DNA from: an uncultured Nitrospirota bacterium
GTDB taxonomy: Bacteria > Nitrospinota > Nitrospinia > CAJXCL01
Direction: 5' to 3'
Assembly (NCBI GenBank): GCA_913051775.1
Contig: CAJXCL010000006.1
Location: forward strand, 1-64,000
Length of the DNA: 64,000 bases
A program made the translations under genes and the position numbers. Each line of letters starts with the position of its first letter. Positions within the stretch are counted from its first letter, which is position 1. The notes below the pieces were generated by a model. It had not been told where the DNA came from, made no database searches, and saw only the letters and a program-made list of their open reading frames with translations. Below, piece by piece: positions 1 to 64,000 of this stretch.

Positions 1-540
1 CTATTGGAATGCAGATTATGGCTAAACATTTTGATGAGGAATCTATTTTCCGGTCCGCTTTCTCTTTTCAACAGAACACAGATCATCATTCAAAAAAACC
101 TGATCTGTAACTTTTATGATAAGATAAGCAGGATAAACAGGATTATAACGCGCTTTCTTCAAATTCCTTCTCTACTCTTTGTTTGCTCAATCCAGAAATT
201 TTCATTTAGACGTACCTACTATTAAAACGCTACAAATATTGATTTATTCCAATTTATTAAAAAAAATAATTTTTCTGGGAATAAAAGTGATCACCTCATC
301 GTTACTATTATACCCCAGGGTAGTGGATTTTACACCAAAAAAAGGAGGTGAATTGATCTAAAGGTTTGAATTTTTACTTGTTATTACTTTAACTTTTTCA
401 AATAGAAAGGAAGAGAAAGGTTAAGGGTTTTTTTTAGAAGTGCAATGACTGTGGCATAGTTTCTTACATCGATATGGTCGATACACTCCAAATAACGAAT
501 ACCGTTGACATTTTTTGATTTGCTAGTATAGAATTTAATT

Positions 541-2034
541 ATGCAAAATAAATTCAGAAATATAAGTCGCCTGATTGCAGTATTTATTTTAATACCCGTT
601 TATTCTTTCGCAATTACTCTAAACCTTGAGGAAAGGGTCATAGAGCATACATTAAAAAACGGTCTTAAAGTCCTGATGATGGAGAGGCACCAGTCTGCCA
701 CTGTAACCGCCTATATAAGAATGAATGTAGGATCTGTCGATGAAACTACAGGTAATACCGGCATTGCCCACATGCTGGAACACATGCTCTTTAAGGGAAC
801 TAAAACTCTTGGCACGATGGATTATGAAAATGAAAAACCAATCCTGGATGAAATTGATAAAGTTGCAGAGGAGTTGGATGCTGAGAGAAGAAAAGGAGCA
901 AGAATAGATAAATCCAGAATCAGGCAATTGCAAAAAAGATTAAAGGAACTCCAAGCCGAACATAAACCATTTGTGATACCGGATGAATTTTCTCAACTTT
1001 ACGCTAAAAACGGAGGAGTAGGGCATAACGCCGGCACCGGTAACGACGGGACAACGTATATGATCCGCCTTCCGGCGAACAAACTGGAACTCTGGGCGGC
1101 AATTGAGTCGGACAGGATGAGAGAGCCGGTGTTAAGAGAGTTTTATGCTGAGCGTGATGTGGTTATGGAGGAAAGGAGGATGCGTATAGAAAATTCTGCG
1201 GGAGGAAAACTTTACGAACAGTTCATATCCGCTGCGTTTACGGCTCATCCTTATGGAGTGCCAATTATAGGATGGTCGTCTGATATTAAGAACCTCTCAA
1301 AAGCGGAAACAAAAAAATTTTTAAAGACTTACTACTCGCCTAACAATGCTATCATAGGAATTGTTGGCGATATTAGTCCAGACGAAGTCATTAAACTGAT
1401 AGAAAAATATTTTGGCGATATTCCTTCACAACCACAACCCTCGCCTGTTTTAACTATTGAGCCTGAACAAATAGGTGAAAAAAGGGTCGAGGTTGTTCAC
1501 GATTCCGAACCTGAGTTGCTTATGGGATACCACAAACCAACCTTACCGGATCATGAAGATTATGTTTTTGATGTCATGGATAGCATCCTGAGTAGCGGTA
1601 GGACATCCCGTTTATACAAAAGTATTGTTTTGGAAAAACAAATTGCAACTGACGTAGGCACTTTCTCAGGCCCTGGTTCCCTCTATCCCAATATGTTTGT
1701 TTTTTCAGGAACTCCAAGGTACCCTCATACTGTTGAGGAACTGGAACAGGCCATTGAAGAAGAGATCGAAAAATTGAAGACGCAACCGGTCACCAAGAAA
1801 GAACTTCAAAAAGTTATCAACCAGATGGAAGCCGGTTTGGTCCGGGGACTTAAATCCAATTCAGGAATGGCGTCAAAACTAATTTATTATGAAGCAATTG
1901 CCGGAGACTGGAAATATTTTCTAACCCATATTGATAAAATTAAACAGATAACGACAGAAGATATTATGAAAACTACCCGGAAATATCTTGTGAGTCAGAA
2001 CAAAACAATTGCATACATTAAAAAGAAGCAGTGA
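541..2034 (+). CDS. M16 family zinc peptidase (pitrilysin/insulinase-like), catalytic subunit
   Basis: ORF with N-terminal signal-like segment and the inverted zinc motif HxxEH (HMLEHMLFKGT), then downstream M16 C-domain features. Confidence 0.93.
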   Translation: MQNKFRNISRLIAVFILIPVYSFAITLNLEERVIEHTLKNGLKVLMMERHQSATVTAYIRMNVGSVDETTGNTGIAHMLEHMLFKGTKTLGTMDYENEKPILDEIDKVAEELDAERRKGARIDKSRIRQLQKRLKELQAEHKPFVIPDEFSQLYAKNGGVGHNAGTGNDGTTYMIRLPANKLELWAAIESDRMREPVLREFYAERDVVMEERRMRIENSAGGKLYEQFISAAFTAHPYGVPIIGWSSDIKNLSKAETKKFLKTYYSPNNAIIGIVGDISPDEVIKLIEKYFGDIPSQPQPSPVLTIEPEQIGEKRVEVVHDSEPELLMGYHKPTLPDHEDYVFDVMDSILSSGRTSRLYKSIVLEKQIATDVGTFSGPGSLYPNMFVFSGTPRYPHTVEELEQAIEEEIEKLKTQPVTKKELQKVINQMEAGLVRGLKSNSGMASKLIYYEAIAGDWKYFLTHIDKIKQITTEDIMKTTRKYLVSQNKTIAYIKKKQ

Positions 2035-2162
2035 TTAATTGGCAGGAAGCAAATTCTATGGTTTTGAATACTGAATTAATTAATGTATTTATGATAAATA
2101 TTCATCACAGACAAAGAAGTTTGTCCATTCCACTCGGCGAGAAAAAATAGCACCTAAATCTT

Positions 2163-3593
2163 ATGAAAAAAAAATATTTACAATTAATATTCATCATTGC
2201 TGTAACAGTATTTTTTCAAGCTTCTGCCTTTTCTTCGGAGAGAGTTCACCCGTCCGACTTTACCTACAAGTCCATCAATCTAAATCCGCCGGTTCCGAAT
2301 AAAACAGTGTTAAAAAACGGCATGGTGATTTATGCCCTGGAAGATCATGAGTTGCCTATTTTTACTATTAACGCTGTAATTAAAACCGGGGCCATTTATG
2401 TGCCGGAGGACAAGACAGGGTTATCATCTATAACTGGCTCAGTTATGAGATCAGGCGGGACTAAAAATATGACGTGGAAAGAAATAGATGAAAAACTGGA
2501 ATTTATCGCCGGGTCTGTAGAAACTTCCATAGGCTCTGACTCCGGCTCCGCAATCCTTTCTGTGATGACAAAAGATATTGACGAGGGCTTGAAGATTTTT
2601 GCCGATGTTCTGATGCACCCGGTTTTTGCTCAGGAAAAAATAGATATTACAAAAAATCAGGCAATTGAAGCAATCAGAAGAGAAAATGACAATCCCGGTC
2701 GGGTGGCTAGTAGAGAATTTAGAAGGTTATTGTATCGAGATCATCCTTATGGACGCAAATCTACTATTGAATCAGTTTCGAGTATAACAAGAGAAGATAT
2801 TATAGCGTTCCATAAAAAATATTATCATCCCAACAATATCATGTTTGGTATTTCCGGTGATTTTAATAAAGGCGAAATACTGGATAAAATTCGATCAGTT
2901 TTTAAGGATTGGAAAAAGAAGGAAATTGATTTTGCTGAAGTACCGCCGGTTAAAAAAGACCTCAACAGGTCAGTCAATTATGTCTATAAAGACGTTAAAC
3001 AATCGGTTATCCGTCTGGGGCATATGGGGCTTGATTATAGAAATCCGGATCATTATTCCGTAATACTAATGAATTATATTTTGGGTGGTGGTAGTTTTCA
3101 ATCCAGAATGATGCAGGATATCAGAAACGACAGGGGGCTTGCCTACTCAGTATGGAGCTATTTTCAATTAGGCATGCGGGATATAGGAGTCTTCGCGTCA
3201 GGGACTGGCACTAAACTGCAATCAACTATAACTGTTATTAAGCTAATGGAAGATATTATAAAAGAGATGCGTGAAAGCCCTGTGAAGGATGAAGAATTAA
3301 GAAACGCGAAAGAATATCTTATAAATTCTTTTGTTTTTAAATTTACCTCTACTGCCCAGATAGTAAACCGATTTCTTACCTTTGAGCATTATGATTTGCC
3401 AACAAATTATTTAGAGACTTACCTTGAAAATATCAGAAAAGTAACCAAAGAAGATATTTTGCGAGTGGCGCAAAAATATCTTAAACCGGATCAAACAGTT
3501 ATTCTTGTTGTTGGAAATAAGGAAAAGTTTGAAGCTCCGCTAAATAAATTTGGCCCGGTAAATGAAATCAAATTAAAAAGCTATAAGAATTAA
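2163..3593 (+). CDS. M16 family peptidase-like protein lacking the HxxEH motif (likely non-catalytic partner)
   Basis: M16-like architecture (YYHPNNIMFGISGDF; GGGSFQSRMMQDIRNDRGLAYSV); no HxxEH; directly follows the first M16 gene. Confidence 0.9.
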   Translation: MKKKYLQLIFIIAVTVFFQASAFSSERVHPSDFTYKSINLNPPVPNKTVLKNGMVIYALEDHELPIFTINAVIKTGAIYVPEDKTGLSSITGSVMRSGGTKNMTWKEIDEKLEFIAGSVETSIGSDSGSAILSVMTKDIDEGLKIFADVLMHPVFAQEKIDITKNQAIEAIRRENDNPGRVASREFRRLLYRDHPYGRKSTIESVSSITREDIIAFHKKYYHPNNIMFGISGDFNKGEILDKIRSVFKDWKKKEIDFAEVPPVKKDLNRSVNYVYKDVKQSVIRLGHMGLDYRNPDHYSVILMNYILGGGSFQSRMMQDIRNDRGLAYSVWSYFQLGMRDIGVFASGTGTKLQSTITVIKLMEDIIKEMRESPVKDEELRNAKEYLINSFVFKFTSTAQIVNRFLTFEHYDLPTNYLETYLENIRKVTKEDILRVAQKYLKPDQTVILVVGNKEKFEAPLNKFGPVNEIKLKSYKN

Positions 3594-3711
3594 AACATAA
3601 CTCAAGCGATTGCATTCAAGTAAATAGAACACAGATATTGCTTTGCAGATTCGACCATGGAAGAGTACCTGCAAAGACTTAAAAGTGTTTAGCGAGCGTA
3701 TTCCCTGTACT

Positions 3712-3746
3712 GAAGATTCCCTGCAGTCTCGCTGCAGGGAATCTTC
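3712..3746. terminator. Perfect 15-bp hairpin (GAAGATTCCCTGCAG-TCTCG-CTGCAGGGAATCTTC) downstream of the M16 pair
   Basis: Exact inverted repeat read in sequence; no strong T-tract, so it could be a repeat-element hairpin rather than a terminator. Confidence 0.5.
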
Positions 3747-3794
3747 AATTAGCGGGTAAATTAGCGGGTAAAGGAAGATAAAAAAACTGCAAGA

Positions 3795-3917
3795 CTATTT
3801 CGATTTTATGTCTTCAATTTCTTTTTTAAGAACGCCAATTTCTCTAATATCCATATAAATATGAAAAAGCAGCAACCCCGTTAGCAAGATAAGCCATACC
3901 AAAGCCCATGTCGGCAT
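3795..3917 (-). CDS. Small single-TM protein (40 aa: MPTWALVWLILLTGLLLFHIYMDIREIGVLKKEIEDIKSK)
   Basis: ATG preceded by a strong SD (AAAGGAGGTGAT); hydrophobic helix then charged coiled-coil-like tail; below the ORF track cutoff. Confidence 0.65.
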   Translation of the reverse strand: MPTWALVWLILLTGLLLFHIYMDIREIGVLKKEIEDIKSK

Positions 3918-3941
3918 AAAATCACCTCCTTTTGAGATGAA

Positions 3942-5528
3942 CTATACGTTTTTTCCCGTAACATCCCAGTATTTTTTTAGAAAAAGAGTTTCCCATCTCG
4001 GTCTGTTTTTTTTAAAATATTTCATCAATGATTCGCGGTACATTTTCTTTCGGTCAAAAGGGACGGTTTCCGATCCCATACCGCTATAATGAATAACCCC
4101 TGAGCGGGGCAGGTACAGGACTTTCCAACCCTTTTTCCGGAGTCGATAAAACAGATCGGTTTCCTCTAAATAAAAAAAATAAATATCATCAAACCCGCCG
4201 ACTAATTCCAAAGCTTCCTTCCGAATTAAAAAACAAGCGCCTCTAATGGATGGAACACTGTAGGCTTTAGAATCTTTGTAAAACATTTCTCTTATATCGG
4301 CTTTTAATTTAAAAAAAGGTTTTAATAATTCATGCCCTATAGTAGGCTGCGGGCAAACGGATTTCTGTATACTCAAACTTTGCTGATAAAGTCGCGGACC
4401 CACAACCGCTGCTTTTTGTTCATTATCTAACACCTCCACTAAACACGATACAGCTCTATTGATAACTTCTACATCTGTATTTATATATAGCAGATATTTG
4501 TTTTTTGCTGCTTTAAAACCCTGGTTGGCAGCAAAAGCAAAACCTTTATTTTCTGAATTTCGAATGATTTTAGTCTTTGGATACATTTTAACAGTCGTTT
4601 CTATAGCCTTATCAGTAGACGCATTGTCCACAAGTATCCACTCTGAGTTGTCGGGATGCGTGATTTGATCGTTTGCTGCTAATTTTTCTAAACATTTTTC
4701 TAAGATTTTTCCTGAATTATGAGAAATTATTATTATAGATATTTTATTCGATAACTCAGTAATTGGATTAAAATTATTACTGCTCCTGTTTTCCCAAACC
4801 TTTGTATATTTAAGAAAAGTATATAAGCTATAAAGCACTGACAGTACAAATCCGTGTATGCCGTCCCTGAAGCCCTGCCTTAAAAAAAACATCTTTGCAA
4901 AAACTAAGAAAGGATTTACCCACATCCAGAACGTTAAAAAAGGAACTTTTTTATGAGAAAGTTCCTTTGCTGAAAGAGATGAGTAGTTTTCCATCTTTTT
5001 CAAATAACTTGATATTGATTTGTATGTAAAATGCTCTATAGGTTTTTTCATGAAGCCCACAGATCCATTTACAATCACCTTTTCATGGACTTCCCGCAGT
5101 TCTACATAAGACGCATCTTTTTTAAAAAGCCGTAAAGTATAATCAGGCCACCAGCCGCTGTACTTAATCCATTTGCCCAGAAAGAAATTTCTTCTTGGTA
5201 TGTAAAAACCATTAAAGGAATTATTATTTATTTTTTCGATGATCTCAGATTTTAATTCCGGAGTAATTCTCTCATCGGCATCAAGAATAAAAACCCAGTC
5301 TTTTTTAGCATGATCTACAGCTAACTGCTTCTGCTTTGAGTAACCCAGCCACTCATGTTGAAAGACCCTATCCGTATATTTTTTACAAATCTCCACTGTT
5401 TTGTCTTGACTGAAAGAATCAAGCACAACTACATCTTCAAAATCGCTGACGCTTTCAAGAGCATTCTGAATATTATTTTCTTCGTTCTTTGTAATAATGG
5501 TAACTGAAATTGGAATTTTCTTGTTCAT
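3942..5528 (-). CDS. Fusion of two GT2 glycosyltransferase domains (N-terminal WaaE/KdtX-like, C-terminal rhamnosyltransferase-like)
   Basis: N-term SVTIITKNEENNIQNALESV...VFILDADERI; second GT2 start ISIIIISHNSGKILEKCLEKL...LYINTDVEV...GACFLIRKEALELVGGFDDIYFFYLEETDLFYRLRKKGW. Confidence 0.88.
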   Translation of the reverse strand: MNKKIPISVTIITKNEENNIQNALESVSDFEDVVVLDSFSQDKTVEICKKYTDRVFQHEWLGYSKQKQLAVDHAKKDWVFILDADERITPELKSEIIEKINNNSFNGFYIPRRNFFLGKWIKYSGWWPDYTLRLFKKDASYVELREVHEKVIVNGSVGFMKKPIEHFTYKSISSYLKKMENYSSLSAKELSHKKVPFLTFWMWVNPFLVFAKMFFLRQGFRDGIHGFVLSVLYSLYTFLKYTKVWENRSSNNFNPITELSNKISIIIISHNSGKILEKCLEKLAANDQITHPDNSEWILVDNASTDKAIETTVKMYPKTKIIRNSENKGFAFAANQGFKAAKNKYLLYINTDVEVINRAVSCLVEVLDNEQKAAVVGPRLYQQSLSIQKSVCPQPTIGHELLKPFFKLKADIREMFYKDSKAYSVPSIRGACFLIRKEALELVGGFDDIYFFYLEETDLFYRLRKKGWKVLYLPRSGVIHYSGMGSETVPFDRKKMYRESLMKYFKKNRPRWETLFLKKYWDVTGKNV

Positions 5529-5611
5529 TTTTTCAAAAAAATGCTTTAAAGACAGAAAATGCAGATGATACCGATTTCACCAACTATATTCGGGAAACAG
5601 TAAAAAACGTT

Positions 5612-5641
5612 CTTGTTCCAAAGCTCCAGTTTGGGAACAAG
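5612..5641. repeat. Hairpin repeat CTTGTTCC-AAAGCTCCAGTTT-GGGAACAAG
   Basis: Near-perfect inverted repeat in an intergenic region (one-base bulge). Confidence 0.5.
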
Positions 5642-5785
5642 AGTATTTTTTTTGCGAACTCTGCTTCTTTGCGGTAAAAAAATATTCCCAAATAAAGAAG
5701 ATTTTATGGAATAACAGTATTATGAAGTAAAAAAATGAAATAACTTGCAATGCAAAATGTATCACATTATTATAACCCTTTCAAT

Positions 5786-6895
5786 ATGTGGACTATTTTT
5801 CATACTGAGGCTTCTTTAGGCTGGGGTGGGCAGGAAATAAGAATCCTAAATGAATCAATGGGTATGCGAGATCTAGGACACGAGATCATAATAATAACTC
5901 CTGCCAACAGCACCCTCATGAAGAAGGCCTCTGATCGGAGATTTGAAGTAATATCTGCGTCTTTTAATAGGAAAGATTATCCTGCGACATGTTTTAAAAT
6001 TTTAAAGCTGATTCAACTTAAAAGGCCGGATTTTATCAATACCCACAGTTCAAAGGATAGCTGGGTAGCAAGCTTTGCTGCAAGATTGTCTAACTACAAA
6101 CCCTTTATTATTAGAACGAGGCATCTTTCTACCCCTGTCGCGACTAATATTTTTGGTTCTGTTATATACAAATTACTGCCTCACAAGATCATAACTACCG
6201 GCGAAACAATTAGAGAACAACTTATCGAAAGAAACCATGTATCTCCTGAAAAAATCGTATCTATACCGACAGGAGTGGATTTTAAATTATTTGATCCAAA
6301 AAAATCTAAAAAAAAAATACGAAGGGAACTTTCTTTGACAGAGAATACACCTCTTGTTGGAATGGTTTCCGTGCTGAGGAGCTGGAAAGGCCACAATTTC
6401 TTTATTGACGCGACTGCCACTGTTTTAAAAAAATTTTCCAATGTAAGGTTTTTAATTGTTGGAGACGGTCCTCAGAAAGAAAATTTAACTAAAATAATTC
6501 AAGAAAAAGGACTATCGGAAACTATATTTATGCTAGGACACAGGGAAGATATCCCTGAAATCATGGCTTCTTTTAATATACTTGTACACCCTTCTTTTGC
6601 TAATGAAGGAGTCCCTCAGTCTATTGTTCAAGCCATGGCAATGGGGGTTCCGGTTATAGCGTCAGATATCAAATCTTTAAGCGAAGTTGTTACCGATGGC
6701 AAAACAGGGCTCCTTTCGCCCAGGAAGGATTCTGGAAAGCTTGCAAAAAGAATAATACTGCTTCTTAAAAATAAAGAGTTGATGCGAAAAATGGGGAATA
6801 ATGGACGAAAATTTGTTGTAGAAAAATTTTCTATGGAAAGAATGATAAGTTCTATAGAAAACTTATACAAGAATATGGTAGGAAACCTGCAGTAG
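5786..6895 (+). CDS. GT4 family glycosyltransferase
   Basis: Track ORF 5750..6895; internal start MWTIFHTEASLGWGGQEIRI looks native; GT-B motif HPSFANEGVPQSIVQAMAMGVPVIASD. Confidence 0.88.
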   Translation: MWTIFHTEASLGWGGQEIRILNESMGMRDLGHEIIIITPANSTLMKKASDRRFEVISASFNRKDYPATCFKILKLIQLKRPDFINTHSSKDSWVASFAARLSNYKPFIIRTRHLSTPVATNIFGSVIYKLLPHKIITTGETIREQLIERNHVSPEKIVSIPTGVDFKLFDPKKSKKKIRRELSLTENTPLVGMVSVLRSWKGHNFFIDATATVLKKFSNVRFLIVGDGPQKENLTKIIQEKGLSETIFMLGHREDIPEIMASFNILVHPSFANEGVPQSIVQAMAMGVPVIASDIKSLSEVVTDGKTGLLSPRKDSGKLAKRIILLLKNKELMRKMGNNGRKFVVEKFSMERMISSIENLYKNMVGNLQ

Positions 6896-7197
6896 TTTCA
6901 GTATAGCAATGATTAAAGCAGCCTGAGTTCTTGCGATTCCCAAAACCAATTTAATGAGATCGGTTTTTAATTCTCCTTCTTTATTTCGATTCCCAATCAA
7001 GTTGGGAATGACATTAAAGCGTTGCCCCTTTGTTTTCGGACAGCCTGAAAAAAATCATCCAATTTGGGTATGAATTGGTCATTAAATGGTATTAAAAAAT
7101 ATTATAATTAAAGAGATTGTATCGATTTCAAAAGCGCTGAATTTGCCTTAAAGGAACTATTCCTCTAAAACAAAGTAATAAGGTAAAATGATTATCA

Positions 7198-8385
7198 ATG
7201 AAGATAGCTATCGTTTTAATGAAGTATAACCCTTTTGGCGGGTATGAACGGCAGGCAGCTCTTTTAGCGGAAGCATTTGCTGATCGTGGAGATAATGTCA
7301 CAGTATTTGCAAATGAGTGGCTGGGGAACTCGCGTGCCGGTATTAAGTTTCAAAAAGTTCCGATGTTTAAAGGTATGTCCTGGCTTAAAGTTCTCTCCTT
7401 TGCCTTGTTTTCCAAACATTGTCTAAATCGTGAGGAAAATAATTTTGATATAATTATAGCCTTCGACAGAACCCTTGTAATGGATATTTACCGTGCCGGT
7501 AATGCTTGCCACAAAGAATGGATAAATTTTAGAAAACAACACGAAAGTATATTAAGTTTAATTTCCATAGCTATAAATCCACTCCACATTGTTATTAATG
7601 CAATAGAAAAATTTATTTTTTCTCAAATACAAAAAACTACCGGAAAAATTATTGTTCTTTCCGAAATTAGTGCTCTTCAGATTCGCCAGCATTATTCAGT
7701 AGAAGAAAACCGTTTTATTGTTGTACCTCCGGCAGTGGATTTAACACGTTTTGATAAGTCCAAATTACCGGTATACAGGAAAGAGCAGAGAAATAAATTA
7801 GGTATTGAAAAAAATACGTTGCTGCTTTTGCATGTCGGCTCCGGCTTTAAGATAAAGGGGCTTAACAGTACTATTGCGTCGTTATCAATTTTAATAAATA
7901 AAGGATTGCGAGCAGAATTGCTTATCGCGGGAAAGAATGGATCAGCGGTAAAAAAATATTTAAAACTCTGTCAAAAGATGGGGTTGGAAAACAATGTTCA
8001 CTTTCTGGGAGGAGTTAAAGACATTGAGCGTTTTTACGCTGTTGCGGATATCTTTGTTATGCCGTCTCTTTTTGAAACTTTTGGCATTGCAACTATAGAA
8101 GCATTATCCTTTGGATTACCTGTTATAATAGGCAGAGGCGCGGGGGTTTCATCGATCGTCGAACAGGAAAAAATTGGAAAGGTGCTTAATGTGCCCGCTG
8201 ATCCGGTTGAACTTGCTGACTTAATAGAGGAAACCGCTACAAATGAAAATGGCCTAAAGTCAGCAGGGAAAATTGATCAGGAAATTGAAAAAAGAATAGG
8301 CGTGTCTTTAAAATATGATCATAGTGAGATAATAAAAAAATATTTAACCGTTATCGACCAGGTGGCACAAAGAAAAACCTTTTAG
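7198..8385 (+). CDS. GT4 glycosyltransferase, WaaG/RfaG-like
   Basis: MKIAIVLMKYNPFGGYERQAALLAEAF; FVMPSLFETFGIATIEALSFGLPVIIG. Confidence 0.88.
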   Translation: MKIAIVLMKYNPFGGYERQAALLAEAFADRGDNVTVFANEWLGNSRAGIKFQKVPMFKGMSWLKVLSFALFSKHCLNREENNFDIIIAFDRTLVMDIYRAGNACHKEWINFRKQHESILSLISIAINPLHIVINAIEKFIFSQIQKTTGKIIVLSEISALQIRQHYSVEENRFIVVPPAVDLTRFDKSKLPVYRKEQRNKLGIEKNTLLLLHVGSGFKIKGLNSTIASLSILINKGLRAELLIAGKNGSAVKKYLKLCQKMGLENNVHFLGGVKDIERFYAVADIFVMPSLFETFGIATIEALSFGLPVIIGRGAGVSSIVEQEKIGKVLNVPADPVELADLIEETATNENGLKSAGKIDQEIEKRIGVSLKYDHSEIIKKYLTVIDQVAQRKTF

Positions 8386-8398
8386 TGCAAGATAATTT

Positions 8399-9010
8399 AT
8401 GATTGAAAAAGAAAGATTTTTGGAAATGTTTTTAAATGTTGTACCTCCAGACCTTGGTGGTTACCTGGAAGGTAATGCCGGGGGATCATCTATCAGGAAA
8501 ATTGAAGGTCAAACACTATATAAAATATGCAGTATTTTCCAACCTAAAACAATTGTTGAAACAGGAACTCATAGTGGTTGCTCAACAAATTACTTATTAA
8601 AGTATGCGGTGGAAAATAGAGCAACCGTCTATAGCTTTGACGTGGTTAGTAATGCCGGGGCAGACATTATTAAAGACCTGAGATCCGCCCTAGTACTAAA
8701 TAAACCCAAAAGAAAGCTGTGGCGAAAGGATGTAAACCTTGAAGATATTAAAAAAACAAGAGATATGTTTATTGAAACTGCTCAAAGAGGAATAGATCTT
8801 TTTTTTCACGATTCAGATCATAGATATAAGAATGTAAAGTGGGAATTCGATAATATTACTTGTTTTATGGGAAAAGGGTCTCCGGTAATTCTTCATGATG
8901 TTTTAAATGATACAGCAAACCATGAAACTCATTTGCTATTTAAAGAAGTAGTTTGTAGCTGGAAACATATATTTGATACACCGAGTGGGCTTGGCTTAAT
9001 AGTTTTATGA
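8399..9010 (+). CDS. Class I SAM-dependent methyltransferase (methyltransf_24-like)
   Basis: IVETGTHSGCSTNYLLKYA glycine-rich motif; DLFFHDSDHRYKNVKWEF. Confidence 0.75.
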   Translation: MIEKERFLEMFLNVVPPDLGGYLEGNAGGSSIRKIEGQTLYKICSIFQPKTIVETGTHSGCSTNYLLKYAVENRATVYSFDVVSNAGADIIKDLRSALVLNKPKRKLWRKDVNLEDIKKTRDMFIETAQRGIDLFFHDSDHRYKNVKWEFDNITCFMGKGSPVILHDVLNDTANHETHLLFKEVVCSWKHIFDTPSGLGLIVL

Positions 9011-9822
9011 AACCATTAATCAGCGTTATTATAGGAACATATAATCATTTATCATATTTGCAGCTTTGCTTGCTATCCTTGGAAAGGCAAACCTTCAATA
9101 ATTTTGAAGTGATTATTGCGGATGATGGGTCTGGAAACGAAATTGGAGATTGGCTTAAAACCTATGTTACTCGATTTTTCGTAAAACACTTATGGCAGGA
9201 GGACAAGGGTTTTAGAAAGTGCAAGATGTTAAATAGGGCTGTTCAAGAATCCAAATCAGATTATATAGTATTTATAGACGCAGATTGTATTTTGAGTAAG
9301 AATTTTCTTTCTGAACACTGGCGTTATCACGAAAAAGGAACTTTCTTGGGAGGAAGACGTGTATTGATAACAAAGGAGTTTGTAGAAAAAGTAACTGCTG
9401 AGATAATATTGGAAGGTAACTTTGATGGAATAAATCTATGGGGAATAAATCATATGCTTTCAGGTTATATTAAATACTATGAAGAAGCGTTAAGGCCGTT
9501 ATATTATTTAAGAAAAAATAATTTCTTCAATTTAATGGGATGCAATTTCTCCATTCACAAATCTGACCTGCTTTTGGTGAGAGGATTTGATGAAGAATAT
9601 GAAAGCAGGGGTGGGGGAGAAGATACCGATATTTCCTTGAGGTTAAAGACTGCCGGGTATAAGATGAAGTCAGTAAGATACCGAGCTATTCAGTTTCACC
9701 TCGGCCATGATATTCCTGAGGACAAATCAAAATCCGCAAAAATATTTTCTGAGAAAAAGAAAATGATTAAAACTGCTGCAGATGCTAAAAATATTAAGAT
9801 ATCATTGAGCGATATTCATTAA
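9007..9822 (+). CDS. GT2 family glycosyltransferase
   Basis: ISVIIGTYNHLSYLQLCLLSLERQ; FIDADCIL; GGGEDTDISLRLKTAGYKM; overlaps the previous gene by 4 nt. Confidence 0.9.
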   Translation: MKPLISVIIGTYNHLSYLQLCLLSLERQTFNNFEVIIADDGSGNEIGDWLKTYVTRFFVKHLWQEDKGFRKCKMLNRAVQESKSDYIVFIDADCILSKNFLSEHWRYHEKGTFLGGRRVLITKEFVEKVTAEIILEGNFDGINLWGINHMLSGYIKYYEEALRPLYYLRKNNFFNLMGCNFSIHKSDLLLVRGFDEEYESRGGGEDTDISLRLKTAGYKMKSVRYRAIQFHLGHDIPEDKSKSAKIFSEKKKMIKTAADAKNIKISLSDIH

Positions 9823-9861
9823 TCTATTTTTAAGATGCAGAGAATTATTAAAATTTAATTA

Positions 9862-10681
9862 GTGGTACAACTTAAAGAGTTAAAATTGTGGAAATGGTTT
9901 AAAAACCCACACAATTCAAAGAATGAACAATGTGTTTTTTTTCATATCCCAAAATCTGCTGGCGTGTGGGTTCAGCACCTATTTGATCACTGGAACAACA
10001 AGTTGGGTAGAAAAATATTCTTAGCTCCGCCGCAACATTTTTTTTATTCATACGATTATAAGTGTGGCCTAAATGGCAGCATTAACTATGGAGGGATAAA
10101 AAAATATTTTAAAAGACATAATCTAAATAATTGTTTTACGATTTGTTCCATCAGAGATCCTTTTGAATGGTATCTTTCCTTCTTTATACGGTCGCATGGT
10201 TCGGATCCAGAATCTTCTTCCAGGAAAGGCCTTGTTCCTCATTATTCTACTTTCGATAAATTTATTCTCGATAACAAAATAAATTATGTTGGGGCAGTTA
10301 GACCTCACTTGAATGCCTGCAATAGTTTTGTAAGACTGACTTCTTTGAAAATGGATTTTGAACACTTAGTTTTAAATACATTCCTGAATTAACGGACTTT
10401 GTTAAAGATTCATTTATTAATTTGGAGCCAATTAATATTTATCTAATGTAAAAAATGCAAAGCAATGAGATGCTTTGAACAACAGTGAATTAAAGAAAAA
10501 ATTTAAGGTTTATATTGATAATCACAAAACTGAAAATTTTTATACAGAAGAAATGATAAAATTAATTTATAAAAGAGATAAACTAATTTTTTACCTTTTA
10601 AATTTAGATAGTCCAATAATATTGCCTGAGCAAAAACTGTCGCAATATATTAATTCTCTCAAACTACATATCAATTTATAG
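9862..10681 (+). pseudogene. Frameshifted/interrupted sulfotransferase-family gene
   Basis: N-part (9862..10392) has FHIPKSAGVWVQHLF PAPS-binding-like loop and SIRDPFEWYLSFF; a shifted frame continues IPELTDFVKDSFINLEPINIYLM, then, after a further shift and a TGA, MNNSELKKKFKVYIDNHKTENFYTEEMIKLIYKRDKLIFYLL, a typical sulfotransferase C-terminus. Confidence 0.75.
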
Positions 10682-10688
10682 ATTATAA

Positions 10689-11687
10689 ATGATCCACCTT
10701 TTAATTTGCCCACATGTTCTTGATTATGGCGGCTCACAAATAAGTGTTCATCACTGGGCAAAGCATTTAGATCCTTCAAAGTTTAAAATTACTATACTTG
10801 CTATGAAGGAGGGGGGGCTTTCAAATAAGTTTGAATCTAATTATTCAGTTTATTATGACGACATAGGCTATCCTAATGTTGAAAATTATATAAGAAGGTT
10901 TAAGCCAGATATACTCCATGCCTGTCCGGGAGGTGGTACCCCTCAAAAATATATTTCTAAAGCAGCGAAATTAGTTCCGGTTACGCAGACGATAATGTGT
11001 CCCAGGCTTGTATCAAACAAAAATGATGTTTCAGGTAGCATTGTGCTTTCAAAATATACTTTTTCACTTCAAAAAAACATAAAAGATGTTTTCCAGATTG
11101 ATCCTCCTTTTGATATCACCGATTACGATACCAAACATTCAACAGAGTATTTTGGTTTGCCTGAAAATAAATTGATTGTTGGCTCGTTTGGAAACAACAG
11201 GCGTGAAAATTCTCATTTTATGAAAATTGTCAGATCTTATAAAAATAATGACGTCCATTTTGTAATAAAAACAAACAAAAAATATAAGTATTTATTTGGA
11301 AGAAAAAGAATTACTACAATAAATAGAAGTTTGAGCGAGAACGAGAAACTAAGTTTGATAAGATGTTTCGATATTTTTTTATACCCAACGTCTAATGAAT
11401 CTTATGGGCTGGTTTTTTTGGAAGCCATGTCTCAATATGTACCTATTATAAGTTATGCTGATTCAGCTATTCCCGAGGTAATAGGAGACGGAGGTCTTTT
11501 AGCGCCTCTCAATAACATAAAGAAAATGATGGAACTGCTTGATGATTTGACAACAAATGATAATAAAAGAAGGTCTATAGGTCAAGTGGGATATAAATTA
11601 TTCAGGAAACGCAATGACCCTAAACTTATTGCCAAAAAGTATGAAGTGTTTTTTGAAGAAATATTGGGGAAACAAGACAGGATTTAA
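10689..11687 (+). CDS. GT4 family glycosyltransferase
   Basis: GGSQISVHHWAKHLDPSKF; YPTSNESYGLVFLEAMSQYVPIISYADSAIPEVIGDGGLL. Confidence 0.85.
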   Translation: MIHLLICPHVLDYGGSQISVHHWAKHLDPSKFKITILAMKEGGLSNKFESNYSVYYDDIGYPNVENYIRRFKPDILHACPGGGTPQKYISKAAKLVPVTQTIMCPRLVSNKNDVSGSIVLSKYTFSLQKNIKDVFQIDPPFDITDYDTKHSTEYFGLPENKLIVGSFGNNRRENSHFMKIVRSYKNNDVHFVIKTNKKYKYLFGRKRITTINRSLSENEKLSLIRCFDIFLYPTSNESYGLVFLEAMSQYVPIISYADSAIPEVIGDGGLLAPLNNIKKMMELLDDLTTNDNKRRSIGQVGYKLFRKRNDPKLIAKKYEVFFEEILGKQDRI

Positions 11688-11727
11688 GTTCAAAATTCCT
11701 TCTTCTAACCCGTAGAAATACATGTCT

Positions 11728-12714
11728 TTACAAACCACACTGTTTTTTCATCATTTTTAAATCAGATTCTACCATTTCACGAACAAGCTCATCAAAAGAC
11801 AAGTTGTATTTCCAGCCCAGCTTTTTCTTTGCTTTTGAGCTGTCTCCAAGCAGGTTATCAACCTCTGCAGGCCTCAAGAACTTTTCGCTCAATTTCACAT
11901 GCTCCCGATAATCCAACCCTGCAACGGTAAATGCCTTTTCACAAAACTCCTTTACAGAATGGTTTTCCCCGGAACAAATAACATAATCATCCGGTTTGTC
12001 CTGCTGGAGCATTGCCCACATGGCTTTTACATACTCCTTGGCATGACCCCAATCTCTTTTTGCATCAAGGTTTCCCAGTACTAATTTATCTTTTAACCCT
12101 TTTTTAATCATAGCTACATGGGAGGATATTTTTCTTGTAACAAACTCGAACCCTCTTCTTGGTGATTCGTGATTATAGAGGATGCCACTGCACGTATATA
12201 ACCCGTAGGCCTCCCGATAATTTCTGATTAAGTCAAAACCTGCAACCTTTGAGATACCATAAGCAGATCTTGGATGAAATGGTGTATCTTCGTTTTGAGG
12301 CACTTCTTTTACCTTTCCAAACATTTCACTGGAACCTGCAAAATAAAGCCGAGCTTTAGGAACTATATCTCGAAAAGCGGAAAGAATATAATGAGTGCCA
12401 TTAATATTAGTATTTAACGTTGAAAATTCGTCTTCAAAGCTGTAACTCACATAACTTTGGGCTGCTAAATGATATATCTCATCAGGTTGTATTGCTTTTA
12501 TAGATTTATAGACACTGGCATGGCTTTCTAATGACGCTGGAGTTAAATGAATCTTATCCTTTATATGAAGGATCCTGCTCATCCTGTGATCTTCATCCTC
12601 TAACGCTACTCTTCTTACAAGACCGTATACCTCATATCCTTTTTCCAATAGAAGTTCGGCCAGATAACTTCCATCTTGTCCTGTAATTCCCGTTATTAAA
12701 ACTTTTTTAGACAT
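11728..12714 (-). CDS. gmd: GDP-mannose 4,6-dehydratase
   Basis: GITGQDGSYLAELLLEKGYEVYGLVRR; SSEMFGKV; YGISKVAG; NHESPRRGFEFVTRKI; RDWGHAKEYVKAMW; RPAEVDNLLGD. Confidence 0.96.
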   Translation of the reverse strand: MSKKVLITGITGQDGSYLAELLLEKGYEVYGLVRRVALEDEDHRMSRILHIKDKIHLTPASLESHASVYKSIKAIQPDEIYHLAAQSYVSYSFEDEFSTLNTNINGTHYILSAFRDIVPKARLYFAGSSEMFGKVKEVPQNEDTPFHPRSAYGISKVAGFDLIRNYREAYGLYTCSGILYNHESPRRGFEFVTRKISSHVAMIKKGLKDKLVLGNLDAKRDWGHAKEYVKAMWAMLQQDKPDDYVICSGENHSVKEFCEKAFTVAGLDYREHVKLSEKFLRPAEVDNLLGDSSKAKKKLGWKYNLSFDELVREMVESDLKMMKKQCGL

Positions 12715-12956
12715 TTTTTATCTGATAACCCTATAATGAACGTCTTACAGAAGTTGACATTTGACATGTCAGTGCGAGCAAAGCATGGAGACCCTTCGGC
12801 AGGCCAAAGGTGACATAAGAACTGTCATAGTGATCCTGTCGAACCATAAATCCCGCACAGTTCGATTGATGATTAGGTACTTTACTTTCAGTGTCAACTT
12901 TATTTTTTCGTTTACTATACTTAAAAAAAATATGTCTCCTTTTTTAGCATATAGTT

Positions 12957-14087
12957 TCAATTCCTCGGACATTTTTCTTTTTCAGGCTTTTCCATATGAT
13001 TAAATCTTGTAACAATATCATAAAGATGAGAGAAACTATGGTTTGCCATTAGCCATTCACGACCGTTTTTACCCATTGTATTTATTTTTTTCTTATCCGA
13101 CAGCAAACTTTGAACCGCATAATCCAACTGAGACAGGTCATCCAATGCAATTCCAAATTCTGGTTCTATCCAAGGGACTGCTTTTTTTAGAACTATTACT
13201 GGAAGTCCGCAGCATAAGGCTTCCTGCACTACTCTGGCAGTGCCTTCCGATGATGATGGATGAACCATTATTTTAGCTTTGTTATAAATTTTTAGCATAT
13301 CATGATGCTGATACCTTCCGGAACAAAATTTACCTGAAAAAGATTTTTTTATGGGATATTTTAAAAAGAGCTTTCTTATTTTATGAAAAAATAATATATC
13401 CTCAGCCTTTGTATAAGGGGCGTTTTTAACATAACCACCCGCATGTATCCAGCTATAGCTTCTTTTATTAACAACTTCCTGTAGCGTAGCAATTCCTTTT
13501 GCAGGGGTTAAACGGCCTGCGGAAACTATATCAAACTGTCTTTCCATGTCCAAAGGCCTGAAAAAAACAGTATCTGCCCCCAACGGGGTTTTAAGTAATC
13601 TATTTTCAGGAACTTTTTTTAAAGCCCGTTCTATGGATTCTAAAGTCGGATGTACATAATAGTCGCACAAATCAAGTTCTTCCCATCCAAGAGTATTTTC
13701 GTTAACAGTACATCTTTCCCATAAAAAAAGAAGAGGGTCCCGTATTGTCTTTAATATCTTCAATCCCATTTGAGAACCGCTGCCTATTATATGTATTACA
13801 TGAGGGCCCTGCTTTAATAACCATGGGCATACTTCATTATTTTCATACCACATTCGTCCTTTGCTTTGTCGCTGGTCTGGATTTTCTACGGGGAAAAATA
13901 ACGCATTATATCCATCGTGCCTGATTGTGATTAATTTTTTATTTTTTGTTAATGAGATAAAAAAAACTTCTTCATTTTTTGCAAAAGCTTTGCGTAATTT
14001 TGAAAACCAGTCATCGTATCTTAAATATTCCATTTCAGTCATACCGTGTTCGAAAGGTGGTGTGAACTGAGTGAATACAATCTTCAT
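12957..14087 (-). CDS. GT4 family glycosyltransferase
   Basis: VSAGRLTPAKGIATLQEVV; VHPSSSEGTARVVQEALCCGLPVIVL; 4-nt overlap with the upstream gene. Confidence 0.83.
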   Translation of the reverse strand: MKIVFTQFTPPFEHGMTEMEYLRYDDWFSKLRKAFAKNEEVFFISLTKNKKLITIRHDGYNALFFPVENPDQRQSKGRMWYENNEVCPWLLKQGPHVIHIIGSGSQMGLKILKTIRDPLLFLWERCTVNENTLGWEELDLCDYYVHPTLESIERALKKVPENRLLKTPLGADTVFFRPLDMERQFDIVSAGRLTPAKGIATLQEVVNKRSYSWIHAGGYVKNAPYTKAEDILFFHKIRKLFLKYPIKKSFSGKFCSGRYQHHDMLKIYNKAKIMVHPSSSEGTARVVQEALCCGLPVIVLKKAVPWIEPEFGIALDDLSQLDYAVQSLLSDKKKINTMGKNGREWLMANHSFSHLYDIVTRFNHMEKPEKEKCPRN

Positions 14088-15250
14088 GTAATTACCTGTA
14101 AGTCAACCACATCATTAATTGCCTTTATCACGCGCTCAACAGGCAGTTGAACTAAACAATCACTTACTTTTCCCTTACCGCAACCTGTTAAATCGCACGG
14201 AAGGCATGAAAACTCTTCCATTGCGACAGCCTTACAAAAACCGTCTCCATTATCCCATGGCGCCCATTCAGCCGCATTCGTAGGCCCAAATATACCGATA
14301 GTTGGTATTTTTAAAGTTGAAGCCATATGCATTGGAGCAGAATCTACACCTACAAACAATTTTGTCTTTTCCAATAAAGCTGCCAATTCTAAAAGTGATG
14401 TTTTTCCCGTTAAGTCTAACGGTTCAATCCCGCTATTTTTCACGATTTCTTTTGAAATTTCCAAATCCAAAGGCTCTTCACCTCCTACAAGTACTATGGG
14501 GAGCCCAAAATTGTTATTGAGATATTTTATTAAGTCAACAAAGCCATCGGTTCTCCAAGATTTAAAACGCCATCGAGTGGTTGGAGAAATGACAACGGGT
14601 GAAAAATTTGGTGCATGAATTTTATAATCCTTTAATTTGCTATAGAGACTTTTTCGTGATTTCTCCCCTGGATCAAGGTAAAGTTGACGCTGCGATACAT
14701 CAGGATGTATCCCAATACATCTTAAAAAATCAAGGTTTCGTTCAACAGCATGGCGGGGTTTTATGGGATAACTTATCAGATGAGTAGACAGCTTTTTTTT
14801 TCCGTACATCCCTTTATTTCCCGGGTTAAGAGAAACTCTTATCTTAGCTCCACTTAAAAATCCTGATATAGCGCCTCGATCACCAGAGTTCATATTCAAG
14901 ACCAAATCGTATTTCCGATTCCTTACTGCTTTTAATAAATTCCATTCCTTGCTCAATCTTCTTTGATTGGATTTATGATGATCTACAATATGAATTTGTT
15001 TTATAAATTTATTATGACGGAGTAATGGTTCAGTCTTTTTATATACCATTGCATCTATTTCAAATTCTTTATCTTTAAAATATTCATAGAGGCATCGAAA
15101 AACAGGAGTGGTTAAAAGAACGTCTCCAATATGCGCGAATTTAATAACCAAGCAGCGCTGTACATTCGAAAGGTCAGGGTAGTTCCCATACCGATGTTTG
15201 AGTAAAGCTTCAGAGATAGGATGTTTATGGAACGATTTATTGTTGTTCAT
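14084..15250 (-). CDS. GT9 family heptosyltransferase (WaaF/RfaQ-like)
   Basis: RCLVIKFAHIGDVLLTTPVFRCL; FVGVDSAPMHMASTLKIPTIGIFGPTNAAEWAPW. Confidence 0.92.
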   Translation of the reverse strand: MNNNKSFHKHPISEALLKHRYGNYPDLSNVQRCLVIKFAHIGDVLLTTPVFRCLYEYFKDKEFEIDAMVYKKTEPLLRHNKFIKQIHIVDHHKSNQRRLSKEWNLLKAVRNRKYDLVLNMNSGDRGAISGFLSGAKIRVSLNPGNKGMYGKKKLSTHLISYPIKPRHAVERNLDFLRCIGIHPDVSQRQLYLDPGEKSRKSLYSKLKDYKIHAPNFSPVVISPTTRWRFKSWRTDGFVDLIKYLNNNFGLPIVLVGGEEPLDLEISKEIVKNSGIEPLDLTGKTSLLELAALLEKTKLFVGVDSAPMHMASTLKIPTIGIFGPTNAAEWAPWDNGDGFCKAVAMEEFSCLPCDLTGCGKGKVSDCLVQLPVERVIKAINDVVDLQVIT

Positions 15251-16149
15251 AGAATAGAAAGAATTTTACGACAACGATGAGCATAAGTATGGTTTGATAA
15301 AATGTGACTCTGGCCTTCCCGAGCTATACAGGATGCTTCAACGGAGTTTTTCGCATAATAAAGGGCTTTTTCAACAGCTTCTTCTTCCGATCTAAAGGTT
15401 GAATAGTGTTTCCCGTCTTCAAACAGGTCTTCATAGCCAAGATTATCGTAAATATTTGTCAGCAACATTGCCTTCCCGTTTGCCATTGTCTCAAAAACTC
15501 TCATATTGATATCCTGCCCTTTGCTGCCGCTAAAACCGGCGCCAACATTAAAACCTATAGTACATAAAGCTATTTCATATGCAGCCGTTTTGCCAAACTT
15601 TTTTCTAAAATAAAAATTTGTGCTAAGACCGGCTTTTTTAAAGAGCTTTTTAAAACGTCGACGGTGTTCATAAGGAGCGGCACTCATGCCTATATCGTAA
15701 TGATTTCGACGGAATATTCTCTTCCATGAACTCTCGTCTTCTGTCAAGGTCGGTTTATAAACATGGACATCTTTATCCGCAGCAAGGGGGAGCCATGCTG
15801 CGTTTGAGCCAAATTCGCTCACCATATGTTTTTGAGCGACCCATATATAGTCAAACTCGTGTTTTTCACAATATTCTTGATGGATTTTTAATTTGTGGCA
15901 AGAATCTATACTTACATACCCTTTAGGACTTCTGTAACATTTTAAACTTGGAAAATCAACTGGTAGGCCACAATCAACCATTAACAACAAATCAGCATCC
16001 GGGAACTTCATATCCTGATCAGGCTGATGCGGATCAAATGGAATTTCAATAAGATCCACATCCTGTTTTTGCATTCCCTTAAAATAATAAGCTGATGCAG
16101 TGTGAGGAATTATACTGCGTAAAAAAACAACTTTATGCTTTTTTGCCAT
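15247..16149 (-). CDS. CgeB-like glycosyltransferase family protein
   Basis: GFNVGAGFSGSKGQDINMRVFETMANGKAMLLTNIYDNLGYEDLFEDGKHYSTFRSEEEAVEKALYYAKN. Confidence 0.75.
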   Translation of the reverse strand: MAKKHKVVFLRSIIPHTASAYYFKGMQKQDVDLIEIPFDPHQPDQDMKFPDADLLLMVDCGLPVDFPSLKCYRSPKGYVSIDSCHKLKIHQEYCEKHEFDYIWVAQKHMVSEFGSNAAWLPLAADKDVHVYKPTLTEDESSWKRIFRRNHYDIGMSAAPYEHRRRFKKLFKKAGLSTNFYFRKKFGKTAAYEIALCTIGFNVGAGFSGSKGQDINMRVFETMANGKAMLLTNIYDNLGYEDLFEDGKHYSTFRSEEEAVEKALYYAKNSVEASCIAREGQSHILSNHTYAHRCRKILSIL

Positions 16150-16184
16150 TACTTTTTTTCAGTGATTTCTGTTGGCAGAATAAA

Positions 16185-17933
16185 TTAAATCTTTGAGGTT
16201 GTTACTTCTTCCTGATCACGGAACTGTATTTCATAAAGTCTTTGATAAAGCCCTTTTTTCGCGAGAAGTTCTTCATGTGTGCCAGACTCTACAATTTTCC
16301 CCCTTTCCATAACAATGATCATATCCGCCTTTCTTACGGTGGACAACCGATGGGCAATGACGAATGTAGTTCTGTTCTCCATAAGATTTTCGAGTGCATT
16401 CTGAATTATAGCTTCAGACGCGGTATCAAGGGACGAGGTTGCTTCATCAAGAATTAATATTGGCGGGTTTTTGAGAATCGCTCTCGCAATGGATAACCTT
16501 TGTTTTTGTCCACCTGAAAGCTTTACCCCTCTTTCTCCAACCACAGTATCATAGCCATCTGGAAATTCCAGAATAAACTCATGAGCGTAAGCTGCTTTTG
16601 CGGCCAGAATGACATCTTTCTGATTTGATTCCGGCTTGCCGTATTTAATGTTATTCAGCACAGTATCATTAAAAAGTATAACGTCCTGGCTGACAATTCC
16701 GAACAGTGATCTAAGTGATTTTAAAGTTAATGCTGATATATCCATACCATCTATATAAATTGTTCCCTCATCAGGCATATAAAATCTTGGGAGCATATTA
16801 ATAAGGGTTGTTTTCCCAGCGCCGCTTTGTCCAACAATTGCGATTATCATACCTCTGTTAATTGTAAAACTTATATGATCTAATGCTTTGTTTTTTGCGG
16901 AAGGATACGTAAACAATACACCATTGAATTTAATTTCCCATTTGAATGAATTGATCTTATTCTTTCCGTCTTTCTCTCTTTCTACAGAAAGCAAACTGAA
17001 TATCCTTTGAAGAGGTGCTCTGGCTTTCTGGATACCGTTATTTACTTTTGCAAGTCTCTTAGCCGGGGTGTAGAGCATAAATATTGCTGCAAGAAAAGAG
17101 AAAAAGTCTCCCGGTGTCATGACATCATCAATTATAAGTTTTCCTCCATACCACATGACAAAAGCTATGCCTACCCCAGCTACAGATTCCATCATCAGAG
17201 AAACAAGTTCTGAAACTCTTACGGAGCGCATATTCTCTCTGTAATAATCTTTGCTTTTATATTTAAAGTGTTCAGTTCCATCGCTTTCTTTGCCAAATGC
17301 TTTAATCATTTTTATTCCTGAAAAACTCTCATGAAGTATTTCTGTTATTAAGGAAATTTTTTCCTGGGCGCGCTGGCTTATGCGTTTTAATCTTTTTCCA
17401 AGAACACCTACACTATAAAAAGCTGTCGGCAATCCGACAATTGCTATTAGCGTAAGGTCCCAGCGACGGTAGAGGGCAACGCCTGTAAGAGCTATAAGAG
17501 AAGCGCTCTCGATCAGTAAGTCTTTAATCGCCAGAGATACAACGAACTGTAATGCATTTGTATCATTTACAACTTTAGACATCAGTGAACCGCTTGAGTT
17601 TTTACTAAAATATGTCATGGGTAACTTAATTATATGCTGGTAAAGCCGGTTTCTCAGGTCCATAACCATCTTCTGGGATGCAGACCTCATAAGGTATTCA
17701 TGCAAATAAACAAAAGTCCCCTTTACAATAAAAATAGTTAATACACCATATGGAAGAAGCATAAGCATGGAAATATTTTTCTTTTGAAGAAGACTGTCCA
17801 GGGCCGGTTTCACAAGCCATGCAAGAGACGCATTCAGAGCGGATATGATGATACCGATCACGCCGGCGATAGCAACTCTTTTCCAGTAGGGCTTAACTAA
17901 ATGAAAAATTGTTTTGTAGTCGTCCAATGTCAC
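16185..17933 (-). CDS. msbA: ABC transporter, permease-ATPase fusion, MsbA-like lipid A exporter
   Basis: Six-TM N-domain; Walker A GQSGAGKTT; signature VKLSGGQKQRLSIARAIL; Walker B ILILDEATSSLD; embedded in LPS genes. Confidence 0.88.
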   Translation of the reverse strand: MTLDDYKTIFHLVKPYWKRVAIAGVIGIIISALNASLAWLVKPALDSLLQKKNISMLMLLPYGVLTIFIVKGTFVYLHEYLMRSASQKMVMDLRNRLYQHIIKLPMTYFSKNSSGSLMSKVVNDTNALQFVVSLAIKDLLIESASLIALTGVALYRRWDLTLIAIVGLPTAFYSVGVLGKRLKRISQRAQEKISLITEILHESFSGIKMIKAFGKESDGTEHFKYKSKDYYRENMRSVRVSELVSLMMESVAGVGIAFVMWYGGKLIIDDVMTPGDFFSFLAAIFMLYTPAKRLAKVNNGIQKARAPLQRIFSLLSVEREKDGKNKINSFKWEIKFNGVLFTYPSAKNKALDHISFTINRGMIIAIVGQSGAGKTTLINMLPRFYMPDEGTIYIDGMDISALTLKSLRSLFGIVSQDVILFNDTVLNNIKYGKPESNQKDVILAAKAAYAHEFILEFPDGYDTVVGERGVKLSGGQKQRLSIARAILKNPPILILDEATSSLDTASEAIIQNALENLMENRTTFVIAHRLSTVRKADMIIVMERGKIVESGTHEELLAKKGLYQRLYEIQFRDQEEVTTSKI

Positions 17934-18140
17934 GTCCTGTAGTTATATTTTTTGCATTACCGCAGCATAAAGTAATAAATTATAGCTAAAGGTTAACATA
18001 AGAATATCTCAAGGCAAAATTTATCAATCATCAAGTGAAAGTTTTGTAGAAAAAAATATTTTTTCACTTTTTTTAAGCCTTCAGTGATGATCAATTGAAA
18101 GAGTCGTTGGAGTTTGTGAACCAAAAAATACGATCCCCTG

Positions 18141-19127
18141 TTACAAATCTTTACGAATACATGCGATGCGCTTATTGATCTTCTCCTCAATTAGGTGTAA
18201 AAATTCCGGGCCGTGTAAGGATTTTTTTAAGTGAACAACGTAAGTTTCTTCTTCATGAAACGAAAGGTCTCGATCAATGTAGGTATTATTATATTTTTCG
18301 CATTCGAGCAGAATAACGTTTACAGGTGTTTCGAAAGAGTTACGATAGATAGTAATAGTTTTCTCAAAAGTTTTAAAGGCATCGGGATCTGCCTTAAAAA
18401 GAATAGAGGACAGGGCGGTTTGTTCAATTAGGAAGTGGTGCGTTAGTTTGATTTGCTCCATCCAGCATTTTATGAATTGGCGGCTGGCAGGATTGTTCCT
18501 CATGAGAATAACCCCCGCGTTAATTGCTAAATAAGGAAGTGCTTTCTTGCATTTAACATAAGGATCTACCCCGATTCTAACATCATTCAACTTCCTTAAA
18601 GTTAGCGCCACATCGAAATCTTTTAAAAATATACTATGGAGCTGGCGCCACGCAAAGGCGTCTGCATCTAGAAAAATAATATTGCGGTCAGTTCTGGATA
18701 GACAATCAAGAAAACACGGCGCCTTTTGCGCCCAAATGTGACAGATTCGTTTTTTGTAGTTTATAAATTTTTTCTTATCAATGATCCACGTTTTTTTTAA
18801 TTGCCCGAAAAGCCTGAACCTTGTTTTTCGGGATAAGTATTTGAGTTGATCTGAAAAATTTTTATAAAAATATGAAAAGCACAAATTATCCACCCATTCA
18901 CTTTTAAGCCACAGGGACTCTGGCCAAAAAATATAGTTAATGTTTTTATTTTTGCTGGAAAAGTCTTTAAGCAACAGGGAAGGTTTGGGGCTAACATCGT
19001 ATAAGAATATTTGAGAGGAAGGATGAAGCGTTAAAAGGATTGTTGAACTAATTTTGAAAAGCTTGAAATATTTTTCGTCCAAAAGATATAAAAAATCCGG
19101 TGTTTTATTAGTCATTGAACTTTCCAC
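18141..19127 (-). CDS. Putative nucleotide-diphospho-sugar transferase-like protein
   Basis: NIIFLDADAFAWRQL...INAGVILMRNNPASRQFIKCWMEQI...TALSSILFK, GT-A-type pattern. Confidence 0.6.
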   Translation of the reverse strand: MESSMTNKTPDFLYLLDEKYFKLFKISSTILLTLHPSSQIFLYDVSPKPSLLLKDFSSKNKNINYIFWPESLWLKSEWVDNLCFSYFYKNFSDQLKYLSRKTRFRLFGQLKKTWIIDKKKFINYKKRICHIWAQKAPCFLDCLSRTDRNIIFLDADAFAWRQLHSIFLKDFDVALTLRKLNDVRIGVDPYVKCKKALPYLAINAGVILMRNNPASRQFIKCWMEQIKLTHHFLIEQTALSSILFKADPDAFKTFEKTITIYRNSFETPVNVILLECEKYNNTYIDRDLSFHEEETYVVHLKKSLHGPEFLHLIEEKINKRIACIRKDL

Positions 19128-19290
19128 GGTTAATCGGTTTCTCTTTGTTTTTCTTTAGAATTATTGGATTATCTCATAAAAGAGCACTGAAGAAGCTTTT
19201 GGCTTTTAACCTCAGACCTTTTCCGATCTAGCGATTATGCGATTTTTTTAAATTGCAAATGAAAAGGGAAAAGCCTCTTTTGTGAGTACT

Positions 19291-22083
19291 TTAAATGATT
19301 TTAGGCTCCCATCCTTTTTCACGCGCAATTTTGAGTATTGCCGGAAGGATTGTTAAAGAGGCAATCATACAACATCCCACTCCTATGGTTAATAAAACAC
19401 CAATACTGTAAATTCCTCTGTGTGAAGCGACCATAAGGCTGCCAAAGCCAATCATTGTAGTCAATGAGCTCATGATAACGGCTTTACCCGTGCTCTTGTA
19501 TACCGGGGACACCGTACTGCCTACGTCAACTCTGTACCGGTGGACGATATGGATACCGTTATCAACACCAATGCCAATAATGAGAGGCAGAATGACGAGA
19601 TTTGCAAGATTAAATGGGAGGTCAAACAGTCCCATCAGGCCGAGAGTCCATAAAGTTCCGAGTGCCAATGGTAGAATGGCCAGGATAGCACAACGCCAAT
19701 CCCTGAAAGATATCCAGACGAACGCCAAAATAGCTATTAATGCGTAAATACCCCCCTTGATGTATCCCTCCTTCATAAGACGACTGGATTCGCTCGCTGT
19801 TACTGCTGTGCCAGTAGCGTTGGGATCAATTGACCAGATATCTAAAATAAACTTTTCCATTGGTTCTCTATCATAAATATTCGTTTTTGGAAATATCTGA
19901 AGGAGAAATTTTTTGGTTTTACCGATAAAACGTTCTTTAAGATTATCAGGAATATCGCTAAGTATTATTTTTTTCGGATTAAGGGACTCTTTAAAAGTTT
20001 TCATTTTTTTATTAAAATCAGTAAATAGAATGGTTTGGTACTTATTCAAACTCTCTTCCACGAATGTTTTTTCTTGCCGCTTTGCTAAATAATTAAAATC
20101 AGAAATCAATTTTCTGATTTTTTTAATAGACTCGGCTTGAGGTTTGCGTTCTTCCTTCCAGCTATCTTTGTTTTCATTTCTCATTTTAAAATTAATTTTA
20201 TTCAGGATATTGCTTAAACTATTTAAATCCACAGGGTTGCTGTCCTTGCTTGGAGTTGGAAATTTGCTGAATAAACGAGAAACCTTTTTAATGATATTTA
20301 TTTTTTCTCCCTGTTGATCAGGTACGATAGAAGCGATACTACTTACTACACTAACTGATGGAAGAGATTCGAGGTCTTTTTTTGTTGAAAGAACTTCATC
20401 AAATGAATTTACAATAATAGCTCCATACCAAGCGGATCTATCTGAAGTATTTAATATTTTCATCTCATACTCAACTGACTCTAAACCTGAGGCTTGAAGG
20501 TTCAGAATGTTGTAGTCAAAGCGGATATTTCTAATAAAAAAAATGGATAAAAACGTGATAAAAAAACCCAAAAGAATTAAATTAATCGGTTTTTTCAGCA
20601 ATAGATCAAAAAATGGGTGTACAGCCTTTTTTGACAGATCATAGTCGAATGCAAACTTTTTAGACAATTTTTGTATCCAATGAATATTTTTTAAACGCAC
20701 CTTAATTATTATCATAGCCGGTAAAAGAATAATTGTGGCTATCAGGCAAATAATAATACCTGTTCCGGCTATAAAACCCAGTTCAGCAATGCCCTTGAAA
20801 TCGGTAAAAATAGTTGCCATAAAAGCAAATGATGTAGTTATAGCCCCTGCAATAATTCCCTTCCCTGTCCCAATAAGTGAGTTGGTGATGGAAGCTGTCA
20901 CATTGTTTCCAAGTTTTTGTTCTTCCTGAAACCTTGTAATGAAGTGAATGCCAAAATCTATGCCAAGCCCGATTAGAATAGTCGTAAAAACTACCGATAA
21001 TATGTTTAAGTGACCAACAGTTAATGTGGTAAAACCAAGAGACCAGCATAGCGAAATAACTAATACAAAAACTGCGATAATTGGCAGGATGAATCTTTTT
21101 AAAGAAATAATAAAAAGGAGAGAGACACCTGCTAATGAAATTAAAGAGGCTTTGACCATATCATTACTTGTCGTCACCATCTCATCGGAAGCTAAAGCGG
21201 TGGGTCCGGTAACGCCGGCAATGACTCCAGGATGCTTTTCCTCTAATTTTTTAATAAAATTTCGAGTAATCTTTATTGGGCCTACGGCCCTGGCAAAATC
21301 AGACTGACTTTCCTTCGGACTTACAAAAATATAATAAAACTTTTTCTCCTTTGAAGTGAGATACCCTTCTTCATCCATTTCTCCTTTTTTCTTAATAAGA
21401 AAATTATTCCAAACGGATGAAAAATCATTCTGAGCTTTTAAATGACCCACCGTTTCTTCCAGAATGGATTCAACAAGTGTTAAATCTAATGGATTATCTA
21501 TCTCCTTCTCATCACTTTTTTCATTTCCTCCAAAAAAATCCGAGATTAACGTTCCAACCATGGCCTTGCTTATCTCCTTATTAACCTGCCTAAAAAAGGA
21601 TTCAAGACCTGGATTTTTAATAAGACTGCCGATAAACGAGCTATTTGATTTTATTTTATTCTCTAAGGCATGAAGATCGTTTGGGCTGAGAAAGAGGAGT
21701 TTTTTGCTTTTAAAAAAATCTGCATCAATTTTATAAAAAACATCCTGAAATTTATCAGGATTGGAATGGAAAAAATGTGCAAGATCTTCTACAAAATCTT
21801 TTACTCTCTCATTGTTCGATCCTTCTATTGCTACAACTAACCCATCAGAATTCTTAAACTCCTCACGGAATTTTTGGTAGTCTTGATAGTACTTGGCATG
21901 AGGTGAAATGAGGTCATTCCTGTTGGTTAAATATTTAAGATTATCAATAGTGTAATGTATAGATAATAGTGCAAGAAGAATTGAAAAGATTAGGATAAAG
22001 TAAGGATGTTTGCCAACAGAAGCTGAGATAGCTCCTAAAATCTTATCCCTAAAATTTTTGTGGAATATTTGCATCGCTTGCAA
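19291..22083 (-). CDS. MMPL/RND superfamily exporter (HpnN-like)
   Basis: Two repeated SSD/RND-like TM blocks: ILIGLGIDFGIHFITRFQEEQ and LIIGIGVDNGIHIVHRYR. Confidence 0.85.
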   Translation of the reverse strand: MQAMQIFHKNFRDKILGAISASVGKHPYFILIFSILLALLSIHYTIDNLKYLTNRNDLISPHAKYYQDYQKFREEFKNSDGLVVAIEGSNNERVKDFVEDLAHFFHSNPDKFQDVFYKIDADFFKSKKLLFLSPNDLHALENKIKSNSSFIGSLIKNPGLESFFRQVNKEISKAMVGTLISDFFGGNEKSDEKEIDNPLDLTLVESILEETVGHLKAQNDFSSVWNNFLIKKKGEMDEEGYLTSKEKKFYYIFVSPKESQSDFARAVGPIKITRNFIKKLEEKHPGVIAGVTGPTALASDEMVTTSNDMVKASLISLAGVSLLFIISLKRFILPIIAVFVLVISLCWSLGFTTLTVGHLNILSVVFTTILIGLGIDFGIHFITRFQEEQKLGNNVTASITNSLIGTGKGIIAGAITTSFAFMATIFTDFKGIAELGFIAGTGIIICLIATIILLPAMIIIKVRLKNIHWIQKLSKKFAFDYDLSKKAVHPFFDLLLKKPINLILLGFFITFLSIFFIRNIRFDYNILNLQASGLESVEYEMKILNTSDRSAWYGAIIVNSFDEVLSTKKDLESLPSVSVVSSIASIVPDQQGEKINIIKKVSRLFSKFPTPSKDSNPVDLNSLSNILNKINFKMRNENKDSWKEERKPQAESIKKIRKLISDFNYLAKRQEKTFVEESLNKYQTILFTDFNKKMKTFKESLNPKKIILSDIPDNLKERFIGKTKKFLLQIFPKTNIYDREPMEKFILDIWSIDPNATGTAVTASESSRLMKEGYIKGGIYALIAILAFVWISFRDWRCAILAILPLALGTLWTLGLMGLFDLPFNLANLVILPLIIGIGVDNGIHIVHRYRVDVGSTVSPVYKSTGKAVIMSSLTTMIGFGSLMVASHRGIYSIGVLLTIGVGCCMIASLTILPAILKIAREKGWEPKII

Positions 22084-22629
22084 CAGGAAAAATACTCCTT
22101 AAGCGGACTCATGGCGACATTGTCGTGGTGAGCCTTCGGAGTGAGCTCAGTCGAACGCTTGCCGAACCATCAAATTGCGGATTTCAGATTCTTGAAGAAA
22201 AATCTAAAGTTATTTATTCAGTTAATTCCACTTCCTTGTTGGTTCAAATCTCCCGGTAGAGGCTTCGAATCACGACTGCACTAACTTTTATGGCTTTTAT
22301 TTTTTGAAAGCATTTAGCGAGTACCCCCCGTTGTTAGGTGGGATTAAGGGAGGGGTATATACTCTAAATTGATTTCGACCATCCATGGTATCAACCCTTC
22401 GGGTGGTTTTTTTTAAGCCATCCAATTTTACCATCATGGCAAAATTGTGAAGAATTTCAGTAGCTTGCTACGGGGAGCTTCAATATTTTGTTTGTCATAA
22501 GAAAAATTGGTGGAGCGAGCTTCTAAATAGTAAATCTTTTTATACTTACAGTGTAAGCTCTTCACGCGCTAGCATTACTTCACACTAATCCTCGGATTTC
22601 AACGCAAGCAGTGTTCTCACCTGTAGTCC

Positions 22630-22794
22630 CTAGTCAATCAACAGGGGGGGATTAATGAAATCTTCGATCTGGTTTTCTTTAATTATTTTTTCTTTGACAG
22701 CTTTCTTCAGAATCTTTGTAACCTTATAACGAAATTCTGAATTGGATATGGGCTCTGGGATGGAATTCCAGACTCCCCAGAAAGTTAATTTCAT
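22630..22794 (-). pseudogene. Truncated N-terminal fragment of an MBL-fold metallo-hydrolase
   Basis: 54-aa ORF MKLTFWGVWNSIPEPISNSEFRYKVTKILKKAVKEKIIKENQIEDFINPPLLID resembles the MKxxFWGVRGSIPxP N-terminus of this family; ends at a C7 tract with no catalytic HxHxDH region following. Confidence 0.55.
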
Positions 22795-22955
22795 GCTAAT
22801 TCCTCTAAATAGTAATTATTTAGAAACAAACTACATTATTTTTGTTATATTTTCAAATATATTCTCAAGCTGGAAATTTAGTATTGGATGTTAAAAAGAG
22901 ATTATTATAGTATAATTAAATTTCATAAAACTGTTCTTTTTAAAGGAGAAATGTC

Positions 22956-23126
22956 ATGGCAATTGATAAGGAACTGTTAGACATTTTAGCATGCCCGAAA
23001 TGCAAAGGGGATATCTATCTCACAAAAGAAGGTAATGGCTTAATCTGTGATAAATGCAAATTAAAATATGAAATTAAAGACGATATTCCTATTATGTTAA
23101 TCGATGAGGCAATTAAACTTAACTGA
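22956..23126 (+). CDS. Trm112/YcaR family small zinc-binding-like protein (56 aa)
   Basis: MAIDKELLDILACPKCKGDIYLTKEGNGLICDKCKLKYEIKDDIPIMLIDEAIKLN; two CxxC pairs; SD AAAGGAG; absent from the ORF track (<60 aa). Confidence 0.9.
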   Translation: MAIDKELLDILACPKCKGDIYLTKEGNGLICDKCKLKYEIKDDIPIMLIDEAIKLN

Positions 23127-23141
23127 TAATTAATAAGAGAA

Positions 23142-23714
23142 ATGAAAACTAAAAAATTACTTAAAAAACTGTTGCTTTTGGTTTCGCTTTCTCTCATTAT
23201 TTTAATTACGGTTTTTTTAATTAAAAATAGAAACAAACTTCCAAAATCTTTTAATGTTGAGATTGTTAAAACCGGTATAAATGTAAGTATTGAAGATTTC
23301 CATTTAATTGAAGAGAAAGAGGGGGGGAAACAATGGGAGTTGAATGCCGATAAAGCTGAAGTTGTTAATTCCAAAGGAATTACACGTCTCAAAAATATCA
23401 AGATGAATTTTTTTCAAAAAAATGGAGATGAACTCTTTGTTTCTGCCGATAAAGGAATTATTCAGAATGGCAATAACAATATTGAGTTGATAGGAAATAT
23501 TAAGGTTTCAAACCTTGATGGATATAGGTTAACAACAGAAAAGCTGAAATGGACGTCTGATAAAAAAACAATCCTAACCGATGACGAAATAGAAATCAGT
23601 GGTGCGGATTTGGATATTTTTGGGAAAAGAATGACAGTAGATGTGGAAAACGAAATTTTTGAAATATACGGCGGTGTTAGAGTCCTATATTATGAAATAA
23701 AAAATGGGGTTTAA
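23142..23714 (+). CDS. lptC: LPS export protein LptC
   Basis: Single N-terminal TM, LptC-type beta-jellyroll sequence, position immediately before lptA-lptB. Confidence 0.85.
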   Translation: MKTKKLLKKLLLLVSLSLIILITVFLIKNRNKLPKSFNVEIVKTGINVSIEDFHLIEEKEGGKQWELNADKAEVVNSKGITRLKNIKMNFFQKNGDELFVSADKGIIQNGNNNIELIGNIKVSNLDGYRLTTEKLKWTSDKKTILTDDEIEISGADLDIFGKRMTVDVENEIFEIYGGVRVLYYEIKNGV

Positions 23715-23738
23715 AATCATCTTAATTAAGAAAGATTC

Positions 23739-24248
23739 ATGATAACCTTTAACAAAATATCTAAAGTACTTTTAATCATTTGCATTATCTTCCCATCTCT
23801 TGGTGCTGCGGAAAAATTTTCAAAAGAAAAAAAAGACAACATCCCCATAGAAATAACAGCGGAGAAGATGACTTCCGATCAAAAATCCAATAAAATTATT
23901 TTCATTGGAAATGTGGTCGCAAAACAGGATAAGCTAGTTATTCTTTCTGATAAGATGACAGTTTATAATAATAAGAAAGGCAGAAAATTAAGAAAAATTG
24001 TTGCCCAGGGAAATGTGAAAATTGAAAAAGGAGAAAGATTTGCTTCAGGGGACCGTGCAGTTTATATTGAAAAAGAAGAGAAAATTGTTTTAACGGGTAA
24101 TCCTCATGCATGGGAAAAGGATAACGAAATTGTTGCGACAGAAATGATTTTTTTATTAAATGAAGATAAATTTATAGTCAAAGGGAGTAAAGAAAAAAAA
24201 ATAAAATTAACTTTATACCCTGACCAGAAAAACAAGAAGGATGAATAG
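23739..24248 (+). CDS. lptA: LPS transport periplasmic protein LptA
   Basis: Signal peptide; PIEITAEKMTSDQKSNKIIFIGNVVAKQDKLVILSDKMTVYNN OstA-like domain. Confidence 0.9.
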   Translation: MITFNKISKVLLIICIIFPSLGAAEKFSKEKKDNIPIEITAEKMTSDQKSNKIIFIGNVVAKQDKLVILSDKMTVYNNKKGRKLRKIVAQGNVKIEKGERFASGDRAVYIEKEEKIVLTGNPHAWEKDNEIVATEMIFLLNEDKFIVKGSKEKKIKLTLYPDQKNKKDE

Positions 24249-24276
24249 CTTTTTCTAAGTAGGAGGTTAAATAAGA

Positions 24277-24999
24277 TTGCAACTATTAAGAGCAATCAAC
24301 CTTGTAAAGGAATATAAAAAAAGAAAAGTCGTAAATGGGATAAGTATTGAAGTAAAAATGGGCGAAGTTGTAGGATTACTTGGTCCAAATGGAGCAGGTA
24401 AAACTACTTGCTTTTATATTATGGTGGGGCTTATCCGTCCTGAATCCGGTGAGGTTATTTATAATGGGAAAAAGTTGACATCGCTTCCTATGTATCAAAG
24501 GGCTCGGGAAGGAATAGGGTATCTTCCGCAAGAACCTTCTGTATTTCGTAAATTGACTGTTGAGGAGAATATCATGGCCATTTTAGAGACAAAAAAAGTT
24601 TCTAAATTAGAAATGAAAAAAAGAGCTCGATCTCTTTTAAAGGAACTGAATATTTTGCATATCAAAAACACAAAAGCCTATTCTCTGTCCGGAGGTGAAA
24701 GGCGGCGAGTGGAAATTACTAGGGCTTTAGCCAGTTCGCCTTCTTTTATCTTGCTTGATGAACCGTTTGCTGGAATTGACCCCATTGCTGTGACTGATAT
24801 CCAGGAAATTATTTCCAGATTGAGAGATAAAGGAATTGGTGTTTTAATAACAGATCATAATGTCAAGGAAACTTTAAATATTACTGATCGGGCATATATA
24901 ATTAATGAAGGAAAAATAATTGCTAAGGGACAGCCACAAACTATTGCAAATTGCGAGAAAGTAAAACAAATTTATCTTGGGGAACAGTTTTCGCTTTAA
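24277..24999 (+). CDS. lptB: LPS export ABC transporter ATPase LptB
   Basis: [64 protein letters not shown] start. Confidence 0.96.
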
Positions 25000-25025
25000 T
25001 AGTTGTATAACGAAGGGTTGACGGT

Positions 25026-26453
25026 ATGGTATTAGAAATAAAATTGAATATGAAGGTGGCACATAGGATGGTAATGACGCCAATGCTTCAGCAGGCTATC
25101 AAGTTATTGCCTTTAGCTCGTTTGGAATTGGTACAAAAAGTCAGACAGGAGTTAATAGAAAATCCTATGCTTGAAGAAGTGGTTTCTGAAGAAAATTCAG
25201 ACGAAGAACAGGAAGAAGGATTTGTTGCCACTAAAAATGAGGAAGTGCAGCCCACAAAAGAAAATAATGATGAAAACCCTGATATCGATTGGGAAAATTT
25301 TATCCAGACTAATATTGATAGAGGTCTCTCGTCTGATGGTCTTACCGAACGCCCGTCTATTGAATCAACCCTGAAGAGTGAAATTTCACTTGGAGATCAC
25401 CTGCTGTGGCAATTAATAATGGCCTCTGTTGATGAAAATGAAAAAGCTATAGGAACGGAGATTATTGGGAATATTAATGGTATCGGGTATTTAGAATGTT
25501 CGATAAATGTAATTGCAGAATCCCTTAAAGTGTGTGTTGAGAATGTTGAAAAGGTATTAAAATTAATCCAGTCTTTTGAACCACTCGGTATTGGTGCCAG
25601 AGGTTTACAGGAATGTCTCCTTATTCAGGCCAAAGCGTTGTCACCTGATAATAAACTTGTGGAAAGATTATTACAAAACCATATAAATCAGCTTGAAGAA
25701 AGATTTTTCCACAAAATTTCAAAAGAATTAGATGTTCCTGTCTCCGAAATCCTTAAAGCAATTAAACTTATCAAGGAGTTAAACCCCAAACCAGCATCAC
25801 TATATAGCAGTGAAAGAGTTCAATATATTATTCCAGATGTTACAGTTGTTAAAAAAGACAACGAATACCGGGTATCCTTAAATGATGATGGAGTTCCCCT
25901 TATGAGAGTTAACCCGTTCTATCGAAAAATTCTAAAAAACGAAAAACCTGACAATAGTGCGAAAGAATTCATGGAAGATAAATATCGGGCTGCCCTGTGG
26001 TTAATCAGAAGCATTGAACAGAGAAGGCAAACGATTTTAAAAGTTGCCACAAGCATTGTAAAATTCCAAAAAGATTTTTTTGATAGAGGATTGCCTTATT
26101 TAAAACCGCTGGTTTTAAGAAATGTAGCAGAAGATATAGAGATGCATGAATCTACTGTAAGCCGTGTTACTACAATGAAATACATGCATACACCTCGCGG
26201 CATCATTGATTTTAAGTTCTTTTTTCATAGCGGTATTGAAAGCGATGAAGGTGTTGCAACTTCTTCAGTTTTAATTAAGAATATGATTCAAGAGTTGATC
26301 AAAAAGGAGGATTCAAGCAGGCCAATTACTGATCAGCAATTAGTCCAGTCCTTAAAGAACAATCACGTTGAGATTGCAAGGCGTACGGTAAACAAATATC
26401 GTAAGGAATTGAAGATTTCTGCCGCCAGCAAGCGGAAAAGAATATATGATTAA
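25026..26453 (+). CDS. rpoN: RNA polymerase sigma-54 factor
   Basis: Glutamine-rich N-terminal motif (MLQQAIKLLPLARLELVQKVRQELIENPMLEE); ARRTVNKYRKELKISAASKRK (RpoN box). Confidence 0.96.
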   Translation: MVLEIKLNMKVAHRMVMTPMLQQAIKLLPLARLELVQKVRQELIENPMLEEVVSEENSDEEQEEGFVATKNEEVQPTKENNDENPDIDWENFIQTNIDRGLSSDGLTERPSIESTLKSEISLGDHLLWQLIMASVDENEKAIGTEIIGNINGIGYLECSINVIAESLKVCVENVEKVLKLIQSFEPLGIGARGLQECLLIQAKALSPDNKLVERLLQNHINQLEERFFHKISKELDVPVSEILKAIKLIKELNPKPASLYSSERVQYIIPDVTVVKKDNEYRVSLNDDGVPLMRVNPFYRKILKNEKPDNSAKEFMEDKYRAALWLIRSIEQRRQTILKVATSIVKFQKDFFDRGLPYLKPLVLRNVAEDIEMHESTVSRVTTMKYMHTPRGIIDFKFFFHSGIESDEGVATSSVLIKNMIQELIKKEDSSRPITDQQLVQSLKNNHVEIARRTVNKYRKELKISAASKRKRIYD

Positions 26454-26551
26454 ATGTTTCATGGATCCTAAGACCCATTGAAATGTATGTCCTTTTTTTA
26501 TCCCTTCATTTTATCCGTATTTTTTATTTAAAAAATTAGGAGACAACGTTA

Positions 26552-27103
26552 ATGAAAGTTTCGATAACCGGTCGTAAAATGGAAATGACAGAGGCACTGA
26601 ATGAGCATATTAAAGAAAAGATCAGAGGAATTAAAAAGTTTTTAAACGAAGTAAAAGATGTTCATATAGTGCTCTCAGTAGAAAAACACCGGCATTTTGC
26701 GGAAATTACACTCAATGCCAGCGGATATGTGATTCATTGTAAAGAAGAAACAAATAATATGTATTCAACTATTGATCAAGTTATTGGAAAGCTGACAAAA
26801 CAGCTGAAAAAGCATAGGGACAAAATTATTACTTTGAAAAATAAAAAGAAATTGGGAGAGAGAGAAATAACCGGTTTCAGGTCAGACGTCTTGTCTTATG
26901 AAAAAGAAACAACAATGAGGGAAAATCCTCAGGTTATTAAATCAGTGAAATTTGATGCCAAACCTATATCTTTAGAAGAAGCAACTTTGGAAATTCGATC
27001 TACAAAAAACAATTTCTTGGTATTCAGAAATGCCTTGAATGAAAAAATTAATATCCTCTATCATAGAAATGATGGGAACCTTGGACTAATTGATACAGAT
27101 TAA
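26552..27103 (+). CDS. hpf: Ribosome hibernation-promoting factor, long form (HPF/RaiA family)
   Basis: MKVSITGRKMEMTEALNEHIKEKI; C-terminal SVKFDAKPISLEEATLEIRSTKNNFLVFRNALNEKINILYHRNDGNLGLID. Confidence 0.93.
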   Translation: MKVSITGRKMEMTEALNEHIKEKIRGIKKFLNEVKDVHIVLSVEKHRHFAEITLNASGYVIHCKEETNNMYSTIDQVIGKLTKQLKKHRDKIITLKNKKKLGEREITGFRSDVLSYEKETTMRENPQVIKSVKFDAKPISLEEATLEIRSTKNNFLVFRNALNEKINILYHRNDGNLGLIDTD

Positions 27104-27567
27104 TGAAAATTAACGAAATATTAACTTTAGAAACAATTTTAGCGGAAGTTAAGGCAAATAACAAAGAAAATTCCATTGAGGAATTAGCCGAGTTTCTCTG
27201 TCAGAACCGTGCGATTGCTGATAAATCAGAATTAGTCCGTGTTCTTTTAGAAAGAGAAAAACTCGGTTCAACCGGTATCGGAGAAAATGTGGCAATTCCT
27301 CATGCTAAAATGAAGGGATTAAATCAAATCATTGCGGCATTTGGAATTTCTAAAAATGGGGTCGAATTTGACTCTCTTGACCAGAAACCAGTAAATTTTA
27401 TTTTCGTATTACTTGCTCCGGAAAACGCCACAGGAACTCATCTAAAAGCACTGGCAAGAATTTCCCGCCTGCTGAAAAACCAGGAACTTAAATCGAATCT
27501 TCTTAAAGCTTCCAACCGGGAGGATATTTATAATATTATTCTAAATGAGGATTCTAAATTTCAATAA
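27103..27567 (+). CDS. ptsN: PTS IIA-like nitrogen regulatory protein PtsN
   Basis: GSTGIGENVAIPHAKMKGL phospho-His motif; position after rpoN-hpf. Confidence 0.93.
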   Translation: MKINEILTLETILAEVKANNKENSIEELAEFLCQNRAIADKSELVRVLLEREKLGSTGIGENVAIPHAKMKGLNQIIAAFGISKNGVEFDSLDQKPVNFIFVLLAPENATGTHLKALARISRLLKNQELKSNLLKASNREDIYNIILNEDSKFQ

Positions 27568-27604
27568 TTCTGATACGTAATAAAATATTTAAAAGGAATT
27601 TAAA

Positions 27605-28018
27605 GTGTTTGGTGTTGTAGTAATTACTCATGAAAACTTAGGGGAAAAACTTCTTTCAACGGCGGAAACTATTGTGGGAAAGCTGGAAAATGTTGTTGCA
27701 GTCTCATTAGATTTTCCCCCCAAACCGGAAAGTACCAAAAAAGAGATAGAGGAAGCTATTAAGAAGGTAGACAAAGGGAAAGGGGTTATTCTTTTAACTG
27801 ACCTTTTTGGAGGAACTCCGTCCAATATCGCCATATCATTCCTGAACCAAGATAATATTGAAGTGGTTTCGGGAGCGAATTTGCCCATGGCAATTAAAAT
27901 ACCTTTCTTGAAAAACCTTGATAACGTTCATGAAGCTGCAAAGATGCTTAAACAATATGGCCATGAAAGCATCTCTGTTGCCAGCCATCTTTTATCGGAT
28001 AACGATAAAACTTCGTAA
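27605..28018 (+). CDS. PTS mannose-type EIIA component
   Basis: FGVVVITHENLGEKLLSTAETIVG; ILLTDLFGGTPSNIA. Confidence 0.92.
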   Translation: MFGVVVITHENLGEKLLSTAETIVGKLENVVAVSLDFPPKPESTKKEIEEAIKKVDKGKGVILLTDLFGGTPSNIAISFLNQDNIEVVSGANLPMAIKIPFLKNLDNVHEAAKMLKQYGHESISVASHLLSDNDKTS

Positions 28019-28023
28019 AAACC

Positions 28024-29781
28024 ATGATTAAATTAGCAGGAATCGGAGCATCAAGAGGTATCGCCATAGGTAAGATTTATTTACTTGACCGTTCCCGGAT
28101 GTGTGTTCTGAAATATGAAATTCAAAAAGATGAAATTAATAAAGAGATACAGCGTTTTAAGGAAGCGGTCGCAGAATCGACAAAATATCTAAATAAAATA
28201 AAAGAAAAAGCCAAAAAAAATCTCGATTCAAAGTTTTTGGGAATTATGAACGGTCATATGATGATTTTGCAGGATGATCTGCTGGTAAGCGAAACTATAG
28301 ATAGAATAAAAAACGAAAGGATAAATGCAGAATGGGTGTTTCAAAAATCGATGAAACGGTTAAGAAATATTTTTTTGAAAATGGATGATGAATATTTAAG
28401 AGAGAGAGGAAAGGATATAGATCATGTGGGAAACTTGATTTTAAGGAATTTAATCGGCCATGATCAGGAAAGCATAGCTGATCTAAATGAAAAAGCTATC
28501 ATTGTTTCGCGCGATCTGGCGCCTTCTGACGTTGTTCAAATGAAAAAAGACAAGGTATTGGGATTTGTTACCGAAGCGGGTGGAAAGACTTCACACGTTA
28601 GCATTATGGCAGCTTCTTTTGAAATCCCGGCTGTTGTTGGCTTAAACGGTATTATTGAAAAGGCCGGGCTGGGTGATTCAATTATTGTTGACGGCATTGA
28701 GGGCGTTGTAATTATAAACCCGACAAAAGAAGAATTTAAGCATTACTTAAAAAAACTCCAAATTTTTGAATACCACAACAAAGAACTACTGAAAATAAAA
28801 GATTTTAAAGCTGAAACAACAGACGGTTTTTCTGTTAAACTCATGGCAAATATCGAAACGAATCTTGAAATCCCATTGGCTAAAAGACAAGGAGCCCAAG
28901 GGGTAGGACTTTTCCGCACCGAATGCCTTTTTTTGAACAGGCAAGACCTCCCATCAGAAGAGGAACACTTCCAAATATACAAAGAGACAGTGGAGAGTTT
29001 TGCGCCACATCCTGTCATTATTCGGACATTGGACGCAGGTGGTGATAAAATCGTTCCACAACTTAACAAGATAGAAGCAAATCCGGCCCTTGGATTAAGA
29101 GCTATCCGGTATTCTCTTAAACAACTGAATATTTTTAAAGAGCAATTGCGAGCTATTTTACGTGCCGGCCATTTTGGAAATATAAAAATAATGTACCCTT
29201 TGATTTCAGGACTTGAGGAGATTCAAAAAGCCAATGAAATTTTGGAAGAAGTAAAAGAAGATTTGAGCAGAGATGGAATCCCGTTTAAAAAAAATATCGA
29301 AATTGGAATAATGATAGAAACACCTTCAGCAGCCGTTATTGCGGATGTGCTGGCACATGCTGTAGATTTCTTCAGTATAGGAACTAACGATTTGATTCAA
29401 TATGTTCTGGCAGTAGATCGGACTAACGAAATGGTGGCCTCTCTTTATCAGCCACTACATCCTTCCGTGCTAAGATTAATTCAGCTTGTTTTAAAGTCAG
29501 CTGAAAAAGCCAATATTGAAGTGAGTGTTTGCGGTTCAATGGGTGGAAACCCATTAAGCGCTCTGATTTTACTGGGACTGGGTAAAATCGATTCAATGAG
29601 CATGTATGCTCATTCTCTTCCTAAAATCAAAAAAATGATAAGAAATGTATCTCTGAAGGATGCAAAAGATATTTCCAGCCATATTTTAACTTTATCCAGT
29701 TTTAAAGAGATAAATGATTATGTTAGTGCTGAAGTGCCTAAACGATTTTCAGACGATATGAATTTTGCTGATTTAAATTAA
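28024..29781 (+). CDS. ptsI: Phosphoenolpyruvate-protein phosphotransferase (enzyme I)
   Basis: [72 protein letters not shown]. Confidence 0.96.
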
Positions 29782-29795
29782 GACAAGGAGACTTA

Positions 29796-30962
29796 ATGGA
29801 TAATAAAAGTTATTTTTTTACTTCTGAATCTGTTACGGAAGGGCATCCTGATAAAATGGCGGATCAGATTTCCGACTCAATACTGGATGCAATTTACGCC
29901 CAGGACCCGAACGGCAGGGTTGCCTGTGAAACGATGATAACCACCGGAATGGTTATTATCGCTGGTGAAGTTACCACTACCGCAACTATTGATATTCCTT
30001 CAATTGTGAGAAAAACCATTAAAGAAATTGGGTATGATAGAGGAAAGTATGGGTTTGACGCAGAAACTTGCGCGGTGATGGTTTCTCTTGATAAACAGTC
30101 TCCGGATATTTCCATAGGTGTTTCAAGAAAGAATGAAGATGATCAGGGAGCTGGGGATCAGGGTTTGATGTTTGGGTACGCAACAAATGAAACTACCGAG
30201 TTAATGCCGTTACCCATAATGCTTGCCCATAAGTTGACTATGCGTTTGGCAAAAGTAAGAAAGGATAAAACTTTATCTTACTTGAGAGCTGATGGAAAAT
30301 CCCAGGTAACCGTGAAATATAATAATGGGAAGGCCGTAAATGTTAATGCTATTGTCATTTCAACGCAGCACAGTGAAGACGTCTCTACGGAAAAGATAAA
30401 AGAAGATATTATTAAGCATGTCATTATCCCGGAATTGCCTAAAGGACTTTATGATTTAAAAAAATTGGATATACATGTAAACCCTACCGGAAGATTTGTA
30501 GTTGGCGGGCCAATGGGAGATTGCGGCTTAACCGGACGAAAAATTATTGTAGATACTTATGGAGGTATGGGACATCATGGGGGCGGCGCTTTCTCAGGAA
30601 AGGACCCTTCAAAAGTGGACAGATCGGCCTGTTACATGGCCCGCTATATTGCCAAAAATATTGTTGCAGCCGGCATAGCCGATAAGTGTGAAGTTCAACT
30701 GGCTTATGCTATTGGAGTTGCAGATCCGGTTTCAGTAAAGACAGATACTTTTGGCACGGAAAAAATTTCTTCCGATAAAATCCAAAAGTTGATACGTAAA
30801 CACTTTAACTTAAAACCGTCCGGTATAATAAAAACTTTGCAGCTTAGAAGGCCTATCTATAAAAAGACCGCTGCCTACGGACATTTTGGAAGAAATGAAC
30901 CGGAATTCACCTGGGAGCGCACTGATAAAGCAGAAGAATTAAAAAAAGACGCCGGGCTATAA
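29796..30962 (+). CDS. metK: S-adenosylmethionine synthetase
   Basis: [54 protein letters not shown]. Confidence 0.98.
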
Positions 30963-31598
30963 ATGCCAGACTTACACCCCATAAAAGTTGAATTGCTTTC
31001 CATCACTCCTGGGGCTGAAAAACTCCTCGAAGAAGCAGGGAGAACGTGCTACCTGTCATTTGACAGAACAAGCGAGGAAAGTTACAAGAAATTTATTCGA
31101 ATGCTCGTCAGGAGTGGACATCTCTCTGTTTTAGAGCATGCTTCTGCCACTTTTAGAATTAAAGGCGGATCCCGAAGCTTTACGCATCAACTGGTCAGGC
31201 ACAGGCTTTGCGCCTACTCTCAGCAGTCCCAGAGGTATGTTAATGAAAAAAACTTTTCTATTGTTATACCTGATTCCATTAAAAACAATTCAGAAGCTAA
31301 AGAAGCTTTCCTGTCATTAATTAATCATGCTAAGGACACATACGTTAAACTGCAGGAAATAGGTGTAAAAAAAGAAGACGCCAGGTTTGTCCTCCCCAAT
31401 GCTATAGAAAGTGAAATTGTTATGACCGCGAACTTCAGGGAACTGAGACATATTTTTAAAGAACGCTGCCACAAAGCAGCCCAGTGGGAAATCAGAAAAA
31501 TAGTAATAGAAATGCTGAAAATTATGAGAAAAGAAGCCCCTATTGTTTTTGAGGACTTTATAATTAACGAAGAAACACTTACCGCTGAAACCACATGA
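30963..31598 (+). CDS. thyX: Flavin-dependent thymidylate synthase ThyX
   Basis: RHRLCAYSQQSQRYV ThyX motif; FRELRHIFKERCHKAAQWEIR. Confidence 0.94.
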   Translation: MPDLHPIKVELLSITPGAEKLLEEAGRTCYLSFDRTSEESYKKFIRMLVRSGHLSVLEHASATFRIKGGSRSFTHQLVRHRLCAYSQQSQRYVNEKNFSIVIPDSIKNNSEAKEAFLSLINHAKDTYVKLQEIGVKKEDARFVLPNAIESEIVMTANFRELRHIFKERCHKAAQWEIRKIVIEMLKIMRKEAPIVFEDFIINEETLTAETT

Positions 31599-32356
31599 CA
31601 ATTCTTCTCACCAATGACGACGGAATAGCCGCGCCTGGTCTAAACGCCCTCTATAAAGGAATAAGTAAATTTTATCCTGTTAAAGTCGTGGCTCCGGAAT
31701 CGGAACAAAGCGCCGTAGGACATGCTATTACCATTCACAACCCGCTTCGGGTAAAAAAGTTTTTTCAAGGAGAAAAATTTTTCGGGTACGCTGTAAACGG
31801 TACGCCGGCAGATTGCGTAAAAATCGCGGTGAAAGCTATTATGGAAGAACCGCCAAAATTGGTAATTTCAGGAATTAATTTCGGAGCCAATATAGGAACA
31901 AACCTGATATATTCCGGAACCGTCTCAGCAGCCACAGAAGCCGCTATTTTAAATATCCCTTCCGTTGCCATTTCCCTGACTACCCGATTTGATCCGGATT
32001 TTTCCTATGCCGCCGAGTTTGCGCTAAAAATGGCCAAACTGATTTTAAAAAACGGGTTGCCTGATGGAATTTCAATAAACGTGAATATCCCGGCTGTGCC
32101 AAAAAATAAAATAGCCGGTGTGAGAGTCGTAAAACAGGGCAGGGCGCGAGTTGCAGAATGGTTCGATAAGCGAATGGATCCCTCAGGAAACACCTATTAC
32201 TGGATGGCGGGAGAACTGGTGGCCTCGGAAGAAGAAGAGGACGCTGATGAAGCAACCATAAAAAAAAATATGGTCTCTATTACTCCTATTCATTATGATA
32301 TGACCGATTATAAGGGAATGGATAAAATTAAAAAGTGGAAGTTTAATGAGCGCTGA
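31595..32356 (+). CDS. surE: 5'-nucleotidase SurE
   Basis: MTILLTNDDGIAAPGLNAL; NGTPADCVKIA; VISGINFGANIGTNLIYSGTVSAATEA. Confidence 0.97.
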   Translation: MTILLTNDDGIAAPGLNALYKGISKFYPVKVVAPESEQSAVGHAITIHNPLRVKKFFQGEKFFGYAVNGTPADCVKIAVKAIMEEPPKLVISGINFGANIGTNLIYSGTVSAATEAAILNIPSVAISLTTRFDPDFSYAAEFALKMAKLILKNGLPDGISINVNIPAVPKNKIAGVRVVKQGRARVAEWFDKRMDPSGNTYYWMAGELVASEEEEDADEATIKKNMVSITPIHYDMTDYKGMDKIKKWKFNER

Positions 32357-32873
32357 CTACTATGCCATTTTAAAAACATCTCTCGGGTGGTGCGGAATTA
32401 TTTATGGAAGGCATGGACTCATAAAAATCTATCTACCGGGAATGAAAAAAGAAAAGCTGAAAAAGAACATCCATTCCTATAATAAAAGTATTGTTGAACA
32501 CACAGGCAAGATTAAAATCCTTGCCAGGAACATATGCAGTTATTTCAAAGGTAAAAATGTTCGATTAAATCTTCCCGTAGACATGAAAACAATGACTGAG
32601 TTTGAAAAAAATATTTATAAACAGGCAATGAAAATACCATTTGGAAAAGTGAAATCTTATAAATGGCTTGCGGAAAAAGCAGGCGTTTCCAATGGGGCAA
32701 GGGCAGTGGGAAACGCTCTGAGTAAAAATCCTGTCCCGTTAATTATACCGTGTCACCGGGTTATTAAAAGCGATGGGAGGTTGGGAGGGTTTTCAGCTCC
32801 CGGCGGTATCTTAATAAAAAGGAAAATGCTCTCCATTGAAGGGCATGCAAATTATCCTTTGACTATAGAATGA
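32346..32873 (+). CDS. ogt: Methylated-DNA-protein cysteine methyltransferase
   Basis: ARAVGNALSKNPVPLIIPCHRVIKSDGRLGGFSAPGGILIKRKML (PCHRV active site). Confidence 0.93.
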   Translation: MSADYYAILKTSLGWCGIIYGRHGLIKIYLPGMKKEKLKKNIHSYNKSIVEHTGKIKILARNICSYFKGKNVRLNLPVDMKTMTEFEKNIYKQAMKIPFGKVKSYKWLAEKAGVSNGARAVGNALSKNPVPLIIPCHRVIKSDGRLGGFSAPGGILIKRKMLSIEGHANYPLTIE

Positions 32874-33080
32874 GAACATTTTTAAATTTTAAAAGTTTTC
32901 GGCAAGCATTAAAAATAAATGTCTCCATGCCGGAGACGGTTTAAAAAGTTCTATCCACATCCCTCTTATTGGTCCGGCTTAACCCTGACAGGAGATTATA
33001 GTTAAGACAGATCATTCCTTTGTGAACTTCGTGTCCTTCGCCCCGCTTAGCGGGGCTTAGTGGTTAGACCTGAAAAAAAA

Positions 33081-33497
33081 CTATTCTCCAATTATTTTCA
33101 CTAGAGCTCTTTTTTTTCTCCTGCCGTCAAATTCGCCATAGAAAATCTGCTCCCAGGGACCGAAATCGAGTTTCCCCTCCGTAATGGCGACAACAACTTC
33201 TCTACCCATAATCTGACGTTTCATGTGAGCGTCGGCATTGTCCTCACTTACATTATGGCGATACTGTGATACAGGCTCATGAGGTGCGAGCTTTTCAAGC
33301 CATTTATCATAGTCCTTGTGTAGCCCTGATTCATCATCATTAATGAAGACAGAAGCTGTTATATGCATGGCATTGACCAGAATAAGGCCTTCCTTGACCC
33401 CGCTTTCTCTCATACATTTTTCAATTTCTGTCGTGATATTAACAAAAGAGCGACGAGTTGGCACGTTAAACCATAATTCTTTACGATAGCTTTTCAT
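33081..33497 (-). CDS. YjbQ/UPF0047 family protein (copy 1)
   Basis: [62 protein letters not shown]. Confidence 0.9.
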
Positions 33498-33782
33498 AAT
33501 TTAATATATGTGAAAAAAATACAATCTCAACTTACACCAAACAAATTAATAATCTCCAGTTATAACACATATTATTCCGTTCCAATGAAGCATTCAGTTT
33601 CCTGGGTTTAGAGCTGATTTTCTGTGCTACTAATTTTTTATTTGCTAATGTTTTTTAAATATAGTAGCATTACGTAATAGTTTTTAGCAGAGGTTTTAAT
33701 TTTCAGTGCAGAAATTTTCTAAAGTCTGGTTTTTTAACGCTCTGGCTAAATGGAATCATCAACCGAGGGGAGGTGAAACCAC

Positions 33783-33998
33783 GTGGCAGAGCGTGAAACA
33801 GGAACTGTAAAATGGTTTAATGGCAGTAAGGGGTACGGGTTTATTTCAAGAGATGAGGGTAACGATATTTTTGTCCATTTTAGTGCAATTGGTGGCGACG
33901 GATATCGGAGTTTAGAAGAAGGCCAAAAAGTAGAATTTGTCGTTACGGAAGGACAGAAAGGCCCTCAGGCTCAGGATGTTACTGTTGTACCGGAATAG
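33783..33998 (+). CDS. Cold shock family protein
   Basis: [33 protein letters not shown] start with SD GGGGAGGTG. Confidence 0.97.
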
Positions 33999-34279
33999 AC
34001 GAAACGACTTTGAATGTGTTGAGAGAGTGCATTGCCTGCGGCCCTGTAGAGTTCAATTAAGCTTTTCTCTCCCTGCTACGTCGGGGCTTTGTTGCGGGTA
34101 GCTTTAAATATACAGGCGGTGTTTATAATCACTATCTGTGGCTTATCACTTTTGAATATCGGTTTTGCAAGGCCGAGGTGTGATGTTTTTAATAAAGAAC
34201 CTCAGATTTTGAAGGTATCTGGGGGTTTTTGTTGTGTCTAAAAAATTATGAAAGATAGGGAAGTAGGTGAAAAACAGCT

Positions 34280-34465
34280 TTGGACATTAAAGTATATGGA
34301 AATGATATAGAAAAAGCTCTCAGATCCTTGAAACGACAGCTTGTAAAGGAAGGTCTTTTCAAAGAAATCAAAAAAAGAAGCTTTTATGAAAAGCCTCATG
34401 AAAAAAAGAAAAGGAAACAGAGAGAGGCAAGGAAAACAAGAATGAAGACACTGAAATATGGGTAA
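34280..34465 (+). CDS. rpsU: 30S ribosomal protein S21
   Basis: Small basic protein: EKALRSLKRQLVKEGLFKEIKKRSFYEKPHEKKKRKQREARK. Confidence 0.93.
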   Translation: MDIKVYGNDIEKALRSLKRQLVKEGLFKEIKKRSFYEKPHEKKKRKQREARKTRMKTLKYG

Positions 34466-34865
34466 TCTAATATTTTCTTATTAGGGAAAAACTGAGCGAT
34501 TGCCCTAATTTTAATCAAGCCTCGACAAACTTTAACACTGTTAAGGAAAAATCTCCTTCATTTTCTAATTGGTTGCACATCGTTGATTCTTGTAACTATT
34601 TGGATTTTAAGGCTATTCCTTCCTGGTTTTTCGTATAGAAGCCAATTATCCTTCGTTATTACCCATGGCACATAAGAGCTGTTTTATCCTTCATTAGCAG
34701 TAACTTCAGAAAAGCTGCACCGAGTTTTTTTAATATCCAAACTCTGGTTTACCGCAGAAGACATGGTATTCAAAAACTTAGACGTCATTAGCGCGCGGTA
34801 CACACTAATTAATTCATAACATCCCTCCTATCAATAAATCATGCTATGTTATAATGTCTTGAAAT

Positions 34866-37800
34866 ATGAAACACAATTTTTTAAAAAAAGAGACAGATTT
34901 TGTAGAAAATTTATTAAAGGAAGGGAAAAAAAATATTTCACTGAATGGGCTTTATAGTTCCGCAAAAGCCCTTTTTTTATTTCAGCTTAAAGAGGTTTGT
35001 GATAGACCGGTCCTAGTTATTACGCGAGATCAAAGAGGAGCAGAGGAATTGCTCCATGACCTTTCTTTTTTTTTCAAATGGAGTGCCTGCCAGAATTCCT
35101 CCTTCTTATATTTCCCCTCATGGGATTTATTACCTTATGAATATCTATCTCCTCAAAAAGAAATTGTCGGAGAACGGCTGAAAACCCTTCTGGAATTGTC
35201 TCAGGGAAAATCCTCCCTTCTGGTTACTTCTCTTGAGCCGTGCTTACAGCTTTTAATTCCACAGGACGAATTAAAGAGAAGTATTTTAAAATTTGATCTT
35301 AAAGATTATCTTGATCTGGAAATTGTGGCGAATTGTCTTGTATCCAGCGGATACGAGCATGTAGAAATTGTGGAAGATAGAGGTGAATTTTCTGTCCGCG
35401 GAGGGATTATCGATGTTTTTCCATCGAATCACTCTGATCCTTTTAGAATTGAACTCTTTGGGGATGAAATAGAATCTATCCGCCGCTTTGATGTGGATTC
35501 CCAGGTTTCTGTAGAGCGCGTCAATAGTTTGATTGTAATGCCTGTGATTGAACAGATATTAAATAAAGAAATTTTATCAAAAGGAATTGAAAAAATTAAA
35601 GCAGAAGCTGACTCGTCAAAGTTCCCACAAAAAATCATTAACGAAACTATCAATCGATTAGAAAACATCTATCCCTTCTCAGGAGTGGAATTATTGAATC
35701 CTTATTTTTATTCCAACATGGACTCTTTGATTGATTATCTGGATAAAGATTATCTGATTGTCCTGGATGAACCTGAACTGATTGAAAATAAGAGGCGCAA
35801 GTTTGAGGAGCTAATTTATGAGGAGTACGATAAAGCAATCGCTCGCAGAGAATTTGTACCGTCACCCGAAAAGCTCTTTCTAAATAAAGAACAATTCTAT
35901 ACGCAGATTAATAAAAGAAATACATTGGAAATACACTCATTAACAATATCGGAAAAACATAATGAAACAGAAAGCACGGTTTCCGTGCGACAGATTCCTT
36001 CTTTTAAAGATAGAATAAAGGATTTTATCGAACAGCTCAAATCATGGCAGAAAGAAGGAAATAGTGTTGTTCTGACTATTTCTTCGGAAGGCAAGGCAAC
36101 GAGGTTTAAAGAACTATTACTCGGGTACGATGTAGTTTTGGAAGTAGTGGTTGGTGACTTATCAAATGGAATTAACCTGACTGAATCTAAAACTATTTTT
36201 GTTTCGGAACATGAGATTTTTGGACAACAACATAAAGAGAAATATAGACTGACAACCGGCAAACAAACCTTTTATAGAGGACTTAAAGACCTTAAAGAAG
36301 GAGATTTAGTGGTGCATGTCGATTATGGAATAGGATTGTACCAAGGCGAAAAAGATTTGGAAGTAGAAGGAGGGTCTGGTGAATTTCTGGATCTATTATA
36401 TGCGGATGATGAAAAACTGTATCTCCCGGTGGAAAGGTTGAACCTGATTCAAAAATATTCTGGAGCAGGGCAGGGGAGTCCGTCTCTCGATAAAATCGGT
36501 GGAGTTAAATGGAAAAAACAAAAGGAAAAAGTTAAAAAATCTATTAAAGAAATGGCGGAAGATTTGCTTAAGCTCTATGCTGCGAGAGAAATTGTGAAAG
36601 GCCATGCCTATCAGGAAGATAGTGATTTGCACAGGCAGTTTGCCGATGCTTTTGAATTTGTTGAGACCGAACATCAGCTCAAAGCGATAGAAGATGTATT
36701 GGCCGACATGGAGAAAGATAAACCAATGGATAGATTGATTTGCGGGGATGTGGGTTATGGCAAGACGGAAGTAGCAATGCGGGCAGCTTTGAAGGCAGTG
36801 TCAGATTCCAAACAGGTGGCGTTTTTGGTTCCTACAACAATATTAGCCCAGCAACATCTCAATACTTTTAATAAACGTTTTGAGGGTTACCCTGTAAAGA
36901 TTGACATGTTAAACAGGTTTCGTCCTCCTAAAATACAAAAAGAAATTATAAAAAAAGTGGAGTTAGGGGAAGTGGATGTTATTATTGGAACTCACCGTAT
37001 CCTGCAAAAGGATATTAAGTTTAAAGACCTGGGACTGATTGTCATTGATGAAGAACAGAGATTTGGTGTCAAGCACAAGGAAAAACTAAAAAAATTACGA
37101 AAAAAAGTTGAAGTCCTGACTCTAACGGCGACACCAATACCAAGGACTCTTCATTTTTCATTAATGGGTGTCCGTGATTTGAGTGTTATTGAAACCCCGC
37201 CAAAGGACCGCCTCGCGATTAAAACATATATCCATAAATTTAATGAAGCGGCTATTTGTCAGGCAATCAAAAAGGAAGTGGGGAGGGGAGGACAAGTATT
37301 TTTTGTCCATAACTGGGTCGCTTCCATCAGTTCTATGACAGACTATATTAAACGAATTGTTCCGGGAATAAATGTGGATTTTGCTCATGGACAAATGCGC
37401 GAGCATAAGCTTGAAAAAGTTATGATGAAATTTATTAACAGGGAAATTGATGTCCTGATTTGCACTACTATTATTGAAGCGGGTCTTGATATACCTTCCG
37501 CAAATACAATTATTATTAACCGGGCAGACAGATTTGGATTATCGCAATTATATCAGCTCAGGGGAAGAGTAGGGCGGGACTGTCATCAGGCCTACGCCTA
37601 CCTCCTGGTGCCTGATGATATGCTCCTGTCAGACGCAACTCGTAAACGTTTGAGAGCAATTGAAGAACTAAGTGATTTAGGTTCTGGTTTTCAGTTAGCC
37701 TCAAGGGATATGGAAATCAGGGGATCGGGAAATTACCTCGGACACCAGCAGTCAGGAAATATATCCGCAGTTGGTTTTGACCTATATTGCAAATTAATGG

Positions 37801-38288
37801 AAGAGACTGTCAGAGAGATTAAAGGAGAAATCCCGGAACAAGATTTTGAACCGAAAATCAATCTCCATATTAGAGGGTTTATTCCAAAAGATTATATCCC
37901 TAATCTCAATCAGAGGCTTGAGTTTTATCGTAGGCTTTATATGACTTACGATCAGGAAAATACAGATAAAATTTTGAATGAGCTAAAGGACAGGTACGGA
38001 CCGCCGCCGGAACCTTTAAAAAAACTGATCGCTGTATTGGAAATAAAACTTCTATGTCATCAATTAAAAATAAATGATATATCCCTTATGAATGGAAAAG
38101 TGAAAATGAAGGTTATGAACGAAACTCCTATTTCAATCGAGAGAGTTATGAATTCTATAGAAAATGGAACACATAGAATATCATTTTTGAATGATAACAC
38201 ATTTCTAATAGAAATAGCAGGTAAGAGCTGGAACGAAATATGTGCTGAAATAAAGAGGAGTTTAAAAAAGCTCACTGTTTATGATTAA
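34866..38288 (+). CDS. mfd: Transcription-repair coupling factor Mfd
   Basis: DLVVHVDYGIGLYQG; ICGDVGYGKTEVAMRAALKA; DEEQRFGVKHKEKLK; LTATPIPRTLHFSLMGVRDLSVIETPP; LYQLRGRVGR. Confidence 0.98.
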   Translation: MKHNFLKKETDFVENLLKEGKKNISLNGLYSSAKALFLFQLKEVCDRPVLVITRDQRGAEELLHDLSFFFKWSACQNSSFLYFPSWDLLPYEYLSPQKEIVGERLKTLLELSQGKSSLLVTSLEPCLQLLIPQDELKRSILKFDLKDYLDLEIVANCLVSSGYEHVEIVEDRGEFSVRGGIIDVFPSNHSDPFRIELFGDEIESIRRFDVDSQVSVERVNSLIVMPVIEQILNKEILSKGIEKIKAEADSSKFPQKIINETINRLENIYPFSGVELLNPYFYSNMDSLIDYLDKDYLIVLDEPELIENKRRKFEELIYEEYDKAIARREFVPSPEKLFLNKEQFYTQINKRNTLEIHSLTISEKHNETESTVSVRQIPSFKDRIKDFIEQLKSWQKEGNSVVLTISSEGKATRFKELLLGYDVVLEVVVGDLSNGINLTESKTIFVSEHEIFGQQHKEKYRLTTGKQTFYRGLKDLKEGDLVVHVDYGIGLYQGEKDLEVEGGSGEFLDLLYADDEKLYLPVERLNLIQKYSGAGQGSPSLDKIGGVKWKKQKEKVKKSIKEMAEDLLKLYAAREIVKGHAYQEDSDLHRQFADAFEFVETEHQLKAIEDVLADMEKDKPMDRLICGDVGYGKTEVAMRAALKAVSDSKQVAFLVPTTILAQQHLNTFNKRFEGYPVKIDMLNRFRPPKIQKEIIKKVELGEVDVIIGTHRILQKDIKFKDLGLIVIDEEQRFGVKHKEKLKKLRKKVEVLTLTATPIPRTLHFSLMGVRDLSVIETPPKDRLAIKTYIHKFNEAAICQAIKKEVGRGGQVFFVHNWVASISSMTDYIKRIVPGINVDFAHGQMREHKLEKVMMKFINREIDVLICTTIIEAGLDIPSANTIIINRADRFGLSQLYQLRGRVGRDCHQAYAYLLVPDDMLLSDATRKRLRAIEELSDLGSGFQLASRDMEIRGSGNYLGHQQSGNISAVGFDLYCKLMEETVREIKGEIPEQDFEPKINLHIRGFIPKDYIPNLNQRLEFYRRLYMTYDQENTDKILNELKDRYGPPPEPLKKLIAVLEIKLLCHQLKINDISLMNGKVKMKVMNETPISIERVMNSIENGTHRISFLNDNTFLIEIAGKSWNEICAEIKRSLKKLTVYD

Positions 38289-38379
38289 GGTCAATTTGTA
38301 TTGCTTGATATTATAGTTATTATAAAGGGTTAGTGAGAACCTATCGAATTAATGGTTTGATTTAAGCATTCTATTTGTT

Positions 38380-39612
38380 GTGAGTGGAGATATGAAAGAA
38401 TTCTCAAAGACAATCGAGCTTAGAGGGCACATTATTGATTCCCTCATCCTGCCAAAAGTCTATGACGAAATTATAGACAGGGGAGGCAACTATTCTTCAG
38501 ATGAAATCATAATAGGGAAAACAAAAAAAAATATTAGTTACGCAAGGTTAAAGGTTACCGCACCTGACCAGAAGCTGCTTGAAAATATTTTGGACAGACT
38601 TCATGAGCTGGGAGCAATCATTAAGGAAGAAGAAGATGTGGTTTTAAGAGTTGCAAAAAAAGACGGTGTATTTCCTGAAGGTTTTTACTCGACTACCAAC
38701 CTGGATACTTATATAAATCATAAAAATAAGTGGATAAAGGTTAAAAATATTTCAATGGATTGTGGAATTCGAGTTGATAACAAACATATAAAAGCTGAAT
38801 CCTTAAAAATGATAGATGTAAAAAAAGGGGATAAGTTTGTTGTCGGGATAAAAGGAGTACGACTTAATTTGCCGGAGCAGCCCAAAAAAAAGGGTGTGTT
38901 TGAGTTTATGAGCAGCGGGATTTCCTCTGAGAAGCCGAAGGGAGTCATTATTAAACGCATTGCCGAAGAGATAACTGAACTCAAAAAAGATAAAAGCGCT
39001 AAAGTGCTTTTTGTCTGCGGTCCGGCTATTATCCACACGGGTTCCAGAAAATACTTAATCAATTTGATAAACAAGGGGTATCTGGATATCCTTTTTGCGG
39101 GGAACGCATTAGCGGTTCACGATATAGAGGCGTCACTTTACGGAACCTCCCTTGGGGTTTCACTTGAAAAAGGGGTTGTCACACCGGGCGGACACAGGCA
39201 TCACTTGCGGGCTATAAATACTATCAGAGAAGCAGGGGGAATAAAAAAATCGATTAAAAAAGGTATTTTGAAGAGCGGAATAATGTATTCCTGCGTGAAA
39301 AATAAATGTGACTTCCTGCTTGCCGGTTCTATTCGCGATGATGGTCCGCTTCCAGAGGTTATTACAGATATAATATCCGCACAGAAAGAGATGAAAAGAA
39401 AACTTAAAGGAGTAAAATTGGTCGTCATGGTATCTACGATGCTTCATTCCATTGCTGTCGGCAATTTACTGTCAGCAAATGTAAGAACTATATGTGTGGA
39501 TATTGATCCAGCAGTCGTAACAAAGCTAACTGACAGAGGAACTATCCAGGCAACAGGAATAATCATTGATGTGGAAACTTTTTTAAGAGAACTCTGTGAC
39601 AATATGCCATAA
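38380..39612 (+). CDS. TIGR00300 (LOR/SDH bifunctional region) family protein, ornithine-cyclodeaminase-like
   Basis: SDEIIIGKTKKNISYARLKVTAPD; DCGIRVD; VVTPGGHRHHLRAINTIREAGGI; FLLAGSIRDDGPLPEVITDIISAQ. Confidence 0.82.
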   Translation: MSGDMKEFSKTIELRGHIIDSLILPKVYDEIIDRGGNYSSDEIIIGKTKKNISYARLKVTAPDQKLLENILDRLHELGAIIKEEEDVVLRVAKKDGVFPEGFYSTTNLDTYINHKNKWIKVKNISMDCGIRVDNKHIKAESLKMIDVKKGDKFVVGIKGVRLNLPEQPKKKGVFEFMSSGISSEKPKGVIIKRIAEEITELKKDKSAKVLFVCGPAIIHTGSRKYLINLINKGYLDILFAGNALAVHDIEASLYGTSLGVSLEKGVVTPGGHRHHLRAINTIREAGGIKKSIKKGILKSGIMYSCVKNKCDFLLAGSIRDDGPLPEVITDIISAQKEMKRKLKGVKLVVMVSTMLHSIAVGNLLSANVRTICVDIDPAVVTKLTDRGTIQATGIIIDVETFLRELCDNMP

Positions 39613-39811
39613 AGATTTTTTCACCGCAGGGTGGCAGGGCCATAACCACAATTAGGCATGGAAAAACGCCCGTAGGGTTGAGGCACTGGATGGCCGAAAT
39701 CAAAAAGGTTGCTGCCTAATTGCCTAACAAAAACTTTGCTAATAAATCAAAATTTTTTTGTAGATTTGGCGTGCAGAGATAGCGGAGTTCTTTAAACACT
39801 GTTTGCGACCT

Positions 39812-39848
39812 CCTTTAATCCCCTCCTTAGCAAGGAGGGGATTAAAGG
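39812..39848. repeat. Perfect 17-bp hairpin CCTTTAATCCCCTCCTT-AGC-AAGGAGGGGATTAAAGG
   Basis: Exact inverted repeat; related sequence at about 60870-60900. Confidence 0.7.
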
Positions 39849-39931
39849 GAAATGCAGGGGTGGTCAAAAACAATACTTATCTTGTTTATTCTGTAATCCT
39901 GTCTAATAATAATTTAAAGAGGTGATTCCTT

Positions 39932-40723
39932 ATTGCTAAACTATTAATGTGTCCTCCTACGTACTATACGGTTAATTATGAAATCAATCCCTGGATGAAT
40001 GTCCGGGTCAAACCGGATAAACAGAAGGCTTCGGCACAATGGAAAAATTATTATAAACTTTTAACAAAACTAAAATTCAAAGTTCACAAAATTAAACCCC
40101 GCCCCGGTCTTCCTGATATGGTCTTCACTGCCAATGCCGGATTTCTATTTAAAAAGAAATTTATTGCCAGTAACTTTCGATATCCCCAGAGACAGGGAGA
40201 AGTAAAATATTTTTCTCAATGGTTTAAGAGAAAAGGATATGAAGTCATCACTCTTCCTCAAAACTATTTATTTGAAGGTGAGGGGGATGCATTAGTTATT
40301 GGGGATACGCTTGTGGCTGGTTTCAGATTCAGGTCTGATATCCACTCACACAGGTATATTGGCGATGCCATAGATAAACGGGTCATATCTTTGGAACTTG
40401 TAAGTTCGAATTTTTACCACCTTGATACCTGTTTCTGCCCATTAGACCACAAAACAGCCTTGTATTTTCCTGCGGCATTTGATAAGTACGGGAAAAAGGT
40501 TTTAAACCACCTTATTCCAAACCTGATAAAAATCAATAATAAAGACGCGATGAATTTTTGCTGTAATGCGTTAGTCAGCGGAAAAAAAGTAGTGATGAAC
40601 AACTGCACAGCCAAACTAAAAGGTCGTTTAGAGGGTCTAGGATTTAAAGTCTTTTGCCTGGACTTCAGTGAGTTTATAAAAGCCGGTGGCAGCAGCAAAT
40701 GCCTTGCACTTTACCTTCACTGA
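39932..40723 (+). CDS. Arginine dihydrolase/DDAH-like guanidine-modifying enzyme (amidinotransferase superfamily)
   Basis: LMCPPTYYTVNYEINPWMNV; DMVFTANAGF; FEGEGDAL; YHLDTCFCPL; AGGSSKCLALYL. Likely start is ATT at 39932 (track starts at ATG 39947). Confidence 0.85.
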   Translation: MAKLLMCPPTYYTVNYEINPWMNVRVKPDKQKASAQWKNYYKLLTKLKFKVHKIKPRPGLPDMVFTANAGFLFKKKFIASNFRYPQRQGEVKYFSQWFKRKGYEVITLPQNYLFEGEGDALVIGDTLVAGFRFRSDIHSHRYIGDAIDKRVISLELVSSNFYHLDTCFCPLDHKTALYFPAAFDKYGKKVLNHLIPNLIKINNKDAMNFCCNALVSGKKVVMNNCTAKLKGRLEGLGFKVFCLDFSEFIKAGGSSKCLALYLH

Positions 40724-41114
40724 GCACATTTTATCAGAATGTGATAGAGGAACTAAAAGGAACAAATTTTTTTGATTCGACAGGCTCACCATGACAGTTA
40801 TTCGGTAGGTAACCCTCCCCTAACTCCTGTCGGCGGAGTTTTATTTAGTGGTTTCCTGCCCTTCCCCAGGAATTTTTGGTAATTCGAAGTGTGTAGATGT
40901 GGTTAGCTCGTCTTGACATGATACCTCCGTGGGCATGACCGACATCTGCCTTATCATAAATAAAATTGAAAATTTAGTTCGCCTCACCCTGACTGAAAAC
41001 TACTTCAAATGTGTCATAAGTTACTCTTGACGGTTGCTAATTTTTTGCTTTATCTTGGTGCATGGTGTAAATTTCAAGACGTTTAACAATTGCAATAGTG
41101 GCCGGATCCTCTTT

Positions 41115-41792
41115 ATGCGAATATTATTAGTAGAAGACGATAAAAAAATTGCTTCTTTTGTTTCTAAAGGATTTAAAGCAGCAGGTTTTGCTGTAGATCA
41201 TGTTAAAGATGGAGAAGAAGGGCTTGACCTGGCGTCAACTGAACCTTATGATGCCGCAATTGTTGATATTATGCTTCCAAAACTGGATGGTCTTACTCTT
41301 ATAAAATTATTACGCAAAGATAAGATCAATACTCCGGTCATAATCCTGAGCGCTAAAGGATCAGTTGATGATAGAATAACAGGTTTAAATACCGGTAGCG
41401 ATGATTATTTAACCAAACCATTTTCTTTTTCCGAGCTACTTGCCAGAGTTCAGGCATTGATTAGAAGAGCAAGTGGAGTCACGGAACCAAGCACTCTTAA
41501 AGTAGAGGATGTTGTGCTGAACCTTATTACTCGCGAAATTACCAGGGGAAACAAGAAAATAGAGTTGCAGCCCCTGGAATTCTCTCTTCTTGAGTATCTT
41601 ATGCGCAATGCGGGAAGAGTTGTCTCAAAAACTATGATAATGGAACATGTATGGGATTACCATTTTGATCCTCAGACCAATGTGGTTGAGTCAAGAATCT
41701 ATAACTTGAGGGAGAAAATAGACAAAGATTTTCCTGAAAAACTAATCCATACTATACGGGGAGTGGGGTATGTCATTAAGGGATCTGATTGA
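41115..41792 (+). CDS. OmpR/PhoB family response regulator
   Basis: MRILLVEDDKKIASFVSKGF; VDIMLPKLDGL; winged-helix C-term RVVSKTMIMEHVWDYHFDPQTNVVESRIYNLREKID. Track ORF 41034 has an N-terminal extension. Confidence 0.95.
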   Translation: MRILLVEDDKKIASFVSKGFKAAGFAVDHVKDGEEGLDLASTEPYDAAIVDIMLPKLDGLTLIKLLRKDKINTPVIILSAKGSVDDRITGLNTGSDDYLTKPFSFSELLARVQALIRRASGVTEPSTLKVEDVVLNLITREITRGNKKIELQPLEFSLLEYLMRNAGRVVSKTMIMEHVWDYHFDPQTNVVESRIYNLREKIDKDFPEKLIHTIRGVGYVIKGSD

Positions 41793-43206
41793 ATTTCGAC
41801 ATACCCTGGTTTTCCGTTTAACCATGTGGTATACAGCTATCTTCGCAATTTCCACCTCCGTGGTATTTATATTTTTCTATTTTCTTCTAACAGCCATAAT
41901 TAAAGACAAAATAGATCAGGATCTTCATGGAAAGGTAAATAGATTTTCTAGGGTTTTCTCCAATCAAGGGGTTAATACTGTAATTCGGAATGCAATAATT
42001 GAAACCCAGGCTGCCGGAGAGGAAAAAATATTTTTTAGGCTTATTGACCTGTCAGGGCAGGTGTTTTCCTCTTCCAATATCTCTTATTGGGAAGACATAA
42101 AAGTTGACGAAAATGTTATATATAATCTTCTCAGAGGTTCAGATTATGTCTTTCAAACAATATCAGCGACTAACCGCAAGCATAAAGTTCGAGTTCTATA
42201 CAGCTATATTGATCCGGGAATAGTTATGCAACTGGGACATTCGATGGAAAACTCTACAAGGATATTTGAAGTATTCAGAAAGACATTTTTTGTAACCATG
42301 TCTGCTATTATTATTTTTGCCGCGCTTATTGGTAGTTTTTTAGCTAAAAGAGCACTATCCGGTGTTTGGAAAGTTACCCGGACAGCACAGCATATTTCAG
42401 AGGGTTCTATTGATGAACGGGTTCCAGTAACAGAAAGAGGAGATGAGCTTGATCAACTTGCAACAACATTTAATCAAATGCTGGATCGTATTCAAAAGCT
42501 GATAATCACGACAAAAGAAATGAGTGACAATATTGCTCATGATTTACGGAGTCCTGTTACCAGGATAAGAGGAGAGGCTGAAATTGCTATAACTACAAGC
42601 ACGTCAATTGACGAATATCAAAATATGGCATCCGGAACTGTTGAAGAATGTGACCGTCTTCTCGATATGATCAATACTATGCTTATGATTTCAAAGACTG
42701 AAAGCGGGGTGCAGGAAATAAATAAGTCGAATATAGATATTGTAAAAACTTTAAAGAGCGCCTGCGATCTCTTTCAGCCAATGGCGAAAAATAAGGGCTT
42801 GAAGTTGATATGTAATAATTCTGATAATATTATGCTAAACGGAGATACTCGAAAGATACAGCGCATGATAGCCAATCTTTTGGATAATGCTATAAAATAT
42901 TCTACTTCAGAAGGAAACATATACTTATCAGCTTTTTTGGATAATGAAAAATCAGTTGTTATTTCTGTTAAAGACACGGGGATTGGAATTGAGGATAAGG
43001 ATATACCGCATATTTTTAATCGGTTTTATAGATGTGATCCCAGCAGGCCCCAGGGCGGTGCGGGCTTGGGATTAAGCCTTGCAAAAGCAATTGTAGAGGC
43101 CCACGATGGAAAAATCACCGTTAAAAGCGTCAAAAACGCAGGCAGTACTTTTATTGTTACCATTCCTAATGAAGGCTCTTCTAATGCTTCAGCAAGCTTC
43201 GCATGA
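41770..43206 (+). CDS. Sensor histidine kinase (two TM, HAMP, HisKA, HATPase_c)
   Basis: SDNIAHDLRSPVTRIRGEAEIA H-box; NLLDNAIKYS N-box; DTGIGIEDKDIPHIFNRFYRCD; GGAGLGLSLAKAI; overlaps the response regulator. Confidence 0.95.
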   Translation: MSLRDLIEFRHTLVFRLTMWYTAIFAISTSVVFIFFYFLLTAIIKDKIDQDLHGKVNRFSRVFSNQGVNTVIRNAIIETQAAGEEKIFFRLIDLSGQVFSSSNISYWEDIKVDENVIYNLLRGSDYVFQTISATNRKHKVRVLYSYIDPGIVMQLGHSMENSTRIFEVFRKTFFVTMSAIIIFAALIGSFLAKRALSGVWKVTRTAQHISEGSIDERVPVTERGDELDQLATTFNQMLDRIQKLIITTKEMSDNIAHDLRSPVTRIRGEAEIAITTSTSIDEYQNMASGTVEECDRLLDMINTMLMISKTESGVQEINKSNIDIVKTLKSACDLFQPMAKNKGLKLICNNSDNIMLNGDTRKIQRMIANLLDNAIKYSTSEGNIYLSAFLDNEKSVVISVKDTGIGIEDKDIPHIFNRFYRCDPSRPQGGAGLGLSLAKAIVEAHDGKITVKSVKNAGSTFIVTIPNEGSSNASASFA

Positions 43207-43695
43207 CATGTTGCTGAAAGTATTTAGCGAACGCAGTTGCAGTCTCGTCTTTTTTACCAAAAAATCCAAAATAAATTCGAAGCTCAAATATGCTAATACC
43301 TAAAACTTTTTTCTCACCGCAGAGACGCTGAGATTAAAACATTTTATTTTTTCATGAGAGAAGCTTGAAAAAATAAAAGATAAATAATTTTTCCTCTGTG
43401 CTTTTAATCTATGCGGTTAATTTTCCCCATCCTTATCAACACAATTAAAGTTCCACTTGCGAAATAAAGCAGAAAAATAGACCAAAAAGGGCCTTAACTG
43501 AAAATAACATTTTGATCATTTTCAGACCATACTCTCGTTAACTGCCCGTCTTATAATATTCATATAATAAATTAACTCGCGAAGTTCACTTAATTACAAA
43601 TGCTTTATTTTTTTTTAAACTAAACATCAACTAATGATAGCGAACCTTCGGCTTGTTATTTTATTAAATAAAAACAAAAGGAGGTGAAATGCACT

Positions 43696-43734
43696 ATGAC
43701 TAAAACAATTTCTAACAATAAAAGATCACGCTGA
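43696..43734 (+). other. Possible leader micropeptide MTKTISNNKRSR upstream of htrA
   Basis: Strong SD AGGAGGTGA 8 nt before ATG; 12-codon ORF; about 60 nt upstream of the htrA start. Confidence 0.3.
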
Positions 43735-43796
43735 ATTCAGAACACAGAATAAAAAAACGTTTAACTTTACTTTAATAACAACAGGAGGTATCAAAA

Positions 43797-45221
43797 ATGA
43801 AACAATTAAAGAAATGGGAAAAATTCAGTTTTCTATTTTTAATAGCGGTATTTGTAATAACGATGGGAAATCGGTTAAGTACTGCATCCGTAAATCCTGA
43901 CTCCCATATGATTCCTGGTAATTTTAGCGGCATTGCCTTAAAAGCCCGACCCGGAGTAGTAAACATTAGAACAGTAAAAAAAATAAAGACTGCCGGACAT
44001 GAGTTTCGTAATATTCCTGGTAACCCTTTTGGCGGTAGAGGTTTCTCCGGACCTTTCTCAAAGGGTATGCCTTCTTTTGACCACAAACAGCAGGGACTGG
44101 GGTCCGGTTTTTTAATAGATGTGGGAGGATATATTGTTACTAATAATCATGTTATAGATAATGCAGTTCAAATAAAAGTCAAACTGGCAAACGAAAAAGA
44201 GTTCGACGCTGAAATTGTGGGAAGAGACCCCAATACGGACCTGGCATTAATAAAAATCCCGGGTGGTAACGACCTAGTTCCCCTGCCAATGGGAAATTCC
44301 GATAAATTACAGGTTGGAAAGTGGGTTGTGGCAATAGGAAGTCCATTCGGACTGGAGCAGACCGTAACTGCGGGAATAGTTAGCGCCAAAGGGCGTGTTC
44401 TTGGTTCCGGACCTTACGATGACTATATTCAGACAGACGCTTCCATAAATCCAGGAAATAGTGGAGGGCCTCTTCTTGATATGGATGGAAAAGTTGTTGG
44501 TATAAACACCGCAATATTGAGAAATGGACAGGGTGTTGGTTTTGCCATACCGGTAAATCTTGCTGAAGAGGTTATTACTCAATTAAAAAAAGATGGGAAA
44601 GTGACCCGCGGTTGGCTTGGGGTAGGCATTCAGGATATTACCCCGGAATTAGCAGAGTATTATGGACTTAAAGAAAAAAAAGGAGTTCTTGTCACAGATG
44701 TTTATAAAGCGGACCCGGCAGATAAAGGAGGAATTAAAATCAATGATGTAATCACAGCAGTGGATGGAAAGAAAATAAAATCTACCCGGGACCTTTCTCG
44801 AACGATTGCAAACTCCCGAGTGGAAAAAACAGTAAACATTACCATTTTTAGAGATAATAATGAAAAAACCTTTTCTGTTAAATTGGGGGAAAGAGCAAAG
44901 TCAGCCAGACATAATCCTCGACAAAAAGGAAGCTTGGAAGAATTTGGATTTCATGTTGTAGAATTAACATGGGAATTAGCGAAGCAGTATGGTTATAAGG
45001 AAAATGAAAAAGGGTTGTTGGTTGTCTCAGTTAAGCCGAAATCTAGGGGCTACTATGCAGGTCTTCAGCAGGGTGATCTTTTGGTTGAAATAAATCGAGT
45101 TCCTTTAGAATCCTTGAGGGATTATGAGGAAAAAGTTAATAAAACCAAGGATGGAAACTTAATTACTCTACTGCTGAAAAGAGGCAATAGCCGTATTGTT
45201 GTTGCAAAGCTTACAAAATAG
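43797..45221 (+). CDS. degQ: HtrA/DegP/DegQ-family periplasmic serine protease with two PDZ domains
   Basis: TNNHVIDNA, TDLALIKI, INPGNSGGPLLD catalytic triad motifs; two PDZ-like regions; signal sequence. Confidence 0.95.
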   Translation: MKQLKKWEKFSFLFLIAVFVITMGNRLSTASVNPDSHMIPGNFSGIALKARPGVVNIRTVKKIKTAGHEFRNIPGNPFGGRGFSGPFSKGMPSFDHKQQGLGSGFLIDVGGYIVTNNHVIDNAVQIKVKLANEKEFDAEIVGRDPNTDLALIKIPGGNDLVPLPMGNSDKLQVGKWVVAIGSPFGLEQTVTAGIVSAKGRVLGSGPYDDYIQTDASINPGNSGGPLLDMDGKVVGINTAILRNGQGVGFAIPVNLAEEVITQLKKDGKVTRGWLGVGIQDITPELAEYYGLKEKKGVLVTDVYKADPADKGGIKINDVITAVDGKKIKSTRDLSRTIANSRVEKTVNITIFRDNNEKTFSVKLGERAKSARHNPRQKGSLEEFGFHVVELTWELAKQYGYKENEKGLLVVSVKPKSRGYYAGLQQGDLLVEINRVPLESLRDYEEKVNKTKDGNLITLLLKRGNSRIVVAKLTK

Positions 45222-45227
45222 ATTTAT

Positions 45228-45499
45228 TTAAGGGCACTTCCAAAAACTCAATTCACCTATTTTATCAGGGTGTCCGAAAATATGTTTCTCGGGTTGTAGT
45301 CCCGCTTTTAAACGGCCTAGCGTTGCGTAAGGCGCTAAAAAACAAGAACTAAACAGCGCCTAAAAAGTCTTAAAGTGGGCCGTCTAAAGATCAACCCTTT
45401 GGGATACTACGAGCTTTTAAATCGTTGCCCATTGTTTTCGGATAGCCTGATCAAGGGGGTTGTTACCAGAGAAAAATTAGTTTTTGGAAGTGCCCTTAA
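45228..45499. mobile_element. MITE-like palindromic element (272 bp, 21-bp perfect terminal inverted repeats including TTAA ends)
   Basis: Left TTAAGGGCACTTCCAAAAACT (45228-45248) and right AGTTTTTGGAAGTGCCCTTAA (45479-45499); nested internal inverted repeats (ATCAGG..TCCGAAAA / TTTTCGGA..CCTGAT; AGGCGCT/AGCGCCT). Confidence 0.75.
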
Positions 45500-45960
45500 T
45501 ATTGATTAACTTGTGGTAGAAATTCGGGTTCCCGGGTAAAAATCTGGGGACCCAATATTTTTTTGCAACAGCCCGACATTGCGATTAGTTAACTATTAAT
45601 TGAAAACTGTTAATTAGTTTCTGAGCCCTGACCTCTGGCAACTGACAACTGCTTTAGAAGTATACGAAGATAGTTTGTCAATAGGTAAGGTCTGACCCAA
45701 ATTCAGTGTGAAAAAAAAGTATTTTGCGACGAGGAAAAGTGTGTCCTTTGTAAACCTCCTTCTAATCTGTGTCCCTTTTACCTTTATAAGGGGGAATTTT
45801 TTGGAAATGAGCCTCTACCTAACTCCTTTCTCCAGCTCTCTGCGACCTTGCACCCGCAGGGAGTGCCCTTGGGGTACGGTCAATTAGCCAGTTGACAAGG
45901 ATCGGCACTGTCAGTTTTTTACTATAGTTTTTTCTCAACCATAAGGGTAGAATTTATAAG

Positions 45961-47316
45961 ATGAGTGTTGAAGTAAAAATCATTCCAGGAGAATTACCGA
46001 TCTTCTGGAATAGGAGCGCTGTTTTTTTTGTGAACTTGCACGCACTTTTTTTTGGCAATGATGACCTGACAAAGGTTATGGAGAGAGAAATATGCGGTAT
46101 GACAACTTATGGTGGTCGTGTAGTTTCTATCCTCAACTTGATATTCCGCAATAAAAAAAACCTTGTTATCCTGGAAGCGCCTCCTGACGAAGCATTACTG
46201 GAATATGTTTCAAATAAACTTGGTATTTCAATTCCAGATATAGAAGTATTATCTTTTAAAAGTTACGGATCCTTAAAGGAACTGATTACGAATAATGAAG
46301 TTGAACCGGTTATTAAAAAGATACGTAGACATTCCGCGGAATGGGTTGACGGCTTTGTGACGGATGAAACCCTTACAGCTATAGCGGACAGCACAGGTAA
46401 ATCAACGATAAGTAGTTTTGAAGGGAGTAAAAAGGGAAACAACAAACTCCTTTTGCATAACCATCTTGAAGAAAAAGGCCTGCCCGTGTTCGATACTTTT
46501 CTCGCGTCCTCAGCAGGGGAAGTTATTTCATGTTTCGATAAACTTTACAAGACTGGCTACCACGAAGCAGTCATAAAATCGCAAATCGGTGCGTCCGGAT
46601 GCGGACTGGAAAAACACTATACAGCCTGTAATACGAACAGTGAGTTACCGGATTATTTCTTTTTCGAAGGACCCTGCCTGGTGCAAGGATGGCTCGATGA
46701 AAAGGTTAAAGCAGTAAAACATATAGGCTCTCCAAGTGTTCAGATGTTTTTGAGCGATACAGAGCTTTCTTTATTTGATATAACTGAACAGTTTCTAAGT
46801 GATAGACATGTTCATGAAGGGAATATTTCACCTCCTCCTTATTTTAAAAGATATCCACAAATTAAAGAGGAAATGTTATCCCAGGCTCAGGTAGCAGGAC
46901 GCTGGTTGCATGAGCAGGGTTACCGGGGGACAGGGGGTGTGGATTTTCTAACTGTTAAAAGGAATGGAAAAGTCGAAGTGATTGTTAATGAAATAAACGC
47001 GAGAGTTACAGGCGCTACTTACCCCTCTGTTTTGGCACGCTATTTTCTTCCCCACAAAGCATGGGTTATGAGGAATTTAAAGTTTGAAGGCGCTTTGCAG
47101 GGTTATCAATTATTAGCTAAACTTGATCGCAACGGTCTGTTGTTTAAAAAGGATATGGAAAGAGGAATATTGCCTTTTAACTTTAACCTAAATGAGTCAG
47201 GGAATGTAAGCAAAGGGCAGTTTCTCTTTTTAGCTCCTGATACGGAAGAGTGTAAAAAATTATTAGAGAGTATACAAAATGTTTTCCCATCAATATGCAA
47301 ATTTGATAGAGATTAG
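45961..47316 (+). CDS. ATP-grasp ligase-like protein (PGM1/pre-ATP-grasp-like)
   Basis: AVIKSQIGASGCGLEK; GTGGVDFLTVKRNGKVEVIVNEINARVTGATYPSVLA (ATP-grasp metal-binding ExNxR-type segment). Confidence 0.72.
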   Translation: MSVEVKIIPGELPIFWNRSAVFFVNLHALFFGNDDLTKVMEREICGMTTYGGRVVSILNLIFRNKKNLVILEAPPDEALLEYVSNKLGISIPDIEVLSFKSYGSLKELITNNEVEPVIKKIRRHSAEWVDGFVTDETLTAIADSTGKSTISSFEGSKKGNNKLLLHNHLEEKGLPVFDTFLASSAGEVISCFDKLYKTGYHEAVIKSQIGASGCGLEKHYTACNTNSELPDYFFFEGPCLVQGWLDEKVKAVKHIGSPSVQMFLSDTELSLFDITEQFLSDRHVHEGNISPPPYFKRYPQIKEEMLSQAQVAGRWLHEQGYRGTGGVDFLTVKRNGKVEVIVNEINARVTGATYPSVLARYFLPHKAWVMRNLKFEGALQGYQLLAKLDRNGLLFKKDMERGILPFNFNLNESGNVSKGQFLFLAPDTEECKKLLESIQNVFPSICKFDRD

Positions 47317-47324
47317 GAGAAAAA

Positions 47325-48431
47325 ATGAAGAATAATCTCAGCCGTCGTCTTGTGGAGTTAACCCGCGACCTTGTGCTTATTCCAACTAGTAGCTCACATC
47401 CCAATAATATTGAAAGATCTATTGAGTTGATCAAAAACCATCTTGAAGAAACCGAAGGAATAACTATCCAGACTTATCATTCACATGGCATTCCATCAAT
47501 AACAGCGCTTCCAAAAAATCAACCAAAGCCGGACGTACTTTTCTGTGCTCACATCGATGTTGTTTCTTTGCCTGAAGATGCTTTTTACAGGTCGCGTATG
47601 GAGAACGGACGGATATATGGCCCAGGGGCTGCCGATATGAAAGGCGCTCTTGCCATTCTTCTTGAAATCTTTCGGGATATCCATGCCCGTCTACCTGACG
47701 CATCTTTAGGGCTTATGGTTACGACAGACGAAGAAAGGGGAGGGGATTATGGGGTAAAATTTTTGTTTGAGGAAAAGGGACTAAGATGCGGTGTCGCAAT
47801 AATACCGGACGCGGGTTCATTAAATGAAATCACTATTGAAGAAAAAGGGATTTTACACTTAGCTATCCGCTCTCATGGACCTGCAGGGCACGCCTGTCGT
47901 CCATGGTTAGTTGATAACCCAATGGAAAGACTTTTGGATTGCCTCAGACAGGTAAAATCTTTCTTTAATGAAATGAAAAAAGGTGGGGGTGATCACTGGT
48001 ATTCGACATTTACAGTCACAATAATACGGACGAAAAATGAGGCATACAACCGTATTCCTGCGCAAGTGGAGGCAATTTGTGATGTCCGTTTCACTCCTCC
48101 ATCTACAACTGAAAAAATGATCGAAATTCTAAAGGATAAAATCGGTAAAGATATGGAACTGGAAGTTCTGATTTCAGCGGGGACGTCTCAATTTTCACCT
48201 GACCCTCTTTTTATTTCTGTAACCGAGGAAATTACCGGCAAACCGGTTAAGCTTTGCAAGTCGCACGGGGCAAGTGATGCTCGGTTTGTTACTTCTCTCG
48301 GAATTCCGGTCATAATATCCCGTCCTATAGTCGGAAATATTCACTCAGAAAATGAATGGATTGATATTGAATCCATGTCTACTCTCTACCGGATTTATGA
48401 AAAGTATTTGCTGAGAAAACTTGTTAAATGA
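47325..48431 (+). CDS. M20 family metallopeptidase/deacylase (ArgE/DapE-like)
   Basis: DVLFCAHIDVVSLPEDAF; GPGAADMKGALAILLEI; TTDEERGGDYG; SHGASDARFVTSLGIPVIISRPI. Confidence 0.9.
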   Translation: MKNNLSRRLVELTRDLVLIPTSSSHPNNIERSIELIKNHLEETEGITIQTYHSHGIPSITALPKNQPKPDVLFCAHIDVVSLPEDAFYRSRMENGRIYGPGAADMKGALAILLEIFRDIHARLPDASLGLMVTTDEERGGDYGVKFLFEEKGLRCGVAIIPDAGSLNEITIEEKGILHLAIRSHGPAGHACRPWLVDNPMERLLDCLRQVKSFFNEMKKGGGDHWYSTFTVTIIRTKNEAYNRIPAQVEAICDVRFTPPSTTEKMIEILKDKIGKDMELEVLISAGTSQFSPDPLFISVTEEITGKPVKLCKSHGASDARFVTSLGIPVIISRPIVGNIHSENEWIDIESMSTLYRIYEKYLLRKLVK

Positions 48432-48494
48432 TGCAGGCTAATCACATGGACTCAAATCGATGATTTTCCTGTGGTCTTTGTCTTTGCAGTAAAA

Positions 48495-48893
48495 TTAGCC
48501 CGGAATTATTTTTAAAAAAATCTCTCTATTACGTGGTCCGTCAAATTCCGCGAAAAATATTCCCTGCCATGTGCCGAGTACTAATTTCCCTCTTTCTATG
48601 ATCACTGTCTCTGAAGCTCCGAAAAAAGAAGATTTTATATGGCTGTCCGAATTCCCTTCTCCATGGCGATAGTCCGGGTCATTGTGATCAATGAATTTTG
48701 AGGTTTTCAGGTTAATATCAGTGAGCACGGAGGGGTCCGCGTTTTCATTGATAGTAATTCCCGCTGTTGTGTGAGGGCAGTAGATGAGTACAATACCGTC
48801 TGAAATTCCAATTTTCCGAACCGCCTTTGCAACATCACCTGTGATATCCACAAATTCAGATCGATATTGGGTTTTCACTTTTAAAGCTATCAT
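48495..48893 (-). CDS. YjbQ/UPF0047 family protein (copy 2)
   Basis: GIVLIYCPHTTAGITINENADPSVLTDI; RHGEGNSDSHIKSSFFG; GTWQGIFFAEFDGPRNREIFLKIIPG. Confidence 0.93.
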   Translation of the reverse strand: MIALKVKTQYRSEFVDITGDVAKAVRKIGISDGIVLIYCPHTTAGITINENADPSVLTDINLKTSKFIDHNDPDYRHGEGNSDSHIKSSFFGASETVIIERGKLVLGTWQGIFFAEFDGPRNREIFLKIIPG

Positions 48894-49079
48894 TTTTTAC
48901 CTTGAATGTCATAGCGCGACGGAGCCGCAATCACAATTCGGTATAAAAAACCGAATTGGACGATTTCCGGAGGAAAGTCACACGGAGGGTTCAGACCAAG
49001 GATGGTCGCAATTAAAATATTCATGACTATGAAGTCATGCTCAGCGGGGCGAAGAGCGCAAGGGGAAATTAAATTTATT

Positions 49080-49580
49080 CTAATGTTTTTTTAAAAATTT
49101 TTTCACAATCCATTTCGCGATTTCAGAAACATCATCTCTTTTAAACTGCGGAATATCAAGGCCGTACTTATTGTCTGAAATAAGGGCGATAACGTGGTTA
49201 TCGTTTTTGCAGGACAAATTGTTTTCCGCTAAATCAGCCGCAATTTCTATTTTATCATGATCTCCTTCCTTATATCCTTCAGCTATCAGTAAATCTGTGC
49301 CATCTGCATGTCGGAAAGCAATTTCATTTAAGGTAAGCTCTTTTTCGACATCGCGGACTAACGCAAGCATTTTAGGGGAAGATAGAATTGTTAAAGTAGC
49401 GCCGGCATGTTTATGTCGCCAACTGTCCTTTCCCTCTTTATCGAAATCAAACCCATGACTCCTGTCATGTTTTACAGTTGCAATGCGGTATCCTTTATTA
49501 GTCAACTCAGGGATAAGCTTTTCGATAAAGGTCGTTTTCCCGCTATTCGATTTACCTATAATAGATAAAACTGGTATCAT
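49080..49580 (-). CDS. mobB: Molybdopterin-guanine dinucleotide biosynthesis protein MobB
   Basis: VLSIIGKSNSGKTTFIEKLIPEL; TVKHDRSHGFDFDKEGKDSWRHKHAGA; LLIAEGYK. Confidence 0.94.
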   Translation of the reverse strand: MIPVLSIIGKSNSGKTTFIEKLIPELTNKGYRIATVKHDRSHGFDFDKEGKDSWRHKHAGATLTILSSPKMLALVRDVEKELTLNEIAFRHADGTDLLIAEGYKEGDHDKIEIAADLAENNLSCKNDNHVIALISDNKYGLDIPQFKRDDVSEIAKWIVKKFLKKH

Positions 49581-49743
49581 ATTTTTTATATTTAAATATA
49601 AAGTTCTTTCTTAAAAAATCATATAATAACTTATACTTAAGTTTTCTTTATAATACAGCAAAACGATAGTTTTCAGCAGCGGCAGTGGAGTATACAGAGC
49701 GGTCAGGAGGCCGCAGCCACAATTTCTATAAAGGGATTATGCT

Positions 49744-51861
49744 ATGTCTTTTCTCGAGAAGTCAAGTCGTTTAAAGAAGCAGCTGACACTGCTTAATGTA
49801 TATGCCATTGTTGTTGGAGCAACACTTGGAGACGGATTGTTTCTCCTTCCCGGTATTGCGACTCAACAGGCAGGTCCGGCTGTGGTTCTCTGTTATCTTA
49901 TTGCTGTTCTTCCTCTTATACCCGCTATGTTCAGCGTAGTGGAACTTTCTACGGCAATGCCGCGTGCCGGTGGGGTATATTATTTCATCGACCGGAGTAC
50001 GCATCCCCTTCTCGGAACTATAGGTGGACTTGGGACGTGGTGTGCTCTCATCTTGAAAATTTCCTTGGCTCTTATTGGGATGGGAGTCTATATAAATCTT
50101 TTTTTTCCCGATATGCCCTTTACACTTCTGGCTGCATGTCTTGCATTGTTATTTGGATGTATCAATTTATTTAGTGCCGGGAAATCAGGTTCGTTACAGG
50201 TTATTATGGTTTTTGGCCTCCTGACATTTATTGGATGGTTCATAGGTGTAGGTTCTTTTCATATTGAAGCAAATCACTTCACCGGTTTTTTTAATAAAGG
50301 CACCGAAGCCTTTCTTTCCACCGCTGGACTGATCTATATAAGTTATATAGGTATTACGAAGATAGCCAGTGTTTCGGAGGAAATAAAGGATCCTGAAAGA
50401 AATCTCCCTCTCGGCATCTTTTTAGCCATGATTACGGTGGTAATTGTTTATGTTTTAGGCACATTGGTTATCGTGGGTGTTGTCCCGCCACAGAAACTTT
50501 TTGGTAGTCTCACACCTGTTGCAGATGCAGCGCATATACTGGCGGGATCATGGGGAGTAAAAATTACTGCGATGGCCGCGTTGCTTGCTTTTTTATCCAT
50601 AGCAAATGCCGGAATAATGAGCGCTTCAAGATATCCGCTTGCCATGAGCCGAGATCATCTACTACCTCGATATTTTACTTCATTTAATAAAAGTGGTATT
50701 CCGGACCGCGGAATCTATATTACCATCGCCATGGTTCTTGTTGTTATTTTTCTTTTTGATCCACTTAAAATTGCCAAATTAGCAAGCGCTTTTCAACTGT
50801 TGATGTTTTCACTTATCTGCCTTGCTGTTATTGTTATGAGGGAGAGCAGGATAGAATCTTATGATCCAGGATACAGGTCTCCCCTGTACCCCTGGATGCA
50901 GATTTTTGGAATATTCGCCCCTTTTGTCCTTATTTTTGAAATTGGCATGATCTCTTTATTGTTTACCTTCGGCCTCGTTCTCCTCAGCTCCGTATGGTAT
51001 TTCTTCTATGCCCATGACAAAGTAGAACGGGTTGGCGCAATGTATCATATTTTTGAACGAATGGGACAGCGTCGATTTGGCGGTCTTGATAGAGAACTTC
51101 GCGGTATTCTTGTTGAAAAAGGGTTGCGGGGTTCAGATCCTTTTGATGAAGTGATTACACGAGCACAAGTTATAATGCTTTCAAAAAAGACCACCTTTGA
51201 ACAAGCTGTATTACGAGCTTCAGATCTGCTGTCTCAGCATCTGCCATACACAGCTGCTCAACTCACCAAACGTTTTTTGGAAGATACAAAATTGGGAATT
51301 ACTCCTGTTACCCATGGCCTTGCTCTTCCTCACCTTCGACTTCCGAACGTTAAGCGACCTGAAATGGTTCTTCTTCAATGTCGTCCGGGAATCATAATAG
51401 ATAAAAATATGCAGATTCCTGATACAGGATACTCCTCTGGTCCGATACATGCCGTCTTCTTTCTTGTCAGCCCGTTGGAAAATCCAGGCCAGCACCTGCG
51501 AATCCTTGCTAGTATCGCCGGTCACGCGGACGACGACCGTTTTATACCTGACTGGCTCTCCGCAACAAACGAAAATAAGTTAAAGAAATTGTTTCTCAAG
51601 GATAAGCATTTTCTCACTATCCACATTAAAGAGGATTCCCAAAGCGCTTCGTTTATTAGTCAGGCAATTGGTGATTTAGAATTGCCTGAAAACTGCCTGA
51701 TTGCTTTTATTCTCCGAATTAATAAAACTATTATTCCCAGGGGAAATACGGTGCTTGAAGAAAAAGACCTTATTACTTTTATTGGGGAGCCTCATGCTAT
51801 AGAGCAAGTCTATAATCAATACGGAGGGCGCAAGCAGAAAAAAATTGAAGATTCCGCATAG
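49744..51861 (+). CDS. APC-family amino acid permease fused to a PTS EIIA (PtsN-like) domain and a TrkA-C-like domain
   Basis: N-term APC pattern VGATLGDGLFLLPGIATQQAGPA; mid/C-term LGITPVTHGLALPHLRLPNVKRPEMVLLQCRPGI (EIIA phospho-His region) and QAIGDLELPENCLIAFILRINKTIIPRGNTVLEEKDLITFIGEPHAIEQV (RCK_C). Confidence 0.88.
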   Translation: MSFLEKSSRLKKQLTLLNVYAIVVGATLGDGLFLLPGIATQQAGPAVVLCYLIAVLPLIPAMFSVVELSTAMPRAGGVYYFIDRSTHPLLGTIGGLGTWCALILKISLALIGMGVYINLFFPDMPFTLLAACLALLFGCINLFSAGKSGSLQVIMVFGLLTFIGWFIGVGSFHIEANHFTGFFNKGTEAFLSTAGLIYISYIGITKIASVSEEIKDPERNLPLGIFLAMITVVIVYVLGTLVIVGVVPPQKLFGSLTPVADAAHILAGSWGVKITAMAALLAFLSIANAGIMSASRYPLAMSRDHLLPRYFTSFNKSGIPDRGIYITIAMVLVVIFLFDPLKIAKLASAFQLLMFSLICLAVIVMRESRIESYDPGYRSPLYPWMQIFGIFAPFVLIFEIGMISLLFTFGLVLLSSVWYFFYAHDKVERVGAMYHIFERMGQRRFGGLDRELRGILVEKGLRGSDPFDEVITRAQVIMLSKKTTFEQAVLRASDLLSQHLPYTAAQLTKRFLEDTKLGITPVTHGLALPHLRLPNVKRPEMVLLQCRPGIIIDKNMQIPDTGYSSGPIHAVFFLVSPLENPGQHLRILASIAGHADDDRFIPDWLSATNENKLKKLFLKDKHFLTIHIKEDSQSASFISQAIGDLELPENCLIAFILRINKTIIPRGNTVLEEKDLITFIGEPHAIEQVYNQYGGRKQKKIEDSA

Positions 51862-52004
51862 CAACAGGCTGCAGGAATACGCTCGCAAAACACTTTCAGA
51901 AAGCGATAAATAAAACCAAAATATATATTATCTTTGCTGAGTATCAATGTAGTCTTAAAAATGCTTTTGTCTCTTATTCCTTAATAAATCTTATTAGTAA
52001 TAAT

Positions 52005-52784
52005 ATGAAAATTTCTCTATTTCAAATTGACGCTTTTGCAAGTAGGGTTTTCTCAGGAAATTCTGCTGCAGTGTGTCCTCTCGATAAATGGATTGATGAT
52101 TCCATCATGCAGGCTATAGCGAGAGAAAATAACCTTTCTGAAACAGCGTTTTTCGTAAAGAGGGAGAAGCAGTATGAACTGCGCTGGTTTACGCCGGTTA
52201 CCGAAGTAGACCTCTGCGGGCACGCTACTTTAGCCGCCGCTTTCGTATTATTCAATGAACTAAAAATATCGGCAAAGGAAATCGTGTTTCATACAAAAAG
52301 CGGTCCGCTTACTGTTGAACAAAAAGGAGAGCTTTTGGAAATGGATTTTCCCATGCAGCTACCGGTTGCCTGTGATGTTCCTAATGATTTAATCAAAGGG
52401 TTAGGCAAAAAACCGGCAGAAGTTTTAAATTCAGAGGATTATTTGGCAATCTTTGATTCTGAAAGCAAAGTAAGAAATATAAAGCCGGACTTTGAACGAC
52501 TGAAACGTCTTGACTTAAGAGGTGTAATTGTAACCTCACCCGGAGAGAAATCGGATTTTGTATCCCGGTTTTTTGCTCCAAAATTAGGTATTAATGAAGA
52601 CCCAGTAACAGGATCTGCCCACTGTTCATTAGCTCCCTACTGGAAAAGACGCCTGGGAAAGAGCAAACTACATGCTATTCAATTATCTTCACAAGGCGGA
52701 GAATTATACTGTGAAATTCTTGATAAAAGGGTACTGATTTCAGGGAAAGCAGTTAAATTTTCGCATCGGGAAATTTTTGTTTGA
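52005..52784 (+). CDS. PhzF family isomerase-like protein
   Basis: FQIDAFASRVFSGNSAAVCPLDKW; NLSETAFF; RWFTPVTEVDLCGHATLAAAFVLF; GINEDPVTGSAHCSLAPYW. Confidence 0.94.
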   Translation: MKISLFQIDAFASRVFSGNSAAVCPLDKWIDDSIMQAIARENNLSETAFFVKREKQYELRWFTPVTEVDLCGHATLAAAFVLFNELKISAKEIVFHTKSGPLTVEQKGELLEMDFPMQLPVACDVPNDLIKGLGKKPAEVLNSEDYLAIFDSESKVRNIKPDFERLKRLDLRGVIVTSPGEKSDFVSRFFAPKLGINEDPVTGSAHCSLAPYWKRRLGKSKLHAIQLSSQGGELYCEILDKRVLISGKAVKFSHREIFV

Positions 52785-53020
52785 AAGTGCAGATCTCTAC
52801 ATTAAAGATTTCTTGCAACGATCCCTGTACCAGTGAGGTTTAGGGCTTGTTGCGTGTGGCTTTAATTCAATAAATTTTCATAAAGTAAAATGTTTTATGA
52901 ATTCGCCTTGTAAATTACTAAAGTATTTTATGCTATAGGAATCCTGAAAGGTGTTACAACGAAGGATCTATTTGGGGCAAGAAGGTAAGAACGAGTTTCT
53001 GAAAACAAAAAAGGGAAACG

Positions 53021-53407
53021 ATGAAAAATATTTTAGATACTTCCGCAATTTTATCATATTTGGGAAAAGAAAAAGGCTCTGCAAAACTAGATTCTTTTAA
53101 AAGTGGATTGGCAATACCTTTTATAGCTTTAACCAAACTTTATCAGACTAGCTGACAGAAAAAGGGAAAGGTGACAGCAGAGAAAATAAACGGTGTGGTA
53201 AAAGCCTAATAACTTCCAATGCTCTTGCCGGATGAAAAAATTATTCTCACGGTAGGCAAGTTTAAAGTAAATTACCATCTGGGCATTGCCGATACTTTTA
53301 TCATTTACTTCGCGTATAATAGAAAATATTCGTTGGTGACCAAAGACCCGGATTTTGAGATCTTAAAAGACAAGGTGAAAAATTTTTATGGCTTTGAGCT
53401 TTCATAA
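53021..53407 (+). pseudogene. Decayed PIN-domain (VapC-like) toxin gene with in-frame nonsense codons
   Basis: Same frame throughout: MKNILDTSAILSYLGKEKGSAKLDSF...QTS*QKKGKVTAEKINGVVKA**LPMLLPDEKIILTVGKFKVNYHLGIADTFIIYFAYNRKYSLVTKDPDFEILKDKVKNFYGFELS. Confidence 0.78.
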
Positions 53408-53528
53408 ATAATTATTATTTCCGGACAGTACGCTTTTTTCAAAGTCCAATCACCATCTTAAATCTTTAAACCCAGAGTAAGATTTGGGATAATCACCTCT
53501 TATAACGGTCTTGCAATTTTTTCATTCT

Positions 53529-54269
53529 ATGCATCGATTCTTTTTAAAACAAAAACAAATTCTAAATAATAATGTCTTTTTTAATCCCGAAGAAAGTAAA
53601 CAGATCAAAAATGTCCTGCGCCTTTCAACAAAGGACCGCCTTTTGGTTTTGGATAATCAAGGAAACACCTATACAGTGGAAATCTCAAAATCAGATAATA
53701 AAACTTTAAAAGGAAATATTATTAAAAAGCAATTTGAAAGTCCTGACTCTAGGTTCTCAATAACATTAGGACAGGCTTTAACTAAAGGTTCGAAAATAGA
53801 TTTTATTATTCAAAAGGCGACAGAACTGGGTGTGGAAAACATCACTTTTATCGAGACTGAAAGAAGTGTGGTCAAATATAAAAATGTTCAGGCAAAAGAT
53901 AAATTGAAAAGATGGGAAAAAATAGCTAAAGAGGCCGCGGAGCAATCGCATCGCTTAACTATTCCGACTGTTTCCTGCTACCGGAATTTAGAAGATTTTT
54001 GTGAAACTGATGAAAATGCAAACCTAAGATTGATATTTTGGGAAAAGGAAAAGGAAAAAAAGTTGAGAGATTACCTGAAAAATGATATTGGTATAAGCCG
54101 TTTATCAATATTGATTGGTCCTGAAGGGGGATTCAGCTCAAAAGAAATCGAGCTGACCCGTAAATTCGGCTTCATTCCTGTAGGGTTAGGTTCTCGAATC
54201 CTTAAAACAGAAACGGCTGTATTATCTATTTTAAGCATTATCCAATACATAAATGAGGAATTAGGATAA
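53529..54269 (+). CDS. rsmE: 16S rRNA m3U1498 methyltransferase RsmE
   Basis: MHRFFLKQKQILNN; IDFIIQKATELGVENITFIETERSV; EQSHRLTIP; LIGPEGGFSSKEIEL; LGSRILKTETAVLSILSII. Confidence 0.95.
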   Translation: MHRFFLKQKQILNNNVFFNPEESKQIKNVLRLSTKDRLLVLDNQGNTYTVEISKSDNKTLKGNIIKKQFESPDSRFSITLGQALTKGSKIDFIIQKATELGVENITFIETERSVVKYKNVQAKDKLKRWEKIAKEAAEQSHRLTIPTVSCYRNLEDFCETDENANLRLIFWEKEKEKKLRDYLKNDIGISRLSILIGPEGGFSSKEIELTRKFGFIPVGLGSRILKTETAVLSILSIIQYINEELG

Positions 54270-54274
54270 AAGGT

Positions 54275-55834
54275 ATGGGAAAAATAAAAACAGCACTTAT
54301 TAGTGTATCGGATAAAACAGGGATTGTTGAATTCGCAAAGTTTCTATCAGAAAACAGAGTAGAAATATTATCTACAGGTGGTACGGCCACACTTCTAAAA
54401 GAAAATAGCCTGTCTGTAACAATGGTCTCAGAGTATACAGGATTTCCTGAAATGATGGATGGCAGGGTAAAGACCCTTCATCCAAAAATCCACGGTGGAT
54501 TATTAGGAAAACGGGACGATGCAAATCACATGAAAGTGATGAAAGAACACGGCATAAAGCCTATAGATATGTTAGTGGTGAATCTTTATCCATTTGAAGA
54601 AACGATCTCAAAAGAGGACTGTTCCTTTGAAGACGCCGTTGAAAACATTGATATTGGCGGGCCATCCATGATGAGGTCCGCTGCCAAAAATCATAAAGAC
54701 GTCGCTGTTGTTGCAAACTCTCGCCGTTATGAAAAAATAATGCAGGAATTGAAGGATAATGACTTTTCTATCGGTAAAAAAACTAGACTGTCACTGGCAC
54801 AGGAGGCGTTTGCCCATATTAGCCGCTACGACAGCCTTATTTCTGATTATCTTTTAGAAAAAAGCGAAACTAGTAAATCTCATTATCCTGAAAACCATCA
54901 TATTTTATTGAGAAAAATTCAGGATTTACGTTATGGAGAAAATCCTCACCAGAGCGCCGCTTTTTATATAGATGCTCGATCAGGAAATACAGACATTACA
55001 CAGGCTCAACAGTTACAAGGGAAAGAACTCTCTTTTAATAATATTATCGACCTGGACGCTGCTTTGAAAGTGGTTCTGGAGTTTAAGGAGACAGCTTCAG
55101 TTATTATTAAACATACAAATCCCTGCGGAATTGGTATTGATGAAAGCCTTGTTGAAGCGTACAAAAAGGCAAAGGAAACAGACCCTGTTTCTGCTTTCGG
55201 GGGTATTATTGGATTTAACAGAATAGTTGATGCGTCAACCGCTGAAGAAATTGTGATGACTTTTATCGAAGCTATGATTGCGCCTGATTACGAAAAAAAA
55301 GCGTTAGAGATACTTTCGAGGAAAAAGAATTTAAGACTGATGAAGCTGCCCGGGGGAGTGGGAAAAATGAATGGGGGAAACCTGGATATAAAAAGGGTGT
55401 CAGGTGGTTTACTTTTGCAAAATAATGACGATATAGATTTAGTAGAATCGCAACTCAAAGTGGTTACTAAAAGACAGCCTTCTCAAGATCAATGGAAAGC
55501 ATTGCGTTTTGCGTGGAAAGCGGCAAAACATGTGAAATCGAATGCCATTGTCTTTGCAAAAAAAGACCGCACTATAGGTATTGGCGCCGGACAGATGAGT
55601 CGTGTTGATTCCACCAAGATTGCGGTTGAAAAAGCAAAAAGCTCTCTAAAAGGAACTGTTATGGCGTCAGACGCCTTCTTCCCTTTTCGAGATGCAATTG
55701 ACGCGGCTGCTGAAAATGGGATAGCTGCTATAATTCAACCGGGCGGTTCTATAAAAGATGAGGAAGTAATTACGGCAGCCAATGAACACAAAATTGCTAT
55801 GGTATTTACCGGCATCCGGCATTTTAAACATTAA
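54275..55834 (+). CDS. purH: Bifunctional AICAR transformylase/IMP cyclohydrolase
   Basis: [86 protein letters not shown]. Confidence 0.98.
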
Positions 55835-55890
55835 TTTTTAGTTTTCGGTAGTCAGCAATTTGCTTATAGTCGGTCGGATACAGTTAAATC

Positions 55891-57159
55891 ATGAAAGTCT
55901 TAGTAATAGGCAGCGGGGGCAGGGAACACGCCCTGGTGTGGAAGATTTCCCAGAGCCAGATGGTTTCTGAAATATTTTGCGCTCCGGGAAATCCCGGGAT
56001 AGAAGACAAGGCAAGCCTTGTTGATATAAAGGCTGATGATATTGATGGTTTGCTGAACTTTGCCAAAGATAAAAAGATTGATTTAACAATAGTAGGTCCT
56101 GAGCTGCCACTTACTTTAGGGATAGTGGATCTTTTCGAAGGAGCTGGACTTAAAATTTTTGGTCCGTCCAAAAAAGCTGCTGAGCTAGAAAAGAGTAAAG
56201 CCTTTAGCAAGGATCTCCTGAGAAAATATAAAATCCCCAGTGCAAACTATAAACTCTTTACATCTTCTCAGAGTGCCGGAGAATATCTAAAAGATCAGAA
56301 GTTTCCAATTGTAATTAAAGCGGATGGTTTAGCCGCCGGGAAAGGTGTAATCATTTGTGATTCTTTAGAAAGCGCGGAACAGGCAGTAGAAGAAATACTG
56401 GTAAAAAAAATATTCGGTAGTGCCGGCAATAAAATAGTTATTGAAGAATTCCTTGAAGGGGAAGAAGTTTCTGTTCTTGCTTTTTCTGATGGAAATAATA
56501 TAGTGCCTCTTGAGCCGGCTCAGGACCATAAAGCAATCTATGATGGAAATCGAGGGCCTAATACCGGAGGTATGGGAGCCTATTCTCCAGCGCCCATTTT
56601 TACCGATACTCTGGCTGAAGAAATTCTTGAAAATATTTTAAAACCCACAATCAAGGCAATGGCTCTAGAAGGAAGGGCCTATAAAGGAATACTCTACGCC
56701 GGGTTAATGATTATACGCGAGGAACCAAAGGTTTTAGAATTTAATGTGCGGTTTGGCGATCCAGAAACTCAGCCTATTCTTATGCGGATGGAAAGTGACA
56801 TTGTGCCACTTTTTCTTGCTGCTATTGAGGGGAGATTGGATAGTCAAAAAATAAAATGGCGTAAAGACGCATCTGTGTGCGTTGTGATGGCATCGGCAGG
56901 CTATCCTTACAGCTACCCAAAGGGAGAAAAAATTGAAGGGGTTGATAAACTGAGAAACAGCAGGAATACTGTTGTTTTTCATGCAGGCACAAAAAAAGTT
57001 GATAACAAATTGGTGACTAACGGAGGAAGGGTATTGGGAGTTACCTCCCTTGGAAATACTGTTTCAGAGGCCATCAAAAATTCTTATCGGGCAGTCTCAA
57101 AGATTTCATGGGAGAATGTATATTACCGAAGAGATATTGGAAAGAAGGGGGTAAAGTGA
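55891..57159 (+). CDS. purD: Phosphoribosylamine-glycine ligase
   Basis: MKVLVIGSGGREHALVWKI; FCAPGNPGI; VGPELPLTLGIVD; RGPNTGGMGAYSPAP; NVRFGDPETQPIL. Confidence 0.98.
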   Translation: MKVLVIGSGGREHALVWKISQSQMVSEIFCAPGNPGIEDKASLVDIKADDIDGLLNFAKDKKIDLTIVGPELPLTLGIVDLFEGAGLKIFGPSKKAAELEKSKAFSKDLLRKYKIPSANYKLFTSSQSAGEYLKDQKFPIVIKADGLAAGKGVIICDSLESAEQAVEEILVKKIFGSAGNKIVIEEFLEGEEVSVLAFSDGNNIVPLEPAQDHKAIYDGNRGPNTGGMGAYSPAPIFTDTLAEEILENILKPTIKAMALEGRAYKGILYAGLMIIREEPKVLEFNVRFGDPETQPILMRMESDIVPLFLAAIEGRLDSQKIKWRKDASVCVVMASAGYPYSYPKGEKIEGVDKLRNSRNTVVFHAGTKKVDNKLVTNGGRVLGVTSLGNTVSEAIKNSYRAVSKISWENVYYRRDIGKKGVK

Positions 57160-58094
57160 AGGGGCTATTTGTACGAATATTTTGCATTGGAAGAATTTTT
57201 TTAGGTTTTTTTCTGTTATCAGTATTTCTTTTATTGGCAGGTAATGTATCAGCAGAGATGGGAGCATCATTTGCTTTTAATAATGGCTACCGATCCGATG
57301 ATATCGATTGGAATATTGCCGGGGATACCGCTGGAAACAATCCAAATATTTTATCAGAGTTGACCTGGAGTGATTTAAAGATTTATCAGTTGCAAGCAGA
57401 GGGTAAAGTTATTTTGGAATGGTTATATCTGCGCGGTTCAGTAGGTTACGGTTGGATTTTGGATGGCGACAACCAGGATTCAGACTATTTGGGGAACAAC
57501 CGTACTTTTGAATATTCCAGATCAAATAACAGTTCTGATAATGGAAATGTAATGGATGCTTCTATAGGGGTGGGGTATCCATTTGAACCCGGAGCCGGGT
57601 GGTTGAGAATGACGCCTCTTCTGGGTTATTCCCTCCATGAGCAAGATCTCACTATAACAAACGGTTTTCAAACCATTCCTTCAGACGGATCATTTTCAGG
57701 TTTGAACAGCACCTATCATGCTAAGTGGAAGGGGCCATGGGCAGGTATTGACTTCTCCATTGAAGCAAGCAGAAGACTTTCGCTTTTCAGTTCTTTTGAG
57801 TATCACTGGGCGGATTATGACGGTGAAGCAAACTGGAACCTCAGGACTGACTTTGAGCATCCGAAGAGTTTTGAACATGATGCAAGCGGCAAAGGCATTG
57901 TGGTCTCTGCCGGTGGTAGTTACGCTATAAGTAAGAATTGGCTTATCAACGCGAATATAGATTACCGGGAGAGCTCAACTGATGCTGGCACTGACCGCAC
58001 CTTCTTTGCTGATGGCACTACGTCGGACACACGTCTCAATGAAGTCAATTGGAGCTCCTATTCGGCCATGTTAGGAATAATCTTCCGTTTTTAG
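57156..58094 (+). CDS. Outer-membrane beta-barrel protein (omptin-like/Protochlamydia OMP-like)
   Basis: N-terminal signal peptide from GTG 57156 (GTGA overlap with the purD stop); alternating aromatic strands; C-terminal SAMLGIIFRF. Confidence 0.68.
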   Translation: MKGLFVRIFCIGRIFLGFFLLSVFLLLAGNVSAEMGASFAFNNGYRSDDIDWNIAGDTAGNNPNILSELTWSDLKIYQLQAEGKVILEWLYLRGSVGYGWILDGDNQDSDYLGNNRTFEYSRSNNSSDNGNVMDASIGVGYPFEPGAGWLRMTPLLGYSLHEQDLTITNGFQTIPSDGSFSGLNSTYHAKWKGPWAGIDFSIEASRRLSLFSSFEYHWADYDGEANWNLRTDFEHPKSFEHDASGKGIVVSAGGSYAISKNWLINANIDYRESSTDAGTDRTFFADGTTSDTRLNEVNWSSYSAMLGIIFRF

Positions 58095-58206
58095 GCTTGC
58101 TATGGAGCAGATGTCGAAGTATAAAAGCTCAGGAGTTGTGTTAATAATGCAATCATTGCATTATGTTGTGTTACAAAGGCATACCGGACGGTACGGCAAA
58201 AAAGCA

Positions 58207-60714
58207 TTAGCCGCATTTTGAATAACCACACAGTCGGCATAGCAGGCAGCCATCGGCATGTTCAAGATTCCCTCCATTGCAATCCGGACAGATCATGATC
58301 GTGGCCAATTCAAGAAGGTGCGGGTCGTCAGGCTCTTCAAACTTTGTATCTGATTTGGGTTGATTTCCCTTCTTTTCCTCTTTTTTTCTTTTTAAATATT
58401 GATGTATAGCTTTTCCAATAGCATCCGAGCAGGACAAGATTTTCTCACCGTTTTCCCATGATTGCTGGTGGCAGCTTATTCCGCGCAGTTGTTTGGTAAT
58501 GATATCTGGTTCAATATTTGACCTGAGGGCGAGCGAAACCAGGCGCCCTATAGCTTCTAACTGGGAAGCCGCACATCCGCCGGCTTTTCCCATCTGAGTA
58601 AATATTTCAAAAGGAATTTCATTGTCACATTCATTAACAGTTAAATACATGTTGCCGCAGCCTGTTGATACTAACTGGGTACTCCCACGAGTTATTTTTG
58701 GTCTGGGTCTTGGAGTTATTTTTGTGGAGGGCTGCTGTTTTTTTGCGGGTTTAACAGTACCAGTTGTCAGTACCTGTTTGGATCTGCTGCCATCCCTGTA
58801 AATTGTGACCCCTTTGCAACCGGTAGAGTGGGCAAGCATATAGGCTTTGCGAATGTCATCCTCGGTTGCTGAATTAGGAAAATTCACTGTTTTGGAAACG
58901 GCATTATCCGTACTTTTTTGAAAAGCAGCCTGTATTTTTATATGCTGTTCAGGAGTAGCATTATGTGCTGTAACAAATAAGCTTGCGATATCTGCGGGTA
59001 CTTCAGAAATATTTTCAAGATGTCCTTCATGAGCAATTGTCCTCATCAAGTCAGCCGAATAGAACTCTCTTTCTTTAGCCATCTGTTCAAACAAAGGGTG
59101 AACTTCTATCAGCTCGTCATTATCCATCACATTTCTCACATATGATACGGCAAAGATTGGCTCAATACCGGAAGAACAGTTGGCAATAATGCTGATAGTA
59201 CCTGTTGGCGCGATAGTAGTGGTTGTAGCGTTGCGGGGCTTTATCTCATCCTTATCCTGAGCAGAGTCGAAGGGCGGTTTATCATAAATACTGCCTTCAA
59301 AAGTTGGGAATAAACCCCTTTTTTCGGCTAATAAGACAGATGCCTTTTTTGATTCTTTATTTATAAAGGACATAACCACTTCTCCAATCGTTATAGCTTC
59401 ATCAGAATCATAAGGAATGCCTAGTTTAATAAGCATATCGGCAAACCCCATAACCCCTAATCCAATTTTCCGGTTTGCTTTAGTCATAAGTTCAATTTTT
59501 TTCAAAGGGAAATGATTTATCTCTATAACATTATCCAGAAAATGAACCGCTTTATGTATAGTACAAGAAAGTTTTTCAAAATCTATTTCCCGCAGAATTA
59601 ATGGTGCATCAATGGAGCCATTCGTATCCCCTGAGTTAAGCTTCGCATTGCTGGAACTCCCCCTTTCTTTGACCATGGCTGAAAGATTAATAGAACCTAG
59701 GTTGCAAGATTCATAGGGAAGTAAAGGCTGTTCACCGCAGGGATTTGTGCTTTCTATGCTGCCTGAATTTGGGGTAGGGTTATCCCTGTTAATCCGGTCA
59801 ATAAAGATGATTCCCGGATCGCCGTTTTTCCATGCCGATGAAACTATATTGTTAAAAACCTTTTCTGCGGAAAGTTTCCCTGAAATTTCGTTGGAATGTG
59901 GATTATAAAGGTTGTAATCCTCTCTTTTAATAACCGCTTTCATAAACACGTCAGTTAAAGCCACGGAAATATTGAAATTATTTATCTGATTATCGTCTTC
60001 TTTACATGTGATAAATTTTTCGATATCAGGGTGGTCAACTCTGAGAACTCCCATGTTTGCTCCGCGTCTGGTTCCACCCTGCTTAATAGCTTCAGTTGCC
60101 GAGTCAAATACTTTCATGAACGAAATAGGACCGCTCGACACTCCGTTTGTTGTCGCCACAGGTGAGTTTGCCGGGCGGAGACGAGAAAAGCTAAAACCAG
60201 TTCCTCCTCCGCTTTTATGGATCAATGCAGTATCTTTAATGGTTTCAAAAATGCTTTCCATGGAATCTTCAATTGGCAGAACAAAACAGGCGGATAATTG
60301 CTGCAACTCACGTCCGGCGTTCATTAAAGTCGGAGAATTAGGCAAAAAATCCAGGCTGGCCATCATATTATAAAATTCTTCTTCAGTTACTGAAACATCA
60401 GCATCTGGATTAAATTTGAGATCTGCAGAAGCAATATTTTTTGCAACTCTGAGAAAGAGATCTTTCGGTTTTTCAACGACTTTCCCGTCTTCATTTTTCT
60501 TTAAATACCTCTTTTCCAATACCTTCAGAGAATTTTCAGATAAAACAGGTTCCGGAAATCTGCCTTCGTTTTTAGTATTACCAGCTACATGCTTTATTAA
60601 GGTTTTAAGAGTACCGGGTGGTTCAGTAGGTTTTTGAGAGTTAGAAAGGGTGCTATCCGATGTAGAACTTTTATGCGTTTCTTGTACTCCAGTTTTGCGT
60701 TCTTTTAACTTCAT
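58207..60714 (-). CDS. nrdJ: Adenosylcobalamin-dependent (class II) ribonucleotide reductase
   Basis: [92 protein letters not shown]-terminal [27 protein letters not shown]. Confidence 0.96.
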
Positions 60715-60947
60715 AATATGCCCTTTCGTAGTAATATTTTTATATAAAATGAGATTAGATTGACCCTCTATATTGTATGGAGAAGAAAATTTACCTCAAT
60801 ATATAGTATATGTCAAGTTAAATTTCGTGCATTTGTAGAAAATTTTGATGAAATACAAACCTGCCAAAACCACCCCTTTAATCCTTACTAAAGGAGGGGA
60901 CACAGTCCGGAACAATCGTTTTGAAAGATCTTCCGTTTCTATGAGAT

Positions 60948-61712
60948 TCATAAATTCTTATCGATTAATGTATCCAAAATTTTCTTGGCTTCTTCAGTAA
61001 TGTTTTCGGAAATTTTATCGTTGTTTTTATCGTGTTTATTAGAACTTTCTTTATTACTTTTGCTGACACGGCCTTTTTTATCTTCGTTTTTCTCACTGTC
61101 TTCTAAACTTCCCGTTATGGCATCCAGACCGGTTTTTATCTTATCCTTCATATCGGGTAATTTAAGTTTATCCTGCACGTTTTCCATAAGTTTTTTTTTC
61201 ATATCTTTCATAACCTTACTTTGCATATTTTCCATAATATTTTTATCAGAAAAAGAGGTTTTCGATAGTTCACGTGAAATATTCAGGATGTAAGGAGCTA
61301 ATTTTGACTTTGCAATGATTTCTTTTTTGGCATAAGGGACAAAGCCGATAGGAATCATAATCACCGCAATAATTAATATTCCCTTAACCAATCCCAGGAG
61401 GCTACCACCAATACGATCGGTAACAGTAAGAGTTTTAGTTTCATATAGCAGCTTTCGGACTAATTGCCCAATCTGGCTTATAATTAGCGCGGAAAAGATA
61501 AATATAAATCCAAAACTTAATAAATCGGCTACCATTTTATTTGAAACAAAATCGGAAATCTGAGTGGAAATAAGAGAATAATATCTATGGGAGAGAATAA
61601 AAGCGAAAATAATTGAAGCAAGTGAAAACAGCTCCTTAATCAGCCCCCTGATAAGGCTGTAAACTGTTGACGCTATCAGTAAAACTATAACGCTAATGTC
61701 AAACCAATGCAT
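60948..61712 (-). CDS. CvpA family membrane protein
   Basis: MHWFDISVIVLLIASTVYSLIRGLIKELFSLASIIFAFILSHRYYSL; four-TM N-part; charged C-tail. Confidence 0.88.
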   Translation of the reverse strand: MHWFDISVIVLLIASTVYSLIRGLIKELFSLASIIFAFILSHRYYSLISTQISDFVSNKMVADLLSFGFIFIFSALIISQIGQLVRKLLYETKTLTVTDRIGGSLLGLVKGILIIAVIMIPIGFVPYAKKEIIAKSKLAPYILNISRELSKTSFSDKNIMENMQSKVMKDMKKKLMENVQDKLKLPDMKDKIKTGLDAITGSLEDSEKNEDKKGRVSKSNKESSNKHDKNNDKISENITEEAKKILDTLIDKNL

Positions 61713-61881
61713 AGTATGCTATTAATTTTATATTATAAAAAATAATAATCAACCCCAATATAGAATTTTAAAAATTCTATATCGGGTTTTGCGTTTTAAT
61801 CTAAATGATTTGGACACGCTCGACATTATGTTGACAATTGAATTGGATTAAAATATTTTAGTGTTTTTGGAGGGTACTAAT

Positions 61882-62118
61882 ATGAATGAAACACATTTTG
61901 ACATAGAATTAAATTGTAGGGGTTTATCCTGTCCATTGCCTATCGTTAAAACAAAAATGGCTATTTCAAAATTGAGGGAAGGACAGGTGCTTAAGATAAT
62001 TTCTACAGACCCCGGGACCAGAGCTGACATGGCTGCATGGTCTTCCAGAACCGGCCATGAAATTATAATGTCTGAAAATAATAACGGGGAATACATTTTT
62101 TATCTTAAACATAAATAA
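61882..62118 (+). CDS. TusA-family sulfur carrier protein
   Basis: LNCRGLSCPLPIVKTKMAISKLREGQVLKIISTDPGTRADMAAWSSRTGHEI (CPxP motif). Track ORF starts at 61861; ATG at 61882 preferred. Confidence 0.92.
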   Translation: MNETHFDIELNCRGLSCPLPIVKTKMAISKLREGQVLKIISTDPGTRADMAAWSSRTGHEIIMSENNNGEYIFYLKHK

Positions 62119-62119
62119 C

Positions 62120-62353
62120 TTAAACCTTTTTTTGGACTATTATATGCCAATCGGTACTGTTTATCTTTATTACTTCCAAAACCTTATGCCCTTCGTTTTC
62201 CATACTTCCGGGGACATTTTTCGTAGCAGGCTCATGGTCAATAATTATTTTAAGAATTTTTCCCGCATCCATTTCTTCAAGCGTTAGTTTAGACTTTACA
62301 AAAGTATAAGGACAAACCTCTCCTTTTATGTTAATTGTTTTATCCGGTTCCAT
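62120..62353 (-). CDS. TusA-like/YeeD-like sulfur carrier protein
   Basis: INIKGEVCPYTFVKSKLTLEEMDAGKILKIIIDHEPATKNVPGSMENEGHKVLEV (CPYTFVK motif). Confidence 0.85.
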   Translation of the reverse strand: MEPDKTINIKGEVCPYTFVKSKLTLEEMDAGKILKIIIDHEPATKNVPGSMENEGHKVLEVIKINSTDWHIIVQKKV

Positions 62354-62368
62354 GTATTAATTTCTATC

Positions 62369-62632
62369 CTATACACAAACAACTTTATCGGTAGAAAAGA
62401 TTATATTCAGCATTTCCTTATAATCTATTGCTTGATTCTCTGTGTTTATTTTACATAAATCCGCGTCTTCTTTAAGAACTTTTACTTTATCTATTTTCCT
62501 CAGTTTTTCTAGGCAAACGGCGTTTTGGATTAAAATTGCCTCATGATTTTCTTTTTTTATATCGAAATATTTTAAAAATGGAGAATCAGGGTTACGGATA
62601 ATAAAAAGAGATTTTTTCATTTTATTTATCAA
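62369..62632 (-). CDS. DsrH/TusB-like small protein
   Basis: SLFIIRNPDSPFLKYF...AILIQNAVCLEKL; position in a DsrE-family operon; 4-nt overlap with the upstream gene. Confidence 0.6.
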   Translation of the reverse strand: MINKMKKSLFIIRNPDSPFLKYFDIKKENHEAILIQNAVCLEKLRKIDKVKVLKEDADLCKINTENQAIDYKEMLNIIFSTDKVVCV

Positions 62633-62967
62633 TGAATAACAACATTTGCCTTATCAAGAAGATCAATAAACTCAGGGGGCTTAATACTTTGATATTTAAT
62701 ATTATTAGAAATAGAGAAATTGCCCGCATCTTCTACATAAAACTTTGCATCCAATTCCGCCAGCATTTTAACATGTTTGAAAGCAGGTTTCATATTGGCC
62801 TTTGATTTATCCAGTTCCTGCAAAACATGACATGAATTTCCTAAGAACACGAGATTTAAAATATTTTCATCATTTAAGGTTAAACCCACGGCAAGGCGAA
62901 GCTTTTCTAAAGCTTTGTTTGTTTCAAAGGTATAATCGGAAAAAATAATAAAAATGCTTTTGGTCAA
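62629..62967 (-). CDS. DsrE/DsrF-like protein
   Basis: SIFIIFSDYTFETNKALEKLRLAVGLTLNDENILNLVFLGNSCHVLQEL; DLLDKANVVIH. Confidence 0.65.
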   Translation of the reverse strand: MTKSIFIIFSDYTFETNKALEKLRLAVGLTLNDENILNLVFLGNSCHVLQELDKSKANMKPAFKHVKMLAELDAKFYVEDAGNFSISNNIKYQSIKPPEFIDLLDKANVVIH

Positions 62968-63040
62968 ATTCCCTCCTAAACGCGTAAAAATTTTGCTACG
63001 AAGTATTTTGAGATTCGTATTTTATTAAATTCCAATGAGA

Positions 63041-63355
63041 TTATATAAACGCAATATACCTGTCTGTTTCATTAGCGATAAAGGCATTGTCATATTGGCT
63101 TCCGTATTTAAATCCTTGGTATTTATAAGCATGAAGCTCATCCGCGCTATGAGTACAAACCGTCACCTTAACTCTCTTATCTTTAGCAAGTTCTTGAAGG
63201 GATTCGTTTGTCCCGTTAAGCGCTCCCTCATGCATCAGAAAAAGTTCAACTTCTATACCCTCTTTTACTGCTGCCGACGAAAGACCAATAGCTGAAAGGG
63301 TATCCTGGCTTTCAGGTCCCTTAAAAAGCAGTATTCCAAGTTTTTTCTTTTTCAT
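63041..63355 (-). CDS. DsrE-like protein
   Basis: KLGILLFKGPESQDTLSAIGLSSAAVKEGIEVELFLMHEGAL...VTVCTHSADELHAYKYQGFKYGSQYDNAF. Confidence 0.72.
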   Translation of the reverse strand: MKKKKLGILLFKGPESQDTLSAIGLSSAAVKEGIEVELFLMHEGALNGTNESLQELAKDKRVKVTVCTHSADELHAYKYQGFKYGSQYDNAFIANETDRYIAFI

Positions 63356-63358
63356 AAA

Positions 63359-63688
63359 TCAGGGACCTTTATCAAGTTCAGGCAAGATAAACTGTTTTTC
63401 AATTTGGGTAATCTCGCTAACTTTTTCCACAATAGTTTTCATTTTTATTTTTAACGGCTCAAAATAAAGGCTGATTTTTCTTTCATTTGCTTTAAAGCGA
63501 GCTGAATTGACACCCTCCAATTTTTTTAACTCACTGGCTATCATATCCTTACCCATAATACAGCAGATATTATTTTTATCGAAATTGATTGTTAAGCGTT
63601 TTTCATCCGCTTGTGCATGGGATGCAACTACAAAAAACATCAAGAACAAAAGACTAATCTTAAAAATCCGCTGCTTTAGCCACATCAT
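63359..63688 (-). CDS. Periplasmic HMA-like protein (signal peptide; NICC motif)
   Basis: Signal peptide MMWLKQRIFKISLLFLMFFVVASHAQA; ICCIMGKDMIASELKKLEGVNSARFKANERKISLYF resembles a heavy-metal-associated fold. Confidence 0.5.
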   Translation of the reverse strand: MMWLKQRIFKISLLFLMFFVVASHAQADEKRLTINFDKNNICCIMGKDMIASELKKLEGVNSARFKANERKISLYFEPLKIKMKTIVEKVSEITQIEKQFILPELDKGP

Positions 63689-64000
63689 CTAAATCCATCT
63701 CCAATTGTTTTGCGACTTTCATCATTGCTCTTGGCTGAAATAAAGCCGCGAAAGCTGTAGGTTTTAAATAAGAAATGTAAATCGTATTTTCATTTTTCGG
63801 CTGGTAAACCACTAATCGGACAGGCATAAAGACGCCTGCTCTCAAATCCGACGAAACAACTTCATTGCAATTTATGAGATTGCACATTTCGATAATCTTA
63901 TAATGCTGAAACCCTATGCTTAATTTATCTACCAGTGCGGCTTTTTCTTTTATGTTATCAACATTTACAATTTTTACAATGCGATAATTTTTTAATTGGG
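63660..64000 (-). CDS. DUF302 family protein (N-terminus beyond the window)
   Basis: Frame is open to the window edge: ...IVKIVNVDNIKEKAALVDKLSIGFQHYKIIEMCNLINCNEVVSSDLRAGVFMPVRLVVYQPKNENTIYISYLKPTAFAALF. Confidence 0.7.
   Translation of the reverse strand, partial: QLKNYRIVKIVNVDNIKEKAALVDKLSIGFQHYKIIEMCNLINCNEVVSSDLRAGVFMPVRLVVYQPKNENTIYISYLKPTAFAALFQPRAMMKVAKQLEMDLDDVAKAADF

Follow-up and report, generated by a model that had tools for sequence, protein, structure and literature searches.

Genes encoding DsrEFH are used to recognise dissimilatory sulfur oxidation, and those of type II have recently been used to suggest oxidation in many sulfate reducers. The locus described here raises the question of what such genes are for when they are joined to import genes in a genome lacking matches to the usual acceptors. 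The window, i.e., the whole stretch of DNA analysed, corresponds to positions 1-64000 of a contig of 74107 bases. The assembly (2.05 Mb, 96% complete, 107 contigs) is a single metagenome-assembled genome, and absence from it does not amount to proof of absence. Its relatives are Nitrospinota, and it is the sole member of its family among the genomes compared.

Layout of the operon

A first-pass annotation of the window described six nearly gapless minus-strand genes at the right edge. The open reading frames exist as stated, and the TusA, DsrE and DUF302 families pass the Pfam cut-offs (Table 1). The annotation had also advised extending the contig past position 64000, and this proved fruitful: YeeE, SoxZ, SoxY, two cytochromes c and a beta-propeller protein were found on the same strand. 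The operon thus extends beyond the window, which shows only its lower half, from DUF302 to TusA2. Read 5' to 3' on the minus strand, the order is cytochrome c, beta-propeller, cytochrome c, SoxY, SoxZ, YeeE, DUF302, HMA-like protein, DsrE, DsrF, DsrH and TusA2. From the second cytochrome c through TusA2, neighbouring genes overlap or stand at most 75 bp apart. The DUF302 and HMA genes share 29 bp, and no signal peptide was seen in the DUF302 protein.

Table 1 Features of the operon and of the facing tusA1 gene
Feature	Position	Strand	Evidence
TusA1, classical CPLP TusA	61882..62118	+	PF01206 2.3e-22, above Pfam cut-off
TusA2, CPYT type, putative cytoplasmic sulfur carrier, last gene of the operon	62120..62353	-	PF01206 7.5e-19, above Pfam cut-off
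DsrH (type II)	62369..62632	-	family profile, gene order
DsrF (type II)	62629..62967	-	family profile
DsrE (type II), with Cys67	63041..63355	-	PF02635 1.4e-6, above Pfam cut-off; profile; model fold
Small exported HMA/MerP-like protein	63359..63688	-	vicinal CC in place of CxxC; weak profile matches
DUF302 protein	63660 to start at contig position 64082, beyond the window	-	PF03625 7.2e-10 to 1.1e-9, above Pfam cut-off
YeeE	contig 64115-65260	-	PF04143 1.2e-51
SoxZ	contig 65276-65641	-	PF08770 3.7e-13
SoxY	contig 65622-66086	-	PF13501 4.4e-16
Cytochrome c	contig 66122-66472	-	PF00034 (two cytochromes: 1.9e-7 and 3.7e-9)
Beta-propeller	contig 66719-67576	-	
Cytochrome c	contig 67884-68315	-	PF00034 (two cytochromes: 1.9e-7 and 3.7e-9)

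TusA1 had been called divergent from these genes. In fact tusA1 and tusA2 run towards each other and lie tail to tail, a single base pair separating their stop codons. The start of tusA1 is more likely the ATG at 61882, behind GGAGGG, than the GTG at 61861. Whether TusA1 belongs to the relay system is uncertain. Between cvpA and tusA1 (window 61754-61786, minus strand) there is a near-perfect 15-bp hairpin, CCCGATATAGAATTTTTAAAATTCTATATTGGG, followed by a weak T tail. Were transcription of the minus-strand operon to end there, its RNA would cover tusA1 in antisense. The Rfam search gave no match, and the promoter search was uninformative (31 matches vs 23.7 expected). Upstream of the operon, genes for a DUF6445 protein, a methyltransferase and a B12/radical-SAM protein (L002:8499-12866) have a GC content of 43.5% vs 33-41% in the operon and window, and this stretch is possibly an acquired segment.

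A type II DsrEFH set with TusA

Searched singly, the small proteins are weak, and the DsrF-like, DsrH-like and HMA-like reading frames remain under the Pfam cut-off. Homologues were therefore gathered and family profiles used instead. The DsrE profile matches Allochromatium DsrE (2hy5_A, 1.8e-4), the DsrF profile DsrF (2hy5_B, 2.2e-11), and the DsrH profile both DsrH (2hy5_C, 5.7e-4) and TusB (3e-3). As a single sequence, DsrH matches TIGR03011 with E=0.02. Since chains A, B and C of 2hy5 are matched in gene order, the genes form a canonical dsrE-dsrF-dsrH set followed by tusA. The opinion that the order corresponds to neither tusBCD nor dsrEFH is thereby overturned; moreover, the yeeE/tusA/dsrEFH type is published as YTD (PMC13293266). 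DsrF and DsrH are no chance reading frames, as shown by the family profiles and by same-order homologues in other phyla. The HMA-like label rests on weak profile matches (NCBIfam UxxU_metal_bind 4.7e-6 and PF00403 0.005, both under cut-off). The latter protein has a hydrophobic N-terminal signal, as read off the sequence.

The structural models agree in part. The AlphaFold model of DsrE (pLDDT 96) has 2hy5_A as its best PDB match in Foldseek (E 7e-7, TM 0.81, 20% identity). The DsrH model is confident (pLDDT 88), yet it gave no significant Foldseek match, and DsrH is therefore assigned by profile and gene order. In the whole genome, the DsrE Pfam family matches two genes of this set and no others.

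A plausible cysteine had been proposed for each carrier. This holds for DsrE, in which Cys67 is invariant in 20 homologues, and for TusA2, in which the CP motif is invariant among the homologues aligned. In contrast, the cysteines of 'GNSCHVL' in DsrF and 'NAVCLEK' in DsrH are replaced in relatives. Such variation fits DsrE as the holder of the active cysteine.

DsrEFH type II was described as the yeeE-tusA-dsrE-F-H cluster (YTD) of Electronema, Desulfobacterota and Nitrospirota. There, Cys67 is the transfer residue, and the DsrE of Electronema exchanges sulfur with TusA, with onward transfer to DsrC. Type II occurs in 985 genomes of 20 phyla, and 73.9% of the type II genomes carry reductive dsrAB (PMC13293266). 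Judging from DsrE/F/H homology, Cys67 and the synteny of tusA and yeeE, all of which are found here, the locus fits within this group. It also shares with YTD the roughly 20% identity to type I DsrE. Nevertheless, several differences exist. SoxYZ, cytochromes c, a beta-propeller, DUF302 and an HMA-like gene are attached here, tusA comes last instead of first as in the Nitrospirota loci examined, and the source genome has neither dsrAB, which most type II genomes carry, nor dsrC. The missing dsrAB and the low identity of DsrE to the Allochromatium protein also set the locus apart from the type I set of the rDsr pathway.

The profiles of DsrE, DsrF and DsrH match the 2d1p chains as well, and DsrEFH is homologous to TusBCD. 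A relay of the TusABCDE type for the 2-thiouridine of tRNA could thus be envisaged. We regard it as very improbable, because the TusE/DsrC family, the partner required in TusBCD-type thiolation, is absent from the genome, and because MnmA is not among the neighbours of DsrEFH, which belong to import in this genome and to cysteine synthesis in relatives.

The probable import half

The YeeE protein carries three cysteines that align with those of TsuA, and its two halves stand in the YedE/FdhT order. SoxY ends in ...GGGC, its cysteine being the final residue. Both SoxY and SoxZ score over the Pfam cut-offs and under the NCBIfam cut-offs for 'true' SoxY and SoxZ, and neither operon cytochrome is matched by the SoxA or SoxX models. 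As for the Sox thiosulfate oxidation system, the SoxYZ carrier is thus present at the Pfam level, but SoxB is not found over cut-off (best match 134 bits vs a cut-off of 550, a 5'-nucleotidase-like gene).

Two known systems resemble this half. In Hyphomicrobium denitrificans, the YeeE-family transporters SoxT1A and SoxT1B are proposed to pass sulfane sulfur from SoxYZ to cytoplasmic sulfurtransferases (PMC11582611). In those modules, however, sulfur is delivered to sHdr oxidation or to a repressor, the acceptors are Rhd442/DsrE3C or TusA and not DsrEFH, and SoxXA and SoxB are present. The TsuA-TsuB (YeeE-YeeD) pair for thiosulfate uptake likewise joins a YeeE-family transporter to a TusA-like partner and serves sulfur assimilation (PMC11073785). 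It differs in having neither SoxYZ nor DsrEFH, and the halves of its transporter are in the opposite order.

In the present operon, periplasmic SoxYZ would hold sulfane sulfur on the C-terminal cysteine of SoxY, and the cytochromes c would be likely electron acceptors during its loading. By analogy with SoxT and TsuA, the three-cysteine YeeE might then pass sulfur inward as thiosulfate, polysulfide or SoxY-bound sulfane (PMC11582611, PMC11073785). TusA2 would accept the imported sulfur and DsrEFH distribute it via Cys67 of DsrE, if the biochemistry described for YTD applies (PMC13293266). The first-pass annotation had suggested a role in sulfane-sulfur trafficking or detoxification. Trafficking is well supported, and further strengthened by the upstream YeeE and SoxYZ; for detoxification, nothing found favours it over biosynthetic supply. 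YeeE, SoxYZ, DsrE, F, H and TusA stand in a single run of genes. Import and relay of sulfane sulfur in general is a reading in which we have considerable confidence.

A selenium route was also considered, in which a YedE/FdhT-like transporter, a YedF-like TusA and the HMA relative would move reduced selenium to the selenophosphate pathway. Indeed, the best NCBIfam matches are YedE/FdhT for the transporter (125 of 350 bits), YedF for TusA2 (51 of 79) and UxxU_metal_bind. All of these, including the YedE and YedF models, stay below cut-off, and SoxYZ and DsrEFH have no known role in selenium metabolism. Selenium trafficking seems improbable.

The YeeE-SoxYZ half may have been imported horizontally. 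Its unique occurrence in the phylum fits such an origin, as no other of 77 genomes of the phylum has a YeeE match at E <= 1e-10, but the GC content (YeeE 41%, SoxYZ 37%, window 37%) is not clearly foreign. Viral contigs with YeeE included no relative, and plasmids yielded only distant YedE proteins of about 27% identity and no match to the HMA-like protein. The set of cytochrome c, beta-propeller, cytochrome c and SoxYZ (contig 66122-68315, plus the adjoining soxYZ) resembles the PedF/beta-propeller/SoxYZ-like carrier sets of PQQ-dehydrogenase clusters. This likeness rests on TIGR04494, TIGR03866 and TIGR04557, all under cut-off, and no PQQ dehydrogenase gene was seen there.

Acceptors and a proposed link to cysteine synthesis

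The acceptors known for DsrEFH are missing from the 96% complete assembly: neither DsrA nor DsrB scores over cut-off, PF04358 (DsrC/TusE) is without match, and sHdr was not found, the only CCG-domain proteins being an SdhE-type subunit and a GlcF-like protein. These results bear directly on dissimilatory sulfur oxidation or disproportionation, in which sulfur supplied by SoxYZ and YeeE would pass from TusA through DsrEFH and DsrC to DsrAB working in the oxidative direction. The gene set is the same as that of the YTD cluster, for which this role was proposed elsewhere for DsrEFH type II; the presence of SoxYZ and c-type cytochromes hints at a periplasm tied to energy metabolism; and SoxT-type import from SoxYZ to the cytoplasm was proposed in Hyphomicrobium (PMC11582611). 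Considering that DsrAB, DsrC, sHdr and SoxB all failed to appear, we judge this explanation unlikely, albeit the least unlikely of the alternatives.

The genome holds a CysO-like carrier (3dwg_C, 1e-20), MoeB, a CysM-like synthase and a Mec-type JAB protease. The carrier reaches ...IIPAIAGG and continues with a 15-residue tail; the JAB gene lies on another contig. MoeB (271 aa) has no rhodanese domain, and the carrier system therefore depends on sulfur donated from elsewhere. Rhodanese-free E1 proteins in sulfur-assimilation operons were reported by Iyer et al. (PMC1779556) to be accompanied by SirA/TusA, a picture in which DsrEFH does not figure. The CysO-like carrier, rhodanese-free MoeB, CysM, JAB protease and suggested TusA/SirA donor are shared with the CysO-CysM-Mec system of Mycobacterium and the ThiS-JAB-E1-SirA operons (PMC1779556). 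Unlike in those systems, the donor genes here stand apart from the carrier operon, next to the import genes.

The Nitrospinota relatives suggest a connection between the relay and the CysO genes. Their cysteine operon reads ThrC-CysO-MoeB-DsrE-DsrF-CysM-DsrH-TusA-NIL-Rrf2, and its counterpart in the source organism is ThrC-CysO-MoeB-CysM-Rrf2, in which 8 and 18 bp take the place of the 755 bp (DsrE-F) and 1143 bp (DsrH-TusA-NIL) of the relatives. The remaining genes plainly correspond to those of the relatives (identity of 75% for ThrC, 75% for MoeB, 71% for CysO and 63% for CysM). TusA2 is 64-72% identical to the TusA of the Nitrospinota cysteine operons and 33-35% to the TusA of Nitrospirota YTD clusters. 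It clusters with the former in the tree (bootstrap 56) and looks relocated from the cysteine operon. DsrE is more divergent than TusA2, with 42% identity to its cysteine-operon counterpart, and the DsrEFH set forms a long branch outside the Nitrospinota cysteine-operon clade. A simple relocation of a vertically inherited DsrEFH out of the cysteine operon was thus rejected: TusA2 fits, the DsrEFH tree does not. DsrEFH would have been either replaced by a foreign set arriving with the import genes or fast-evolved.

The association extends to other phyla. In Poribacteria, the operon reads Rrf2-CysO-MoeB-CysM-JAB-DsrE-DsrF-DsrH-TusA-MoeB. MoeB or CysO lies within about 10 kb of DsrE in 11/27 loci (Nitrospinota, Chloroflexota, Poribacteria), which corresponds to P of about 3e-8 at a 5% chance per locus, or 3e-4 when counted as 6/20 lineages; the 5% chance, which we consider generous, and the lineage count are our own estimates. 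A mention of the DsrEFH-CysO/MoeB link was not found in the literature searched, which was essentially open-access only. As to the conservation survey proposed in the first-pass annotation, the dsrE-F-H order does recur in other phyla, but the complete operon order has no second occurrence in the genomes searched. Conservation therefore supports the two halves and not their union.

Since the genome shows none of the known dissimilatory acceptors, and since in relatives the same TusA and DsrEFH are housed in CysO-MoeB-CysM operons, CysO appears to be the likeliest final acceptor. The rhodanese-free MoeB would adenylate CysO, which would then become a thiocarboxylate from which CysM would make cysteine, as the genomic context suggests. 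The DUF302 and HMA-like CC proteins are given no role in this scheme. What the sequence shows is the gene content and order, the families, the conserved active cysteines, the lack of matches to Dsr, DsrC and sHdr, and the pattern of relocation. From the genomic context and the analogies given above, we infer each sulfur transfer proposed for this organism, the nature of the imported compound and the hand-over from DsrEFH to MoeB/CysO. To the operon as an import and relay line that ends, via CysO, in cysteine synthesis we give about an even chance. Several points count against it. Lying outside the clade, the DsrEFH set could have been acquired or have evolved fast and serve a different function; the connection of DsrEFH to CysO is one of genomic context; and sulfide made from sulfate by CysH and sulfite reductase, both also encoded in the genome, could feed CysM without any relay.

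A different acceptor is offered by a 797-aa NirA-type nitrite/sulfite reductase whose C-terminal TusA domain bears a CPF motif (contig C40, L064:3728-6121, minus strand). The relay might serve this fusion in sulfite or sulfane handling during sulfate/thiosulfate assimilation, bypassing the CysO step. Its TusA domain is 35% identical to TusA2; the gene is, however, unlinked to the operon, and no precedent was found for DsrEFH with such a reductase. This makes the fusion a rather doubtful destination, somewhat below the dissimilatory one in probability. Proteins of similar length were matched by the same DsrA search in two further genomes (G001 and G062).

On the whole, the locus is a new arrangement of a sulfur relay described not long ago, with cysteine and not energy as its likely purpose. 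More broadly, DsrEFH may also be assimilatory in several phyla, passing TusA-bound sulfane sulfur to rhodanese-free MoeB/CysO, and may here have been rewired to SoxYZ-YeeE import, giving sulfane sulfur of the periplasm a direct path to cysteine. We put this wider proposal forward tentatively, at somewhat less than an even chance. If a sizeable part of the DsrEFH family supplies cysteine sulfur, the inference of sulfur oxidation fails for genomes without dsrAB. Furthermore, the locus offers a testable answer to the sulfur source of rhodanese-free CysO systems and a concrete route for sulfane sulfur from the membrane to an amino acid.

The CysO-like carriers vary at their ends: the GG end is exact in Poribacteria, and elsewhere 1 to 15 residues follow the GG. 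The JAB protease may thus trim the carriers before they are used. In Chloroflexota (L029 2365-11014; L096), two different DsrEFH sets share a cluster with CysO/ThiS-type carriers, MoeB and TusA; the L029 cluster also has CysK. Between the two sets lie genes for a cytochrome-b-like protein and a DsrK/HdrD-like ferredoxin protein.
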